NCBI RefSeq assembly: GCF_900103785.1
Contig: NZ_FNHE01000013.1
Coordinates: 1-64,000 of the forward strand
Direction of reading: 5' to 3'
DNA from: Geodermatophilus siccatus
Lineage (GTDB): Bacteria; Actinomycetota; Actinomycetes; Mycobacteriales; Geodermatophilaceae
DNA length: 64,000 nt
The stretch's first letter is position 1. Each line of letters starts with the position of its first letter. The notes under the pieces were generated by a model. The model did not search any database. It saw nothing but the letters and a program-made list of their open reading frames with translations, and was not told the origin of the DNA. A program made the translations under genes and the position numbers. Positions 1 to 64,000 of the stretch are shown in pieces.

Positions 1-41
1 CTGCCCCGGAGACGGGGTGGGAGAGTAGGACGCCGCCGGAC
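1..41 (+). rRNA. rrf: 5S rRNA, 3' end only
   Basis: The first 41 bases match the conserved 3' end of actinobacterial 5S rRNA, with the GGGTGGGAGAGTAGG block followed by the closing CGCCGCCGGAC. The 5' two thirds lie outside the window. The window therefore opens at the distal end of an rRNA operon transcribed rightward. The exact last base is uncertain by 1-2 nt. Confidence 0.9.
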
Positions 42-50
42 AACTCCTCC

Positions 51-87
51 ATGAAGGGCCCTCACCACCACGGTGAGGGCCCTTCAT
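51..87 (+). terminator. rRNA operon terminator hairpin
   Basis: A perfect 16-bp inverted repeat (arms 51-66 and 72-87, 5-nt loop) starts 10 nt after the 5S rRNA. It has no T-tract, which is usual for actinobacterial terminators. Its position makes it the rrn terminator. Confidence 0.85.
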
Positions 88-199
88 GCATTCCCGGAAC
101 AGGCCGCCCCGCCGGCCCCCCGAGTGGCCGTGCCGCCCACGGCAGCGAGCTCCGGTCCCGTGGTGGCGGAACCGGAGCCCCCTGGGTGTCCGGCCTGCG

Positions 200-904
200 T
201 CAGGGGACGACGCGACGGATGCCGGCGAAGGCGAGTGCGCCCAGCAGCGCGGTGAGAGCGAGCGGCAGGCCGACGGTGAGGGTCATCAGCGACTGGTCGG
301 CCAGCCAGCGGCCGAGGTCCGGCCAGGCGTCCATCCAGGTGATGAGCACGGCGGCTCCGCCGAGGACGGCGATGCTGCCGATGACGAGGCCCCAGACGCC
401 GTTCGGGCCCCAGCGCTTGGACACCACGCCCATGCCCACGCCCGCCGCGATGAGGGCCAGCAGCGGAGCACCGGAGGCCGCGACCTGGGAGGCGAAGCCG
501 TCGACGTCCAACGGTGGCGGCGTCCAGAACTGCAGACCCACTCCCCAACCCCCGGTCGCCGACTCGACGACGTCCAGGAGGGCCAGGACGACGCCGAACC
601 CGAGGGCCATGCCGACGGCGACCAGGCAGGTGCCCAGGAAGTAGCTCCGCCGGCTGAGGCTGATGCCCATCGCGAACGGCATCAGCTGCGTCACCGCCTG
701 GACGAACACGACGAGCACGGTGATGTAGAGGGCGGAGACGCCGCCGGTCACGCCGTTCTCCCCCTCGAGGGAGCGGATGTCGATGATCCGCCAGACGGCC
801 CAGTTGATGGCGAAGCTGAGGGCCCCGACCGCCCAGGGCACCCCCAGGCTGACCATCGGGTGCACCAGCTGCAGACGGGCCGCGGCCAGGACACGGTTCA
901 CCAC
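200..904 (-). CDS. ABC transporter permease-like membrane protein
   Basis: A 234-residue integral membrane protein with about six hydrophobic segments (roughly residues 18-40, 58-78, 90-112, 145-165, 170-190 and 207-228) and little soluble sequence. It is the last gene of a GntR regulator / ABC ATPase / membrane protein operon. Its GTG start overlaps the end of the ATPase gene by 7 nt, so translation is probably coupled. Small permeases of this kind are the usual third component of YtrA-type GntR/ABC operons, where they form the membrane part of an exporter. The substrate cannot be read from the sequence. Function as transporter subunit is inferred from topology and context. Confidence 0.8.
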   Translation of the reverse strand: MVNRVLAAARLQLVHPMVSLGVPWAVGALSFAINWAVWRIIDIRSLEGENGVTGGVSALYITVLVVFVQAVTQLMPFAMGISLSRRSYFLGTCLVAVGMALGFGVVLALLDVVESATGGWGVGLQFWTPPPLDVDGFASQVAASGAPLLALIAAGVGMGVVSKRWGPNGVWGLVIGSIAVLGGAAVLITWMDAWPDLGRWLADQSLMTLTVGLPLALTALLGALAFAGIRRVVP

Positions 905-1824
905 GAGACCTCCTCGAGGTCGGGACGGGCGGAGGAGCCGGGGCGGGTGCTCCCCAGGCTCATGGCCACGACCAGCTGCTGGAGCGTGACCGGCTCCCAG
1001 GACAGTCCGGCGTCGACGGCGCCGTCTCCGTCGGAACCGTCCGTCAGCCGGACGACGGATCGGCTCCGGCCGGCGAGGGACTCGGAGTGCAGCAGCTCGT
1101 GCTGCTGCGCGAAGGCGGCCACCCGGTCGCTGGGGCCCGTCACGGTGACCGCGCTGCCGCGCAGCGACTCGGCGTCCGCATCGAGCACGACCCGGCCGCG
1201 GTCGATGAGCAGCACCCGCTCGAGCAGGGGTGCGATCTCCTCGATCAGGTGGGTCGAGAGCACGACCGTGCGCGGGTGCTCGGCGTAGTCGGCGAGCAGC
1301 CGGTCGTAGAACAGCTGCCGCGCCACGGCGTCCAGACCCAGGTAGGGCTCGTCGAACAGCGTGACCGGTGCCCGGGAGGCCAGGCCGACGACGATGCCGA
1401 CGGCGGAGGTCATGCCGCGGGAGAGCTTCCTGACCGGCCGCTTGACCGGCAGGTCGAAGTCGCGCAGCAGCTCGGCGGCGAGGTCGGCGTCCCAGTCGGG
1501 GTAGACCAGGGCCGCCGCGTCGAGGGCGTCGCGGACCCGGAAGTGGTCGGGGTAGCGCTGTCCCTCCTTGACGAAGCAGATCCGGGAGAGGACGCCGTCG
1601 TTCTCGTAGGGGGCGCCGCCGAGGACCTCGACCGAGCCGCTGGTCGGCAGGCGGTGGCCGGTGAGCAGCTGCATCAGCGTGGTCTTGCCGGCGCCGTTGC
1701 GGCCGAGCAGCCCGGTGATGCTGTCCCGCTCGATCACCGTGCTGACGCCGTCCAGGGCGGTGTGCCCACGGAAGCGCATGGTGACGTCGCGGACGGTGGC
1801 CGCCGCGGTGGTGGGCGGGGTCAT
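898..1824 (-). CDS. ABC transporter ATP-binding protein (YtrB-like)
   Basis: A 308-residue ATPase. The Walker A motif GRNGAGKT lies near residue 45, the signature region reads KLSRGM instead of LSGGQ, Walker B is VTLFDEPYLGLD, and the H-loop is STHLIEE. The degenerate signature and the roughly 100-residue C-terminal extension (ending EEVSW) resemble ABC ATPases coupled to GntR regulators. The ATG start overlaps the stop of the upstream gntR gene as ATGA, which favours this start over upstream in-frame alternatives. It would energise the membrane protein encoded directly downstream. Substrate unknown. Confidence 0.92.
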   Translation of the reverse strand: MTPPTTAAATVRDVTMRFRGHTALDGVSTVIERDSITGLLGRNGAGKTTLMQLLTGHRLPTSGSVEVLGGAPYENDGVLSRICFVKEGQRYPDHFRVRDALDAAALVYPDWDADLAAELLRDFDLPVKRPVRKLSRGMTSAVGIVVGLASRAPVTLFDEPYLGLDAVARQLFYDRLLADYAEHPRTVVLSTHLIEEIAPLLERVLLIDRGRVVLDADAESLRGSAVTVTGPSDRVAAFAQQHELLHSESLAGRSRSVVRLTDGSDGDGAVDAGLSWEPVTLQQLVVAMSLGSTRPGSSARPDLEEVSW

Positions 1825-2183
1825 CGCTGCTCCTCCCAGCTGCCGATCATGGCGGTGAGCTCGTGGACGGAGATGCCGAGCTTGCGGGCCTCGGCCATCA
1901 GCGGGCTGACGTACTGGTCGGCGAACTCGCTGCGCCGGCGCTTGAGCAGCTGTTCGCGGGCGCCGGTGGCGACGAACATCCCGACTCCTCGTCTCTTGTA
2001 GAGGACCCCGTCGGCCACCAGCTGGTTGAGCCCCTTCGCGGCGGTGGCGGGGTTGATGCGGTGGAAGGCACTGAGCTCGTTGGACGAGGGCGCCTGGCTC
2101 TCCTCGGCGAGTGAGCCGTCGACGATCGCGTTCTCGATCTGCGCCGCGACCTGCCGGAAGATCGGGCCCGCGTCCTCGTTCAC
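1821..2183 (-). CDS. GntR-family regulator, YtrA subfamily
   Basis: A 120-residue protein. The N-terminal winged helix-turn-helix (about residues 10-75) has the typical sequence around [19 protein letters not shown]. Only a short helical tail of about 45 residues follows instead of a FadR/HutC effector domain. That short tail defines the YtrA subfamily, whose members usually repress an adjacent ABC operon. It is the first gene of the operon, starts with GTG, and overlaps the ATPase gene. The perfect palindrome at 2226-2249, about 43 nt upstream of the start, is the likely operator. The inducing signal is unknown; in related systems it is often cell-envelope stress. Confidence 0.92.
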
Positions 2184-2225
2184 GGCGCGGTCCCGGTGTG
2201 CCGACCAGGGGCCTCGCGGTCCCTG

Positions 2226-2249
2226 GGTTCATTACTCATGTAATGAACC
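2226..2249. promoter_or_regulatory. Probable GntR operator palindrome
   Basis: A perfect inverted repeat of two 10-bp arms (GGTTCATTAC / GTAATGAACC) separated by TCAT. It is AT-rich against a GC-rich background and lies between the divergent gntR and ureA genes. It is the best candidate for autoregulation by the GntR protein. ureA starts about 100 nt away on the other strand, so an effect on urease is possible but less likely. Confidence 0.75.
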
Positions 2250-2351
2250 GTAGAGGTGGTGCCCGGCCGTGGGCAAGCCCTCCGCGCGCAACGTCGCTGT
2301 CACACGGTGCCGCTAGCGTCCGGGCTCCGCCCACGTCCGGAGGTCTCCCGC

Positions 2352-2654
2352 GTGCACCTCTCCCCGCACGAACAGGAACGGCTGCTGCTCTCCTACGCCG
2401 CCGAGCTGGCCCGCCGACGGCGGGCGCGGGGGCTGCGGCTCAACCTCCCGGAGGCGACGGCGATCGTCACCGACCACGTCCTCGAGGGCGCCCGCGACGG
2501 CGTGCTGGTGGCCGAGCTGATGCAGTCCGGCCGCACGGTGCTCGCCCGGGACGACGTGATGGACGGCGTCCCGGAGCTGCTGGAGGAGGTGCAGGTGGAG
2601 GCGACCTTCCCGGACGGGACCAAGCTCGTGACCGTCCACCACCCCATCCCGTGA
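2352..2654 (+). CDS. ureA: Urease subunit gamma
   Basis: A 100-residue protein, the standard length of UreA, opening [12 protein letters not shown] and containing the family motifs around [10 protein letters not shown] and [20 protein letters not shown]. Together with UreB and UreC it forms the nickel urease that hydrolyses urea to ammonia and carbamate in the cytoplasm. The GTG start is chosen because a GGAGGT ribosome binding site lies 7 nt upstream (2339-2344) and because longer in-frame starts exceed the family length. A TAGCGT -10 candidate lies at 2314-2319. It is the first gene of ureABCFGD and overlaps ureB by four bases. Confidence 0.97.
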
Positions 2655-2952
2655 TCCCCGGTGAGGTCCTCGCGGCCGAGGGGACGATCGAGACGCTGCC
2701 GGGCGTGCGGCGGATCGAGGCCGAGGTGACCAACACCGGCGACCGGCCGGTGCAGGTGGGGTCGCACTTCCACTTCGCGCAGGCCAACCGAGCACTGGAG
2801 TTCGACCGCGCATCCGCGCACGGTCACCGCCTCGACGTCGCGGCGGGCACCGCCGTCCGCTTCGAGCCGGGGATCACCCGCACCGTGACCCTGGTCCCGT
2901 TGGCCGGGGCGCGCGTCGTCCCCGGGCTCACCGCCGAAGGGGGCCTGTCCTA

Positions 2953-2953
<1 letters not shown>
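2651..2953 (+). CDS. ureB: Urease subunit beta
   Basis: A 100-residue UreB with the family opening IPGEVL and the conserved [21 protein letters not shown] block, which packs against the UreC active site. The GTG start overlaps the ureA stop (GTGA). Its TAG stop overlaps the ureC start by one base. Separate ureA and ureB genes are the usual bacterial arrangement, unlike the fused form of Helicobacter. Confidence 0.97.
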
Positions 2954-4673
<1,720 letters not shown>

Positions 4674-4674
<1 letters not shown>

Positions 4675-5399
4675 TGACGGCAGCGCTCCTGACCCTGGCC
4701 GACTCCCGGCTGCCGGCCGGCGGGCACACGCACTCCGGCGGCGTGGAACAGGCGATCGCGGCCGGGGTCGTGCACGACCCGGCGACGCTCACGGCGTTCC
4801 TGCGGCGTCGCCTGCACACGGCGGGCGCCGTGGCTGCCGGACTGGCGGCCGCGGCGACGGCACTGTCGTCCTCCGGACGACACCGCGGCCAGGTGCCGTT
4901 CCCGGTTGCGCTGAGCCCTGCCAGCTGCTCCTCGGGGGAGTCTCCGGCCCCCGCCTCGTCGGAGCTCGTCGCTGCGCTCCTGTCCCTGGATGCGGAGGCC
5001 GACGCGCGGACCCCGTCACCGGCACTGCGGGCGGCGTCCCGGCAGCAGGGGCGCGGGCTGGTCCGCGTGGGGCGGCGCGCCTGGCCCTCGCCGGTCTGGG
5101 ACGCGCTGCCCGAACGGCCGCACTCCCCGCTCGCCCTGGGCGTCGCCGCCGCGGTGGCCGGGCTGACGCCGCGGGACGCCGCCGCGGCCGCCGCGTACCT
5201 GTCGGTCAGCGGTCCGGCGACCGCCGCCCAGCGGCTGCTGGCCATGGACCCGCTCGCCGTCGCCGCCCTCACCGCCCGCCTGGCCCCGGAGATCGACGAG
5301 GTCGCCACGGCGGACGGCGTCCCGGCGGCGGCGGACCCCCTGCTCGACCTGCTCGCCGAGGTGCACGCCGCACGGAAGGACCGGTTCTTCGCCTCATGA
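4674..5399 (+). CDS. ureF: Urease accessory protein UreF with an internal insert
   Basis: A 241-residue UreF, the GTPase-gating member of the UreD-UreF-UreG nickel-insertion complex. Family motifs are DSRLPAGGHTHSGGVEQA at the N-terminus, LDAEADARTPSPALRAASRQQGR in the middle, and a conserved C-terminus ending AARKDRFF. Actinobacterial UreF is usually 210-225 residues. The excess is a Ser/Pro/Ala-rich stretch at about residues 63-102 (bases 4860-4979), where the canonical protein has a short helix connection. The coding frame is intact across it. The ATG overlaps the ureC stop. The protein is probably functional, but the insert deserves attention. Confidence 0.93.
4860..4979 (+). repeat. Low-complexity in-frame insert in ureF resembling intergenic repeats
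   Basis: About 120 bases encode a Ser/Pro/Ala-rich segment with no counterpart in typical UreF. The part around 4928-4955 shares the core TCCTCGGGG-AG-CTCCGGCCCCC with an intergenic segment at about 20488-20515. It also contains a small inverted repeat (GTCGTC / GACGAC). It looks like an intergenic repeat captured in frame. Boundaries are approximate. Confidence 0.45.
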
Positions 5400-5417
5400 A
5401 CCCGATCGGGAGTCCCC

Positions 5418-6107
5418 ATGCCGCCTGACCACAACCTGGACGACTACGTCGACGCGCCCGCGCCGCACCGGCACTCCCCGGAGGGCAGGCCTGGACCCCT
5501 GCGGATCGGCCTCGGCGGACCCGTGGGATCCGGCAAGACGGCGCTGGCCGCGGCGCTGTGCCGCACGCTGGGGCCGGAGTACGACCTCGCCGTCGTGACC
5601 AACGACATCTACACGACCGAGGACGCCGACTTCCTGCGCCGCAACGCCGTCCTCCCCGACGACCGGATTGAGGCGGTGCAGACGGGGTGCTGCCCGCACA
5701 CCGCGATCCGCGACGACATCACCGCCAACCTCGACGCCGTCGAGCTGCTCGAGGCCCGGCACCCGGGGCTGGAGCTGGTGCTCGTCGAGTCCGGCGGGGA
5801 CAACCTGACGGCCAGCTTCAGCTACGGCCTGGTCGACGTGCAGGTGTTCGTGATCGACGTGGCCGGCGGCGACAAGGTGCCGCGCAAGGGCGGTCCCGGG
5901 GTCACCGCCGCCGACCTGCTGGTGGTCAACAAGACCGACCTCGCCCCGCTGGTCGGCGCCGACCTGGGGGTCATGCGACGGGACGCGGACGCGGTGCGCG
6001 GCGGCAGGCCGACGCTGCTCGTCTCGCTGCGCGAGGACCCGAGCGCGGCCGCGGTGGCCGACTGGGTGCGCGAGCAGATCAGGGCCCGCAGCGTGCAACC
6101 CGCGTGA
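5418..6107 (+). CDS. ureG: Urease accessory GTPase UreG
   Basis: A 229-residue SIMIBI GTPase. The P-loop GPVGSGKT is at residues 34-41, with [15 protein letters not shown] after it. The nickel-binding Cys-Pro-His lies in [11 protein letters not shown] (residues 90-100), then ESGGDN near 124 and the NKTD specificity motif. UreG delivers nickel to UreC. The N-terminal 28 residues carry four histidines (DHN, PHRHS), modest beside true His-rich UreG proteins, and may compensate slightly for the missing UreE. An ATG start follows a GGGAG ribosome binding site. It overlaps ureD by GTGA. Confidence 0.97.
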
Positions 6108-6811
6108 GGACGCTCGTCGAGGTCGTCGCCTGCCGCGGCCCCGGCGGGCGCACCGTGCTGCCGGTGGTCCGCGCGGGCGGGCAGTACGCCGTCCGCCGGA
6201 CCGGCCCGGGGACGGTGCACCTCGTCGCCACCGCCTTCGGCCCGCTCGGCGGGGACGACGTGACGGTCCGGCTGGTCGTGGAGGAGGGCGCCCGGCTGTG
6301 CGTGCGCTCGGTCGCCGCGGCGGTCGCGCTGCCCTCCCGCGGCGCCGCCCGGCCGTCGGTGCAGCGCATCCGGGCCACCGTGGCCGGGGAGCTCGACCTG
6401 GCGCCGGAGCCGACCGTCGTCGCCGCGCGCGCCCGGCACGTCGCGGAGCTGGAGGCGGAACTCGGGCCCGACGGCGTGCTCACCGCCGCGGAGCAGGTGC
6501 TGCTCGGACGGCGGGGCGAGGAGCCCGGCCGCTGGACCGGCACCACGCGGGTGGTCCGCGCCGGCCGGCCGCTGCTGCACACCACGGTCGACCTCGGGCC
6601 GGGCGCCCCGGCCTGGCTTCCGCCGGTGGCTCCGCGGGCGTACGCCTCCACCGTGCACACGGGCAGCGACGAGCGGCCGGTCGCCACGGGGGAGGACGCC
6701 GTCCGGCTGCCGCTGCCCGGCGGGTGGACGGCGACGGCGTGGGGCACCGAGCTGCACCGGGTCGCCGGTGCGGTGGCCGGCCTCACCGCCCCTGAGCGGG
6801 AGACCGCCTGA
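6104..6811 (+). CDS. ureD: Urease accessory protein UreD
   Basis: A 235-residue UreD/UreH-type chaperone, the most divergent urease accessory protein. Recognisable parts are the central [16 protein letters not shown] block, the [12 protein letters not shown] segment and [16 protein letters not shown]. It would bind apo-urease and UreF to form the nickel channel. The GTG start overlaps the ureG stop. It is the last gene of the operon. No ureE gene follows, as is common in actinobacteria. Tandem hairpins begin 35 nt downstream. Confidence 0.93.
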
Positions 6812-6846
6812 GGTGAGGTCGCGAGCCTCCCGACGGGCAGAGCCGC

Positions 6847-6910
6847 GCCCCCCGTCGCCCGCACCTGCGGGGGGCTGCGAGGGCGCGCCCCCTCCCCGGG
6901 TGCCTCGCAG
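6847..6910. terminator. Tandem hairpins after the urease operon
   Basis: Two GC-rich stem-loops stand between the convergent ureD and the small gene ending at 6956. The first has 8-bp arms at 6847-6854 and 6868-6875; the second has 8-bp arms CTGCGAGG / CCTCGCAG at 6875-6882 and 6903-6910. They could terminate transcription in both directions. Confidence 0.55.
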
Positions 6911-6955
6911 GCCCGGGGACGCCGAGGAGCCGGGCTCCCTGCAGGAGGTCCTCTC

Positions 6956-7117
6956 TCAGCTGCGCTGCTCGCCCTCCTCGCGGGCGGCCTGGTCGAGCAC
7001 CTGGGGGTCGTCCTGGACGCCGCCCGCGGGGTCGGCGTTGCCGAGGGCCGTCTCGGCGGGCAGCTGCTCGACGTGCTCGCGGGCGCGCTCGCGCAGGTCG
7101 TCGGTGGGTTCGGACAC
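6956..7117 (-). CDS. Small polar protein, unknown function
   Basis: A 53-residue, strongly acidic protein without cysteines or hydrophobic segments, beginning SEPTDDLRERAREHVEQL. The GTG start follows a clear GAGGAGG ribosome binding site at about 9 nt, and codon third positions are almost all G or C. These two signs make it a real gene despite its size. It lies between the convergent urease operon and the divergent allantoicase gene. No domain recognised. Confidence 0.7.
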   Translation of the reverse strand: MSEPTDDLRERAREHVEQLPAETALGNADPAGGVQDDPQVLDQAAREEGEQRS

Positions 7118-7213
7118 GGGTCCTCCTCGAGGGCGACTGGTCGGGCACCGGTGCCCTACCCGCCCCGTGCCACAGTGACCCCCCGCGCGACCCTGCGACC
7201 GGCGAGGAGCCCG

Positions 7214-8335
7214 ATGAGCGATCCCACCCGCCTGCCCGACCTGGCCAGCCGCGCGCTGGGCGGAGCGGTCCTCGCGGCCAACGACGAGTCCTTCGCCGCC
7301 AAGGAGAACCTGGTGCTGCCGCACCCGGCGCAGGCGCTGCCCGGCTTCGGCCACCGCGGCAAGGAGTACGACGGCTGGGAGACCCGGCGCCGGCGCTCCC
7401 CGGGGTCGGACTGGGCGATCGTCCGCCTGGGCGTGCCGGGCATCGTGTCGGCGGTCGTGGTCGACACCGCGCACTTCACGGGCAACTTCCCGCCGCAGGC
7501 GTCGGTCGAGTGCGCAGCGGTCGAGGGCCACCCCACCGTCGCCGAGCTCGAGCGCGCCGACTGGCAGCCGCTCCTGCCGCTGTCGGACCTCGCCGGCGAC
7601 ACCGCCAACACCTTCCCGGTCGACTCGGCCCGGCGGGTCACCCACGTGCGGTTGACCATCACGCCCGACGGTGGCGTGGCCCGGCTGCGGGTGCACGGCA
7701 CCGCCGTCCCCGACCCGCGCCTGCTGGACGCCGGCCCGGTCGACCTGGCCGCGCTGGAGAACGGCGCCCTGGTGACCGGGGTGAGCGACGCCTTCTACGG
7801 CCGCCCGGTGCAGCTCGTGTCGCCGGGGCTCGCCCGGTCGATGGGGGAGGGCTGGGAGACCCGCCGGCGGCGCGGGGAGGGCAACGACTGGGTGGAGCTG
7901 TCGCTGGCCTGCGAGGGCGTGGTCACCCTCGCCGAGCTGGACACCTCGTACTTCCTGGGCAACGCGCCCGGGTCTGCGTCCCTCACCGGCAGCGGCCCGG
8001 ACGGCGAGGTCGTCGTCCTGCCGCGGACCCGGCTGCAGCCCGACACCCGGCACCGCTTGGTCCTCGACGGTGGCCCGGCGGTGGACCGGGTGCGGCTGGA
8101 CGTCTTCCCGGACGGCGGCATGGCGCGGCTGCGGCTGTGGGGCCGGCCGACCGCTGCCGGGCGCGAGGCGCTGGGACGGCGCTGGTTCGACGCGCTGCCC
8201 GACGTCCAGGCGCTGGAGGTCCTGCAGGGGGCAGGGGTGGCGCCGGCCGAGGCCGGCCGGCTGGTCGGGGCCCGCCCACTGGGCGCGGACCTGACCCCGC
8301 CGGTGGCCCGGCTGGTGCAGGGTCGCGGGCGGTGA
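7214..8335 (+). CDS. alc: Allantoicase
   Basis: A 373-residue protein built of two homologous allantoicase jelly-roll repeats. The first contains KEYDGWETRRRRSPGSDWAI, DTAHFTGNFP and VTHVRLTITPDGGVARLRVHG. The second repeats these as GEGWETRRRRGEGNDWVE, DTSYFLGNAP and VRLDVFPDGGMARLRLWG. The enzyme cleaves allantoate to ureidoglycolate and urea in purine degradation. About 45 residues after the second repeat form an extra C-terminal tail (RWFDALPDVQALEVLQGAG). The ATG start has GAGGAG upstream. The nearby urease operon can hydrolyse the urea produced, so the context supports the call. Confidence 0.95.
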   Translation: MSDPTRLPDLASRALGGAVLAANDESFAAKENLVLPHPAQALPGFGHRGKEYDGWETRRRRSPGSDWAIVRLGVPGIVSAVVVDTAHFTGNFPPQASVECAAVEGHPTVAELERADWQPLLPLSDLAGDTANTFPVDSARRVTHVRLTITPDGGVARLRVHGTAVPDPRLLDAGPVDLAALENGALVTGVSDAFYGRPVQLVSPGLARSMGEGWETRRRRGEGNDWVELSLACEGVVTLAELDTSYFLGNAPGSASLTGSGPDGEVVVLPRTRLQPDTRHRLVLDGGPAVDRVRLDVFPDGGMARLRLWGRPTAAGREALGRRWFDALPDVQALEVLQGAGVAPAEAGRLVGARPLGADLTPPVARLVQGRGR

Positions 8336-8367
8336 GCGAAGCGGTCCGGTGCACCAGGGGGCGCCGC

Positions 8368-8373
8368 TAGGGT
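8368..8373 (+). promoter_or_regulatory. -10 box TAGGGT, leaderless start
   Basis: TAGGGT ends 6 nt before the GTG of the lipoprotein gene at 8380. This spacing places the transcription start at the start codon, so the mRNA would be leaderless. Confidence 0.65.
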
Positions 8374-8379
8374 TCGCCC

Positions 8380-8673
8380 GTGCCGCGCCGCCTCCTGCTG
8401 CTCGCCGTCGCGCCCGTGCTGGGGCTCGGCCTGACCGCCTGCGGCTCGTCGATCGGGAAGGACGAGCTGGAGACACAGGTCGCCAGCACCCTCGAGTCCC
8501 AGTTCGGCGTCGCCGCCGACGTCTCCTGCCCCGGCGACCTCGACGCCGAGGTGGACGCCACGACCGAGTGCTCGGCCACCGATCCGGACACCGGCGAGAA
8601 GATCGGGCTGCGGATCACCGTCACCTCGGTCGAGGGCGACACGGCGGACTTCGCCATCGAGCCGGTCGACTGA
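8380..8673 (+). CDS. DUF4333-type lipoprotein
   Basis: A 97-residue exported lipoprotein. Residues 1-20 form a signal peptide with lipobox LTAC. The mature part matches the DUF4333 pattern: a helix ending in SQFGVAADVSCPGDLDAEVDATTECSA, with the paired cysteines typical of the family. Such proteins are anchored to the outer face of the actinobacterial membrane and have no established function. The GTG start is set by the leaderless promoter. Confidence 0.85.
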   Translation: MPRRLLLLAVAPVLGLGLTACGSSIGKDELETQVASTLESQFGVAADVSCPGDLDAEVDATTECSATDPDTGEKIGLRITVTSVEGDTADFAIEPVD

Positions 8674-8697
8674 CCGGCACCCTCGGCTGAGTCGGGG

Positions 8698-9189
8698 ATG
8701 GCATACGCGTCCGAGCCGTGGTCGGAGCTCTACGTCGCCATGGCGGGAGCCGCCGCCGCGCTGCTCGGCCTGCTGTTCGTCGCCGTCTCCATCAACCTCG
8801 AGCAGGTGCTGCGGATCGCCTGGCTGCCGTTGCGGGCCGGGGAGACCCTCGGGGTGCTGGTGGTCCTGCTGACGACCGCGGTCTTCGTGCTCGTCCCGGG
8901 CCAGTCCCCGACGGCGCTCGGGCTGGAGCTGGCCGGCACCGGCCTGGTGCTGATCGGCTGGGACGGGGCGCTGCGGGTCCGACGCGGGCGGCCCGCGGGC
9001 GCGCAGGCACGCAGCATCGTCGTCCCCGCGGTGATCGTGGCCTGCACCGGTGCGCCCCTGGTGACGGCGGGCGCGACGCTGGTCGCGGGCGCCGGCGGCG
9101 GGCTGTACTGGACGGTGCCCGCGCTGGTGGCCGGTTTCGTGGGCGCCGTGTTCAACGCGTGGGTGCTGCTGGTCGAGATCCTGCGCTGA
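8698..9189 (+). CDS. Hypothetical membrane protein
   Basis: A 163-residue protein with about five hydrophobic segments (roughly residues 12-32, 48-66, 72-90, 103-125 and 132-160) and one basic loop (RVRRGRPAG). No family is recognised with certainty. It is co-directional with the lipoprotein gene (24 nt gap) and followed by the deaminase remnant after 3 nt. No sign of decay. Confidence 0.8.
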   Translation: MAYASEPWSELYVAMAGAAAALLGLLFVAVSINLEQVLRIAWLPLRAGETLGVLVVLLTTAVFVLVPGQSPTALGLELAGTGLVLIGWDGALRVRRGRPAGAQARSIVVPAVIVACTGAPLVTAGATLVAGAGGGLYWTVPALVAGFVGAVFNAWVLLVEILR

Positions 9190-9192
9190 CAC

Positions 9193-9375
9193 GTGACCGG
9201 GACACCGGCGGGCAACCCGGTCGAGGGCTGGCTGCGCTGCGGCCCGGTCGCCGCGCGGCACACCGTCGTCGCGGGACGGTTCGTCGTCGAGGACGGCGTC
9301 CCCGTGCACCCGGGCCTCGACGATCAGCTCACCGTCCGCCGCCGGGTGTCCGCGCGCACGCAGGCCGCCGTCTGA
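9193..9375 (+). pseudogene. C-terminal remnant of an 8-oxoguanine/guanine deaminase-type amidohydrolase
   Basis: The 60 codons read like the very end of a metal-dependent amidohydrolase: a D/NPVEGWLRCGPVAARHTVVAG stretch followed by RFVVEDGVPVHP and a basic tail. In full enzymes of the 8-oxoguanine deaminase / chlorohydrolase family this is the last beta-sandwich strand region after roughly 390 residues of barrel. The barrel, with its metal-binding histidines, is absent; the upstream gene is an unrelated membrane protein. I infer a deletion remnant. The context (allantoicase, urease) fits a former purine catabolism gene. It could still be translated from the GTG at 9193. Confidence 0.6.
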
Positions 9376-9393
9376 GGAGGACGGGGTCCCTCC

Positions 9394-10524
9394 TCAGAGG
9401 GCGGTGGCGAGGGCCTCGAGGTCGTCGACCGTGGCGTCCAGGTGCGGCGAGACGCGCAGCACCGGCCCGGTCATCTCCTCCGGCGCCCGCTGCGGGCCGA
9501 TGGCGGTGGTGACGATGCCGTGCTCGGTGAGCAGCCGGGCCCGCGTGGTGACGACGTCGACGCCGTCCGGTGGGCGCAGCGTCGTCGTGGCGGTCGGTTC
9601 GTCGAGGGGCTCGACCACCCGCCAGCCGGCGGCACCCTCGAGCACCTCGCGGGCGGCCCGGCCCAGCGCGGCCAGGCGCTCGTGCACCCGGACCGGCCCC
9701 CCGGCCAGGTGCTCGCCCACGGCCAGGACCAGCCCGACCCGGCCGGCGACGTGCGCCTCCCCGGACTCGAAGGCCCGCAGCGGCGGGACGTCGTCCGGCG
9801 GGGTCAGCAGCGGGGTGAGCTCGGTGGTGACCGCCGGCCGCACGCACAGCAGGCCCACCCCGCGCGGCCCGGCCAGCCACTTGCGCGAGGTCGAGTAGAC
9901 GACGTCGGCGCCCAGGTCGGTGACGACGTGCCCCAGCGACTGCGCCGCGTCGAGCACCAGCGGCACCCCGGCCTCGCGGCACAGCGCGGCGACCTCGGCG
10001 GCCGGCTGGACGACACCGCGGTGGCTGGCGACGTGGGTCAGGTGCACCACCCGCGGCGGGTCGCCCGCCAGCAGCCGGGCCACGCCGTCCAGGTCGGCCC
10101 GCCCGAGGTCGTCGACCGGCAGGTGCTCGACGGACAGCCCCGCCGCCCGCAGTTGCGCCGCGTTGGGCGCGTACTCGCCGGGCAGGCACGCCACCCGCGC
10201 CCCGGCCGGCAACCGCCACCCGGCGAGCAGCGTGGCCAGCGCGGCCTGCGCGGACTCGACGAAGACGACGTCCGCGGCGGCCATCCCGACCAGCCCGCCG
10301 ATCACCGACCGGCCCTGCTGCAGCAGGTCCTCGGCGGTCGCCTCGGCCACGTACCCGCCGAGCTCGGCCTCGTGGCGGGCGTGGTGGGCGGCGGCCTCCA
10401 GCACCCGGTGGCTCTGCCGGCTGCACGCCGCGCTGTCCAGGTGCCGGCCCGCCGGGCGGGGCCGGGCCGAGCGCCACGCGGCGCCGAGGTCCTCGTGGAC
10501 GAGGGCGGGATGGAGCGTCGTCAC
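9394..10524 (-). CDS. egtE: EgtE-like PLP-dependent C-S lyase
   Basis: A 376-residue class V aminotransferase-fold protein. The PLP lysine lies in STSRKWLAGPRGVGLL, preceded by the aspartate in VPLVLDAAQSLGH and the THVASHRG segment. In ergothioneine biosynthesis EgtE cleaves hercynylcysteine sulfoxide to ergothioneine. The assignment depends on the neighbouring egtABCD genes; by sequence alone it could be another cysteine desulfurase-like lyase. The GTG start lies 6 nt after a TAGCGT box (10531-10536), so it has its own leaderless promoter downstream of the sigma/anti-sigma genes. It ends 18 nt from the convergent deaminase remnant. Confidence 0.85.
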   Translation of the reverse strand: MTTLHPALVHEDLGAAWRSARPRPAGRHLDSAACSRQSHRVLEAAAHHARHEAELGGYVAEATAEDLLQQGRSVIGGLVGMAAADVVFVESAQAALATLLAGWRLPAGARVACLPGEYAPNAAQLRAAGLSVEHLPVDDLGRADLDGVARLLAGDPPRVVHLTHVASHRGVVQPAAEVAALCREAGVPLVLDAAQSLGHVVTDLGADVVYSTSRKWLAGPRGVGLLCVRPAVTTELTPLLTPPDDVPPLRAFESGEAHVAGRVGLVLAVGEHLAGGPVRVHERLAALGRAAREVLEGAAGWRVVEPLDEPTATTTLRPPDGVDVVTTRARLLTEHGIVTTAIGPQRAPEEMTGPVLRVSPHLDATVDDLEALATAL

Positions 10525-10530
10525 GCCCCC

Positions 10531-10536
10531 ACGCTA
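10531..10536 (-). promoter_or_regulatory. -10 box TAGCGT for egtE
   Basis: TAGCGT on the minus strand ends 6 nt before the egtE GTG. It places a leaderless promoter between rskA and egtE. Confidence 0.6.
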
Positions 10537-10545
10537 GAAGAAGGA

Positions 10546-10596
10546 CCCTCCTGCTCCCCACTGCTCGCCGGCTCGCGGCGGGCCCCTGCAGGAGGG
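10546..10596. terminator. Repeat-family hairpin between rskA and egtE
   Basis: Arms CCCTCCTGC (10546-10554) and GCAGGAGGG (10588-10596) enclose a conserved centre rich in GCTCG and GCGGCGGG. A sister copy at 27195-27245 has the same centre but a different, again complementary, stem. Compensatory stem change with conserved centre indicates selection on the structure. It probably terminates the sigma/anti-sigma transcript. Confidence 0.6.
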
Positions 10597-10599
10597 CCG

Positions 10600-11364
10600 T
10601 CAGGCCAGCACGCCGCGGGCGACCGAGACCCCGGAGTGCCGCGGGTCGCCGTCCAGCTTCTCCACCGAGACGTCGACGACCGGGAACTGGGTGAGGTCGA
10701 CACCGGGGGGCACCTCGACGGTCACCTCGCCGCCGCCCTGGACCACCCCGAGGGAGTACATCCGCTCGACCTCCTCGTCGATCAGCCACACCTCGTAGAA
10801 GCCGTCGTCCGGGTCGGCGGCGGACAGGTCGACCTCGAGCACGCGGGTGCCGTCGTCGCGCTCCAGCACGCGGGCCTCGCCGGTGGCGTCGCCGTCGTCG
10901 AGCGGGTCCAGCGCGGCCGCGGCGACGGTCTGCCCGTCGTCGTCCCCCGTGCCGAGGGCGACCGCGCCCGCGCCGATGCCGACGCCGACGACCAGGGACG
11001 CCGCGACGGCGAGCAGCAGCCGCGAGCGCCGGGTGCGCAGCGGCACGACCGGCGCCGGGGTGGGGGTCGGCGCCGGCGGGACGACGGCGGGCGGCGGGCC
11101 GGCCGGGACCGCGGCCACCGCCTCGGGACGCGGCGCGGTGGTGACCCCGGTGGCGGCGGCGATCCCCGCCCACACACCCGGGGGCGGGGGGACGGCGGCA
11201 CCGGGCGCGGCCAGCTGGGGGACGGCGAGCGCGTCGACCGCGCGGCGCAGCGAGGCGACCTCCTCCCGGCACTGCGCGCAGGAGTCGAGGTGGGTGGCGT
11301 CGTCGGCGGGCAGCGGCTCGTGCAGCGCCGCGAGCGCCAGCTGCTCAGGCGTGCAGTGCCGCAC
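10600..11364 (-). CDS. Anti-sigma factor, RskA-type
   Basis: A 254-residue membrane-anchored anti-sigma factor. An N-terminal zinc-finger anti-sigma domain (HLDSCAQCREE, residues about 25-36) is followed by a Pro/Ala-rich linker. One transmembrane helix lies at about residues 115-137 (LLLAVAASLVVGVGIGAGAVA). The extracytoplasmic RskA domain contains YEVWLIDEEVERMYSLG and ends VSVEKLDGDPRHSGVSVARG. It would hold the sigma factor encoded just upstream until proteolysis or redox change releases it. Its GTG start lies inside the end of the sigma gene (20-nt overlap), so translation is coupled. Confidence 0.92.
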   Translation of the reverse strand: MRHCTPEQLALAALHEPLPADDATHLDSCAQCREEVASLRRAVDALAVPQLAAPGAAVPPPPGVWAGIAAATGVTTAPRPEAVAAVPAGPPPAVVPPAPTPTPAPVVPLRTRRSRLLLAVAASLVVGVGIGAGAVALGTGDDDGQTVAAAALDPLDDGDATGEARVLERDDGTRVLEVDLSAADPDDGFYEVWLIDEEVERMYSLGVVQGGGEVTVEVPPGVDLTQFPVVDVSVEKLDGDPRHSGVSVARGVLA

Positions 11365-11944
11365 CGTCCACCTCCAACCGTGACCTCAGGCGTTCGAGGG
11401 TGCGCCGGATGTGGGACTTCACCGTGCCGAGCGGCAGCCCGGTGCGGTCGGCGATCTGGGTGTGGGTGAGGTCCTCGAAGAAGGCCAGCTCGATGATGCC
11501 CCGCTGCGGCTGGCCCAGTTGCTCCAGCTCGCCGAGGAGCAGCACCCGGTCGGCGACGGCGGTGTCGACCTGCGGGCCGGTGCCCTCCGTCGCGGAGCGG
11601 GCCTCGGTGACCGCGGCCTCGGCGGCGCGGCGCTGCCGGTCGCGCCGGGCCCACGTGTCGGCGATCTTGTGCCGGCAGATGCCGACCAGCCAGGCCGCCA
11701 GCGGGCCCTGCTCGGGGCGGTAGCCGCTGCGGCCGGTCCAGGCGGAGACGAAGACCTGCTGGGTGACGTCCTCGGCGTCCGGACCCGGACCGAAGGCCCG
11801 CACCGCCATGCCGTGGACCTGCCCGGCGAAGCGCTCGTAGGCCCAGGCCAGCGCCTGCTCGTCACCGGCGGCGAACCGGCGGCCGACCTCGGCGTCGTCG
11901 GGCCCGGGATCGGCGTCCCGCAGCGGTGCGACGTCCGGGGGCAC
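11345..11944 (-). CDS. ECF RNA polymerase sigma factor, SigK-like
   Basis: A 199-residue ECF sigma factor. Region 2 spans about residues 20-90 (ALAWAYERFAGQVHGMAVRAFG, DAEDVTQQVFVSAW) and region 4 about 130-190 (QRGIIELAFFEDLTHTQIADRTGLPLGTVKSHIRRTLERL). The pairing with an RskA-type anti-sigma places it close to the SigK group. The GTG at 11944 is chosen because a TAGGGT box lies 7 nt upstream, giving a leaderless transcript. Upstream in-frame starts would add 45 residues of CCCGG-repeat-derived, non-conserved sequence. It sits between egtD and egtE, so its regulon may include ergothioneine genes (inference). Confidence 0.93.
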   Translation of the reverse strand: MPPDVAPLRDADPGPDDAEVGRRFAAGDEQALAWAYERFAGQVHGMAVRAFGPGPDAEDVTQQVFVSAWTGRSGYRPEQGPLAAWLVGICRHKIADTWARRDRQRRAAEAAVTEARSATEGTGPQVDTAVADRVLLLGELEQLGQPQRGIIELAFFEDLTHTQIADRTGLPLGTVKSHIRRTLERLRSRLEVDGAALHA

Positions 11945-11951
11945 CCGCCCG

Positions 11952-11957
11952 ACCCTA
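11952..11957 (-). promoter_or_regulatory. -10 box TAGGGT for the sigma factor gene
   Basis: TAGGGT on the minus strand, 7 nt before the GTG start. It fixes the start of the sigma gene. Confidence 0.65.
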
Positions 11958-11998
11958 GCCGTCCGGGGTGCCGGCAGCCCGGTCACGGCAGCGGCAGC

Positions 11999-12080
11999 TG
12001 CCCGGCCCGGCCCGGCCCGGCCCGCGGCGATCATGGGGTCCGGGTGGCGACACACCGTGTCCGGACGGCATGTCGCCACC
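11999..12080. repeat. CCCGG pentanucleotide run and hairpin between egtD and the sigma gene
   Basis: Almost five tandem CCCGG units (about 11999-12024) are followed by a stem with 10-bp arms GGTGGCGACA (12043-12052) and TGTCGCCACC (12071-12080). The hairpin lies downstream of egtD and upstream of the sigma promoter, so it is a plausible terminator for the egt operon. The rest of the 220-nt gap (11945-12163) shows nothing else. Confidence 0.55.
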
Positions 12081-12163
12081 GCAGCTTCACGATCAACGCG
12101 GCCTGCGGCCCGTGGGCGCTGGTCCGGTGCGGAGGGGCGAGGACCCCGAGGCCGACGCCGGTC

Positions 12164-13132
12164 TCAAGCGGGCCCGGAGAGCGAGACGCCGAAGTCGCCG
12201 TCGGGGTCGGTCCACCACCGCGTCATCCGCAGGCCCGCCGCCGCCAGCTCGGCCTCGACCCGCTCGCGGCGGAACTTCGCCGAGACCTCGGTGCGCAGCT
12301 CCTCACCGGCGGCGAACCGGACGTCGAGGTCGAGTGCCGGGACGTGCACCACCTGGTCGGTCAGGGAGCGCAGCCGCATCTCGATCCACTCGTGCTCGGC
12401 GTCCCACACGGCGACGTGCTGGAAGGCAGCGGGGTCGAAGTGGGCGCCCAGCTCGCGGTCCAGCACGCGCAGCACGTTGCGGTTGAACTCCGCGGTGACC
12501 CCCGCGGCGTCGTCGTAGGCCCGCACCAGCCGGGCCGGGTCCTTGACCAGGTCGGTGCCGAGCAGGAAGGAGTCCCCGGGCTGCAGCGTGCCGGCCAGGT
12601 CGTCGAGGAACGCCGCCCGCGCCTCCGGCTCCAGGTTGCCGATGGTCGAGCCGAGGAAGGCCACCAGCCGGCGTCCCGACCGCGGCAGCTCGCCCAGGTG
12701 CCGGGTGAAGTCGCCGACGACCGCCGCCACCTCCACGCCGGGGTACTCGGCGGTGATCGCCGCCCCGGCCGCCTGCAGCACCGACGGGTCGACGTCGCAG
12801 GGCACGAACCGGCGCAGCGTGCCGGCGTCGCGCAGCGCGTCCAGCAGCAGCCGGGTCTTCTCCGACGTCCCGCTGCCGAGCTCCACCAGGACGTCCGCGC
12901 CCGACGCGGCGGCGATCTCGGGCGCGTGCGCGGCGAGCACGGCCCGCTCGGCGCGGGTCGGGTAGTACTCCGGCAGCCGGGTGATCTCGTCGAACAGCTC
13001 GCTGCCCCGCTCGTCGTAGAACCACCGCGGCGGCAGGCTCTTCGGCGTGGCGGTCAGGCCGGCGCGGGCGTCGGCGCGCAGCTCGTCCGCGGCGTCCTCG
13101 GGGGCGAGGTGGTTGGTGAGCGGGATCGACAC
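12164..13132 (-). CDS. egtD: L-histidine N(alpha)-methyltransferase EgtD
   Basis: A 322-residue SAM-dependent methyltransferase, matching the ~321 residues of mycobacterial EgtD. Conserved parts include [30 protein letters not shown], the SAM-binding [18 protein letters not shown], and [11 protein letters not shown]. It trimethylates histidine to hercynine, the first committed ergothioneine intermediate. The GTG start lies 37 nt downstream of the egtC stop. It is the fourth gene of egtABCD. Confidence 0.96.
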
Positions 13133-13169
13133 GGTGCTCCAGTGCTCGTCGGGAGGCGGGCAGGATGGG

Positions 13170-13859
13170 TCAGGACAGCGGCGTGGTGGTCAGGCCGTCG
13201 GGGGTGACCTCGACCAGCGACCGGTCGGGGACGTCGGTCCACCGCGGGTCGTCGTCCCACGGCTCGCTGGCCAGCGCGGTGCCGTCGGCGGTGACCAGCG
13301 CCGACAGCGTGTCGCCCCAGGTGGTGGCCAGCAGGCGGGTGCCGTCGGCGGCGAGCAGGTTCAGCCGGGCGCGGGGGTCCGCGGCACCCACCTCGCGCAC
13401 CGTGTCGGCCAGGGCGTCGAGGCCCCGGTCGAACACCAGCGCGGCCAGCAGCGCGCTGTCGACGGTCGACTCGGCGTCCCGCACCGGCGGCAGCACCGCG
13501 CGGTCCACCCGGCCGTTGTGCGACAGCAGCCACCGCCCGTCGGTGAACGGCGCCGCCGCGCTCTCCTCCAGCGGCATCCCGACGGTGGCCGAGCGGACGG
13601 CGGCCACCACGCACCCGGAGGAGAGCACCGGCGCGACCGAGGCGAACGACGGGTCGCCCCACAGCGGCCGGGCCGAGCGCCAGCGGGCCGGCCGTGCCCG
13701 GCCGGGGGAGAAGAAGCCCACGCCCCAGCCGTCGGCGTTGACCGTGCCGTACCGCTGGCGGCGCGGCGCCCAGGCCTGCACGAGCAGCGAGGACGGCGGC
13801 TCGAGCACCAGCTCGGCCAGCGTCCGCGGCCGGCCGAGCCAGGCGAGGTGGCGGCACAC
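13170..13859 (-). CDS. egtC: Gamma-glutamyl hercynylcysteine sulfoxide amidohydrolase EgtC
   Basis: A 229-residue class II glutamine amidotransferase-fold enzyme. The nucleophile is Cys2 in the N-terminal CRHLAWLG, exposed after Met removal. [10 protein letters not shown], the SHNGRVD loop and DSALLAALV are the other class II landmarks. It removes glutamate from gamma-glutamyl hercynylcysteine sulfoxide. The GTG start places Cys at position 2 and lies one base after the egtB stop region, which rules out longer starts. Confidence 0.95.
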
Positions 13860-13860
13860 C

Positions 13861-15168
13861 CTAGGCGTCCCAGGCCAGCCGGAATCCGCTGAAGACCTGC
13901 CGGCGGATCGGGTGGTCCCAGTTGCGGAAGCTGGGCCGCAGGATCGACGCGTCGACCGCCCACGACCCGCCGCGCAGCACCTTGTAGTCGCCACCGAAGA
14001 ACGGTGCCGAGTAGTCGGCGTAGAGCATCGGCCGGAAGCCGGGCCACGGGGCGAAGTCCGAGGAGGTCCACTCCCAGACGTCGCCCACCATCTGCTCGGC
14101 GCCGCAGGCGGAGGCGGAGGCGGGGTAGGCGCCCACCGGGGCCGGGCGCAGCGCGTCGCCGCCGAGGTTGGCCAGGGCGGCCGACGGCTCGGCCGACCCC
14201 CACGGGAAGCGGCGGCGCCGCTGCGTGGCCGGGTCCCAGACGGCGGCCTTCTCCCACTCCACCTCGGTGGGCAGCCGCGCGCCCGCCGGGGCCGCTCCGG
14301 TCACCCCGGCCCAGGCCGCGTACGCCTCGGCCTCGAAGTACGTGACGTGCTGGACCGGTTCGTCGGGCGGGACGGTCTCGACGACGCCGAAGCGGGTGCG
14401 GGTGCCGTCGGCGCTCCAGAACTGCGGGCGCTCCAGCCCGGCCTCGACCCGGTGCGCCCAGCCCCGCTCGGACCACCAGCGCCGGTCGCCGTAGCCGCCG
14501 TCGGCGACGAAGGCGGCGTACTCGGCGTTGGTCACCGGGACCCGGCCGATGCGGAACGGCGGGACGTCGACCCGGTGCGCCGGCCGCTCGTTGTCCAGGG
14601 AGAACGGCTCGTCGGCGGCATCCACGCCCAGGACGAACTCCCCGCCGGGCACGGGCACCGACGTGCCGGCCACCCCCGGCCGGCCCGGCGGCAGCGACGT
14701 CCCGGCGCCCAGCAGCGGCGGGCCGGTGCGCAGGTTGAGCGCCTGCAGCATCGTCTCGTCGTGCTGCTGCTCGTGGCTGACGACCATCGCGAAGTCGAAC
14801 GGGTCGCCGTCGTCGTCCCGGCCGAGGCGGCCCAGCCGGTCGAGCACCCGGCCGCGCACCTCGCCGCAGAACGACCGCGCCTCCACCGGGGGCAGCAGCG
14901 GCAGCCGGGAGCGGACGGCGCGCGGGTGGGTGAACGCGTCGTAGAGCGCCTCGACGTCGGGCGACAGCAGCCCCTGCCGGCGGGCGTCGCCGCGGCGCAG
15001 CAGCCAGAGGTCCTCCTGCTGGCCGACGTGCGCGAGGTCCCAGACGAGCGGGCTGAGCAGCGGGGTGTGCTGCCGCAGCAGCTCGGGCTCGTCGTGGTCG
15101 GTGAGCCGCAGCGTGCGCTGCCGGGCGGCCTCGAGGTCGCGGGCGAGGGTCTCGGTCAGGTCGGTCAC
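13861..15168 (-). CDS. egtB: Hercynine oxygenase EgtB (sulfoxide synthase)
   Basis: A 435-residue non-haem iron enzyme. The N-terminal DinB_2 domain carries the iron ligands: His47 in [13 protein letters not shown] and His132/His136 in [10 protein letters not shown]. The C-terminal formylglycine-generating-enzyme-like domain (about 185-435) contains [38 protein letters not shown] and LRGGSWAVD. It joins hercynine to gamma-glutamylcysteine with oxygen. The GTG start overlaps the egtA stop (GTGA). Confidence 0.96.
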
Positions 15169-16508
15169 CGGGGAGCTCCCGTGGCGGAGAGGAGGGCGGC
15201 GGTGGGGCCACCGGCCCGGGCGGTGCCGAGCAGGGCGTCGCCGGGGCAGCGGCCCCGGTCGACGAGGTCGGCGAGCGCCTCCACCTCCGGCCGCAGGGCG
15301 GCGGGGACGGCGGCGCAGGCGGCGGCGAGGCAGGCGCGGGCCGCGGCGTGCAGCGCGGGGTCGGCCAGGCCCGCGCGCGCGGCACGGTCCCAGGCGGTGG
15401 CGACCGGCAGGGTGGCCGCCGCGGCGTGCCCGGCCGCGACCGGGTCGTCGAGCAGCACCGTCGTCACCGCGGCCAGCGCCGGCCACCACGGCTCGGGCGC
15501 GGCGTCGAGGTAGCGGATCTCCAGGTAGCCGCGGGGGCGCACCGGCGGGAACAGCGTGGTCAGGTGGTAGTCGAGGTCGGCGGCGGAGGGCACCCGCCCG
15601 CCGAGGGGGACCTCGCCGGTGACCCACTCGGCGAAGCTGACCCGTTCGCCGACAGGCGCGGCCCCGCCGTCGGGGTCGCGCACCAGCATCACCGGCGCGG
15701 CCAGCGCGTACGCGGCCCACTCGCCCGCCGGGTCGGCGCCACCGAGCAACGGCCCGCAGCGGGCCTGGTCGAGGTCGCTCCAGACCCGCTGCCGGTGCGA
15801 CACCCAGCCGGTCGGCCGGCCGGCGGCGAGCGGGGAACAGGCCGCGACGGCGACCAGGGTGGGCCCCAGCTGGTGGGCCAGGGCCACCCGCTCGCTCCAG
15901 CCCGCGCAGGGCCCGGCGTCCAGGTTGACCTGCAGCGCGGCGGTGCCGGCCATCATCGCCGTCCCCGCCTCGGCGCAGCCGACGGCGGCGAAGTGCTCCT
16001 CCATCGCGGCGTAGCGGGGGGCCGGGCAGACCCGGGCCGGGGGCCGCAGCGGGTCGGCGCCCACCGGGGCCACGGCCAGCCGCTCGGCGGCCAGGGCCGC
16101 GGCGAGCACGTCGCGGTCGGCCCGCAGCGCCGCCACCGCGGCGGCGACGTCCGTGCACGGCGGGCCGGACAGCTCCACCTGGCCGCCGGGCTCGAGGGTG
16201 ACCCGGCTGCCGCCGGGGAGCGCGGGCAGCGCGTCGACCAGGTCGCGGATCCGCTGCCAGGGCACGCGCGACGCTGGCGCGTCGAGGTCGACCAGGTGCG
16301 CCTCGAGCTCCAGGCCGACCGGACCGACCGGGTCCGGGCGCAGCGCCGCGTCGGCGACGTGCGCGACGGCGGCCTCCAGGTCGAGGACGACCGTGCGTTG
16401 CTCGGTGACCGGGGCCACGGGCCCCACCCCCTCCAGGTCCGGACCGGTCGGTAACGACCGCGGGTCGGTGCGGGGGCGGCCCGTCGTGCGGCCGTCCTCG
16501 AGCTCCAT
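15165..16508 (-). CDS. egtA: Glutamate-cysteine ligase EgtA
   Basis: A 447-residue GCS2-type ligase that makes gamma-glutamylcysteine for EgtB. Family landmarks are [12 protein letters not shown] near residue 45, the [12 protein letters not shown] motif, [26 protein letters not shown] and a C-terminal helical region. The ATG at 16508 is the best-supported start. It is the first gene of egtABCD and is divergent from the DUF309 gene across 70 nt that should hold both promoters. Confidence 0.94.
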
Positions 16509-16566
16509 CCTGCACGGGCCCACCGACGGAACGCACGACCCGGCAGCGCACAACCGGTGTCCGCGC

Positions 16567-16572
16567 CAGGAT
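16567..16572 (+). promoter_or_regulatory. -10 box CAGGAT for the DUF309 gene
   Basis: CAGGAT ends 6 nt before the GTG at 16579, giving a leaderless start. It is closer to the non-consensus end of the boxes seen in this window. Confidence 0.5.
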
Positions 16573-16578
16573 CGTGGG

Positions 16579-17052
16579 GTGGACGTCGACCGGGACCGGG
16601 ATCCCGCTGGCCGCGCGCGCAACGCCCGGCCGCGCGACGCGCTGGGGCGCCCCCTGCCGCGGGGTGCCGTGGGGGAGGAGCGGGCGCCGGAGGGCGTGCT
16701 GCGGACGCCGGACCAGGCGCTCGCCGAGGCCCAGCAGCTGCTGGACGCCGGGCGGCCCTTCCACGCCCACGAGGTGCTCGAGGACGCGTGGAAGTCCGCG
16801 CCGGACCCGGAGCGGCAGCTGTGGCGCGGGCTGGCCCAGCTCGCCGTCGGGCTGACCCACGTGGCGCGGGGCAACGACCGCGGCGCCGAGCGGCTGCTGG
16901 AGCGCGGCGCGGGCAACGTCGCCGCCTACGCCGACGCCCCGCCGCACGGCATCGACGTCGCCGGCCTGGTCGCCTGGGGCCGGGCGCTGGCCGCCGCGCC
17001 GCCGTCGTCCCGCGACGCCGCCGCGCTCGCGCCCCGCCTGCGGACGGGGTGA
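16579..17052 (+). CDS. DUF309 domain protein
   Basis: A 157-residue protein. After a basic, Arg/Asp-rich N-terminus of about 40 residues, the DUF309 helical domain (about 50-115) shows the conserved [22 protein letters not shown], then [18 protein letters not shown]. The HEVLE helix with its acidic/His pattern defines the family; its function is not known. The GTG start is set by the promoter box and by the absence of other starts in the divergent region. Confidence 0.88.
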
Positions 17053-17090
17053 CCCTGCCCCCACCGCGTGCCGGGGCTCCCGCGGCCGGG

Positions 17091-17096
17091 TAGGGA
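17091..17096 (+). promoter_or_regulatory. -10 box TAGGGA, leaderless start
   Basis: TAGGGA ends 6 nt before the GTG at 17103, the same arrangement as at 8368. Confidence 0.55.
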
Positions 17097-17102
17097 CCTG
17101 GG

Positions 17103-17888
17103 GTGACCAACGGACGACGGGCGGATGCCCTGCGGGCGGGAGCGGTGCTGCTGGCGGCGATCGCCCAGATCGTCGGCAGCCCCCTGGGCTCGGCGCTCGC
17201 CGGGCGCAGCGTGGGCGAGGTCAGCGACGCGACCCGCGCGCTGATCACCCCGGCCGGCTACGCCTTCTCGATCTGGGGACCGGTCTTCGCCCTGGCGCTG
17301 GCCTGGGCGGTCTACCAGGCCCTCCCCGGGCAGCGGGACCGCGCGGTGCACCGGGCGACCGGCTGGCCCCTGGCCGCGGCGTTCGCCGGGAACGCCGTCT
17401 GGGAGCTGCTGTTCCCGCAGGTGGGTGACCGCGTGCCGGTCCTCCCCGCGGTGCTCCTCCTCGCGATCGTCGCCGCCGCGGCGACGGCCTGGGCGCGGCT
17501 GCAGGCCATGCCGCTCACCGGGCTGGCCCGGCTGCTCCCGGCGGCGGTCACCGGGCTGCTCCTGGGCTGGGTGACGCTCGCCTCGGCGGTGCAGGTCGCC
17601 AGCGCCGGCGTCGCGCTCGGGGCGCCGGCCCAGGGTGCGGCGGCGCAGGTGTGGGCGGTCGTCGCGCTCGGGGCGGTCGCGGCCCTCGGGGCGGCGCTCG
17701 TGCTGGTCGCCCGGGTGGCGGCCGGGCCGTTCGCCCTCGCGGTCGCCTGGGGCCTGGTCGCGGTCGCCGTCGACGGCGGGCCGGGCGTGGTGACCGTCGC
17801 CGCCGTGGGCGCCGCGGTGGTCGTGGCCGCGGCCCTGGCGGTCCGGGTGGCCGGACCGCGGGAGCGCGGCGCGCTGCTCCTCGGCTGA
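17103..17888 (+). CDS. TspO/MBR-like tryptophan-rich membrane protein
   Basis: A 261-residue membrane protein with seven to eight hydrophobic segments. The segment [25 protein letters not shown] at about residues 50-75 is the strongest match to the enlarged tryptophan-rich sensory protein family; [13 protein letters not shown] follows. TspO relatives bind porphyrins or other ligands and act in stress responses, but the role here is unknown. A general membrane protein of other ancestry cannot be excluded. Confidence 0.65.
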
Positions 17889-17941
17889 CGGAGACCGCCC
17901 TCTGCCCCCGCCGCCGGCCGACTCGCGGCAGGACCGCGCCG

Positions 17942-18097
17942 GTGCACGACGTGGCCCGGCAGCGGCTCGACCCCGCCGGGCGGGCCGCGCTGGAGGCCGA
18001 CGTCGCCGACCTGTGGGGCAGCTCGACCCGGGGCGGCGGCCCGGGCATCGTGGTACCCAACACCCACCTGCAGACGACGGCCGTGCGGGCCGGGTGA
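17942..18097 (+). CDS. Short orphan reading frame, possibly a gene remnant
   Basis: A 51-codon frame starting GTG (HDVARQRLDPAGRAAL) and ending in IVVPNTHLQTTAVRAG. Codon third positions are GC-rich and the composition looks like protein. No clear ribosome binding site or promoter is seen. The helix-loop-strand ending resembles the tail of a larger enzyme, so a deletion remnant is as likely as a small gene. Not recognised further. Confidence 0.35.
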   Translation: MHDVARQRLDPAGRAALEADVADLWGSSTRGGGPGIVVPNTHLQTTAVRAG

Positions 18098-18125
18098 GAG
18101 GGCGGGCCGGGATGGGAGGCTGGGC

Positions 18126-18566
18126 GTGAGGAGCTACGAGGCGGCGGCGCGGATCGACGCGAGCCCGGAGCAGGTGTGGACGCTGCTGGTCGACGTGGGC
18201 AGCTGGCGGGACTGGGACTCCGGCGTCGACCGGGTGGACGGCCGGGTCGCGCTCGGCGAGGAGCTGACGCTCTACGCCACGATGATCCGCGACCGCCCCT
18301 TCTCGGTGACGGTGACCGAGATCCGCCCGCGCGAGGTCATGCGCTGGCGCGGCGGGCTGCCGCTGGGGCTGGCGGTCATCGAGCGCACCTACCACCTCGA
18401 CGCGCAGGAGGACGGCAGCACGGTGCTCACCGTCCGCGAGGACCACACCGGCCCGCTGGCCGCGCTGCTCGCCCGCTCGACGCCGGACCTGAACCCCTCC
18501 TTCCGCCAGTTCTGCGAGGGGCTCAAGGCCCGCGCCGAGGGGCGCACCTCCCGGCCCACCGGCTGA
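18126..18566 (+). CDS. SRPBCC-family (polyketide cyclase-like) protein
   Basis: A 146-residue START/Bet v 1-fold protein. Family pattern: an N-terminal ARIDASPEQVWTLLVDVGSWRDWDSG, a central beta region (VTVTEIRPREVMRWRGGLP), and a C-terminal amphipathic helix (NPSFRQFCEGLKARAE). Such proteins bind hydrophobic ligands in a cavity. The specific ligand is unknown. The GTG start has a weak GGGATGGGAGG ribosome binding region. It is followed by the malic enzyme gene in the same direction. Confidence 0.88.
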   Translation: MRSYEAAARIDASPEQVWTLLVDVGSWRDWDSGVDRVDGRVALGEELTLYATMIRDRPFSVTVTEIRPREVMRWRGGLPLGLAVIERTYHLDAQEDGSTVLTVREDHTGPLAALLARSTPDLNPSFRQFCEGLKARAEGRTSRPTG

Positions 18567-18584
18567 CCGGCATCCGTGACCACT

Positions 18585-18621
18585 GTGACCGAAAGCACCC
18601 CCGCGGGTGGTTCGGTGTCAC
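18585..18621 (+). promoter_or_regulatory. Imperfect dyad before malic enzyme
   Basis: GTGAC-CGAA-CACCC and GGGTG-TTCG-GTCAC form a gapped inverted repeat that reaches the CACGAT -10 candidate (18619-18624). It could be an operator for the malic enzyme gene. Support is only the dyad and its position. Confidence 0.35.
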
Positions 18622-18634
18622 GATGGGGGACGCC

Positions 18635-20140
<1,506 letters not shown>

Positions 20141-20162
20141 CGCCGGCGCTCGGCACCCGGCG

Positions 20163-20220
20163 CGATCACGGCGCCGTGACCGCCCGCCCGACCGCGGGCG
20201 CGGTCACGGCGCCGTGATCG
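20163..20220. terminator. Bidirectional terminator hairpin
   Basis: A perfect 21-bp stem, arms 20163-20183 and 20200-20220, lies between the convergent malic enzyme gene and the small acidic gene. The arm contains the palindromic GGCGCC. Its position indicates bidirectional termination. Confidence 0.75.
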
Positions 20221-20231
20221 TCGGCCGACCG

Positions 20232-20396
20232 TCAGTCCTCGTCGGCCGGTCGCGACTCCTCCGGCTCGAAGGTGTCGGCCTCGCCGCGGCCCATCCCCAC
20301 GCCGGTGTCGGCCGGGACCGACGACCCGGCGTCCTGGTCCGGCGCCGAGGGACGGCTCTCGTCCACCGGTGGGCGGCCCTGCGCGCTCTCGGTCAT
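20232..20396 (-). CDS. Small acidic protein, unknown function
   Basis: A 54-residue protein rich in Asp, Glu, Ser and Pro (TESAQGRPPVDESRPS; EPEESRPADED at the end). No hydrophobic segment, probably disordered. The ATG follows a GAGGAGGC ribosome binding site at 6-7 nt, which supports a real gene. It is divergent from the Fpg/Nei gene. No known family recognised. Confidence 0.7.
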   Translation of the reverse strand: MTESAQGRPPVDESRPSAPDQDAGSSVPADTGVGMGRGEADTFEPEESRPADED

Positions 20397-20577
20397 GTCC
20401 GCGCCTCCTCGCGCATCACGCTGTCGTCTTCTGGACTCCGATCGCGGCCGGGTGCCGTACCCCCGCTGCGCGGAGCCGCTGCGTCCCTCCTCGGGGAGGC
20501 CTCCGGCCCCCACCGGTCGGTACCCCCCACTCGTCGGTACCACTCGATGGGGGACGGCGGGAGACGTCCTCCCGCGG

Positions 20578-20583
20578 CATAGT
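20578..20583 (+). promoter_or_regulatory. -10 box CATAGT for the DNA glycosylase
   Basis: CATAGT ends 6 nt before the GTG at 20590, so the mRNA should be leaderless. Confidence 0.6.
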
Positions 20584-20589
20584 GGCCGG

Positions 20590-21459
20590 GTGCCCGAGTT
20601 GCCCGAGGTGGAGGCGCTGACCGCGTTCCTGCGTGAGCACGCGGTCGGCCGCGTGGTGACCCGCGTCGACCTGGCCGCCGTCCAGGCGATCAAGACCTTC
20701 GACCCGCCCCTGTCGGCTCTGGGCGGGCTGGAGCTCACCGGGGTCGCCCGGCACGGCAAGTTCCTCGACCTCGACGTCTCCGGCCTGCACCTCGTCGTCC
20801 ACCTGGCGCGGGCGGGCTGGCTGCACTGGCGCACCGGGCTGCCCACGGCCCCGCCCAAGCCGGGCAAGGGGCCGCTGGCGCTGCGCGTGCACCTCGACTC
20901 GCAGGACGGGACCCCGCCCGACGGCTTCGACCTCACCGAGCAGGGCACCCGCAAGGGCCTGGCGGTCTACGTCGTCCGCTCGCCGGCCGAGGTGCCGGGC
21001 GTCGCGCGGCTCGGGCCCGACGCGCTGGAGGTCGACCGGGACGCCTTCGTGGCGCTCCTGGCCGGGCGCAGCGGGCAGCTCAAGGGCGCACTCACCGACC
21101 AGACGCTGATCGCCGGCATCGGCAACGCCTACTCCGACGAGATCCTGCACGCCGCGCGGCTCTCGCCGTTCAAGATGGCCGACAAGCTCACCGACGACGA
21201 GGCCCTGCGCCTCTACGACGCGATGCGGGCGACCCTCGCCGAGGCGCTCGAGCGCCAGGTCGGGCAGCGGGCGGCCACGATGAAGGGCGAGAAGCGCTCG
21301 GGGCTGCAGGTGCACGCCCGCACCGGCCTGCCCTGCCCGGTGTGCGGCGACACCGTCCGCGAGGTGAGCTTCGCCGACACCTCGCTGCAGTACTGCCCGA
21401 CCTGCCAGACCGGCGGCAAGCCGCTGGCCGACCGGCGGATGTCCAAGCTGCTGCGCTGA
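20590..21459 (+). CDS. Fpg/Nei family DNA glycosylase
   Basis: A 289-residue base-excision repair enzyme. The mature N-terminus is PELPEVEA, with the catalytic Pro as the Schiff-base nucleophile and Glu next to it. The helix-two-turn-helix motif is LKGALTDQTLIAGIGNAYSDEILHAARLSP. The C-terminus has a complete four-cysteine zinc finger (CPVCG ... CPTCQTGG). The KSGLQVH-like EKRSGLQVHARTG segment lies before it. It removes oxidised bases. Whether it is an Fpg, Nei1 or Nei2 type cannot be settled by eye. The GTG start is required by the Pro2 chemistry. Confidence 0.95.
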   Translation: MPELPEVEALTAFLREHAVGRVVTRVDLAAVQAIKTFDPPLSALGGLELTGVARHGKFLDLDVSGLHLVVHLARAGWLHWRTGLPTAPPKPGKGPLALRVHLDSQDGTPPDGFDLTEQGTRKGLAVYVVRSPAEVPGVARLGPDALEVDRDAFVALLAGRSGQLKGALTDQTLIAGIGNAYSDEILHAARLSPFKMADKLTDDEALRLYDAMRATLAEALERQVGQRAATMKGEKRSGLQVHARTGLPCPVCGDTVREVSFADTSLQYCPTCQTGGKPLADRRMSKLLR

Positions 21460-21495
21460 AGGAGGCCCCCGCTGCAGGGGCGGAGGATGCACGCC

Positions 21496-22146
21496 GTGGC
21501 ACGGTCCCTGCTCGTCACCCTCGACCTGTTCAGCGCGCTCATCGACTCGCGCACCGGTGGCTCGGCCGCGCTGGCGCGGATCACCGGCGGGCCGGGGGAG
21601 CGGCTCTACGACGTCTGGGACGCGGCCAACAAGGCCTCCCAGCGCGACCTCGCGACCTGGGTGCCCTTCGCCGAGCACTGCCGCCGCGCCCTGACCGCCG
21701 CCTACGCCGAGGTGGGGATCGCCCGGGACCCGGACGCCGACACCGGGCGGCTGCTCGACTCGGTCGGCGGCTGGCCGCTGTGGCCGGACGTCCCGGAGGG
21801 GGTGCCGGCACTCGCGGCCCGCGCCCGGGTCGGCGTCCTGTCCAACGTGGACGACGCGGTCTTCGCCCGCACGCGCGTCGCACCGCTGGTGGACGACGCC
21901 GACGTCCTCACCTCCGAGCGGCTGCGCGCCTACAAACCGGCGCCGGAGATCTACCTCCGGGCCCGGGAGCGCGCCGGTGGCCGGCTGGTGCACGTGGCGA
22001 CGTCGGCGCGCGACGTCCGGGGCGCCCTGGCGGCCGGCATCGACGTGGTCCGGCTGCGTCGGCCCGGCCACCGCCTGGACCCCGAGGGTGCGACCCCGCA
22101 GGTCGAGGCGGCAGACCTCCCCGAGGTCGCCCGGCTGCTGGGCTAG
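21496..22146 (+). CDS. HAD-superfamily hydrolase
   Basis: A 216-residue HAD protein. Motif I is LLVTLDLFSALIDS with the nucleophile Asp, motif II is VGVLSNVDD, motif III is the Lys in RAYKPAPEIY, and motif IV is weak (VATSARDVRGALAAG where DVxxD is usual). The fold is that of haloacid dehalogenase-like phosphatases. Substrate unknown. The GTG at 21496 is preferred because GGAGG ends 9 nt upstream; the ATG at 21487 directly abuts it. The TAG stop shares the bases CTAG with the convergent metallohydrolase gene. Confidence 0.85.
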   Translation: MARSLLVTLDLFSALIDSRTGGSAALARITGGPGERLYDVWDAANKASQRDLATWVPFAEHCRRALTAAYAEVGIARDPDADTGRLLDSVGGWPLWPDVPEGVPALAARARVGVLSNVDDAVFARTRVAPLVDDADVLTSERLRAYKPAPEIYLRARERAGGRLVHVATSARDVRGALAAGIDVVRLRRPGHRLDPEGATPQVEAADLPEVARLLG

Positions 22147-23372
22147 TCGCCCGCCCGGCGGGCGGTCAGCCAGGACGCCGCTCGCGCCACGACCGAGCTG
22201 CCGGCCCCGCCGTCCCCGGTCTCGACCGGCTCGTCGGCGAGCGCGCCGACCTCCGACCACCAGTCGGTCAGCGCCGGCGGCGCCAGGACGTCGACCCGCT
22301 GGCCCGGCCGCGGCACGGCCACCCGCACCTCCGAGCGCTCCGCCGCGGCGCACAGCCGCTGCACGGGCTCGGCCCAGCGGTGGAACGCCAGGTTGAACGT
22401 CGCCCAGTGCACCGGCACCAGCAGTCCGCCACCGAGGTCGCCGTGCGCCCGGACGGCCTCCTCCGGCGTCATGTGGATGAGGGCCCAGGCGTCGTTGTAG
22501 GCGCCGATCGGCAGCAGCGTCAGGTCGAAGGGGCCGAGCAGCGCGCCGATCTGGGCGAACGCCGGGGTGTAGCCGGTGTCGCCGCCGAAGAAGACCCGGT
22601 GCCGCGGCCCGGCGACCACCCAGGACGCCCACAGCGTCGTGTCGCGGGTGAGGAACCGGCCGGAGAAGTGCCGCGCCTCGGTGCAGGTGAGCGTCAGGCC
22701 GGCGAGCCGCACCGCGCCGTCCCAGTCCAGCTCGACGACCCGATCCTCCGGCACGCCCCAGCCGCGCAGGTGCGCACCCAGCCCCAGCGGGACGACGAAC
22801 GGCGCGGCCTGGGTGCGCAGCAGCCCGCGCACCGTGGGCAGGTCGAGGTGGTCGTAGTGGTCGTGCGAGACGAGGACGGCGTCGACCTGCGGCAGCTCCT
22901 CCAGCGGCAGGGGCGCCGGGTGCAGCCGGGTCGGCCCGACCAGCGGGGACGGCGACACCCGCTCGCCCCACACCGGGTCGACCAGCACCCGCCGGCCGTC
23001 GACCTCGAGCAGCGCGCTGGAGTGGCCGAACCAGGTCACCGCGAGCTCACCCGCCTGCGCGGGCAGCTCCGGGCGGGTCACCGGCACCGGGCGCGCCGGC
23101 AGGCCGGTGTCCCGCTCCTCGTGCATCTGCCGGAGCAGGCCGCGCTGTGCGCTGGCCGGCGGCCGCGCCGGCGTGCTCAGCCGGTTGTGGAAGCGGCCGT
23201 CGGCGAACTGCGGCGAGCCGGCGGCGGAGGCCTGGACCTCGCGCTGGCTGGCGCCCAGGGCGGTGGGCAGCCCCCAGGCGGCGCGGGCGACCCACGCGGC
23301 GGGTCCGGCGAGGGTGGCGGCGAGGGCCAGGGTGGTGCGGCGGGCGGCGGAGGACGGCACGACCGCCAGCAT
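22143..23372 (-). CDS. MBL-fold metallohydrolase (UlaG / NAPE-PLD-like)
   Basis: A 409-residue beta-lactamase-fold protein. Metal motif VSHDHYDHLD (HxHxDH) is present. TWFGHSSALLEVDGRRVLVDPVWGERVSPSP, a histidine in TEARHFSGR and FFGGDTGYTPAF complete the core. The N-terminus (residues about 8-33, ARRTTLALAATLAGPAAWVARAA) is a signal peptide or anchor, so the enzyme is probably exported or membrane-bound. The family includes phosphodiesterases and lactonases; the substrate is unknown. ATG 23372 is chosen; an earlier ATG (23462) would leave only 6 nt to the divergent zinc-ribbon gene. Confidence 0.88.
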   Translation of the reverse strand: MLAVVPSSAARRTTLALAATLAGPAAWVARAAWGLPTALGASQREVQASAAGSPQFADGRFHNRLSTPARPPASAQRGLLRQMHEERDTGLPARPVPVTRPELPAQAGELAVTWFGHSSALLEVDGRRVLVDPVWGERVSPSPLVGPTRLHPAPLPLEELPQVDAVLVSHDHYDHLDLPTVRGLLRTQAAPFVVPLGLGAHLRGWGVPEDRVVELDWDGAVRLAGLTLTCTEARHFSGRFLTRDTTLWASWVVAGPRHRVFFGGDTGYTPAFAQIGALLGPFDLTLLPIGAYNDAWALIHMTPEEAVRAHGDLGGGLLVPVHWATFNLAFHRWAEPVQRLCAAAERSEVRVAVPRPGQRVDVLAPPALTDWWSEVGALADEPVETGDGGAGSSVVARAASWLTARRAGD

Positions 23373-23468
23373 CCCAGCCGCGGAGGGGGAGGCGACGTCC
23401 GCCGCGAGGGTGACACGCCCCGGCCGACGGCGGTTGCCCGGGAGGGTGCGGCGTCCGAGCATGGCCCC

Positions 23469-23621
23469 GTGACCGACGACGCACGACCCGCCGAGCCGGA
23501 CGAGGACGGCGGCGACCCGGCGTGCTGGCTGCGGCGGGTCTGCCCGGCGTGCGGGCGACTCGCCGACGTCGACCCGCCGGTCCGCTGCGCCGCCTGCGGG
23601 GAGCTGCTCCCCGCGGACTGA
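23469..23621 (+). CDS. Small zinc-ribbon protein
   Basis: A 50-residue protein. An acidic N-terminus (TDDARPAEPDEDGGDPA) is followed by CPACG and CAACG knuckles spaced 15 residues apart, plus one Cys before them. This is a compact zinc ribbon; similar small proteins occur in actinobacteria without assigned function. A -35 TTGCCC and a -10 GAGCAT with a 17-bp spacer end 6 nt before the GTG, so it is leaderless and divergent from the metallohydrolase. Confidence 0.75.
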   Translation: MTDDARPAEPDEDGGDPACWLRRVCPACGRLADVDPPVRCAACGELLPAD

Positions 23622-23639
23622 GGGAGCCGGGGCCATCTC

Positions 23640-24956
23640 TCAGGCGGCCTCGCGGTCCTGTCGCGGAGCCGAGACGACGAAGTCGCACAGCGCCCGGCGC
23701 AGCGCCACGCCCAGCCGGTCGGCGCGGACGTGCAGCTCGTCGCGCACCGACAGCGGCAGTCCCTGACCGGCCACGTGCGCGACGAGGGCGAGGTCCTCGT
23801 CGAGCACCCGCTGCCGGAAGGCGACCTCGCGCTCGACGTCGGCCGGGGCGGGCAGCGGGTGGCCGGGGCCGGCCGACAGCAGCAGCCGGGTGTACACCCG
23901 CGTGGAGTCGGCGTCCTCCGGCTGCAGCAGGAACTGGACCACCGTGACCGCGCCGGAGTCGAGGAACTCCTCGCGCAGCAGCAGCTGGAACGGTGCCCGC
24001 AGGACGCGGGTCGCCCGCCGGCGCTGCCGCAGCGGCCGTTCGCCGGTGGCCACGCCGGGGTCGGTCACCGCGTCGAACCACTGCTCGTGCGCGCTGCGGA
24101 GACCGCCGGGCTCCGGCTGGACGTCGTACGCGGGCACCTCCGGGTGGTCGGCCGCGCCGGAGGTCGCCGCGTGCAGAAACGGGGCGTGCGAGACGTCGAG
24201 GAGGACGTCGGTCAGCACGGCCGCCGTCCCCGCCGAGCGTCGCGGCGGCAGCCAGCCGGTCACGAAGCGCCGGTCGGCGTCCTCGGGGAACTCCAGCGGC
24301 ACGTCCCGGGGCTCGGCCGGGGCCAGCCACACCACGCCGAGCCGCTCGCGGACGCCGAACGCCGGCGGGTCCACCTCCAGCCGGTCGGTGCGGCGCAGCG
24401 TCCAGGTCCGCCCCAGCAGCCGCACCTGCAGCCAGCCGCCGGGACGCAGCTCGCGGGACAGGGCCACGGGGTGCCACGCCGACTCCAGCGCCGGGTCGAG
24501 GTTGCCCAGCACCGGCCCGTCCGGCGGCGGGGGCGCCGGGGCCGGCTCGGGTGCCGTGTCGGCGGTGGGGCGCGGCGGCGCGGGGACGGCGGTGCGCTCG
24601 GGGGCCAGCCAGACCCAGCCGTGCCGCTCCTCGACCGCCCACGGCACCGGCAGGTCGGCCCGCGGCGGCGCCGTCCCGTCGGGGCCCAGGGAGGGCAGGG
24701 AGACGCAGCGGCCCTCACCGTCGTACTGCCACCCGTGGTGGGGGCAGGTGAGCCGCCCGTCGACCACCGTGGCGGCGCTCAGCGGCACCAGCCGGTGCGG
24801 GCACCGGGCAGGGAAGGCGCTCACCTCCGCTCCCGGGCGCAGCCTGACCAGCACGTAGGCCCGCCCGCCGGCGCCGACCGGCAGCGGCTTCGTCCCGACC
24901 TCGGCGGCGCGCGCCACCGGGTACCAGCCCGTCGTCGTCCCCGCGGAAGTGGTCAT
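23640..24956 (-). CDS. Rieske [2Fe-2S] oxygenase with a degenerate second Rieske-like module
   Basis: A 438-residue oxygenase alpha-subunit-like protein. The N-terminal Rieske domain (about 8-120) has CPHR (Cys52, His54) and CPHHGW (Cys71, His74). The mononuclear iron site is DVLLDVSHAPFLH (His257, His262). Between them, after a Pro-rich linker, residues about 158-215 read WHPVALSREL ... GVRERLGVVWLAPAEP. This mirrors WYPVARAAEV ... AVEERHGWVWLAPERT of the first module but lacks every Fe-S ligand. This looks like an internal duplication that lost its cluster. Substrate unknown; relatives act on aromatic or sterol-like compounds and need a reductase, none of which is encoded nearby. Confidence 0.9.
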   Translation of the reverse strand: MTTSAGTTTGWYPVARAAEVGTKPLPVGAGGRAYVLVRLRPGAEVSAFPARCPHRLVPLSAATVVDGRLTCPHHGWQYDGEGRCVSLPSLGPDGTAPPRADLPVPWAVEERHGWVWLAPERTAVPAPPRPTADTAPEPAPAPPPPDGPVLGNLDPALESAWHPVALSRELRPGGWLQVRLLGRTWTLRRTDRLEVDPPAFGVRERLGVVWLAPAEPRDVPLEFPEDADRRFVTGWLPPRRSAGTAAVLTDVLLDVSHAPFLHAATSGAADHPEVPAYDVQPEPGGLRSAHEQWFDAVTDPGVATGERPLRQRRRATRVLRAPFQLLLREEFLDSGAVTVVQFLLQPEDADSTRVYTRLLLSAGPGHPLPAPADVEREVAFRQRVLDEDLALVAHVAGQGLPLSVRDELHVRADRLGVALRRALCDFVVSAPRQDREAA

Positions 24957-24996
24957 GCCCCATTGCAGCGCCGCCGGGTTCCCGCTCGGTTACGCC

Positions 24997-25088
24997 CGCT
25001 CGACGGTCGAGCGACACAGGTTGCGCACAACAAAAGGTCACCGACGACGCATTACGGACAGACTTGTCTCTAGAGTGACCGCGGTCAC
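24997..25088. promoter_or_regulatory. Regulatory region of the DUF485-symporter operon
   Basis: The 168-nt gap between divergent genes holds the palindrome CGCTCGAC-G-GTCGAGCG (24997-25013), a local AT-rich stretch, a TAGAGT -10 candidate (25071-25076) and, overlapping it, the perfect 14-mer GTGACCGCGGTCAC (25075-25088). GGTCACC half-sites recur at 25036 and after the palindrome. A palindrome over the -10 box suggests repression of the transporter operon. Confidence 0.55.
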
Positions 25089-25124
25089 CGGAAGCAGGTG
25101 ACCAGGACGACAGGGAGAGGCACC

Positions 25125-25526
25125 GTGACACCACCCGCTGAACGCAGGCTCCTGACGCCGGAGGAGTACCGCGAGGCCCAGGCCTCCCCGGAGTTCGTCG
25201 AGCTGAAGCGACGCTTCCGTCGCTTCGCCTTCCCGATGACCGTGGCCTTCCTGGCCTGGTACCTGCTCTACGTCCTGCTCTCGACCTACGCGCCGGACCT
25301 CATGGCCACGCCGGTGTTCGGCAACATCAACCTCGGCATCCTGCTGGGTCTGGGCCAGTTCGTCTCGACGTTCGTGATCACCCACGTCTACGTGGCGCAC
25401 GCCAACAAGCGCACCGACCCGATCTCCGACGACATGCGCGAGCGGCTGGAGCACCACGAGTACGCGCGCACCGGTGGTGTCGGTGCCACCCGAGGCGCCG
25501 ACGAGACCCGCGGAGGACGGCACTGA
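25125..25526 (+). CDS. DUF485 membrane protein
   Basis: A 133-residue protein of the DUF485 (YjcH-like) family: EFVELKRRFRRFAFPMTVAFLAWYLLYVLL, then NLGILLGLGQFVSTFVITHVYVAHAN. Two transmembrane helices (about 42-64 and 80-100) are followed by a charged tail. Members are nearly always encoded directly before an SSS-family acetate/pyruvate symporter, and probably assist it. The GTG start has GGGAGAGG upstream. The stop overlaps the symporter start (TGATG). Confidence 0.93.
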   Translation: MTPPAERRLLTPEEYREAQASPEFVELKRRFRRFAFPMTVAFLAWYLLYVLLSTYAPDLMATPVFGNINLGILLGLGQFVSTFVITHVYVAHANKRTDPISDDMRERLEHHEYARTGGVGATRGADETRGGRH

Positions 25527-27187
25527 TGCTCCCCCTCGCTGCCCCCGCCGCTCCGGCGACGACCACCGTCGGGAACCCGGCGGTCAACATCTCGATCTTC
25601 GGGGCCTTCGTCCTCGTCACGCTGGCCATCACCTTCAAGGCCAGCCGCAACAACAAGAGCGCGGCCGACTACTACGCCGCCGGCCGCAACATCAGCGGCA
25701 CCCAGAACGGGCTGGCCATCGCGGGTGACTACCTGTCGGCCGCGTCCTTCCTCGGCATCGCCGGCGCCATCGCCATCTACGGCTACGACGGCTTCCTGTA
25801 CTCCATCGGCTTCCTCGTCGCCTGGCTGGTCGCCCTCCTGCTCGTCGCCGAACTCATGCGCAACACGGCGCGGTACACGATGGCCGACGTGCTGGCCTTC
25901 AGGATGCGCCAGCGGCCCGTCCGCACCGCGGCGGCGACCTCGACCCTCGTGGTCAGCCTCTTCTACCTGCTCGCCCAGATGGCCGGCGCCGGCGCGCTGG
26001 TCACCCTGCTGCTCGGCGTCACCGGGGAGCTGGCGCAGGCGGTCGTCGTGATCCTCGTCGGTGCCCTGATGATGGTCTACGTGCTCGTCGGTGGCATGCG
26101 CGGCACGACCTACGTGCAGATCATCAAGGCGACGCTGCTCATCGCCGGCGCCGGCGTGATGACGGTCTGGGTGCTGGGCAAGTACGGGTTCAACCTCTCC
26201 GCGCTGCTCGGCGGGGCGGTCGACACCTCGGCGACCCAGGCCACACCGCGCGACGTCCTGTCCCCGGGGGCCCAGTACGGCGCGACCGACATCTCGAAGC
26301 TGGACTTCATCTCGCTGGCGCTCGCGCTGGTGTTCGGGACGGCCGGCCTGCCTCACGTGTTGATGCGCTTCTACACCGTCCCCACCGCCAAGGACGCCCG
26401 CCGCTCGGTGGTCTGGGCCATCTGGCTGATCGGCGTCTTCTACCTGTTCAGCCTGGTGATCGGCTACGGCGCCGGTGCGCTGGTCGGCGCCGACACCATC
26501 CTGGCGGCGCCCGGTGCGGTCAACGCGGCGGCGCCGCTGCTGGCCTTCGAGCTCGGCGGCACGATCCTGCTCGGCGTCATCGCCGGCGTCGCGTTCGCGA
26601 CGATCCTCGCGGTGGTCGCCGGACTGACGATCACCGCGTCGGCCTCCTTCGCGCACGACATCTACGCCTCGGTGATCAAGAAGGGGCAGGTGAACCCGAA
26701 CGCCGAGGTCAAGGTGGCCCGGATCGCCGCGATCGTGATCGGCGCCGTCTCCATCGGTCTGGGGATCCTGGCGCTGCAGGCCGGGCTGAACATCGCCTTC
26801 CTGGTGGCCCTCGCGTTCGCCATCGCCGCCTCGGCGAACCTGCCGACGATCATCTACACCCTGTTCTGGCAGCGGTTCACCACACAGGGCGCGCTCTGGT
26901 CGATCTACGGCGGGCTGATCACCTGCGTCACGCTGATCCTGTTCTCGCCGGTGGTGTCCGGGGCGCCCGTCAACCCGGCGACCGGCAAGAGCCCCTCGCT
27001 GCTCCAGGACGTCGACTTCTCCTGGTTCCCGCTGAACAACCCCGGTCTCGTGTCGATCCCGCTGTCGTTCTTCCTCGGCTGGCTCGGTACGAAGCTGTCC
27101 AAGGAACAGCCCGACGAGCTCAAGAACGCCGAGCTCGAGGTGCGGGCGCTCACCGGGATCGGTGCGGAGAAGGCCGTCGCCCACTGA
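25526..27187 (+). CDS. Sodium:solute symporter, acetate-type (ActP/MctC-like)
   Basis: A 553-residue SSS-family transporter with 13 predicted membrane helices. Family features are SAADYYAAGRNISGTQNGLAIAGDYLSAASFLG near the N-terminus and FGTAGLPHVLMRFYTVPTAKDARRSV in the middle. These, and the DUF485 partner, place it with monocarboxylate (acetate, propionate, pyruvate) importers. The exact substrate is inference. Translationally coupled to the DUF485 gene by TGATG. Confidence 0.94.
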   Translation: MLPLAAPAAPATTTVGNPAVNISIFGAFVLVTLAITFKASRNNKSAADYYAAGRNISGTQNGLAIAGDYLSAASFLGIAGAIAIYGYDGFLYSIGFLVAWLVALLLVAELMRNTARYTMADVLAFRMRQRPVRTAAATSTLVVSLFYLLAQMAGAGALVTLLLGVTGELAQAVVVILVGALMMVYVLVGGMRGTTYVQIIKATLLIAGAGVMTVWVLGKYGFNLSALLGGAVDTSATQATPRDVLSPGAQYGATDISKLDFISLALALVFGTAGLPHVLMRFYTVPTAKDARRSVVWAIWLIGVFYLFSLVIGYGAGALVGADTILAAPGAVNAAAPLLAFELGGTILLGVIAGVAFATILAVVAGLTITASASFAHDIYASVIKKGQVNPNAEVKVARIAAIVIGAVSIGLGILALQAGLNIAFLVALAFAIAASANLPTIIYTLFWQRFTTQGALWSIYGGLITCVTLILFSPVVSGAPVNPATGKSPSLLQDVDFSWFPLNNPGLVSIPLSFFLGWLGTKLSKEQPDELKNAELEVRALTGIGAEKAVAH

Positions 27188-27194
27188 AGAAGGA

Positions 27195-27245
27195 CCCCCG
27201 TGCCCCCCACCGCTCGCGAGCTCGCGGCGGGGCCCTGCACGGGGG
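27195..27245. terminator. Repeat-family terminator hairpin
   Basis: Arms CCCCCGTGC (27195-27203) and GCACGGGGG (27237-27245) around a GCTCG / GCGGCGGGG centre shared with the copy at 10546-10596. It follows the symporter stop by 8 nt. Confidence 0.7.
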
Positions 27246-27264
27246 CCGGTTCCAGCACCTCGCC

Positions 27265-27411
27265 AGGCGCGCGTCCCCGTTCTCGGGGGCGCGCGCCTCG
27301 CGCGTTCCGGGGGCTCCGGGTGCCCCTCGATGATCAGGTCACCTGATCGAACCGGTTCCTCCCTCACGACCGGTTGTGAGGGAGGAACCCCAGGGACCAG
27401 GTCACCTGGTC
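27265..27411. repeat. Block of hairpins and paired palindromes between convergent genes
   Basis: Four structures in 147 nt: a 15-bp stem with one G-T pair (27265-27279 / 27284-27298); palindrome 27332-27348; a perfect 14-bp stem (27354-27367 / 27376-27389); and palindrome 27395-27411. The two 17-nt palindromes share the core CAGGTCACCTG and differ only in one symmetrical pair. The block may combine bidirectional termination with protein binding. Confidence 0.65.
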
Positions 27412-27432
27412 ATCGGGCGACGAGGCGCCGGG

Positions 27433-27657
27433 TCAGGCGACGGCCCGGACGGGCGCGGACTCGGGTGCGAGGACGGCGTCCGCGGCGGCGATCGGGGCGG
27501 CGGCGTGGGCGCGGCGGTGGCGGACGGCCCAGCGGGTGACCAGGCCGGTGAGGACGACGAGCCCGGCGACCAGGTGCTGGCCGGGCGCGGTGACCGCGAC
27601 GGCGAGGGCCGCGGCGTAGACCACCGTGAGCAGGACGGCGGGGACGGACAGGTGCAC
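27433..27657 (-). CDS. Small membrane protein
   Basis: A 74-residue protein with two hydrophobic segments (about 5-24 and 28-45) joined by APGQH, then a basic turn (RWAVRHRRAH) and an Ala-rich tail. The GTG start follows GAGGAGAG at a good distance. Function unknown. Confidence 0.72.
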   Translation of the reverse strand: MHLSVPAVLLTVVYAAALAVAVTAPGQHLVAGLVVLTGLVTRWAVRHRRAHAAAPIAAADAVLAPESAPVRAVA

Positions 27658-27759
27658 GGGACTCTCCTCGGGTGAGGGCGGCCCGCCGGCCGGCGGCCGG
27701 GTCGTGGGCTGACCCGGCCACCGGCGCGGCGACGGCGCAGGTGGAACGGGATCAGGACC

Positions 27760-28620
27760 TCACTTGAGCATGTCCTTGGCCTTCTGGAGCAGCGACTGCC
27801 CCGGCATCTGCGGGGTGGAGAACAGCCGCGGGTCGCCGGGCGGCAGGATCGGGGCGTCGGCGGTCGCCTCGATCGGGCGGGCGCGGAACTCCGACCGACC
27901 GTCGACCGACGGGCCCGACGCCCATCGGCCGGCCGAGGCCTCGGGGCCGTCGGAGGCGTCGACGAAGGTGTAGCCGAGGTCGCCGACCTCCTCCTCCAGC
28001 GGGAAGGCCTCGGGCACCGGGATGCCCTCGATGCCGTCGGACTTGAGCTCCTCGGTCGCGGCCAGCCACTGCTGCTGGTGGTAGTGGTCGCGGGTGATGA
28101 GGAACCGGAGCATGTCCTTGACGCCGGGGTCGTCGGTCATGTTGTAGAGCCGGGCCACCTGCAGCCGGCCCTGCATCTCGGCGGTGGCGTTGTACATGAA
28201 GTCGGCCATGAGGTTGCCGCTGGCGGTGACGTACGCGCCGGTCCACGGGTTGCCCATGCTGTCCATGTAGGACGCGCCCTGGCCGTTCTGGATCAGGTGC
28301 TGCGGGTTGTGCTGCCCGTAACCGGCGGCGGCCTCCTTGGTGCGGTCGGCCGAGTCGGGCTTGAGCGGCGCGTGGTCCAGCAGCCGGTCGATCATCGTCA
28401 CGATCATCTCGACGTGCGCCAGCTCCTCCGTGCCGATGGAGAGGAGCAGGTCCTTGTACTTGCCGGGCAGCCGGCAGTTCCAGCCCTGCAGCAGGTACTG
28501 CGTGGCGACCGTCATCTCGCCCCACTGGCCGCCGAGGATCTCCTGCATCTTGCGGGCGAAGTCCGGGTCGGGACCGTCGGGCTTGGCCTCGTACTGCAGG
28601 GCGTGGGTGTGCGTGAACAC
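27760..28620 (-). CDS. Manganese catalase
   Basis: A 286-residue di-manganese catalase. All metal ligands of the Lactobacillus plantarum enzyme sit at identical positions: Glu35, Glu66, His69 (TEELAHVE), Glu148 and His181 (RDHYHQQQW). It disproportionates hydrogen peroxide without haem. The C-terminal 80 residues are a proline-rich extension typical of actinobacterial members. The GTG start follows AAGGGAGA. The 180-nt region upstream to the kinase gene holds its promoter, but no clear box is seen. Fits with the manganese exporter and ergothioneine genes as an oxidative-stress set. Confidence 0.96.
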   Translation of the reverse strand: MFTHTHALQYEAKPDGPDPDFARKMQEILGGQWGEMTVATQYLLQGWNCRLPGKYKDLLLSIGTEELAHVEMIVTMIDRLLDHAPLKPDSADRTKEAAAGYGQHNPQHLIQNGQGASYMDSMGNPWTGAYVTASGNLMADFMYNATAEMQGRLQVARLYNMTDDPGVKDMLRFLITRDHYHQQQWLAATEELKSDGIEGIPVPEAFPLEEEVGDLGYTFVDASDGPEASAGRWASGPSVDGRSEFRARPIEATADAPILPPGDPRLFSTPQMPGQSLLQKAKDMLK

Positions 28621-28800
28621 GGGGTCTCCCTTGCATCGTCGCGACCACCGCCGATGCGGTGACACCAGGGATCTGCCCGCGCCCGGTGGCCCACCCGTGC
28701 CGAGCCCTGGCCCCCGCGTGCCAGGTTGCGTGGCCCGTCGGACGGCACCCGGCCGCGGAGCTCCCGGGGGACGGCGCGAGAAGGGGCCGGAGGCCCTCCC

Positions 28801-29535
28801 TCACCGATCGGGGAGCTGCACGGTCAGCGTCAGCGACTCGCCGTCCTCGACCCACACGATGCGGCCGCCGAGCTCGCCGGTCTGCCGCCGCACCGACCAC
28901 AGCCCCAGGCCGGTCAAGTCCGGAGGCGGGGAGTCGGTGCGCAGGTGCCCGAGCAGCCGATCCGGGCGGACGACGGCCTGCGTCAGCGCCAGGTCGACCC
29001 AGCCGGGGCGACATCGGACCGCCAGCCGGACCGCGGCGCCGTCCCCGTGCCGGTGCGCGTTCTCCAGCAGGTTGGTGAGGATGCGCTGCACCCGGGCGTC
29101 GGCGACGGCGACGTCCTCAGCGCAGGGACCGACCTGCACGGTCAGCTGGGCGTCGGGCAGCCCGGAGGCGGCCACCGACGCGCGGACGACGTCCCCCAGC
29201 CGGCGCGTCCCCCGCCCCAGCGGCGCCGCCCCGCCCGTGGCGGCCGCCGTCCGCAGCATGGAGGCCAGGTGGGCGGTCTGCGCGCGGGCCAGCTCCAGCA
29301 CCTCCGCGGGGTCGGCCGCCGGTCCGGCCGGGCGCTCCAGCGCCCCCAGGAGCGCCTCCAGCGAGGCCAGCGGCGAGCGCATGTCGTGGCACAGCGCCCG
29401 CACCAGTGCGTCGCTGGGCTCCTGCGCCTCCCCGCCGCCCGGCCGCGCCGGCGCCCGACGCCGCAGCAGGCGGCGCAGGGCCGGCAGCGCGCCGTGGGAC
29501 TCGAGGGACGTCGAGGGGTTCGCGGCCAGGGTCAT
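28801..29535 (-). CDS. Histidine kinase-like protein
   Basis: A 244-residue protein without a sensor domain or membrane segment. The H-box is ALCHDMRSPLASLEALLGAL (phospho-acceptor His at about 52), the N-box is RILTNLLENAHRHGDG, and the G-box is LTGLGLWSVRRQTGELGGRI. The ATP-lid region is short, so kinase activity may be reduced. The ATG at 29535 is preferred, with GGAGG 6 nt upstream; a GTG two codons earlier overlaps that site. It is divergent from the response regulator gene with 59 nt between them, which suggests a functional pair. Confidence 0.87.
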   Translation of the reverse strand: MTLAANPSTSLESHGALPALRRLLRRRAPARPGGGEAQEPSDALVRALCHDMRSPLASLEALLGALERPAGPAADPAEVLELARAQTAHLASMLRTAAATGGAAPLGRGTRRLGDVVRASVAASGLPDAQLTVQVGPCAEDVAVADARVQRILTNLLENAHRHGDGAAVRLAVRCRPGWVDLALTQAVVRPDRLLGHLRTDSPPPDLTGLGLWSVRRQTGELGGRIVWVEDGESLTLTVQLPDR

Positions 29536-29594
29536 GGGCACCTCCGTGGTGCGTCCGGTCAGCCGCGCCGGCGCAGCTGTCGGTCTGGGGAGAG

Positions 29595-30284
29595 ATGGAG
29601 CCGAGCGACGCCGGTGCTGGGCGCCGTCCGCTGGTCGACGTCGTGCTCGTCGACGACCACCCGTTGTTCAGCCGGGGCCTGGCCCTGCTGCTGCCGGGGG
29701 TGAGCGAGGGCCGGGTGCGCGTCGTGGCGACGACCGACGACGCCTCCGCGGCCGCGGCGATGGTGCGCCGGCACCACGCCGACGTCGCCGTCGTGGACCT
29801 GCACATGCCGCCGCCGGGCGGCACGCGGGCGATCGCGGCGATCCGCCGCGCGGACCCGACGGTGCGGATCGTGGCGCTGTCCGGTCAGGCCGAGGAGGAC
29901 GCCGTCCTGGAGGCGCTGCGCGCCGGCGCGGCCGGTTACCTGCCCAAGACCGCCGACCCCGAGGCGCTGGTGCGCCCGCTGCTGGCGGTGCTCGACGGCT
30001 GGTCGGTGATCCCCGAGGACCTGCTGCGCCGGCTGCTCGAGGACTCCGCGCCCACCGGGGAGCAGGGCCTCGCCGATCGGCTGACCGCGGACGAGCGCCG
30101 GCTGTGGCGGCTGGTGGCCGACGGTGCGAGCACCGTGGAGATCGCCACGACCCTGCACGTGTCCGAGCGGACGGCGAAACGGCTGGTGGCCGCGCTGCTG
30201 CGCACGCTGGGCGTCGCCACCCGCGTCGAGGCCGCGGCGCTGGCCGGGCGCGTGCACCTGGGCGGCAACGGCAGGCAGGGCTGA
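29595..30284 (+). CDS. Response regulator, NarL/FixJ type
   Basis: A 229-residue regulator. The receiver domain (about 12-130) has the acidic pocket VDDH, the phospho-acceptor Asp in VAVVDLHMPPPGG and the Lys in GYLPKTADPEAL. The C-terminal LuxR-type helix-turn-helix (about 160-215) reads VADGASTVEIATTLHVSERTAKRLVAALLRTLG. It is presumably phosphorylated by the divergently encoded kinase. Target genes unknown. Confidence 0.92.
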   Translation: MEPSDAGAGRRPLVDVVLVDDHPLFSRGLALLLPGVSEGRVRVVATTDDASAAAAMVRRHHADVAVVDLHMPPPGGTRAIAAIRRADPTVRIVALSGQAEEDAVLEALRAGAAGYLPKTADPEALVRPLLAVLDGWSVIPEDLLRRLLEDSAPTGEQGLADRLTADERRLWRLVADGASTVEIATTLHVSERTAKRLVAALLRTLGVATRVEAAALAGRVHLGGNGRQG

Positions 30285-30377
30285 GATCCGCACCGGTGCA
30301 GGTCCGCATCCCATCGCCCCCCGGCTACCCGCGACGGTGATCGACACGCGCGGTGCGGGCGAGCGGGTGCGGACGGC

Positions 30378-32033
30378 CTAGGGAGCCAGCGTCCCCGCCC
30401 ACGTCCCGGACGACGCCGCCGCGGCGAAGCCGGGCACCTCCGCCGCGGCCACGTCCACCGCGGCGTAGCCCCCGCTGCCGGCGCCCACGCAGGCGACGAC
30501 GGTGGCGAGCCCGGCCCGCCGCTGGAACACGCTCTGCCGCACCTGCCAGCCCACGACGGCACGGCGCTGCAGCACGGCCTGCTCGCGCACCAGCCAGCCG
30601 CTGCGGACGGTGAACGACCGCGGCCCGGCGGCGTGGCCGAGGGCGCGGTACCGGCCGATGCCCATCGGCACACCCAGCACCGTGAGGACGACGCCGACGA
30701 CCGGCACCCACCACCACCCGAGGGCGGCCGCCGCCCAGGCCCCCGCCGCGGTCACCAGCAGCCCGGCGGCCAGGGCCCGCACCAGCCGGCGGCGCAGGGC
30801 GGCGGGCGGGTGGCCGGTCAGCGGGCCGGGGTCCTCGACCAGCCGGCCGAGCAGGCGCAGCGCCTCGGCGCGCGGACCGAGCGGCAGCAGCTGGCCGCGC
30901 CGGTTGGCCTGGCCGAGGCCGGTGACCAGGGCGTTGACCCGGGCCGCGCGCACCCACCGCATGCCCAGGCCCTCGCTGAGCGTGCCGCCCCGGATCCGGT
31001 CGACCTCCAGCTCGGTGTGCCGCCGGGTGAGCAACCCGCGGACGGCGACCAGCGAGCCGCCGCGCCGCACCAGCCGGTAGCCCCAGTTGACGACGGCCGC
31101 CCCGACCACCGCGGCCACGGCCAGCAGCGGCACCGCGGCGACCAGCCCGGCCACGACCAGGTGCGGGGAGGGCTCGGGACCCGCGAGGTCCGGGACGACG
31201 GCGTCGGGCAGCTCCTGCACCAGCCGGAACAGCGTGCCGACCGCGGCCAGCGGGACGACGAGGTAGCTGCCGACCAGCGGCGCGTAGAGCAGCCAGCGGG
31301 GCTGGAAGCGGGAGAGCTCCTCCTCGACCGGCGGCTGCGGGGCCTGCACGCCGTCCGGTGCCGGCACCCCGGCGGGACGGCGGGCCAGCAGCCGCGCGCG
31401 CAGCCGGTCGCCCTCGGCGCGGGTCACCCCGTCGACGACGAGCTCCTCCTCGTTCACCCCGACCGAGCCGGCCGCGGCGTCGATGCGGACCCGCACCAGC
31501 CCGAGCAGCCGGTGCAGCGGCGGGGTCTCGACCTCCACGCCGCGGATCCGGTCGTTGGGCACGGTGCGCACCGAGCGGGCCAGCAGGCCGCGGGTCACCA
31601 CCACCGCCGTCGGCCCGTCGGCGTAGCCGAACCGCCACCAGCTCAGCACGGCCGCCACCAGGGACAGCGCGGTGACGACCGCCGCCATGACCACGACGGT
31701 GAGCAGCCCGTCGTCCAGGCCGACCAGCGCGGCGACCGGGATCAGCACCGGCACCATCTGGCGGGCCTGCCGGAAGGTGGCGGTGTGCACCAGCACCACG
31801 CGGGGCGACGCCCGCAGCGGCCGCTCACCGGGTGCGCGACCGCCGCCGACGCCCACGTCGGGGTCGCTCACCGGTCCGGCTCCGCCCGGCGGGGCCGGGG
31901 GGACGGCGGGGCCGCTCGCTGTGCTCACCGGTTCGCTCCCGCCCGGCGGAGCCGGAGGGACGGCAGGGCCGCTCGCTGTGCTCACCGGTTCGCTCCCGCC
32001 CGGCGGAGCCGGAGGGACGGCAGGGCCGCTCAC
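30378..32033 (-). CDS. Tandem bacterial PH-domain membrane protein (YdbT-like)
   Basis: A 551-residue protein with three bPH2 (DUF304) units between hydrophobic pairs. The RG-L/DRIRG signature recurs: RTVPNDRIRGVEVETPPLHRLLGL, LEVDRIRGGTLSEGLGMR and a weaker third unit near residue 500. It is translated right after the smaller PH protein; stop and start overlap (GTGA). This pair is a common conserved unit (YdbS-YdbT) of unclear role in envelope stress. The first ~55 residues are nearly three copies of a 19-residue Gly/Pro/Ala-rich repeat. Each copy carries an in-frame GTG, so the true start may lie further in. Confidence 0.88.
   Translation of the reverse strand: MSGPAVPPAPPGGSEPVSTASGPAVPPAPPGGSEPVSTASGPAVPPAPPGGAGPVSDPDVGVGGGRAPGERPLRASPRVVLVHTATFRQARQMVPVLIPVAALVGLDDGLLTVVVMAAVVTALSLVAAVLSWWRFGYADGPTAVVVTRGLLARSVRTVPNDRIRGVEVETPPLHRLLGLVRVRIDAAAGSVGVNEEELVVDGVTRAEGDRLRARLLARRPAGVPAPDGVQAPQPPVEEELSRFQPRWLLYAPLVGSYLVVPLAAVGTLFRLVQELPDAVVPDLAGPEPSPHLVVAGLVAAVPLLAVAAVVGAAVVNWGYRLVRRGGSLVAVRGLLTRRHTELEVDRIRGGTLSEGLGMRWVRAARVNALVTGLGQANRRGQLLPLGPRAEALRLLGRLVEDPGPLTGHPPAALRRRLVRALAAGLLVTAAGAWAAAALGWWWVPVVGVVLTVLGVPMGIGRYRALGHAAGPRSFTVRSGWLVREQAVLQRRAVVGWQVRQSVFQRRAGLATVVACVGAGSGGYAAVDVAAAEVPGFAAAASSGTWAGTLAP
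31867..32030. repeat. 57-bp tandem repeat, 2.9 copies
   Basis: Units at 31867-31923 (diverged), 31924-31980 and 31981-32030 (incomplete). The unit length of 57 keeps the reading frame of the overlapping PH gene and repeats a GTG codon each time. Units two and three are identical over their shared length. Confidence 0.93.
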
Positions 32034-32539
32034 GTCGCCTCGTCGCGGACCAGCTCGGCGCGCCGGGCGAGGTCGTCGGCGACCCGCTGGGCCACGTCGG
32101 CCTCCAGGTGCAGCACCCGGACCGTGCCCTGCGAGGACGCCGTCAGCACCGCCACCGTGGCCAACCCGAACAGCTGCTGCAGCACGCCGCGGGTGACGTC
32201 GACGGTCTGTATGCGCGAGATGGGCACCAGCGTCCAGGTGCGGGTCAGCCAGCCGGTGAGGGTGTAGACCGCCTCGCCGGTGACCTCCCAGCGGTGCACG
32301 CGGTAGCGGACCCACGGCCGGATGCCGATCGTCACCGCGGCCTCCAGCACCGCGAACGCCACGAGCGCCCAGCGCAGCGGCGACGGCAGTGCGTCCTCCG
32401 GGACGAGGACGAGGACGGCCGTGACCACGACGGCCCAGACGAGCGCGCCGATGACGCCCCCGGTGACCCACAGCCCGATCGCCGAGCGGGACAGCGACCA
32501 GGCGGGGTCGCGGACGGGCGTGGGTGCGTCGGCGGTCAT
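32030..32539 (-). CDS. Bacterial PH-domain membrane protein (YdbS-like)
   Basis: A 169-residue protein. Two transmembrane helices (about 22-48 and 56-75) precede one bPH2 domain with WEVTGEAVYTLTGWLTRTWTLVPISRIQTVDVTRGVLQQLFGLATV. It forms the first gene of the ydbS-ydbT-like pair. ATG start at 32539, with 153 nt of divergent promoter region to the rhodanese gene. Confidence 0.88.
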   Translation of the reverse strand: MTADAPTPVRDPAWSLSRSAIGLWVTGGVIGALVWAVVVTAVLVLVPEDALPSPLRWALVAFAVLEAAVTIGIRPWVRYRVHRWEVTGEAVYTLTGWLTRTWTLVPISRIQTVDVTRGVLQQLFGLATVAVLTASSQGTVRVLHLEADVAQRVADDLARRAELVRDEAT

Positions 32540-32567
32540 CGTCCCCATCCTGTCAGCGACCCCGGCC

Positions 32568-32637
32568 GTGATCATGGGGGTCGTACCGGTCCCCACGGCG
32601 AGTCCGCGCGTGTCGTCTGCGACGACCCAATGATCAC
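32568..32637. promoter_or_regulatory. Long imperfect inverted repeat in a divergent promoter region
   Basis: GTGATCAT-GGGGG-TCGT (from 32568) and ACGA-CCC-A-ATGATCAC (to 32637) face each other around a 37-nt centre. Unlike the other hairpins of the window it lies between divergent genes, where a terminator is not expected. It may be an operator or a cruciform element. Confidence 0.5.
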
Positions 32638-32679
32638 CGCGGTGGGGGCGGGGCACGGAGCCACCCGCCGTGCCGGTGG

Positions 32680-32685
32680 CACGAT
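32680..32685 (+). promoter_or_regulatory. -10 box CACGAT for the rhodanese gene
   Basis: CACGAT ends 7 nt before GTG 32693, a leaderless arrangement. Confidence 0.5.
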
Positions 32686-32692
32686 GGGACGC

Positions 32693-33025
32693 GTGATGCC
32701 GCAGCAGGTCCCGACCGTGCCCGCCAGCGAGGTGCCCGAGGAGGCCGTCGTCCTCGACGTGCGTGAGGACGACGAGTGGGTGGCCGGCCACATCGACGGC
32801 GCCACCCACATCCCGATGGGCGAGGTCCCGGCGCGGCTGGAGGAGCTGCCCGAGGCCGACCCGCTCTACGTCACCTGCCGCGGCGGCGGGCGCTCGGCCC
32901 GCGTGGCCGCCTGGCTCAACGCCAACGGCTACGACGCGGTCAACGTGGGCGGCGGCATGGGGGAGTGGGAGGCGGCCGGCCGGCCGATGGTGAGCGAGAC
33001 CGGCCAGCAGCCCTTCGTGCGCTGA
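32693..33025 (+). CDS. Rhodanese-like sulfurtransferase
   Basis: A 110-residue single-domain rhodanese. Motifs are VVLDVREDDEWVAGHIDGATHIP and the active-site loop YVTCRGGGRSARVA, with the persulfide-forming Cys. It could move sulfane sulfur or detoxify cyanide. The GTG is set by the leaderless promoter; the ATG immediately after it (32696) is the alternative and changes the protein by one residue. Confidence 0.92.
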   Translation: MMPQQVPTVPASEVPEEAVVLDVREDDEWVAGHIDGATHIPMGEVPARLEELPEADPLYVTCRGGGRSARVAAWLNANGYDAVNVGGGMGEWEAAGRPMVSETGQQPFVR

Positions 33026-33082
33026 CAGCCGCGGGAGCACCGCAGCGAGGTGGTCGTGCGCTGAGGGCCGCGCCCGCATCGG

Positions 33083-34357
33083 CTACAGCGAGCCGCCGCG
33101 CACCAGCCCGATCGCGTAGGAGTCCCAGAAGGTCCCGGCCGCCGGGCCGCCGTTGCAGGTGCCGTCGGACTCGCCGGGGCGCTTGACCCACAGGAAGGCG
33201 TCGACGCGCGGCTGCCCGGTCTGCGCCGTCGGGCGCTCGCCCAGGGCGCGGCCCGGGGGGTTGCACCAGTCGGTGCCGGGGCCGTTGCCGTTGCGGCTGG
33301 TGTCGACGACGAAGTGCGCCCCGTCCAGCAGCGCGGAGACCTGCTCGCCGTAGGTGACGTTGTCCGCGGTGGTCTCGAAGTTGGAGACGTTGAGCGCGAA
33401 GCCGTCCGCGGCGGTCGCCCCCGCGGCGCGCAGCCGCTCGGCCATGGTCGGCGGGCTGATCCAGGTCGCGTTCCCGGCGTCGAGGTAGGTGCGGGTGCCG
33501 GGGTTGGCCTCGAGCAGGTCCACCGCCGAGCGCAGCATCGCCAGCCGCTGGGCCGGGTCGCCGCACAGCTGGGCGAGCGCGTCGGGCTCCACGACGACGA
33601 CCGCGTCGGCGCTTCCGATGCCGGCCGCGACCGCCTGCACCCAGCGGACGTACTCGGCCGACGAGCCGACCCCGCCGGCGGAGTACCCGCCGCAGTCGCG
33701 GCCGGGGACGTTGTAGGTCACGAGGACCGGCACGGACCCGGCGGCCTGCGCGGCGGCGACCTCCTGGCGGACCGTCGCGGTCACGTCGCCGCTCCACGCG
33801 CCCAGCCACAGCGACGTCGGCACGCCTGCCAGCTCGGCGAGCGCCGCGGCGTCCGCGGCGCTGCGGCCCGGCTGCGCCGCGGCCTGGACCGCGCCGGTGT
33901 TCGGGCCGTAGAAGGTCATCCCGGCGAGCGGGTTGCCGGTGGCGGCGGGCGGGACGGCGGTCGAGCCGGTCGCCGTGGCCGTCGTGGTGCCGGCCGCGCC
34001 GGAGGTGGCGCCGGTCGTCGCCGCGGTGGTGCTCGGGGGAGCAGGGGCGGTGGGAGCGGCGGTCGTCCCGCTCGGCGTCGCCGTGCCCGGGAGGGGAGCG
34101 GACGTCGTCGGCGTGGGGACCGGCGCCTTCGGCGGCGCCGTCCGGGTCTTGCGGGCCTGCTCGATGGCCGGCTGCGCCGCGGACGGCGCCTCGGGGGCCA
34201 GGAGGGACGGCGTGAGCAGCCCGGCCCCGACCACCGCGGCGGCGAGACCGGAGGCCCACAGCCGTCGCCGGCTGCGTCCCGCCCGGTGCCGGCCTGGGAT
34301 GCCGGGGGTCGGGTCGGTCAGCCGATCCGGCGAGGGGCGGCCCGGGGCGAACACCAT
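33083..34357 (-). CDS. Secreted GH6 endoglucanase / cellobiohydrolase-like
   Basis: A 424-residue exported enzyme. A basic N-terminus and a hydrophobic segment at about 33-56 (signal peptide or anchor) precede a Thr/Pro/Ala-rich linker (about 65-145). The GH6 catalytic domain follows. It contains [28 protein letters not shown], the catalytic acid in [35 protein letters not shown] and [16 protein letters not shown]. It hydrolyses beta-1,4-glucans. No separate carbohydrate-binding module is seen. The ATG lies exactly 6 nt after a TACGTT box, so the message is leaderless. Confidence 0.93.
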
Positions 34358-34363
34358 GCGCAC

Positions 34364-34369
34364 AACGTA
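34364..34369 (-). promoter_or_regulatory. -10 box TACGTT for the GH6 gene
   Basis: TACGTT on the minus strand ends 6 nt before the ATG at 34357 and excludes the GTG at 34363 as start. Confidence 0.6.
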
Positions 34370-34487
34370 GTCGGACGCTTCCGTAACGTCATGACCAGGG
34401 GTGACTCAGCGTGTTCGCATCCCCGCCAAGGGTGACGCGGCGAGGGGGTCCGCCCGCTCGCGCGGACGGACCCCCTCAGGAGGAGGC

Positions 34488-36104
<1,617 letters not shown>

Positions 36105-36111
36105 GGGCGGA

Positions 36112-36117
36112 ATCGTG
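36112..36117 (-). promoter_or_regulatory. -10 box CACGAT for the acyl-CoA ligase gene
   Basis: CACGAT on the minus strand, 7 nt before the ATG; leaderless. Confidence 0.5.
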
Positions 36118-36268
36118 CCAGTGACCGCGCTCACGATCCACACCGACTGCCCAGGTGAGCCGCCCTGCGAGGCGGGCCGGGGAGTGGGGCCGGAGGCCCC
36201 CGCGACCAGGGCCGGGACGGGCTCACCGCGCCGGGGGACGGCACCCAGCCGCGGTGGGAGGCCGGCAG

Positions 36269-37474
36269 TCAGCACAGCACCACCGGCAGCTCGGCCAGGC
36301 CGCGGATGACGAACTCCGGACGGCGCACCGGCTCCCCGCCGAGCTCCAGCCGGGAGGTGCGTTCCAGCAGGGCGCCGAAGGACGCCTGCAGCTCCACGCG
36401 CGCCAGCGGGGCGCCGATGCAGAAGTGCACGCCGGCCCCGAAGGTGATGTGCGGGTTGTCCGTCCGGCCGACGTCGAACCGGTCCGGGTCGGGGAAGACC
36501 GCCGGGTCCCGGTTGGCCGCCCCGAGCAGTGCGGCGACCTTCTGCCCCTCGCGCACGGTGGCCCCGCCCACCTGCACGTCGGTGGTGGCCGTCCGCTCGA
36601 ACAGCTGCAGGGGCGAGTCGAACCGCATGAACTCCTCGACGGCGGTCGGCAGCAGGCCGGGGTCGTCGCGCAGCCGGGCCAGCTGGTCGGGGTGCTCGAG
36701 CAGCGCCAGCAGGCCGTTGCCGCTGACGTTGACCGTCGCCTCGTGCCCGGCGTTGAGCAGCAGGACGCAGGTGGTGACCAGCTCGTCCTCGGTGAGCCGG
36801 TCGCCGTCGGAGTCCCGCACGCCGACCAGGTGGGAGAGCAGGTCCTCGCCGGGGGCGCGGCGGCGCTCGGCGGCCAGCCCGCGCAGGTAGGTGACGAACT
36901 GGTCCGCCGCACGCTCGGCGGCGTCCTCGACGGCCGCCGTCCGGCCGTACTCGTACATCTTCACGATCGCGTTGGACCACGGCCGCAGCAGCGGCCGGTC
37001 GGCGTCCGGGACGCCGAGCAGCTCGGCGATGACGGCGACCGGCAGCTCCTCGGCCATCCCGGAGAGGACGTCGACCGGCTCGGTGCCGCCGGAGCGCTCG
37101 ACCAGGCCGTCGACCAGCTCCCCGGCCAGCCGCTGCACCCAGGGCCGCAGCCGCTCGACGTGCCCGCGGGCGAAGGCGGTGCTGACCAGGCGGCGCAGCC
37201 GGGTGTGGTCCGGGGGCTCCATCTCCAGCAGCGCGTTGCGGTGGACCAGGTTGAAGCTGCCGAAGCGCTCGGCCGGCTCCCGGTCACGCCAGATGCGGCC
37301 CAGCCGGCGGTCCCGCAGGACGGCGTTGCTCTCGGCGTGGGTGAACGCCAGCCACAGCCCCAGGCCCTCGTGCCACTGCACCGGCGCCTGGGCCCGGGCG
37401 CGGGCGAAGGACGGGTAGGGGTCGGCGACGACGGCGGGGTCGGTGAGGTCGATCGGCGGAGCCGCAGGTGTCAC
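36269..37474 (-). CDS. Cytochrome P450
   Basis: A 401-residue soluble P450. The haem-thiolate Cys352 lies in FGAGVHFCIGAPLARVEL. The I-helix is LNAGHEATVN with Glu/Thr in the proton path, and the ExxR motif is EFMR at 281-284. Length and motifs match CYP107-like bacterial P450s. Substrate unknown; ferredoxin and reductase are not adjacent. GTG start 8 nt after TAGGCT. Confidence 0.94.
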   Translation of the reverse strand: MTPAAPPIDLTDPAVVADPYPSFARARAQAPVQWHEGLGLWLAFTHAESNAVLRDRRLGRIWRDREPAERFGSFNLVHRNALLEMEPPDHTRLRRLVSTAFARGHVERLRPWVQRLAGELVDGLVERSGGTEPVDVLSGMAEELPVAVIAELLGVPDADRPLLRPWSNAIVKMYEYGRTAAVEDAAERAADQFVTYLRGLAAERRRAPGEDLLSHLVGVRDSDGDRLTEDELVTTCVLLLNAGHEATVNVSGNGLLALLEHPDQLARLRDDPGLLPTAVEEFMRFDSPLQLFERTATTDVQVGGATVREGQKVAALLGAANRDPAVFPDPDRFDVGRTDNPHITFGAGVHFCIGAPLARVELQASFGALLERTSRLELGGEPVRRPEFVIRGLAELPVVLC

Positions 37475-37482
37475 GCCGGAGC

Positions 37483-37488
37483 AGCCTA
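37483..37488 (-). promoter_or_regulatory. -10 box TAGGCT for the P450 gene
   Basis: TAGGCT on the minus strand, 8 nt before the GTG at 37474. Confidence 0.5.
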
Positions 37489-37531
37489 GGGAGGGGACGG
37501 GCTCGCCGCGGGACCCTGCGAGGAGGCCACC

Positions 37532-37537
37532 TACGCT
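37532..37537 (+). promoter_or_regulatory. -10 box TACGCT for the SEC-C protein gene
   Basis: TACGCT ends 6 nt before the ATG at 37544; leaderless. Confidence 0.65.
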
Positions 37538-37543
37538 CGTCCC

Positions 37544-38479
37544 ATGGCCCGCTCCGCGACCCGCAAGCGTCCCGCTGCCCCTGCCGCAGACGGCGGCGCC
37601 AACCCCAAGGCGCCCTGTCCGTGCGGCTCGGGCCGCCGGTACAAGCACTGCCACGGCTCGGGCTACGCCCCACCGGTGACCCGGCCGTTCGAGGGGCTGC
37701 CCGGCGAGGAGCACTGGGTCGCGCTGCGCGAGCTGGTCCCGGCGGCGACCGCGCCGCTGCGGACGACGGACGGGCGCGACGTCACCCTCGCCAGCGTGCT
37801 GCCCGGCGGCGCCCCGGCGCTGGTCCGCGCCAACGGCGAGATCCTGCTCGGCGTCCAGCTCCAGGGCTCCTCCGACGACGTCAGCCGCGACCTCGGGACG
37901 GCGCTGGCCGCCGCGCTCGAGGCGCCGGCCGGTGCGCCGGTCGACCCGGGTCCGCTCGGCGGTGCCGGATCGGCCGGCCCCCGGCTGCAGGAGCTGGTCG
38001 ACACCACGGCGCCGCTCCAGGTCACCGTGCACGAGGACTTCGGCTTCTGGCTCGAGGGCGTCGAGGCCGGCGCCGCGGCCCGTGCCGGGCTGGAGCAGGC
38101 GAACGCGGCGATCCTGCCGACCGAGCTGCTCCCCGGCCTCGGTGCCGCCTACTGGGTGCGGCCGGGTGCCGAGCGGGCGCACCTGCGGTGGGTGCGGCCC
38201 GAGCCGGAGGAGCAGTTGCTCGACGCGCTGGCCCGGCTGCGCGCCTCGGGCGAGATCCTGCTGGGCGAGGGCACCCGGTACGCCGGGGCCTTCCGCGCGC
38301 ACGGGCTGCTCGTGCCGGTGTGGGACCTGCCCGCCGACACCCCGGCCGCCGACTGGACCGACGCCGCCACGGCGTTCCAGGCGCGCCTGGAGGAGGCGAT
38401 GGCCGCGACCGGCCCGCTGTCCGCCGACGAGCGCCGTGCCCGCGCCGGCCTGCTCTCCCGCCAGATCACGCTGCGCTGA
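37544..38479 (+). CDS. SEC-C zinc-motif protein with DUF5926-like domain
   Basis: A 311-residue protein. The N-terminal SEC-C zinc motif CPCGSGRRYKHCHG (about 25-38) is followed by a long domain conserved in actinobacteria. That domain has EEHWVALRELVPAATAPL, a VTVHEDFGFWL segment and a C-terminal SADERRARAGLLSRQITLR. SEC-C motifs in other proteins bind zinc and mediate contact with SecB or ribosomes. The function of this family is not established. Confidence 0.88.
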   Translation: MARSATRKRPAAPAADGGANPKAPCPCGSGRRYKHCHGSGYAPPVTRPFEGLPGEEHWVALRELVPAATAPLRTTDGRDVTLASVLPGGAPALVRANGEILLGVQLQGSSDDVSRDLGTALAAALEAPAGAPVDPGPLGGAGSAGPRLQELVDTTAPLQVTVHEDFGFWLEGVEAGAAARAGLEQANAAILPTELLPGLGAAYWVRPGAERAHLRWVRPEPEEQLLDALARLRASGEILLGEGTRYAGAFRAHGLLVPVWDLPADTPAADWTDAATAFQARLEEAMAATGPLSADERRARAGLLSRQITLR

Positions 38480-38652
38480 GGGAGCGCCCCGTCCTCCCCC
38501 CTTCGCAGGCCCGGGACGGGGGCCGGGGGTGTGCCCCTCCGCGTGTGGACCCCGCGTAGCCGTGGTCTCACCGTTCGCCGACGACCTCACCCGAAGGGGC
38601 TGACCGCCAGGCCAGCGTTACGAGACCGTGACGCCGAAGTGGCGAACAGGGG

Positions 38653-38681
38653 TTGACGGCGCGGGGTTGTTAACGCTCACA
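38653..38681 (+). promoter_or_regulatory. Promoter and LacI-type operator before chvE
   Basis: TTGACG (-35, 38653-38658) is followed by TGTTAACGCTCACA at 38668-38681. The 14-mer matches the perfect palindrome TGTTAGCGCTAACA before araB at 12 of 14 positions. It overlaps the expected -10 region, so binding would block transcription of the transporter operon. Confidence 0.7.
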
Positions 38682-38749
38682 CTTGTGCCGCTCGCCACGG
38701 GCGGGCCTGCGCCGGGTCGAGCGCGCAGCAGTCTCGAGGAGGAGATCAC

Positions 38750-39904
38750 GTGAGCAAGAGGCTCGGCTTCGCCGCCCTCAGCGCCGGCATGGCGCTGACC
38801 CTGGCGGCCTGTGGCGGCGAGGGCGCCGGCGGCAGCGGTGGTGCCGGCGGTGGGGGTGCCGAGGCGGAGGACCTGACCATCGGCGTCTCGATGCCGACCC
38901 AGACCTCCGAGCGGTGGATCGCCGACGGGAACAACGTCAAGGAGCAGCTGGAGGGCGAGGGCTACACCGTCGACCTGCAGTACGCCAACGACGACATCCC
39001 CACGCAGTCGCAGCAGATCGACCAGATGATCACCGAGGGTGCCGACATCCTGGTCGTCGCGGCGATCGACGGCACGGCCCTCTCGGGTCAGCTGGAGAAC
39101 GCGGCGTCCAACAACATCCCGGTCATCTCCTACGACCGCCTCATCCGCGACAGCGAGAACGTCGACTTCTACGTCACGTTCGACAACTTCCAGGTGGGCG
39201 TCGCCCAGGGCAACGCCCTGCTGCGGGGCCTCGGCCTGCAGAACGAGGACGGCTCGCCGGGCACCGCGACCGGTCCGTTCAACGTCGAGCTGTTCGCCGG
39301 TTCGCTGGACGACAACAACGCGTTCTTCTTCTGGGACGGCGCGATGTCGGTCCTGCAGCCGCTGATCGACCAGGGCACCCTGGTCGTCAAGTCGGGCCAG
39401 ACCAACATCGAGCAGGCCGCCATCCTGCGCTGGCAGCAGGAGACCGCCCAGCGGCGGATGGAGGACCTGCTGACCTCCGCCTACAACGACGGCTCCCGGG
39501 TCGACGGCGTCCTCTCGCCGTACGACGGCCTCTCCCGCGGCATCATCACCGCGCTGCAGAACGCCGGCTACGGCCCGACGCTCGACGCCGCCAACCCGAT
39601 GGCGGTCGTGACCGGTCAGGACGCCGAGATCGCCTCGGTCAAGCTGATCAACGACGGGGTCCAGAGCTCCACGATCTTCAAGGACACCCGTCTGCTGGCC
39701 GAGCAGGCCGTCGCCGCCGCGTCCGCCTTCGCCGAGGGCAACGAGCCGGAGGCCAACGACACCGAGACGTACAACAACGGCGTCAAGGTCGTCCCGTCCT
39801 ACCTGCTCCCGGTCGAGACGGTCTTCGCGGACGACATCCAGTCCGTGCTGATCGACTCCGGCTACTGGACCCAGGAAGAGGTCGCCAGCGGCCAGGCGGA
39901 CTGA
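38750..39904 (+). CDS. chvE: Sugar ABC transporter substrate-binding lipoprotein, ChvE-like
   Basis: A 384-residue lipoprotein. Residues 1-22 are a signal peptide with lipobox LAAC, then a Gly-rich linker. The periplasmic-binding-protein fold of the galactose/arabinose/xylose class has IGVSMPTQTSERWIADG, DILVVAAIDGTALS, NIPVISYDRLI and VDGVLSPYDGLSRGI. It resembles ChvE/MmsB, binding L-arabinose, D-galactose or related sugars outside the membrane. GTG start with GAGGAGGAG upstream. Neighbouring araBDA makes L-arabinose the likely main substrate (inference). Confidence 0.93.
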   Translation: MSKRLGFAALSAGMALTLAACGGEGAGGSGGAGGGGAEAEDLTIGVSMPTQTSERWIADGNNVKEQLEGEGYTVDLQYANDDIPTQSQQIDQMITEGADILVVAAIDGTALSGQLENAASNNIPVISYDRLIRDSENVDFYVTFDNFQVGVAQGNALLRGLGLQNEDGSPGTATGPFNVELFAGSLDDNNAFFFWDGAMSVLQPLIDQGTLVVKSGQTNIEQAAILRWQQETAQRRMEDLLTSAYNDGSRVDGVLSPYDGLSRGIITALQNAGYGPTLDAANPMAVVTGQDAEIASVKLINDGVQSSTIFKDTRLLAEQAVAAASAFAEGNEPEANDTETYNNGVKVVPSYLLPVETVFADDIQSVLIDSGYWTQEEVASGQAD

Positions 39905-39920
39905 CCGCTCGCCCCTGAGC

Positions 39921-39959
39921 CCGGCCGGGCCCGGCAGCAGCGCTGTCGGGCCCGGCCGG
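39921..39959 (+). terminator. Intercistronic hairpin between chvE and gguA
   Basis: 13-bp perfect arms (39921-39933 / 39947-39959), extendable by four pairs including one G-U. It lies 17 nt after chvE in the middle of the operon. Such stems usually stabilise or partly terminate the binding-protein mRNA, giving excess binding protein over ATPase and permease. Confidence 0.7.
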
Positions 39960-40083
39960 CACCACGCGGGACCGGCATCCCGTGACCTGGCCCACCCCGA
40001 CGGGGTGGCGCACACTTCTCCCCACCATCCGCGGCGCGCCCTCTGCCAGCGACGAGGCGCCGACGACAGGACGACGAGGTCCC

Positions 40084-41615
<1,532 letters not shown>

Positions 41616-41619
<4 letters not shown>

Positions 41620-42881
41620 CCAGGACCGTCCCGCCGTCGTCCGAGCCGGAGGCCCAGTCCTCCACCGCGCCCAAGGACGTCGCCCCCGCCGTCGCCCTCC
41701 ACACCGGCACCAGCAACGTCCGCACCCTGCTGACGAGCAACCTGCGGCAGAGCGGCATCTACATCGCCTTCGTGGCGATCATCGCGCTGTTCGCCGTGCT
41801 GACCGGGGGGACGCTGCTCGCCCCGGGCAACATCACCAACATCGTCCTGCAGTACAGCTACATCCTGATCCTGGCCATCGGCATGGTCATCGTGATCATC
41901 GCCGGGCACATCGACCTCTCGGTCGGGTCGGTGGTGGCGCTCACCGGCGCGGTCTCGGCGGTGCTGGTCATCCGGCAGGGCATGCCGTGGTGGGTGGGCG
42001 TGCTGGCGGCCCTGGCGACGGGTCTCGCGATCGGCGCCTGGCACGGCTTCTGGGTCGCCTACGTCGGCATCCCCGCGTTCATCGTGACCCTCGCCGGCAT
42101 GCTGCTGTTCCGCGGCCTGACGCTGCAGGTGCTCGACAACATCTCGCTGTCACCGTTCCCCCAGGAGTACGGCCGGATCGCCAGCGGCTTCCTCAACGGC
42201 CTCATCGGCGGTCAGGGCTACGACGCGTTCACCCTGCTCGTCTTCGGCATCGCGGTCGCCGGGTACGCGGTCAGCCAGTACCGCAGCCGGATCGCCCGCA
42301 TCCGCTACCAGCAGCCGGTCGAGTCCTTCCCGCTGTTCGTCGCCAAGATCGTGCTCGTCGGCGCGGTGGTCATGGCCTTCGCCTGGCAGCTGGCGACCGC
42401 CCGCGGCCTGCCGATCGTGCTGATCATCCTGGCCGTGCTGATCATCACCTACGGCATCGTCACGACCCGGACGGTCTTCGGCCGCCAGGTCTACGCCATC
42501 GGCGGCAACCTGGCGGCGGCCACGCTGTCGGGGGTGAAGGTCCGGGCGGTCAACTTCTGGATCTTCGTGAACATGGGCTTCCTGGCCGCGGTCGCCGGCG
42601 TCGTCTTCTCGTCGCGGTCCAACGGCGCGCAGCCCAGCGCGGGCAACATGTTCGAGCTCGACGCGATCGCCGCGGCGTTCATCGGCGGTGCCGCCGTCAC
42701 CGGTGGCGTCGGCACGGTGGTCGGCGCCATGGTCGGTGGTCTGATCATGGCCGTCATGAGCAACGGCATGCAGCTCATGGGCGTCGACCAGTCCATCCAG
42801 TCGGTGGTCAAGGGCCTGGTGCTGCTGCTGGCCGTGGCCTTCGACGTCTACAACAAGCGGCGCGCCGGCGCGTCCCGCTGA
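41616..42881 (+). CDS. gguB: Sugar ABC transporter permease, GguB-like
   Basis: A 421-residue permease of the BPD_transp_2 type with about ten transmembrane helices. Landmarks are [21 protein letters not shown] near residue 95, [23 protein letters not shown] and a C-terminal NAVGGVG-like [25 protein letters not shown] long loop (about 170-250) distinguishes GguB/XylH-type permeases. It forms the channel for the ChvE/GguA system. Confidence 0.94.
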
Positions 42882-42972
42882 CGCCCCGGGGGCGGCCCCG
42901 CGGAGCTCACGCGGGGCCGCCCGACAGGGCATCGACCGAGGCGGCCGCGGGCCGGCTCCTCGACGGGGAGGG

Positions 42973-44025
42973 GTGACGGTGGAGCCCGAGGGGCCGAGCC
43001 GAGCGCTGGTCATGTCGGACGTCGCGGCCCGGGCCGGCGTCTCCCACCAGACGGTGTCCCGGGTCATCAACGGGCACCCCAACGTCGCACCCCGGACCCG
43101 TGAGCGCGTCGAGCGGGCGATCCGCGAGCTGGGCTACCGGCCCAACACCGCCGCGCGGGCGCTGGTCACCGGCTCGACCCGCACGCTCGGGTTCGTCGCC
43201 GTGAACATCAACCAGTACGGCCCGGCGCAGACCCTGGTCGGGCTGGAGCGGGCGGCGCGGGCGGCCGGCTACTCGCTCGGCGTCACCGTGCTCGACGAGG
43301 CCACCGCCGAGGCGATGCGCGACGCCCTCGACCGCTTCACGGCCCAGTCGGTGGACGCCGTCCTGGCGCTGGCCACCTACGACGACGCCGTGGAGGCGCT
43401 GCACCAGGTGCACACCCCGCTGCCGCTGGTCACGGTGCAGAGCGGCGGGGCGCTCGAGGAGCCCGCGGTCGGCGTCGACCAGGTCGCCGGTGCCCGGCTG
43501 GCCACCCGGCACCTGCTCGACCTCGGCCACCGCACCGTCCACCACGTCACCGGCCCCGCCGACTCCAAGGAGGCCCGGGACCGGGTCGAGGGCTGGCGCA
43601 CCGAGCTGGCCGCCGTGGGGGCCCCCGCGCCGGAGTGCCTGCACGGCGACTGGACGCCGTCCTCGGGCTACGAGGCCGGCCGCCGGCTGGCTGCCCGCAA
43701 GCGCGCCGGTGAGGACATCACCGCGGTCTTCCTCGCCAACGACCAGATGGCCCTGGGCCTGCTCGCGGCGCTGCACGAGGAGGGCCTCGAGGCGCCGTGC
43801 GACGTCAGCGTGGTCGGCTTCGACGACCTGCCCGAGGCCCCCTACCTGACCCCACCGCTGACCACCGTGCGGCAGGACTTCGCCGAGCTCGGCCGCCGGG
43901 CCGTGGAGCTCGTGCTCGCCCGGCTGGCCGGACGGGAGCTGCACCTGCAGCCGGTCCCGCCGGTCCTGCTCATCCGGTCCAGCACCGGCCCGGTCCCGGT
44001 GGGGAGCACACCCGCCGGGGTGTGA
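42973..44025 (+). CDS. LacI-family regulator of the arabinose locus
   Basis: A 350-residue regulator. The helix-turn-helix is [33 protein letters not shown], followed by the hinge helix [16 protein letters not shown]. The sugar-binding domain contains [21 protein letters not shown] and [23 protein letters not shown]. It lies between the sugar transporter genes and araB. Two matching 14-mers occur before chvE and before araB. I therefore infer that it represses both until arabinose or a metabolite binds. The GTG start follows GGGGAGGG. Confidence 0.92.
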
Positions 44026-44035
44026 CGCCAGTCCC

Positions 44036-44049
44036 TGTTAGCGCTAACA
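44036..44049. promoter_or_regulatory. LacI-type operator before araB
   Basis: TGTTAGCGCTAACA, a perfect 14-bp palindrome with the central CG typical of LacI-family sites. It lies 11 nt after the regulator gene and 103 nt before araB. Confidence 0.85.
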
Positions 44050-44100
44050 TCCCGGCGGCGACGCGACCGTCGTCGTGGCCGCCGGGCGGAGGAGGAACGC

Positions 44101-44142
44101 ATGCCGGACACCGCGCTGCGGCGGGAGGGTCGCGGGAGATGA
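44101..44142 (+). CDS. Thirteen-codon leader ORF coupled to araB
   Basis: ATG at 44101 is preceded by GGAGGAGG at an ideal distance, stronger than the site of araB itself. The frame encodes [13 protein letters not shown] and stops at TGA 44140-44142, overlapping the araB ATG (ATGA). Ribosomes that finish it are placed to start araB. It could be a translational coupling leader or a regulatory uORF. No attenuator stem is seen. An alternative is a 5' end altered by mutation. Confidence 0.5.
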
Positions 44143-45734
44143 CGATGGACGTCGGCGAGGCGATCACCGGAGGTCGCACGGCCCTGGGGATCGAGCTGGG
44201 ATCGACCCGGATCAAGGCGGTCCTCATCGGCCCGGACCACGCTCCGCTCGCGGTCGGCAGCCACGACTGGGAGAACCAGTTCGTCGAGCGGCGGTGGACG
44301 TACTCGCTGGAGGCCGTCTGGGCGGGGGTGCAGCAGAGTGTCGCGGCTCTGGCGGACGACGTGCAGCGACGCCACGGGGTCGAGCTGGCAGGAGTCGGCG
44401 CGCTCGGCGTGTCGGCGATGATGCACGGCTACCTGGCGTTCGACGTGGACGGTGAGCTGCTCACGCCGTTCCGCACCTGGCGCAACACGAACACGGGTCG
44501 ATCAGCGGAGCGGCTCAGCGCGGAGTTCGGCGTCAACATCCCGCACCGGTGGAGCGTCGCGCACCTCTACCAGGCGATCCTGGACGGCGAGGACCACGTC
44601 GGCCGGATCGACCACCTGACGACCCTGGCCGGCTACGTGCACTGGCAGCTCACCGGCGAGAAGGTCCTCGGCATCGGCGACGCCAGCGGCATGTTCCCGA
44701 TCGACGCCGGTACCGGCGGTTACTCCGCTCCGATGCTGGACCGGTTCGACCAGCTGGCCGCCGAGGCCGGGGTCGAGCTGACCCTCGCCGACCTGCTGCC
44801 CAGGATCGCGTCCGCCGGCGAGCCGGCCGGCGAGCTCACCGAGGCGGGCGCGCAGCTGCTCGACCCGACCGGGCGGCTGCGGCCCGGCATCCCGCTCTGC
44901 CCACCCGAGGGTGACGCGGGCACGGGGATGGTCGCCACCAACTCGGTCGCTCCGCGCACCGGCAACGTCTCCGCCGGGACGAGCATCTTCGCCATGGTCG
45001 TGCTCGAGCGCGAACTCACCCGGGCGCACCGCGAACTCGACCTCGTGACCACGCCGGCCGGCGACCCGGTGGCCATGGTGCACTGCAACAACGGGGCCAG
45101 CGAGGTGAACGCCTGGGTCGGTCTGTTCACCGAGTTCGCCCGGGCGCTGGGTTCCGAGGTGGACCAGTCGGCGGTCTTCGAGGTCCTGTTCTCCGCCGCG
45201 CTCGGTGGTGCCGGCGACGGCGGCGGGATGCTGGCCTACAACTACCTCTCCGGGGAGCCGATCACCGACCTCGAGGAGGGGCGGCCGCTGTTCGTGCGGT
45301 CCCCGGACAGCAGGTTCGACCTCGCCACCTTCATGCGGACGCACCTGTTCGCGTCGCTGGCCACGCTGCGGATCGGCATGGACGTCCTGCAGAAGACCGA
45401 GGGCGTGCGGCTGGACCGGATGTTCGCGCACGGCGGCCTGTTCCGGACCAGGGGCGTGGCGCAACGCTTCCTGGCCGCCGCGATCGACACCCCGGTGTCC
45501 GTCGGGGACGTCGCTGCCGAGGGTGGTGCCTGGGGGATCGCCGTCCTGGCTGCCTTCGCCACCCGCCGCTCGCCGGGGCAGGACCTGGCCGACTACCTCG
45601 ACACGACGGTCTTCGCCGGCGCGGCGCTGGAGACCGCCGAGCCCGAGCCGGACGACGTCGCCGGCTTCGACGCGTTCATGCAGCGGTACGTCGCCGGGCT
45701 CCCGGTCGAGCGGGCCGCCGTGACATGCCTGTGA
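44139..45734 (+). CDS. araB: FGGY-family sugar kinase, ribulokinase of the arabinose pathway
   Basis: A 531-residue FGGY kinase. The N-terminal phosphate loop is [17 protein letters not shown]; the sugar-binding domain has [16 protein letters not shown] and [15 protein letters not shown]. The C-terminal domain includes [16 protein letters not shown] and [29 protein letters not shown]. It phosphorylates L-ribulose. By sequence it belongs to a kinase clade distinct from classical E. coli AraB; the role rests on the flanking araD and araA. ATG 44139 overlaps the leader ORF stop. Confidence 0.9.
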
Positions 45735-45782
45735 GTCCCTGTCCGTGACCACGTCCGCCGCACTCGCCGAGGAGCAGGCCGC

Positions 45783-46463
45783 ATGACCACCACCGAGCCC
45801 CGCACCGAGCGGGGCACCCACCGCGCGCAGCGCGAGCACGTCGCCGCCCTCCACGCCGAGCTGACCCGCAACGGGTTGGTCACCTGGACCTCCGGCAACG
45901 TGTCGGAGCGGGTGCCCGGCGAGGACCTGTTCGTCATCAAGGGCAGCGGCGTCCTCTACGACGAGCTGACATGGGAGGGCATCACCGTCTGCGACCTCGA
46001 CGGCAACGCCGTCGACGGGGTCAAGAAGCCCTCCAGCGACACCGACGCGCACGCCTACGTCTACCGGCACCTGCCCGAGGTCAACGGCCAGGTGCACACG
46101 CACAGCCCCTACGCCACGGCCTGGGCGGCGCGGGCCGAGCCGATCCCGTGCGTGCTCACCGCGATGGCCGACGAGTTCGGCGGGCCCATCCCGATCGGCC
46201 CGTTCGCGCTCATCGGCGACGACTCGATCGGCCGCGGCATCGTCGAGACGCTGCGCGACTCGCGCTCGCCCGCGGTGCTCATGCAGAACCACGGCGTCTT
46301 CACCATCGGCCCGTCGGCCAAGGCGGCGGTCAAGGCCGCGGTCATGACCGAGGACGTCGCCCGCACGGTGCACCTGTCCCGCCAGCTCGGCGAGCCCCTG
46401 CCCATCGCGCAGTCGGACATCGACTCGCTGTACGCCCGCTACCAGAACGTCTACGGACAGTGA
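45783..46463 (+). CDS. araD: L-ribulose-5-phosphate 4-epimerase
   Basis: A 226-residue class II aldolase-fold epimerase. The phosphate and zinc motifs are [43 protein letters not shown], the zinc ligands in [13 protein letters not shown] and [10 protein letters not shown]. It converts L-ribulose 5-phosphate to D-xylulose 5-phosphate. It lies between araB and araA. ATG start with GAGGAGCAGG upstream. Confidence 0.95.
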
Positions 46464-46477
46464 GGAGAGGTCCCATC

Positions 46478-47986
46478 GTGGTTGCCGACCCGTTCGAGGG
46501 GCACGAGGTCTGGTTCCTGACCGGCAGCCAGGGGCTGTACGGCGAGGAGACCCTGCAGCAGGTCGCCGAGCAGTCGCAGCGGGTCGCCGCGGCGCTCGAC
46601 GAGGCCGCCGAGGTGCCGGTGCGGGTGGTGTGGAAGCCGGTCCTCACCGACGCCGCCGCGATCCGGCGGGCGATGGGCGCGGCCAACGAGGACCCGACCT
46701 GCGTCGGCGTCGTCACCTGGATGCACACCTTCTCCCCGGCGAAGATGTGGATCAGCGGGCTGGACGCGCTGCGCAAGCCGCTGCTGCACCTGCACACCCA
46801 GGCCGACGCCGCCCTGCCGTGGGCGACGATCGACATGGACTTCATGAACCTCAACCAGGCCGCGCACGGCGACCGGGAGTACGGGTTCGTGCTGACCCGG
46901 CTGCGCATGCCGCGCACGACGGTGGCCGGCCACGTGTCCAACCCGCGGGTGCGCTCCCGGGTCGGCTCGTGGGCGCGTGCGGCGGTCGCTGCCCATGCGG
47001 CCCGGTCGCTGCGGCTGGCGCGCTTCGGCGACAACATGCGCAACGTCGCGGTCACCGAGGGCGACAAGGTCGAGGCCGAGATCCGCTTCGGCATGTCGGT
47101 GAACACCTGGGGCGTCAACGACCTGGTCGCCGTGGTCGACGCCGTCGAGGACAAGGCCGTCGACGCCCTCGTCGAGGAGTACGGCGACCTGTACGAGTTC
47201 GCCGACGACGCCCGCCCGGGCGGGCCGCGGCACGAGGCCGTGCGCTACCAAGCCCGCATCGAGGCGGCGCTGCGCAGCTTCCTGGAGGACGGCGGCTTCA
47301 CCGCGTTCACCACGAACTTCGAGGACCTCGGCGGGCTGCGCCAGCTCCCCGGCCTCGCCGTCCAGCGGCTGATGGCCGACGGCTACGGCTTCGGCGGCGA
47401 GGGCGACTGGAAGACCGCGGCGCTGCTGCGCACCCTCAAGGTCGCCGCGGCCGGGCTGCCCGGCGGCACCTCCTTCATGGAGGACTACACCTACGACCTC
47501 ACCGGGACGCCGAAGATCCTCGGCGCGCACATGCTCGAGGTCTGCCCGACCATCGCCGGCGACCGGCCTCGGGTCGAGGTGCACCCGCTGTCGATCGGCG
47601 GCCGCGAGGACCCGGCCCGCCTGGTCTTCACCGCGGCGCCGGGCGCGGGCGTCGTCGTGGGCTGGTGCGACCTGGGCGACCGGTTCCGCTGGGTGGCCAA
47701 CGAGGTCGACGTCGTCGAGCCCGACGAGCCGCTGCCGAACCTGCCGGTGGCCCGCGCGGTGTGGCAGCCGCGGCCGGACTTCGAGACGGCGACCGAGGGG
47801 TGGCTGACCGCCGGCGGCCCGCACCACACGGTGCTCTCCACCGCGATCGGCGCCGACGAGCTCACCGACCTGGCCGAGGTGTTCGCGACCGAGCTGGTGC
47901 TCATCGACGCCGACACCACCCGCCGCTCGCTGGCGAAGGAGCTGCGCTGGGGCGCCGCGTACCACCGCCTCGCCCAGGGCCTCTAG
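46478..47986 (+). CDS. araA: L-arabinose isomerase
   Basis: A 502-residue isomerase. Motifs: [17 protein letters not shown] at the N-terminus, [47 protein letters not shown], and the metal-site stretch [12 protein letters not shown] with the downstream [11 protein letters not shown]. It converts L-arabinose to L-ribulose. The GTG start has GGAGAGG upstream. Its TAG stop overlaps the convergent tetR stop within CTAG. Confidence 0.96.
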
Positions 47987-48588
47987 GCCGACGAGTCGCT
48001 CTCGAGGAGGGCGGCGACCGCCGCCCGGGCCCGGACCCGGGCGCGGCCGTCGCCCTCCACCAGAGCGGAGATCACGGTCCCGTCCAGGACGGCGACCAGC
48101 TGAGCCGTGTCGGCGCCGGCGTGCCCGCAGCGGTCCAGTGCCTCGGTGAGCAGTGCGTCCACCCGACGTCGGGTCTGCCGGAGGACCGGCCGCAGCGCCG
48201 GGTGCCGGCCGCCGGCGAGGAAGCGCTCGTAGTGGGCCTGGAGGTCTGCGTCCTCGAGTCGGTCGGGGCCGAGGACGACGTCCAGGACGATGCCGGCGAC
48301 CCGGTCGGCCGACGTGCGCCGCCGGGGCAGTGCGGCGACCAGTTCGGTGACGGGGCCCAGCTCGTCGTCCGCGGCGCGCTCGACGGCGGCCACGAGCAGG
48401 TCGTCGAGCGAGCGGAAGTAGTAGGTGGTGGCGGCGAGCGGGACGCCCGCGGCGGCCGCCACCGCGCGGTGCGACGTCCCGTCGGGGCCCTCCGTCGCGA
48501 CGAGCCTCGCCGCCGCCGCCACGATCGCCTCCCGGCGGGCCGCGCCCTTGGCCGTCGCCGGCCGGGACGCCCCGCCCGTCGCGGCCAC
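47983..48588 (-). CDS. TetR-family regulator
   Basis: A 201-residue regulator. The N-terminal helix-turn-helix reads [46 protein letters not shown]. The C-terminal domain is variable. The GTG start lies 2 nt after the stop of the SMR gene, so both are one operon. It presumably represses the pair through the nested palindromes at 48934-48980. Confidence 0.93.
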
Positions 48589-48590
48589 GG

Positions 48591-48917
48591 TCAGTGGGCC
48601 GACGACGAGGAGAGGTTCAGGCCGATCACCCCGCCGATGATGAGTGCGATCGAGACCAGCCGGAGGGTCGTCACCGGGTCGCGCAGGAAGACCATCCCCA
48701 CGATCGCCGTCCCGGCCGCGCCGATGCCGGTCCACACCGCGTACGCGCTGCCCACCGGCAGGCTCCGCAGCGCCCAGGACAGCAGGCCGAAGCTGATGGC
48801 GGCGGAGCTGATGAACGCCAGCGACCACCCCAGCCGGCTGAACCCCTCCGACAGCTTCAGGGAGACCGCGAAGGCCGTCTCGAACAGTCCGGCCACGATG
48901 ACCATCGCCCACGCCAC
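48591..48917 (-). CDS. Small multidrug resistance (SMR) efflux protein
   Basis: A 108-residue four-helix transporter. The membrane-embedded Glu lies in AGLFETAFAVSLKLSEGFSR; SYAVWTGIG-like [25 protein letters not shown] is also present. It exports cationic or guanidinium-type compounds with protons. The GTG at 48917 is preferred: GGAGG lies 6 nt upstream, and family members begin MAW. A GTG at 48932 would place the ribosome binding site inside the gene. Confidence 0.93.
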   Translation of the reverse strand: MAWAMVIVAGLFETAFAVSLKLSEGFSRLGWSLAFISSAAISFGLLSWALRSLPVGSAYAVWTGIGAAGTAIVGMVFLRDPVTTLRLVSIALIIGGVIGLNLSSSSAH

Positions 48918-48933
48918 TGCAGGCCTCCTCACG

Positions 48934-48980
48934 TCGATTGAGACGACCGTACCAGAAACTGGTACGGCCGTACCAATCGA
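48934..48980. promoter_or_regulatory. Nested palindromes, probable TetR operator
   Basis: Outer arms TCGATTG / CAATCGA (48934-48940, 48974-48980) enclose CCGTACCAG-AAA-CTGGTACGG (48947-48967), which overlaps the perfect 14-mer GGTACGGCCGTACC (48961-48974). Three GGTACGG half-sites result. It lies directly upstream of the SMR gene. Confidence 0.8.
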
Positions 48981-48996
48981 GGGGAGGGGTGCAGCC

Positions 48997-50232
48997 CTAC
49001 AGCGGGTCGCGGGCGACGGGGCAGGACATGCACCTCGGTCCGCCGCGGCCGCTGCCCAGCTCCGAGCCGGCGATCCGCACCACCTCGATGCCGGCCGCCT
49101 CGAGCGCGGCGTTGGTGACGGTGTTGCGCTCGTAGGCCACCGCCAGCCGCGGGGCGACCGCGAGGGTGTTGTTGCCGTCGTCCCACTGCTCGCGCTCGGC
49201 GGTGACCGGGTCGAGACCGGTGTCGATCACCCGCAGCCGGTCGATGCCCATCGCGGCGGCCGCGGCCTCGAGGAACGGTGCCGGGCCGCGGACGACGAGG
49301 TCGGTGGTGTCGTCGTCGGCCATCCGTGCGGCCCCACCCTCCCCGGCGGTGACCGTCCAGGCGGCCAGCGAGCCGGCGACCGCCGGGTACACCAGCATCG
49401 CGTCGACGTCGACCATCGTGGCGATGGTGTCCAGGTGCATGGTCGCCCGCTGCTGCGCGATCGGGACGACGAGCACCGTGTGCGCCAGCCGGCGTGCGAA
49501 GACGCGGCGGGCCAGCCGCTCCGCGCCGCCGGGCGTCGTCCGCTCACCGACGCCGACCGCGACCACCCCTGGCGCCAGCAGCAGCACGTCGCCGCCCTCG
49601 AGGTGCTCCAGGGAGGCGTCGTAGAGCTGCTCGGCGCCGGCGAAGCGCGGGTGGTGGGCGTAGACCGCGGCGGTGATGGTGCTCTCCCGGTGCCGCGCCG
49701 GCATCGCCAGCGACGTCACCGCGACCTGGTCGCCCACCCACACCGACGAGTCGCGGGTGAACAGCAGGTTGGGCAGCGGGGGGACGACGAAGTCGCCGCG
49801 CGCCATGAGCTCCCAGGACAGGCCGCGGGCGCCGGGCAGCTCGTCGTGGGCCACCCCGGCGACCAGCGCGCGGGCGAGGTCCTCGGGGGAGAGGTCGGCC
49901 AGGTGGGCGGCGGTGGTGCGCTTGAGCGTCGCGCCCAGCCGCGGGTCCTCGACGGCGGCCGTGACCAGCTCCGCGCGCGCCGCGGGGTCGGCGAGGACCT
50001 CGGCCAGCAGCCGGTCCAGGTACAGCACCTCCACGCCGCGGGCGGTGAGCTCCGCGGCGAACGCGTCGTGCTCCTCCTGCGCCCGGCGCACCCACGGCAC
50101 GCCGTCGAACAGCAGCTGGTCGTTGTTCCGCGGGGTCAGCCGGCGCAGCTCGGGGCCCGGCCGGTGCAGCAACACCGTCCGCAGCGGCCCGACCTCGCTG
50201 GTGGCGCCCCGGGCGGCGGCGGGTGCGGTCAT
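48997..50232 (-). CDS. arcA: Arginine deiminase
   Basis: A 411-residue guanidine-modifying enzyme. Catalytic features: [13 protein letters not shown] (Asp pair), [34 protein letters not shown] with the catalytic His, and the nucleophile Cys404 in [12 protein letters not shown] at the C-terminus. It converts arginine to citrulline and ammonia. No arcB, arcC or antiporter gene is adjacent, so it is not a full ADI operon here. ATG start at 50232, divergent from the SDR gene. Confidence 0.96.
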
Positions 50233-50325
50233 GCGCCGAGGCTGGCACAGGAGGCGCGCCGGTCGCTGGATACGGTGCTCCGGCCGGGGGCCGACGACGT
50301 CCCCACGACGCGGAGGAGACCGCCC

Positions 50326-51093
50326 GTGCACCTGTTCGACCTCACCGGGAAGGTCGCCGTGGTCACCGGCGGCACCCGTGGCATCGGCCTGATGATGGCC
50401 CGCGGGCTGCTGCAGGCCGGCGCGTCGGTCTACATCAGTTCCCGCAAGGCCGACGCCGGTGAGGCGGCGGCCGCCGAGCTGTCGCAGTTCGGCAAGGTGG
50501 AGTCGATCCCCGCCGACGTCTCGACCGAGGCCGAGTGCGTGCGCCTGGCCCAGGAGGTGGGCCGCCGCGAGGAGCGGCTGCACGTGCTGGTCAACAACGC
50601 CGGCGCCACCTGGGGCGAGCCGTTCGCGACGTTCCCCGCCTCGGCCTGGGACAAGGTGCTCGACCTGAACCTCAAGGCGCCGTTCTTCCTCACCCGCGCC
50701 TTCCTGCCGCTGCTCGAGGCCGCCGGCACCGACGACGACCCGGCCCGCGTGGTCAACGTCGGCAGCATCGACGGGCTGCACGCGCCGTCCCTGCCGACCT
50801 ACTCCTACTCGGCGAGCAAGGCCGGGGTGCACCACCTCACCCGGGTGCTGGCCAAGGAGCTGGGCCCCAGGCGGATCACCGTCAACGCCGTCGCCCCCGG
50901 CCCGTTCGAGTCGAAGATGATGGCCGCCACGCTCGCCGCCCACGGCGACGAGATCGCCGCGTCGTCCCCGCTGGGCCGCATCGGCCGGCCCGACGACATG
51001 GCCGGCGTCGTCGTGTACCTGGCCAGCCGGGCCGGTGCCTACGTCACCGGCGCGGTCATCCCGGTCGACGGCGGGCGCGCGACCACCCTCTGA
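50326..51093 (+). CDS. Short-chain dehydrogenase/reductase
   Basis: A 255-residue classical SDR. Cofactor motif [20 protein letters not shown], then NNAG in LVNNAGATW, catalytic Ser in VGSIDG, and Tyr/Lys in [21 protein letters not shown]. The C-terminus [13 protein letters not shown]-like segment completes the fold. It resembles 3-oxoacyl-ACP reductase-type or gluconate dehydrogenase-type enzymes. Arg in SSRKADAG after beta-2 suggests NADP preference. TACGGT at 50271-50276 is a -10 candidate; GTG start with CGGAGGAG. Confidence 0.93.
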
Positions 51094-51098
51094 CGCCG

Positions 51099-51704
51099 GT
51101 GGCCCGGCGGCTGCGGTTCGACGGCTGGATCCTCGGAGCCGGCACCGCGTCGGGCACCCGCGTCGTCGTCGGGCACTGGCCGCGCTCGCCGCTGGGGCCG
51201 CTGTCCGACGTCATGGTGCAGCGGCCCGACGGCGCCCGGCTGTTGCTCGCGCCCACCCGGGAGGCCGCGGACTTCATCGCCGCCACCTACGCCTTCGACG
51301 AGGTGCGGCTGGTCCCGGTGGCGGTGCACCGGCCGGACCCGCGGACCTGGGCGGTCGACGCCGGCCCGCTGCGGCTACGGGTCACGACCGGCCACCGCCC
51401 GCCGCTGGGCTGGCTGCTGCGCGTCGTCCCACCGCTCCTGGCCCGCACGCCGGCCTGGGTGGGCCTGCTGGACCGGCCGGCGCGGCTGCTGACCGGCCTG
51501 CGCACCACCGGCTCGGCCGGGAACGGCCGCACCGAGTGGTACGGCGTGCAGGACCTGCACGTGGTCACGGCGCTGACGGCCTCGTGGGACGGCGAGCCGC
51601 TGGGCGCGCTGGCCGCGGTGCGCCCGCCGGTCACCTTCGGGTTCGGGTCGGTGCCGCCGCGGCCGAGCCTGGCGCGGGTGACGACGACGGTGCAGCTGCC
51701 CTGA
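51099..51704 (+). CDS. Conserved hypothetical protein
   Basis: A 201-residue protein, mostly beta by appearance, with [49 protein letters not shown] and [10 protein letters not shown]. Not a recognised enzyme; similar unannotated actinobacterial proteins exist. It is 5 nt after the SDR stop and co-transcribed. GTG start. Its function may relate to the SDR only by operon membership. Confidence 0.8.
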
Positions 51705-51759
51705 CCCGCTCCCGCGGCGCTGGGACGACGAGGCGGGCCGAGTGCCGCCGCGCGGCATC

Positions 51760-51871
51760 CCCTCCCGGGGACCTCGGCCCCTGCTTCCCCCTGTGAGCAG
51801 GGGCCGAGGTCCCCGGGAGGGAGGTGTCGTCCCCGCAGCCGCACCCCTGCCTCGCACTGTGGGCAGGGGTG
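51760..51871. terminator. Two bidirectional terminator hairpins
   Basis: The first stem is a perfect 26 bp (51760-51785 / 51796-51821, loop 10 nt). The second has 10-bp arms (51842-51851 / 51862-51871). They lie between convergent genes ending at 51704 and 51895. Confidence 0.8.
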
Positions 51872-51894
51872 GGACCGCGTGGGGTGGGCCTCCT

Positions 51895-53601
51895 TCAGTC
51901 GGGCAGCAGGACGCCGGGGTTGCAGACGTCCTGCGGGTCGAGCCGCTGCTTGACCGCGCGCAGCACCTCCACGCCCAGCGCGCCGATCTCGCGCTCCAGC
52001 CAGGGGCGGTGGTCAGCCCCGACGGCGTGGTGGTGGGTGAGCGTGCCGCCGGCGGCCAGCAGCGCGTCGGTCGCGGCCCGCTTGGCCGAGAGCCACTGCT
52101 GGATGGGCAGCGCGTCGTCCCGGTCGGCGAGCACGGTGACGTACAGCGAGGCGCCGGTCGGGTAGACGTGCGAGACGTGGGTCAGCACCAGCGGCTGCTT
52201 CCCGCGCCGGCCCAGCGACGTGCGCAGCGCCTCCCGCACGGCGGCGTGGACGGTCGGCAGTGCCGTCCAGGTGGCCGCCGTCTCCAGCGTCTCGACCAGC
52301 AGCCCGGCGTCCAGCAGGCTGTCGCGGGTGTAGGGCGCGGCGTACCGGTGCCGCCGCCAGGACTCCCCGACGCGCGTGCCCAGCCGCACCGCCCCCGCGC
52401 CGCGCAGCACCGAGGACGCCGCCCGCCGTCGCGCGCGAACCGCCGCCGGCAGCCCCTCCCAGCCGACGACGAGCAGGCAGCCCGCGGCCCGCCCGCGCAG
52501 CCGCAGCGAGCCGCGCAGCAGCGACGCGCCGGTGCCGGAGGCGTTCAGCAGGTCGGCGCGGGTCTCGTCGGGGTCGGACAGGCGGATGACGTCGGGCAGC
52601 AGCTCGTGGCGGGCCAGCCGCTGCAGCCCGGCCAGCCCCGCCTCCCAGCTGCGGAAGGACCAGCCCTCGTGGTGCCGCGCCCGCGGCTCGGGCCGGACCC
52701 GCAGCGTCAGCTCGGTGATGACGCCCAGCGCCCCCTCCGAGCCCAGGGCCAGGCCGAGCAGGTCGGGCCCGGCCGCCGACGCCGGCGGCGAGCCGAGCTC
52801 CAGCACCCCGGACGGCGTGGCCAGCGTCAGCCCGGCCACCAGGTCGTCGAAGCGGCCGATGCCGGTGGACGCCTGCCCCGCTGAGCGGGTGGCCGCGTAG
52901 CCGCCCATGGTGGCGAACTCCCAGCTCTGCGGCGTGTGGCCGAGGGACAGCCCGTGCCGGCCCAGGTGCTCCTCCAGCGCCGGCCCCCGCACGCCCGGCC
53001 CGACCGTGACCAGGGAGGACGCGACGTCGAGGGCGTGCACCGAGGCCATCCGGCCCAGGTCGACCGAGACCGACGGGCGGTCGTCGGCGTCGACGCCCGA
53101 CAGCCCGCCGACGACGCTGGTGCCACCGCCGAAGGGCACCGCGACCACGCCGATCTCGCTGCACAGCGCCAGCAGCGCGGCGGTCTCCTCGGTGCTGCCG
53201 GGCTGGACGACGGCGTCCGGGGCGTCGGAGGCGTCGCCCTCCCGCCGGCGCAGCAGGTCCAGGTAGCTCTTGCCGCCGGCGTGCCGCAGCCGGGCCTCGC
53301 GGTCGGTGCTGACGTGCTCATCGCCGAGCAGCTCGACCAGCCGCAGCCGGCAGTCCTCGGCCAGCCGGGAGGGCGCCAGCCGGATGTCGGCGACCGGCAC
53401 CGGTGGGGTGCGCCGCGGGGTCCAGCCCAGCTCCCGGGCCAGGTGCCGGCGGGCGGCCTTGGGCAGCACCTCGGCGAGGTCCGGGAAGGCGGTGAGCTCC
53501 AGGGAGCCGGGGCCGCCGTCCGCCCCGCGGGCCACCGTCGCGTCGCGGGGACCGGCGGCGGGGCCCCAGCCCTGGATGGTCAGTTGCGGCTGCTCGGGCA
53601 C
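51895..53601 (-). CDS. FAD-binding oxidase, alkyldihydroxyacetone-phosphate synthase-like
   Basis: A 568-residue VAO-family flavoprotein. An N-terminal extension (ELTAFPDLAEVLPKAARRHLARELGW) precedes the FAD domain: PDAVVQPGSTEETAALLAL, VVAVPFGGGTSVVGGLSG, SLGHTPQSWEFATMGGYAATRSAGQASTGIGRFDDLVAGL and GSEGALGVITELTLRV. The C-terminus has the VKQRLDPQDVCNPGVL ending. This matches AGPS-like oxidases; bacterial members do not necessarily make ether lipids. Divergent from glcD across 165 nt. Confidence 0.92.
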   Translation of the reverse strand: MPEQPQLTIQGWGPAAGPRDATVARGADGGPGSLELTAFPDLAEVLPKAARRHLARELGWTPRRTPPVPVADIRLAPSRLAEDCRLRLVELLGDEHVSTDREARLRHAGGKSYLDLLRRREGDASDAPDAVVQPGSTEETAALLALCSEIGVVAVPFGGGTSVVGGLSGVDADDRPSVSVDLGRMASVHALDVASSLVTVGPGVRGPALEEHLGRHGLSLGHTPQSWEFATMGGYAATRSAGQASTGIGRFDDLVAGLTLATPSGVLELGSPPASAAGPDLLGLALGSEGALGVITELTLRVRPEPRARHHEGWSFRSWEAGLAGLQRLARHELLPDVIRLSDPDETRADLLNASGTGASLLRGSLRLRGRAAGCLLVVGWEGLPAAVRARRRAASSVLRGAGAVRLGTRVGESWRRHRYAAPYTRDSLLDAGLLVETLETAATWTALPTVHAAVREALRTSLGRRGKQPLVLTHVSHVYPTGASLYVTVLADRDDALPIQQWLSAKRAATDALLAAGGTLTHHHAVGADHRPWLEREIGALGVEVLRAVKQRLDPQDVCNPGVLLPD

Positions 53602-53766
53602 GACTCCAGTCTGCCGGTGCCCGGCCCCGGCCCGGTGGTCGCCGCGGAGCTGTGGACCCGGCCGGACCGCCGATCCCCCTGCGGGGGACAGGGAGGGCCT
53701 CCGTCACTAGGCTGCCCGCTGCGGTCGAGCGCGGGGCCCACCCGCCCGCCGCGAGGGAGGTGCGAC

Positions 53767-55149
53767 GTGGCACTGGATCCCGGGGTCCTGGCCGAGCTGG
53801 AGTCGATCGTCGGACGGGAGCACGTCCGGCACCGCGAGGGCGAGGTCGCTCCGTACGCCCGGGACGCCACCCCGCTGTTCTCCTCCCCGCCGGACGCGGT
53901 GGTCTTCCCGGCGCGCACCGAGGAGGTCGCCGCGGTCCTGCGGCTGGCCACCGCCCACCGCGTCCCGGTCGTGCCCCGCGGCGCGGGCTCGAACCTGTGC
54001 GCGGCGACCGTGCCGCTGCAGGGCGGCATCCTCCTGGTGCTCACCCGCATGGACCGGGTGCTCGAGATCAGCACCGAAGAACTGCTGGTCCGCGCCGAGC
54101 CCGGCGCCACCACGGCCACCGTCGCCGAGGCCGCCGCCGCCCAGGGGCTGCTGTTCGCGCCCGACCCGGGCAGCCGCACCGTCTCGACCGTGGGGGGCAA
54201 CGTCGCCACCTGCGCCGGCGGCCTGCGCGGCCTCAAGTACGGCGTCACCCGCAACTACGTGCTCGGTCTCGAGGTCGTGCTGCCCACCGGCGAGGTCATC
54301 CGCACCGGCGGCCGGCTGTGGAAGGACGTCGCCGGCTACGACCTGACCCGTCTGCTCACCGGCTCGGAGGGCACCCTCGGCGTCATCACCGAGGTGACCC
54401 TCGCGCTGCTGCCCATGCCGGCCACGGCGAGCACCGGGGTGGCCTACTTCTCCTCGCTGGCCGACGCCGGCCGGGCGGTGACGCAGGTCCTCGCCCACGG
54501 CGTGGTGCCGGCGACGCTGGAGTTCCTCGACCACACCTGCATCGGGGCGGTGGAGGACTACGCCCGGCTGGGGCTGCGCACCGACGCCGGCGCCCTGCTG
54601 CTCTTCGGGGACGACGGCGAGCCGGACGCCGTCGAGCGCAACCTGACCCGCATGGGGGAGCTGTGCGCCGACGAGGGGGCGCTCGAGGTCACCGTGGCCA
54701 AGGAGGTCGCCCAGTCCGAGGCGCTGCTGGCCGCCCGCCGCTGCTCCCTGCCGGCGCTGTCCCGGCTGGACACGCTCACCGTGCTGGAGGACGTCACCGT
54801 GCCCCGCCCGCGGCTGGCCGAGATGGTCGACCGGATCGAGGCCGTCGCCGCCCGGCACGACCTGGTGATCGGCACCTTCGGCCACGCCGGCGACGGCAAC
54901 CTGCACCCCACCGCGGTCATCGACGCCCGCGACCCGGCGGCCGCCGACCGCACCCACGCCGCCTTCGCCGAGATCTTCGCCGCGGCGCTCGAGCTCGACG
55001 GCACCATCACCGGGGAGCACGGCGTCGGCGCGGCGAAGCTGCCCTACCTGCGCGACCGGCTGGGAGACGACCAGATGGCCCTGCTCGCACGGATCAAGAC
55101 GGCCTTCGACCCGGCCGGCATCCTCAACCCCGGGAAGACGGGCTCGTGA
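53767..55149 (+). CDS. glcD: FAD-linked glycolate/lactate oxidase subunit GlcD-like
   Basis: A 460-residue VAO-type flavoprotein. FAD motifs: VPVVPRGAGSNLCAATVP, LLFAPDPGSRTVSTVGGNVATCAGGLRGLKYGVT, GSEGTLGVITEVTLALLP. The C-terminus has the metal/substrate region GTFGHAGDGNLHPT and TGEHGVGAAKLPYL. The glcF gene overlaps by GTGA. It should oxidise a 2-hydroxy acid and pass electrons to the Fe-S subunit. Glycolate versus D-lactate cannot be distinguished. A separate glcE is missing, as in other actinobacterial pairs. TAGGCT at about 53707 is a -10 candidate. Confidence 0.93.
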   Translation: MALDPGVLAELESIVGREHVRHREGEVAPYARDATPLFSSPPDAVVFPARTEEVAAVLRLATAHRVPVVPRGAGSNLCAATVPLQGGILLVLTRMDRVLEISTEELLVRAEPGATTATVAEAAAAQGLLFAPDPGSRTVSTVGGNVATCAGGLRGLKYGVTRNYVLGLEVVLPTGEVIRTGGRLWKDVAGYDLTRLLTGSEGTLGVITEVTLALLPMPATASTGVAYFSSLADAGRAVTQVLAHGVVPATLEFLDHTCIGAVEDYARLGLRTDAGALLLFGDDGEPDAVERNLTRMGELCADEGALEVTVAKEVAQSEALLAARRCSLPALSRLDTLTVLEDVTVPRPRLAEMVDRIEAVAARHDLVIGTFGHAGDGNLHPTAVIDARDPAAADRTHAAFAEIFAAALELDGTITGEHGVGAAKLPYLRDRLGDDQMALLARIKTAFDPAGILNPGKTGS

Positions 55150-56450
55150 CGGCCGAGGCGTCCGGCGCCACCGACGCCCCGGGTGCCGCCGGCGCGGCCT
55201 CGCGCGGGATCTTCCCGCCCGAGCTGCTCGACCGGTGCATCTCCTGCGGGTTCTGCCTGCCGGCCTGCCCGACGTACGCGCTGAGCAAGGACGAGAAGTC
55301 CTCGCCGCGCGGGCGGATCACGCTGATGCGCGCGCTGGAGACCGGCGTCCTGGAGGACGACGACCCGACCCTGCGGGAGGAGTCCTCGTTCTGCCTGGGC
55401 TGCCGGGCGTGCGAGCCGGTCTGCCCGGCCGGCGTGCAGTACGGCGAGCTGCTCGAGCACTGGCGCTCGCACCAGTGGCAGGGCCGGCGCCGGCCGCCGC
55501 TGGCGCGGGTGCTCACCAACGTCGTCGTCCGCAACTGGCTGGTGCGCCGTCTCGGCACCTTCCGCGGGCACGCGCGCACGGCCGCCACCTCCCCGCAGGG
55601 TCCGCACCTGATGCTGGGCTGCTTCGAGCGCGCGCTCTTCCCCGCGGTGAGCCGGGCCGCGCGGCGGCTGCGCCCGGAGCTGGACGCCCCGGGCGACCAG
55701 GGCTGCTGCGGCGCCCTGCACGCGCACAACGGCGACCTGGAGCTGGGCCGCACGATGGCCCGGCGGCTCGGTGACCAGCTGCCCGGCACGATCGTCACCA
55801 CGGCGGGCGGCTGTGCGGCGCACCTGGCCGGCGTGCTGGGCCGCGACCGGGTCAAGGAGTTCTCCGAGTACGTGGCGGGCGACGGCTCGGCGTCCTTCGG
55901 CGAGCTGCGGGTCGACGGACGGCGGGCGCGGGTCGCGCTGCAGGACTCCTGCCACCTGCGCAACGGGATGGACGTCTGGCGGGAGCCGCGGGAGCTGATC
56001 GCCGCCGTCGCCGACTACGTCGAGCTGCCCGGCGCGGCGCAGTGCTGCGGTTCCGCGGGCACGTACTCGCTGCTGCGGCCGAGGGACAGCCGCCGGGTGC
56101 TGGCCCCGAAGCTCGACCAGATCGAGGCCGCCGGCGTCGACTACGTCGTCGCGGTGAACCCCGGCTGCCAGCGGCAGCTCGTCACCGGCCTGCGCCGCCG
56201 CCGCTCCCGGGTGCGTGTGCTGCACCTGACCGAGCTGCTGGCCGCCGCGCAGGACGGCGGGCTGCCCCGCCGCCGGCTGCGGCTCGGGGCGCGGCCGGGC
56301 CGCCGTGCCGAGGTCCCCGCCGACGAGGCCGCCGGGATGGCCGCCCACCTGAACGACCGGCCCCTGCCCGACGACCCGGGTGCCGCGGGTGCCGGCCGAC
56401 CCGACGCGCTCGACGGGTCCGCCGGTCCCGACGAGGTGCACCGCAGCTGA
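55146..56450 (+). CDS. glcF: Glycolate oxidase iron-sulfur subunit GlcF-like
   Basis: A 434-residue protein with two 4Fe-4S ferredoxin motifs, CISCGFCLPACPTY and CLGCRACEPVCPAG (residues about 31-110). Two CCG domains follow (QGCCGALHAHNG and ... DSCHLRNG ... AQCCGSAGTYS), typical of GlcF/heterodisulfide reductase subunits. It carries electrons from GlcD to the quinone pool. The last 60 residues are a charged tail. GTG start overlaps the glcD stop. Confidence 0.94.
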   Translation: MTAEASGATDAPGAAGAASRGIFPPELLDRCISCGFCLPACPTYALSKDEKSSPRGRITLMRALETGVLEDDDPTLREESSFCLGCRACEPVCPAGVQYGELLEHWRSHQWQGRRRPPLARVLTNVVVRNWLVRRLGTFRGHARTAATSPQGPHLMLGCFERALFPAVSRAARRLRPELDAPGDQGCCGALHAHNGDLELGRTMARRLGDQLPGTIVTTAGGCAAHLAGVLGRDRVKEFSEYVAGDGSASFGELRVDGRRARVALQDSCHLRNGMDVWREPRELIAAVADYVELPGAAQCCGSAGTYSLLRPRDSRRVLAPKLDQIEAAGVDYVVAVNPGCQRQLVTGLRRRRSRVRVLHLTELLAAAQDGGLPRRRLRLGARPGRRAEVPADEAAGMAAHLNDRPLPDDPGAAGAGRPDALDGSAGPDEVHRS

Positions 56451-56463
56451 CCCTGCGGGCCGG

Positions 56464-57555
56464 TCAGGCGGCCTGGGCCTGCCTCCGGTGCGCGCCGAGG
56501 GCGGCCAACCCGCGCCGGACCCCGACCGCCACCGCACCGAGGGCGAAGAAGCCGTCCTCGTCGGCGGGCTGGGTCGTGCGCAGCAGGGTGACCAGCCGGT
56601 CCAGCGCGGCCTCGGCTCCGGCGATCCGCTCGTCCCGGCGGTCGGGCGTCGTCCCGTCCGTGCTGTGGTACGGCGTACGGACCACACCGGCCAGGCCCGC
56701 CAGGGCGTCGGCGAGCACCCAGCCGGCCCCGGCCTCGACCCGGTCGATGCCGCGCCGGTGCGGCTGCAGCTCGACGACCAGCGAGGTGAGGTCGTCGACG
56801 AGGACGGCGACGCGGTCGACCGCCCGGGACTCCTCGCGGATGCCGGCCGCCCGGCCCTGCCAGCGCGGCGCCCGGGGGTTGGCCCGGCGGGCGCGCTCGA
56901 CCTGCGCCTCGGCGGCGCGCATCCGGTCCAGCGTGCGGTCCAGCACCGTGGCCCGGCCGCTCCACTCGGCGGGGTCGGGCACCCGGCCCTCGCGCAGGGT
57001 GCCGGCGATCTCCTCGAGGTGCGCGGCGAGCTGCGACCGGGCGGTGGCGATCTCCTCGACCGCGCGGGTCAGCTGCATCGGCGGGAAGAGCACGGTGGTC
57101 ACCAGCACGCCGATCGCGGCCCCGAGCAACGTCAGCCCGGCGTAGCGCAGCACGTAGGCGCCGGGGTCGTCGAGGCCGACGGTGATCATGAGGACGGCGG
57201 CGAAGCTGACCCAGCTGGCCTGCTCGCGCCACAGCTGCAGCTGCTCGACGGCGATCGCCACGGCGACGATGAGCGCGATGGTGAGGGCGTCGGGCACCAC
57301 CCGCGTGACCTCGTACAGGGCCACGGCCAGTCCGAAGCCGGTGAGGATGGCCAGCACGCTGCGCCAGGCGGCGCTGGCCGAGTCGGCGATCGTCGGGTGC
57401 ACGGCGATCACCGCGCCGAGCGGGGCGTAGTACGCGTACTCGCTCAGCAGCGGCGGCAGCAGGACGGCGACCTGCCAGGCGAGCGCGGCCGCCACCGCCG
57501 CCCGCACCCCGCGCTGCACGGCCGGCCGGTGCAGCTGCACCCACAGGGCTCCCAC
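56464..57555 (-). CDS. FUSC-family membrane protein, aromatic acid exporter-like
   Basis: A 363-residue membrane protein. About six transmembrane helices lie in the first 180 residues (for example LLPPLLSEYAYYAPLGAVIAVHPT, LTIALIVAVAIAVEQLQLW, YVLRYAGLTLLGAAIGVLVTTVLFPP). A cytoplasmic helical domain with coiled-coil character (VEEIATARSQLAAHLEEIA) follows. This is the FUSC/ArAE layout. The GTG at 57555 is preferred; an earlier ATG at 57642 lies in the loop of the hairpin 57616-57679. Confidence 0.85.
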   Translation of the reverse strand: MGALWVQLHRPAVQRGVRAAVAAALAWQVAVLLPPLLSEYAYYAPLGAVIAVHPTIADSASAAWRSVLAILTGFGLAVALYEVTRVVPDALTIALIVAVAIAVEQLQLWREQASWVSFAAVLMITVGLDDPGAYVLRYAGLTLLGAAIGVLVTTVLFPPMQLTRAVEEIATARSQLAAHLEEIAGTLREGRVPDPAEWSGRATVLDRTLDRMRAAEAQVERARRANPRAPRWQGRAAGIREESRAVDRVAVLVDDLTSLVVELQPHRRGIDRVEAGAGWVLADALAGLAGVVRTPYHSTDGTTPDRRDERIAGAEAALDRLVTLLRTTQPADEDGFFALGAVAVGVRRGLAALGAHRRQAQAA

Positions 57556-57615
57556 GGGGTCAGGATGACCGGTGCCGCAGCCCGCCGTTGCGCCGGGTCC
57601 CGGCGCCGCTGCGTT

Positions 57616-57679
57616 CCGTGAGATCTGCACACTCGCGCCCATCAGGCGTCCGATGGTGACGAGTGTGCAGATCTCGCGG
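57616..57679. terminator. Long terminator hairpin
   Basis: A 20-bp stem with one G-U pair (57616-57635 / 57660-57679) and a 24-nt loop that contains a smaller dyad. It lies between two genes that are both on the minus strand: it terminates the MerR gene before the FUSC gene. Confidence 0.75.
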
Positions 57680-57685
57680 GTTCGG

Positions 57686-58441
57686 TCACCCGCCCTGGCG
57701 GGCGGCGTTGGCCTGGACCGCGGTGCTCACGTACTGCGCCAGGCCGGGGGCGATCGCCTCGTAGGTCGCGGTGAACCGCTCGTCCTCGACGTACATCCGG
57801 CCCAGGCCGGCGTGCATCTCGGGCGGGCAGTCGTAGAACCACCGGCCGATGTGCTGCCGGTGCTCCTCCGCGACGTCCATCGCCTGCTCCGAGTCGGCCG
57901 GGACGCCGGCCCGCATGACCTCGGCGAAGCGCCGGTGGACGTCGTCCATCTCCTCCTTGATCCGGACCCAGTCCTCCTTGGTGTGGCTGCGGGTCCGCTG
58001 CTGGGACTGCGCCCACGCCTCGGTGTCCCCCCAGCGCTCCTCCGCCTCGCGCTCGTGGTCCTCGGACCAGCCCTCCCCGAAGAGCTCGAACCTCTCCTCC
58101 GGGGTCAGTGAGATCCCCATCTGTCTCGCCTCCATCTCCTTCTCGACGGCCGCGACCACCGCCCGCGTCCGCTCCAGCCGGTCGAGCAGCAGCCGGTGCT
58201 GGCGGCGCAGGTGCTCGGCCGGGTCGGCGGCGGGGTCGTCGAGCAGGGTCGCGACCTCCTCGAGGGGGAACCCGAGCTCGCGGTAGACCAGCACCTGGTG
58301 CAGCCGGTCCAGGTCGGCCGGCGAGTACCGCCGGTAGCCCGCAGTCGTCCGGCCGGACGGCGACAGCAGTCCGATCCGGTCGTAGTGGTGCAGCGTCCGG
58401 ACCGTCACACCGGCCAGCGCCGCGACCTCGCCCACGTTCAC
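57686..58441 (-). CDS. MerR-family regulator with TipAS-type domain (TipAL-like)
   Basis: A 251-residue regulator. The N-terminal MerR winged helix reads VGEVAALAGVTVRTLHHYDRIGLLSPSGRTTAGYRRYSPADLDRLHQVLVYRELGFPLEEVATLL. A long coiled-coil helix and a TipAS antibiotic-recognition-like domain (about 115-251, GEGWSEDHEREAEERWGDTEAWAQS) follow. TipAL from Streptomyces binds thiopeptides and activates its own promoter. A matching MerR promoter lies upstream. GTG start with GGAGGGAGGAC. Confidence 0.94.
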   Translation of the reverse strand: MNVGEVAALAGVTVRTLHHYDRIGLLSPSGRTTAGYRRYSPADLDRLHQVLVYRELGFPLEEVATLLDDPAADPAEHLRRQHRLLLDRLERTRAVVAAVEKEMEARQMGISLTPEERFELFGEGWSEDHEREAEERWGDTEAWAQSQQRTRSHTKEDWVRIKEEMDDVHRRFAEVMRAGVPADSEQAMDVAEEHRQHIGRWFYDCPPEMHAGLGRMYVEDERFTATYEAIAPGLAQYVSTAVQANAARQGG

Positions 58442-58467
58442 GGGTGTCCTCCCTCCTGACGCCGACC

Positions 58468-58498
58468 AGTGCACGGCCTGACGTCGCGTCAGGGTCAA
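58468..58498 (-). promoter_or_regulatory. MerR-type promoter with dyad in a 19-bp spacer
   Basis: On the minus strand TTGACC (-35, 58493-58498) and TGCACT (-10, 58468-58473) are separated by exactly 19 bp. The dyad CTGACG-CGA-CGTCAG (58478-58492) lies inside that spacer. Over-long spacers with an internal dyad are the hallmark of MerR-activated promoters. It predicts autoregulation by the TipAL-like protein. Confidence 0.85.
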
Positions 58499-58520
58499 GC
58501 GTGCTGCCGGTGTCGTGCGC

Positions 58521-58526
58521 CAGGCT
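58521..58526 (+). promoter_or_regulatory. -10 box CAGGCT for the DinB gene
   Basis: CAGGCT ends 6 nt before the ATG at 58533; leaderless. Confidence 0.5.
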
Positions 58527-58532
58527 GCTCGC

Positions 58533-59147
58533 ATGGACGAGAAGAGCGCCCTGCGCGAGTACCTGCGCCTCGGCCGGGCCGCCCTGCTGGCCAAGCTCGA
58601 CGGCCTGGGCGAGTACGACGTCCGGCGGCCGATGACGCCGACCGGCACCAACCTGCTCGGGCTGGTCAAGCACGTCGCCTACGTGCAGCTGGGCTACTTC
58701 GGCGAGGTCTTCGGCCGGCCGAGCGGCCGGCCCTTCCCGTGGGAAGCCGAGGGCGCGGAGGAGGGCGTCGACCTGTGGGCGGCGCCGGACGAGAGCCGGG
58801 ACGACGTCCTCGAGCTGTTCCGGTTCGCGGCCGCGCACGCCGACGCGACGGTCGAGGCGCTGCCGCTGGACGCCGTCGGCGAGGTGCCCTGGTGGGGGGA
58901 CGAGCGCCGGCACCCGACGCTGCACACGATCCTGGTGCACGTGTGCGTGGAGATCGCCCGGCACGCCGGGCACGCCGACGTCCTGCGCGAGCTCCTGGAC
59001 GGGTCGGCCGGCCTGAGCCCGGGAAACAGCAACCTGCCCGAGCGCAGCGCCGACGAGTGGGCGGCGTTCCGGGCGCGCATCGAGGACGCCGCGCGGCAGG
59101 CGGCCGGGACCGCGGTCCCGAGCGGTGCCACGAGCGGGGATGGGTGA
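58533..59147 (+). CDS. DinB / DUF664 family protein
   Basis: A 204-residue four-helix-bundle protein of the DinB superfamily (DUF664 branch). Landmarks are LREYLRLGRAALLAKLDGLGEYDVRRPMTPTGTNLLGLVKHVAYVQLGYFGEVFGR, with a first metal-binding His, and HTILVHVCVEIARHAGHADVLRELLDG with the later His pair. Members are metal-dependent thiol transferases or of unknown function. Followed by the dehalogenase gene, whose ribosome entry overlaps the end of this gene. Confidence 0.9.
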   Translation: MDEKSALREYLRLGRAALLAKLDGLGEYDVRRPMTPTGTNLLGLVKHVAYVQLGYFGEVFGRPSGRPFPWEAEGAEEGVDLWAAPDESRDDVLELFRFAAAHADATVEALPLDAVGEVPWWGDERRHPTLHTILVHVCVEIARHAGHADVLRELLDGSAGLSPGNSNLPERSADEWAAFRARIEDAARQAAGTAVPSGATSGDG

Positions 59148-59158
59148 GGATCGCAGGC

Positions 59159-60064
59159 ATGGCAGCCGACGACGTCTCGCCCGAGGACCCGTTCCCCCGC
59201 AAGCGCGTCCGCGTCGACCGGCGGGCCGACGGCAACCTGCACATGGCCTACGTCGAGGTGGGGGAGGGCGACCCGATCGTCTTCCTGCACGGCAACCCGA
59301 CGTCGTCCTACCTGTGGCGCAACGTCATCCCGCACGTCCAGCACCTCGGCCGCTGCCTGGCTCCGGACCTGATCGGCATGGGCGAGTCGGACAAGCTGCC
59401 CAGCCCGGACCGGGGCACCTACTCGTTCTCCGCGCACGCGGGCTTCCTGGAGCGGTTCCTCGAGGAGGTCGGCGCGACCGAGCGGGTCACCCTCGTGCTG
59501 CACGACTGGGGCTCGGCGCTGGGCTTCGACTGGGCCCACCGGCACGCCGGCGCGGTCCGCGGCCTGGCGTTCACCGAGGCGCTCGTCGTCCCGCTGACCT
59601 GGGCCGACTGGCCGGCCGACGCGCGCCGGATCTTCCGCACCATGCGCGGGCCGGACGGCGAGGCCGCGGTGCTGGAGAACAACGTGTTCGTCGAGCGCAT
59701 CCTGCCGGCGTCGGTGACCCGCGGCCTGAGCCCGGAGGCGCACGCCCGCTACCGCGAGCCCTTCGCCGACCCCGCGCACCGCTGGCCGACGCTGGAGTGG
59801 CCGCGGCAGCTGCCGATCGAGAACGTGCCGCCCAAGGTCCGCGACGTCGTCGCCCGGTACGGCCAGTGGCTGCGCACCAGCGACGTCCCCAAGCTGTTCC
59901 TCAACGCCGAGCCGGGCTCGATCCTGGTCGGCCGGCCGCGGGCGTTCGTGCGCAAGTGGAAGGCGCTGACCGAGGTCACCGTGCCCGGCTCGCACTTCGT
60001 GCCGGAGGACTCGCCGCACGAGATCGGCCGGGCGCTGGCCGAGTGGATCCCGACGCTGCGCTGA
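59159..60064 (+). CDS. dhaA: Haloalkane dehalogenase
   Basis: A 301-residue alpha/beta-hydrolase with a full set of dehalogenase residues. Nucleophile Asp116 in VLHDWGSALGFDWA, catalytic acid Glu140 in AFTEALV, His279 in PGSHFVPEDSPHEIG, and the halide-stabilising Asn46 (HGNPTSSYLWRN) and Trp117. The acid position is that of subfamily HLD-II. It should hydrolyse haloalkanes to alcohols. The ATG at 59159 places SPEDPFPRKRV where family members begin; a GTG at 59144 is in frame and overlaps the DinB stop. No other haloalkane pathway gene is adjacent. Confidence 0.93.
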   Translation: MAADDVSPEDPFPRKRVRVDRRADGNLHMAYVEVGEGDPIVFLHGNPTSSYLWRNVIPHVQHLGRCLAPDLIGMGESDKLPSPDRGTYSFSAHAGFLERFLEEVGATERVTLVLHDWGSALGFDWAHRHAGAVRGLAFTEALVVPLTWADWPADARRIFRTMRGPDGEAAVLENNVFVERILPASVTRGLSPEAHARYREPFADPAHRWPTLEWPRQLPIENVPPKVRDVVARYGQWLRTSDVPKLFLNAEPGSILVGRPRAFVRKWKALTEVTVPGSHFVPEDSPHEIGRALAEWIPTLR

Positions 60065-60099
60065 GCGACGTCTCCGCCCGTGGTGACCGGACGGACATG

Positions 60100-60159
60100 C
60101 ACCTGAGGAACCTCTCCCCCTGCTCACGGGAGGAAGCAGGGGGAGAGGTTCCTCAGGTG
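60100..60159. terminator. Bidirectional terminator hairpin
   Basis: A perfect 25-bp stem (60100-60124 / 60135-60159) with a 10-nt loop, between the convergent dehalogenase and ABC permease genes. Confidence 0.8.
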
Positions 60160-60229
60160 GTCATCGCCTCCTCCTGCCCGCCTTCGACGCCTCGGCGGTC
60201 CCCTGGACACGAGCGGCGCGGGTCCTCCC

Positions 60230-61095
60230 TCAGTCGAGCGCCCGCCGACGGAATCCCACCAGGCTCGTCACGCCGAAGACGACGAGGAAGCCGGCCAGCG
60301 CGAGGGCGCACAGCCACAGCGGCAGGTGCGGCACGTCCGGCGCCATCTCCGCGCGCAGCGCCTCGCTGACGTAGGTCAGCGGGTTGAGCGCGCAGACCAC
60401 CTGGAACCAGCGCAGCGTGTCCAGGGACTGCCACGGGAACTGGGTGGACCCGGTGAACAGCAGCGGCGTCAGGACGACGGCGAAGACGACGTTGATCCGG
60501 TTGGGCTTCACGAACGTCCCGAGCGTCATGCCCATCACCGCGCCGACCAGCGAGCCGAGCACGAGGAACGCGGTCAGCAGCGGCAGGTCGCCCCACTGCA
60601 CGGGCAGCGTGCCGAGCACCCACCAGCTGATCGGGAACATCACCGCGGCGGCGACCAGCGCCCGCAGCAGCGAGAACACGATCTTCTCGACGGCGACCAG
60701 CGCGGTGGGCAGCGGCGCGAGCAGCCGGTCCTCGATCTCCTTGGTGAAGGAGAAGTCGATGACCAGCGGGAAGGCGGTGTTCTGCAGCGCGGTGAGGAAG
60801 GCGGTCAGCGCGATGACGCCGGGCAGCAGCACGTCGGAGTACTGGCTGGTGGCGAACCCGAGCTCGACGAGCACCTTGCCGAAGACGAACAGCAGGAAGA
60901 CCGGCTGCAGCACGACCTGCAGCAGGAAGGGCACCAGCTCGCGGCCGGTGACGAAGACGTCGCGCCACAGCAGCGCGCCGAAGGCCCGGCCGACGTCCGG
61001 CCGGCCCGGTGCGGCGCTGCCGACCCCGGCGGCCAGGCCCGGTACGGCGGTGTCGGTGCTCGTCGCAGCCCCCCGCCCCGAGGAGGTGTCCGTGC

Positions 61096-61099
<4 letters not shown>
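60230..61099 (-). CDS. ABC-2 type exporter permease
   Basis: A 289-residue membrane protein. After a Ser/Thr/Gly-rich start, six transmembrane helices follow, with the ABC-2 features TAFLTALQNTAFPLVIDFSFTKEIEDRLLAPLPT, VGAVMGMTLGTFVKPNRINVVFAVVLTPLLFTGSTQFPW and NPLTYVSEALRAEM. It is the membrane part of a DrrAB-like drug or lipid exporter. ATG overlaps the ATPase stop (ATGA). Confidence 0.93.
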
Positions 61100-62058
<959 letters not shown>

Positions 62059-62100
62059 CGGCGGCCATGCTGCCACCGGGACGGGCGGGGACCGAGCGGG

Positions 62101-62481
62101 TTACGCGGACAGCGCAGCCGCCGTCTGCACCGTGGGGACGACACCGGCGGTGCCGGGGTGCGACCGGTTGCTGAACTCCCGCATCTCCGGGCCCCAGCGC
62201 CGCATCGCCGAGCGGTGCGGGTCGGTCCGGACGAACGCGCGCATCGCGGCCTCGTCGTCCCACCAGGACACGGTGGTGAAGTGCCGGGCCAGCGGCTGGG
62301 CGCGCAGGTACAGCGAGCGCGCGCCCGGAGCGGCCATGGTCTGGGCACGGATGGCCAGCGAGTCGCGGAAGAACGCCGGGACGTCGCGGAGCCGGCGCAG
62401 GTGCAGGTGGGTGACCACGACGACGCCCGGGCCGTCCCCGACGTGCTCGGCGGTCCACGGCAGATCGGGGATGACGGCCAC
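62101..62481 (-). CDS. DUF3291 / monooxygenase-like dimeric alpha-beta barrel protein
   Basis: A 126-residue protein with the ferredoxin-like barrel pattern: VVVTHLHLRRLRDVPAFFRDSLAIRAQ, SLYLRAQPLARHFTTVSWWDDEAAMRAFVRTDPHRSAM, then MREFSNRSH. The WDDEAAMRAF helix and HFTTVSWW strand are typical of antibiotic biosynthesis monooxygenase-like proteins and DUF3291. GTG start with GAGGAGG. It ends in TAA, rare here. Function not established. Confidence 0.82.
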   Translation of the reverse strand: MAVIPDLPWTAEHVGDGPGVVVVTHLHLRRLRDVPAFFRDSLAIRAQTMAAPGARSLYLRAQPLARHFTTVSWWDDEAAMRAFVRTDPHRSAMRRWGPEMREFSNRSHPGTAGVVPTVQTAAALSA

Positions 62482-62573
62482 GGCGACCTCCTCGGTGTCG
62501 TCCCCGTGGGTCGCCAGGCTAGGTCCCGCCGGCACGGCCGTGGAGTGGCCTTGGGCCCGCCCGGGGTCCTCCC

Positions 62574-63173
62574 TCAGCCCGCGAGGGTGCGCACCGTCTC
62601 CACCGCGGCGACGACGGCGAAGACGAGGAACAGCACCGCGGCCACCCGGCGGATCAGCGCCACCGGCAGCCGGTCGGCCAGCTTCTTGCCCAGGAACACG
62701 GCCAGGCCCGAGACGGTGAGCAGCGCGGCCCAGGACCCGACGAAGACCGACACCGGGTCGTCCAGGCGCGCGGCCAGCCCGGCGGTGGCCAGCTGCGACA
62801 GGTCGCCCCACTCGGCGGCGAACAGAACGCCGAAGGAGATGGCGGCGACCCGGAGGAACGACGTCCCCTCCTTGCCGGCCGCCACGTCGTCGGCCTCCTC
62901 CGGGCCCTCCGTCGCGCTGCGCCACAGCAGGACGGCGCCGGCCAGGAAGAGCACCGCCACCACCCCGCTGACCAACGCCTCGGGCAGCAGCGACAGCAGG
63001 CTGCCCGCGGTCACCGCGATGGCGACCTGCAGGCCGAACGCCGTCCCGACGCCGACGAACACCGGCAGGGGCGGGAAGCGGGTGGCCAGGACGAGGCTCG
63101 CGAACAGGGTCTTGTCCGGGAGCTCGACCGGCAGGACGAGCACGAAGGCGGTCAGCACGACCGTCAGGGACAC
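62574..63173 (-). CDS. TMEM165/GDT1 family cation exporter, probable manganese exporter
   Basis: A 199-residue membrane protein with six transmembrane helices in two homologous halves. The acidic motifs are VELPDKTLFASLVLATRF (first half) and FAAEWGDLSQLATAGLAARL (second half), the ExGD(K/R)(T/S) signature of UPF0016; the first copy has Pro in place of Gly. Bacterial members are manganese exporters. A yybP-ykoY-type manganese riboswitch is present in the leader, so expression should rise with manganese. GTG 63173 with GGAAGTGAG upstream. Confidence 0.95.
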   Translation of the reverse strand: MSLTVVLTAFVLVLPVELPDKTLFASLVLATRFPPLPVFVGVGTAFGLQVAIAVTAGSLLSLLPEALVSGVVAVLFLAGAVLLWRSATEGPEEADDVAAGKEGTSFLRVAAISFGVLFAAEWGDLSQLATAGLAARLDDPVSVFVGSWAALLTVSGLAVFLGKKLADRLPVALIRRVAAVLFLVFAVVAAVETVRTLAG

Positions 63174-63249
63174 GGGGTTCTCACTTCCGTCAGGGCGCTG
63201 CCGGACGGATGCGGGCAGCCTCCGACCGGCAGCTGCCGGCGAGGCGACT

Positions 63250-63360
63250 GCGGTCGAAGGTCTCGCCCACCCACGGCCGAGCGTGGGCCCGCTGACCGGG
63301 CGCCCGGGGGCGCCAGCGTGTCGACCAGCGGACGGGGGGCTACTCCCCTTCTCGGCCGGA
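63250..63360 (-). ncRNA. yybP-ykoY manganese riboswitch
   Basis: On the minus strand the leader has GAAGGGGAGUAGC (63339-63351) and, about 80 nt later, GCGAGACCUUC (63256-63266). These are the two conserved internal-loop strands of the yybP-ykoY riboswitch, and GAAGG pairs with CCUUC as P1. Strong GC stems separate them, as in the family. The downstream gene is the classic target of this riboswitch. Element ends are approximate. A further hairpin (CCGGCAGCTGCCGG) and stem before the GTG may form the expression platform. Confidence 0.88.
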
Positions 63361-63413
63361 GAGCCTAACCCAGCGGTGCCCGGAACTCGGCTGCGGGCCG
63401 GGGTGACCCGCGC

Positions 63414-63419
63414 TACGGT
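63414..63419 (+). promoter_or_regulatory. -10 box TACGGT before the MFS gene
   Basis: TACGGT ends 7 nt before GTG 63427, predicting a leaderless start there. That frame meets a TGA at codon 5. Confidence 0.55.
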
Positions 63420-63426
63420 GCGCGCC

Positions 63427-64000
63427 GTGCCGTTCCGTTGACGCCCGGCCAGGGCATCCCTGCCGCCCACCGCCCGGCCGCTCGCGCGCCTGGCGGTGGG
63501 GTGGACCGCGCTGTCCGAGCTGGTGCCGCTGTACCCGCTCTACGCGCTGCTGTTCCTCGACACGGGGCTCTCGGCCGCCGAGATCTCGCTGCTGTTCGCC
63601 GCCTGGTCGGTCACGGCGCTGCTGACCGAGGTGCCGGCCGGGGCGCTGGCGGACCGTTGGTCCCGCCGGGGCGCGCTCGTCGCGGGCGGCGTCCTGGAGG
63701 CGGCCGCCTTCGTCGTGTGGACCGTCGCGCCGCAGTACACCGGCTTCCTCGCCGGCTTCGTCATCTGGGGCGTGGCCGGCGCGCTGGTCTCCGGCACGGT
63801 CGAGGCCCTGGTCTACGACGGCCTGGCCGAGGTGGGCGCCGAGGGCGCCTTCGCCCGGGTCAACGGCGCGATGACGTCGGCCGAGCTGCTGGTGCAGATC
63901 CCGACCGCGGCCGCGGCCAGCGTGCTCTACGCGCTGGGTGGATACCCGCTGGTGGGCTGGGCCAGCGCCGCGGTCTGCCTCGCCTGGGCGGCGCTGGCCC
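63427..64000 (+). CDS. MFS transporter, N-terminal part; in-frame TGA at codon 5; runs off the window
   Basis: From about 63460 the frame encodes an MFS protein: LPPTARPLARLAVGW, TALSELVPLYPLYALLFLD (helix 1), AAWSVTALLTEVPAGALADRWSRRGALVAGG with the MFS loop 2-3 motif, and further helices to the window end. The leaderless GTG at 63427 is in frame, but the fifth codon is TGA (63439-63441). No ATG, GTG or TTG follows until GTG 63496, which lies inside helix 1. Initiation may occur at CTG 63460, or the gene may carry a nonsense mutation. The substrate is unknown; helix 1-5 only. Confidence 0.8.

Follow-up and report, generated by a model that had tools for sequence, protein, structure and literature searches.

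Upstream of a GDT1-family gene in the window, by which we mean the whole 64,000-nucleotide stretch of Geodermatophilus siccatus DNA analysed here, lies what is very probably a manganese riboswitch of a known class, yybP-ykoY, in a compact form that is common in the taxonomic class of its host. Leaving the output step aside, we hold with high confidence that this leader belongs to that class and is built on competition for the P1.1 helix, and we propose that it acts as a cis-acting, Mn2+-responsive ON switch. The structure of the aptamer, the competing hairpin, the family of the gene and the kinship to the Escherichia coli alx element were shown by computation. A sequence-only reading had already proposed a manganese riboswitch in front of a GDT1 exporter, and the anatomy, the covariation, the recovery of alx by a family-built model (R1) and the genes downstream of related elements support that proposal. 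Papers are cited by their PMC accession.

Layout of the GDT1 leader

The features of the locus are as follows.

62574..63173, minus strand: gene for a GDT1 / UPF0016 / TMEM165-family divalent cation:proton antiporter, 199 aa, GTG start at 63173
63180..63191, minus strand: ribosome-binding-site-like purine run GACGGAAGUGAG, from position and composition
63219..63260, minus strand: competing (anti-P1.1) hairpin, arm CCUUCGACCGCAGU (63247-63260) with AGCUGCCGGUCGGAGG (63219-63234)
63251..63354, minus strand: yybP-ykoY (Mn2+) aptamer, P2-less three-way-junction form, from the R1 match and covariation
63256..63260, minus strand: P1.1 3' strand CCUUC, common to P1.1 and the competing hairpin
63261..63264, minus strand: L1 partner strand GAGA, facing the conserved strand
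63265..63268, minus strand: P1.2 3' strand GGGC, pairs with 63337-63340
63270..63287, minus strand: P4 hairpin, from covariation
63289..63298, minus strand: P3.1 3' strand, pairs with 63322-63331
63299..63314, minus strand: P3.2 hairpin, from covariation
63315..63321, minus strand: L3 metal-sensing bulge ACACGCU, between P3.1 and P3.2
63322..63331, minus strand: P3.1 5' strand, pairs with 63289-63298
63337..63340, minus strand: P1.2 5' strand GCCC, pairs with GGGC at 63265-63268
63339..63346, minus strand: L1 conserved strand GGAGUAGC, with partner strand GAGA
63347..63351, minus strand: P1.1 switch helix 5' strand GAAGG, pairs with 63256-63260
63362..63367, minus strand: -10-like hexamer TAGGCT (TANNNT), from its placement in leaders

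A profile search matched the product of the 62574-63173 gene to PF01169 with 132.3 bits (cut-off 27) in two stretches, the two-repeat layout of the family, as the earlier assignment to GDT1 had it. The PF01169 match starts at residue 1-4 in most of the listed GDT1 relatives, and among the best 80 loci the closest proteins are from Geodermatophilus, with 95% identity to that of G. chilensis. The frame stays open across the entire riboswitch, from 62574 up to a GTG at 63470, so that an automatic caller could set the GDT1 start 297 nt too early. When the best 80 GDT1 loci listed were taken together with the window, 58 of the 81 leaders held both conserved strands by motif. In all 58, a TANNNT hexamer begins 15-19 nt before the GGGG of L1 (background 0.00013 per position), suggesting that the transcript probably starts just before P1.1.

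Within the aptamer, to which R1 gives 111 bits (the window being one of its 42 training rows), the 5' strand of L1, GGGGAGUAGC, is closed by P1.1 (63339-63351), and the 3' strand, of the GAGACC type, precedes the 3' strand of P1.1 (63256-63264). Both conserved strands and a closing GAAGG/CCUUC helix had been noticed from the sequence, and we found them as GGGGAGUAG from 63348 downward, GCGAGACC ending at 63259 on the minus strand, and the pairing of 63347-63351 with 63256-63260. Beyond that account, we found L3 (63315-63321), the missing P2 and the competing hairpin (63219-63260). L3 begins with ACA at 63321-63319, and the same first three letters were present in 58 of 58 leaders. In solved structures L3 carries the Mn-binding adenosine, A48 in Xanthomonas oryzae and A41 in Lactococcus lactis, to which the A at 63319 corresponds (PMC6754395). 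By analogy with these solved members, we infer that the leader would bind Mn2+ and that binding would turn expression on.

The window aptamer has no P2 hairpin, and the junction formed by P1.2, P3.1 and P4 is three-way; the Geodermatophilaceae aptamers likewise are P2-less and three-way rather than four-way. The aptamer did not appear in an unconstrained minimum-energy fold of 63174-63400 (z -2.12); folds of single sequences this rich in GC were not counted as evidence.

Covariation, covariance models and known relatives

In a plain MAFFT alignment of 42 distinct Geodermatophilaceae aptamers (A1), 97.6% of cells are paired under the hand-drawn structure, a figure that falls to 34.5-47.3% when partners are slid. 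Eleven pairs showed changes on both sides, against a shuffled mean of 5.2, and none of 500 shuffles reached 11; the count of further pair types was weaker (18 against 15.7 shuffled, with 38 of 500 shuffles as high). P3.1, P3.2 and P4 are supported by covariation in A1, with five of the six P4 pairs changing on both sides within the family. P1.1 and P1.2 are not tested by A1, since they hardly vary there (P1.2 shows no variation), and alignment positions 4-12 and 14, in the region of the L1 5' strand, are invariant across the 42 rows. In the wider alignment A3 (80 distinct rows), 26 of 31 pairs changed on both sides, P1.1 and all four pairs of P1.2 included, and across actinobacteria 537 cells showed such changes against 154.5 after shuffling. 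A3 was fitted to the model and thus leans towards the structure, the covariation support for P1.1 and P1.2 comes from A3 only, and one of its matches, on the opposite strand in L182, is probably an echo.

These counts bear on the reading that the leader is merely a GC-rich stretch, shaped by chance or by coding constraint inside the open frame 62574-63470. That the frame stays open upstream to the GTG at 63470 and that the Rfam model RF00080 is silent on the leader would fit such a reading. However, the covariation exceeds both the slid and the shuffled controls, the signal is present on a structure-blind alignment, and the changes in hairpin-loop length are not multiples of three. Moreover, the pattern GGGGAGTAG-N8..38-TCRACAYRCT has a single occurrence in the 5.2 Mb genome, in the GDT1 leader, with none for a backwards-read control, and it occurs in 35 of 396 genomes of the phylum, as compared with 1 of 396 for the control (counted by eye). 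We regard chance or coding constraint as an extremely improbable explanation.

The sequence-only reading had proposed RF00080 as its own check and had offered the absence of a match above threshold as grounds against itself. RF00080 matched nothing in the window at its cut-off and nothing in 63100-63500 at E<=10; over the genome it reached only 9.4 bits, elsewhere than the leader. We do not consider this silence a fair test, since E. coli mntP scores 41.6 against the cut-off of 45 and none of 296 genomes of the taxonomic class passes it. Nor was the cut-off taken as class-defining, since mntP fails it too. In the class sample RF00080 had 0 of 296 genomes over its cut-off and 11 of 296 at E<=0.01, whereas R1, built from 42 Geodermatophilaceae leaders only, matched 141 of 296 at E<=0.01 in a sample of the same size from the same class. 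Nine of the 11 RF00080 matches coincide, as compared by eye, with R1 matches. RF00080 spans L1, P3.1/L3 and P4 of the same element, but its E. coli alignments end before the GAGACC strand and actinomycete members score low. An older Rfam release scored Corynebacterium glutamicum leaders at 43.7-49.9 bits (PMC3890552), so actinomycetes do not lie wholly within the blind spot. If our reading is true, the standard model misses the element in most of the class genomes where R1 finds it (11 against 141 of 296), and the annotation of Mn homeostasis in this actinomycete group would be repaired. The earlier remark that the GC-rich form would be useful for the family model was borne out. A genome-wide R1 scan gave no second copy of the riboswitch, the next score being 18.6 bits (E 0.44).

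Homology to an experimentally reported member comes from the R1 match to alx, which along with mntP has been reported as a Mn-sensing riboswitch in E. coli (PMC9603457). R1 found the alx leader with 35.8 bits (E 1.6e-7 in 332,542 bases) and all helices aligned. The alx leader is not listed at E<=1 in the RF00080 scan that gave mntP; conversely, R1 does not find mntP, which RF00080 does. The alx match runs end to end, with the same helices, no P2 in the alignment and the strands AAGGGGAGUA and GUGAGACC, but its L3 is of the UCAUUAC type, its GC content is low, and it controls not GDT1 but Alx, an annotated Mn2+ exporter that we take to be of the TerC family. With mntP the window shares L1 and an identical partner strand, GCGAGACC, whereas mntP, as aligned to RF00080, has a P2 helix and the window has none. 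The X. oryzae yybP-ykoY element has the same L1 and an L3 of the ACA type (ACAUACU) but a four-way junction, in contrast to the three-way junction and ACACGCU of the window (PMC6754395). The C. glutamicum terC (cg2157) leader, seen by RNA-seq, belongs to the same class and is likewise from an actinomycete; it differs in controlling terC and in having scored 49.13 bits in the older Rfam release, above today's cut-off of 45 (PMC3890552).

Junction form varies among these relatives. Twelve Pseudonocardiaceae relatives carry extra junction sequence, which by eye looks like a P2 hairpin. Among 67 rows chosen by hand (66 actinobacterial matches and E. coli alx), the spacing was short (14-19 nt) in 54, long in two (36 and 37 nt) and left unscored by the pattern in 11. 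Because 54 of 67 rows have short spacing and alx aligns without P2, we did not take P2 as class-defining. The P2-less form is not new to the yybP-ykoY class, as alx shows, and the idea that it represents a new class was rejected on the same ground.

Could the aptamer sense another divalent metal, such as Cd2+, or be less selective? Its L3 differs from that of X. oryzae at positions 4 and 5 (ACACGCU against ACAUACU), and Cd2+-bound structures are mentioned in PMC6754395. Nevertheless, the sensing adenosine and the C-G pair adjoining L3 are kept, the residue after the sensing A varies between the crystal structures too (U in X. oryzae, A in L. lactis, according to the same paper), and families of Mn exporters (GDT1, TerC, MntP) lie downstream in 61 of 66 rows. 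Sensing of another metal appears very unlikely.

The competing hairpin and its output

The 3' strand of P1.1 is also part of a hairpin immediately downstream. In the class, Mn2+ stabilises P1.1 and so blocks a competing terminator (PMC11087558 and PMC6754395). In the L. lactis yybP element upstream of yoaB, as in the window, the switch helix is P1.1, whose 3' strand lies in the competing hairpin, but the L. lactis hairpin is an intrinsic terminator, whereas that of the window has no U-tract (PMC11087558). The sharing of the P1.1 3' strand with the competing hairpin suggests a Mn-ON layout (compare PMC11087558).

Constrained folding was applied to 54 of the 58 leaders; L024, L028 and L047 were dropped because of a wrong start and L020 because its start was not found. 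When the P1.1 5' strand was held open, the 3' strand paired downstream with a probability above 0.5 in 53 of the 54, the exception being L040. With shuffled downstream sequence it was captured in 5 of 54, the mean probability being 0.89 for the real and 0.29 for the shuffled sequence. We also examined 66 diverse leaders, that is, the 67-row set, alx included, less L187, in which the partner strand was not found. In 54 of these no more than 5 of 100 simple shuffles equalled or surpassed the duplex, whose arms change together; the remaining 12, among them E. coli alx (11 of 100), missed this mark.

In the 36 Geodermatophilaceae leaders no U-tract was seen after the competing hairpin: the T fraction of the next 10 nt was 0.147, against a leader background of 0.13. 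This test excluded duplexes weaker than -12.5 kcal/mol, and kept 50, 36 and 12 leaders. An intrinsic terminator with a U-tract was rejected, as there is no U-run 3' of the hairpin.

By analogy with solved members, we propose that at high cytosolic Mn2+ L1 and L3 would dock around the ion through N7 of the adenosine at 63319, and that the docked loops would stabilise P1.1 (63347-63351 with 63256-63260). At low Mn2+ the GC-rich hairpin 63219-63260 would instead capture the P1.1 3' strand, and the GDT1 cation/proton antiporter, likely a Mn2+ exporter, would be weakly expressed. The hairpin may stop transcription, either as a terminator without a U-tract or with the help of Rho or NusG; alternatively, it may act on translation. 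In the translational form, the same aptamer in its Mn2+-bound state would re-pair a Shine-Dalgarno-like 3' arm, GGUCGGAGG, with an anti-Shine-Dalgarno sequence and so free the ribosome site. By eye, the arm in the window could pair with GCAUCCGUCC, and GCAUCCGUCC with GACGGA of the ribosome site, and in four relatives (L179, L194, L204 and L210) the arm is Shine-Dalgarno-like and lies 7-8 nt before the start codon. In the window, however, the hairpin ends 44 nt before the start codon, and forcing P1.1 in the 54 folded leaders gave no consistent release of the ribosome site: the mean change in predicted accessibility was -0.02, with a rise of more than 0.1 in 11 leaders and a fall in 14. Accessibility in the window itself dropped by 0.37. 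In 13 of the 54 (L006 and 12 Pseudonocardiaceae) the five-pair P1.1 is incomplete, and only the pairing positions were forced. Constrained folding does not, therefore, support translational release, and we see translational control as a possible but rather doubtful alternative. A stop of transcription by the U-less hairpin seems somewhat more likely, a preference reached by elimination only. In the available parts of the literature on the yybP-ykoY class we did not meet an output mode based on a U-less hairpin. The U-less hairpin offers a substrate for testing actinobacterial attenuation, and what makes the element valuable is the repair of annotation together with a testable question about its expression platform.

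Downstream genes and loss of the element

A cation-transport gene follows 64 of the 66 hand-picked actinobacterial matches: GDT1 in 55 (46 by tblastn at E<=1e-4 and 9 by Pfam), TerC in four, a Na/Ca exchanger in three and MntP in two. The other two have no recognised transporter, L179 being followed by a product of no family and L204 by a GreA/GreB-like frame. The statement in the sequence-only reading that GDT1 is a known partner of this riboswitch is already in print: yybP-ykoY controls a UPF0016 member in 328 of the 333 screened bacterial strains that have one (PMC7380456). If our reading is true, a likely Mn2+ exporter is under riboswitch control in Geodermatophilus-like soil bacteria. No title among the literature matches listed, which cover few subscription papers, names a Mn riboswitch of Geodermatophilus or Streptomyces.

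In three matches (L113, L207 and L112) the Mn-riboswitch-like aptamer lies upstream of a sodium/calcium exchanger family protein (PF01699), suggesting that these exchangers may export Mn2+. In four class genomes the arm that competes for P1.1 is itself Shine-Dalgarno-like, a simple translational layout; these are L194 and L210, which precede TerC, L179, which precedes an unrecognised small protein, and L204, which precedes the GreA/GreB-like protein.

Of the 81 GDT1 leaders, 22 were scored as having no element, which indicates that the gene can do without the riboswitch. On a tree of the 81 GDT1 proteins its presence requires 12 changes, at least 9 of them forced by well-supported branches, against a shuffled mean of 19.7. 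Although the tree by itself cannot separate losses from gains, the flanks are shared, which favours losses, and repeated loss of the element seems to have taken place within Geodermatophilaceae. In this count L057 allows no judgement, with only 44 nt upstream; L045 has 208 nt, L056 was taken to have the element, and L051 sits on an extremely long end branch. L056 (1660-1763), which is outside the 58 motif leaders, scores 50.1 bits with R1 but has no GAGACC strand; L006 (2330-2432), which is inside them, has a broken P1.1 in which GAAGG faces CCCCC. Both look like decaying copies. The riboswitch-free L004 (Geodermatophilus sp. DSM 45219) falls within the five-row group of the window, and still has the -10-like site as well as a stretch of purines ahead of the start. 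Sister genes with and without the riboswitch make up a natural set.

Eleven riboswitch-free GDT1 leaders (L004, L008, L012, L016, L023, L025, L027, L035, L042, L049 and L063) keep both TANNNT and the purine run. By eye, a CTGCCCG...CCCGGCAG-type hairpin is present in 10 of the 11, the exception being L004.

The broadest reading, that actinomycetes have a widespread, compact, P2-less subclass of Mn2+ riboswitch that governs GDT1 exporters through a conserved U-less competing hairpin, is mostly overlooked by RF00080 where R1 finds it, and has been lost many times within Geodermatophilaceae, is in our judgement an even bet.

Two other features of the window were considered. The manganese catalase to which the sequence-only reading had tied the riboswitch is real (27760-28665, minus strand; PF05067, 306.7 bits), but the link is merely one of context: the R1 scan gave no riboswitch match near the catalase, and its lone strong match is at GDT1. 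The sole Rfam match over cut-off in the window is 5_ureB_sRNA at 3117-3406 on the minus strand (43.7 bits against 40, with a bias of 35.3). It lies antisense within the frame 2953-4674 (plus strand), presumably the urease alpha subunit, and probably reflects coding conservation rather than an RNA gene.
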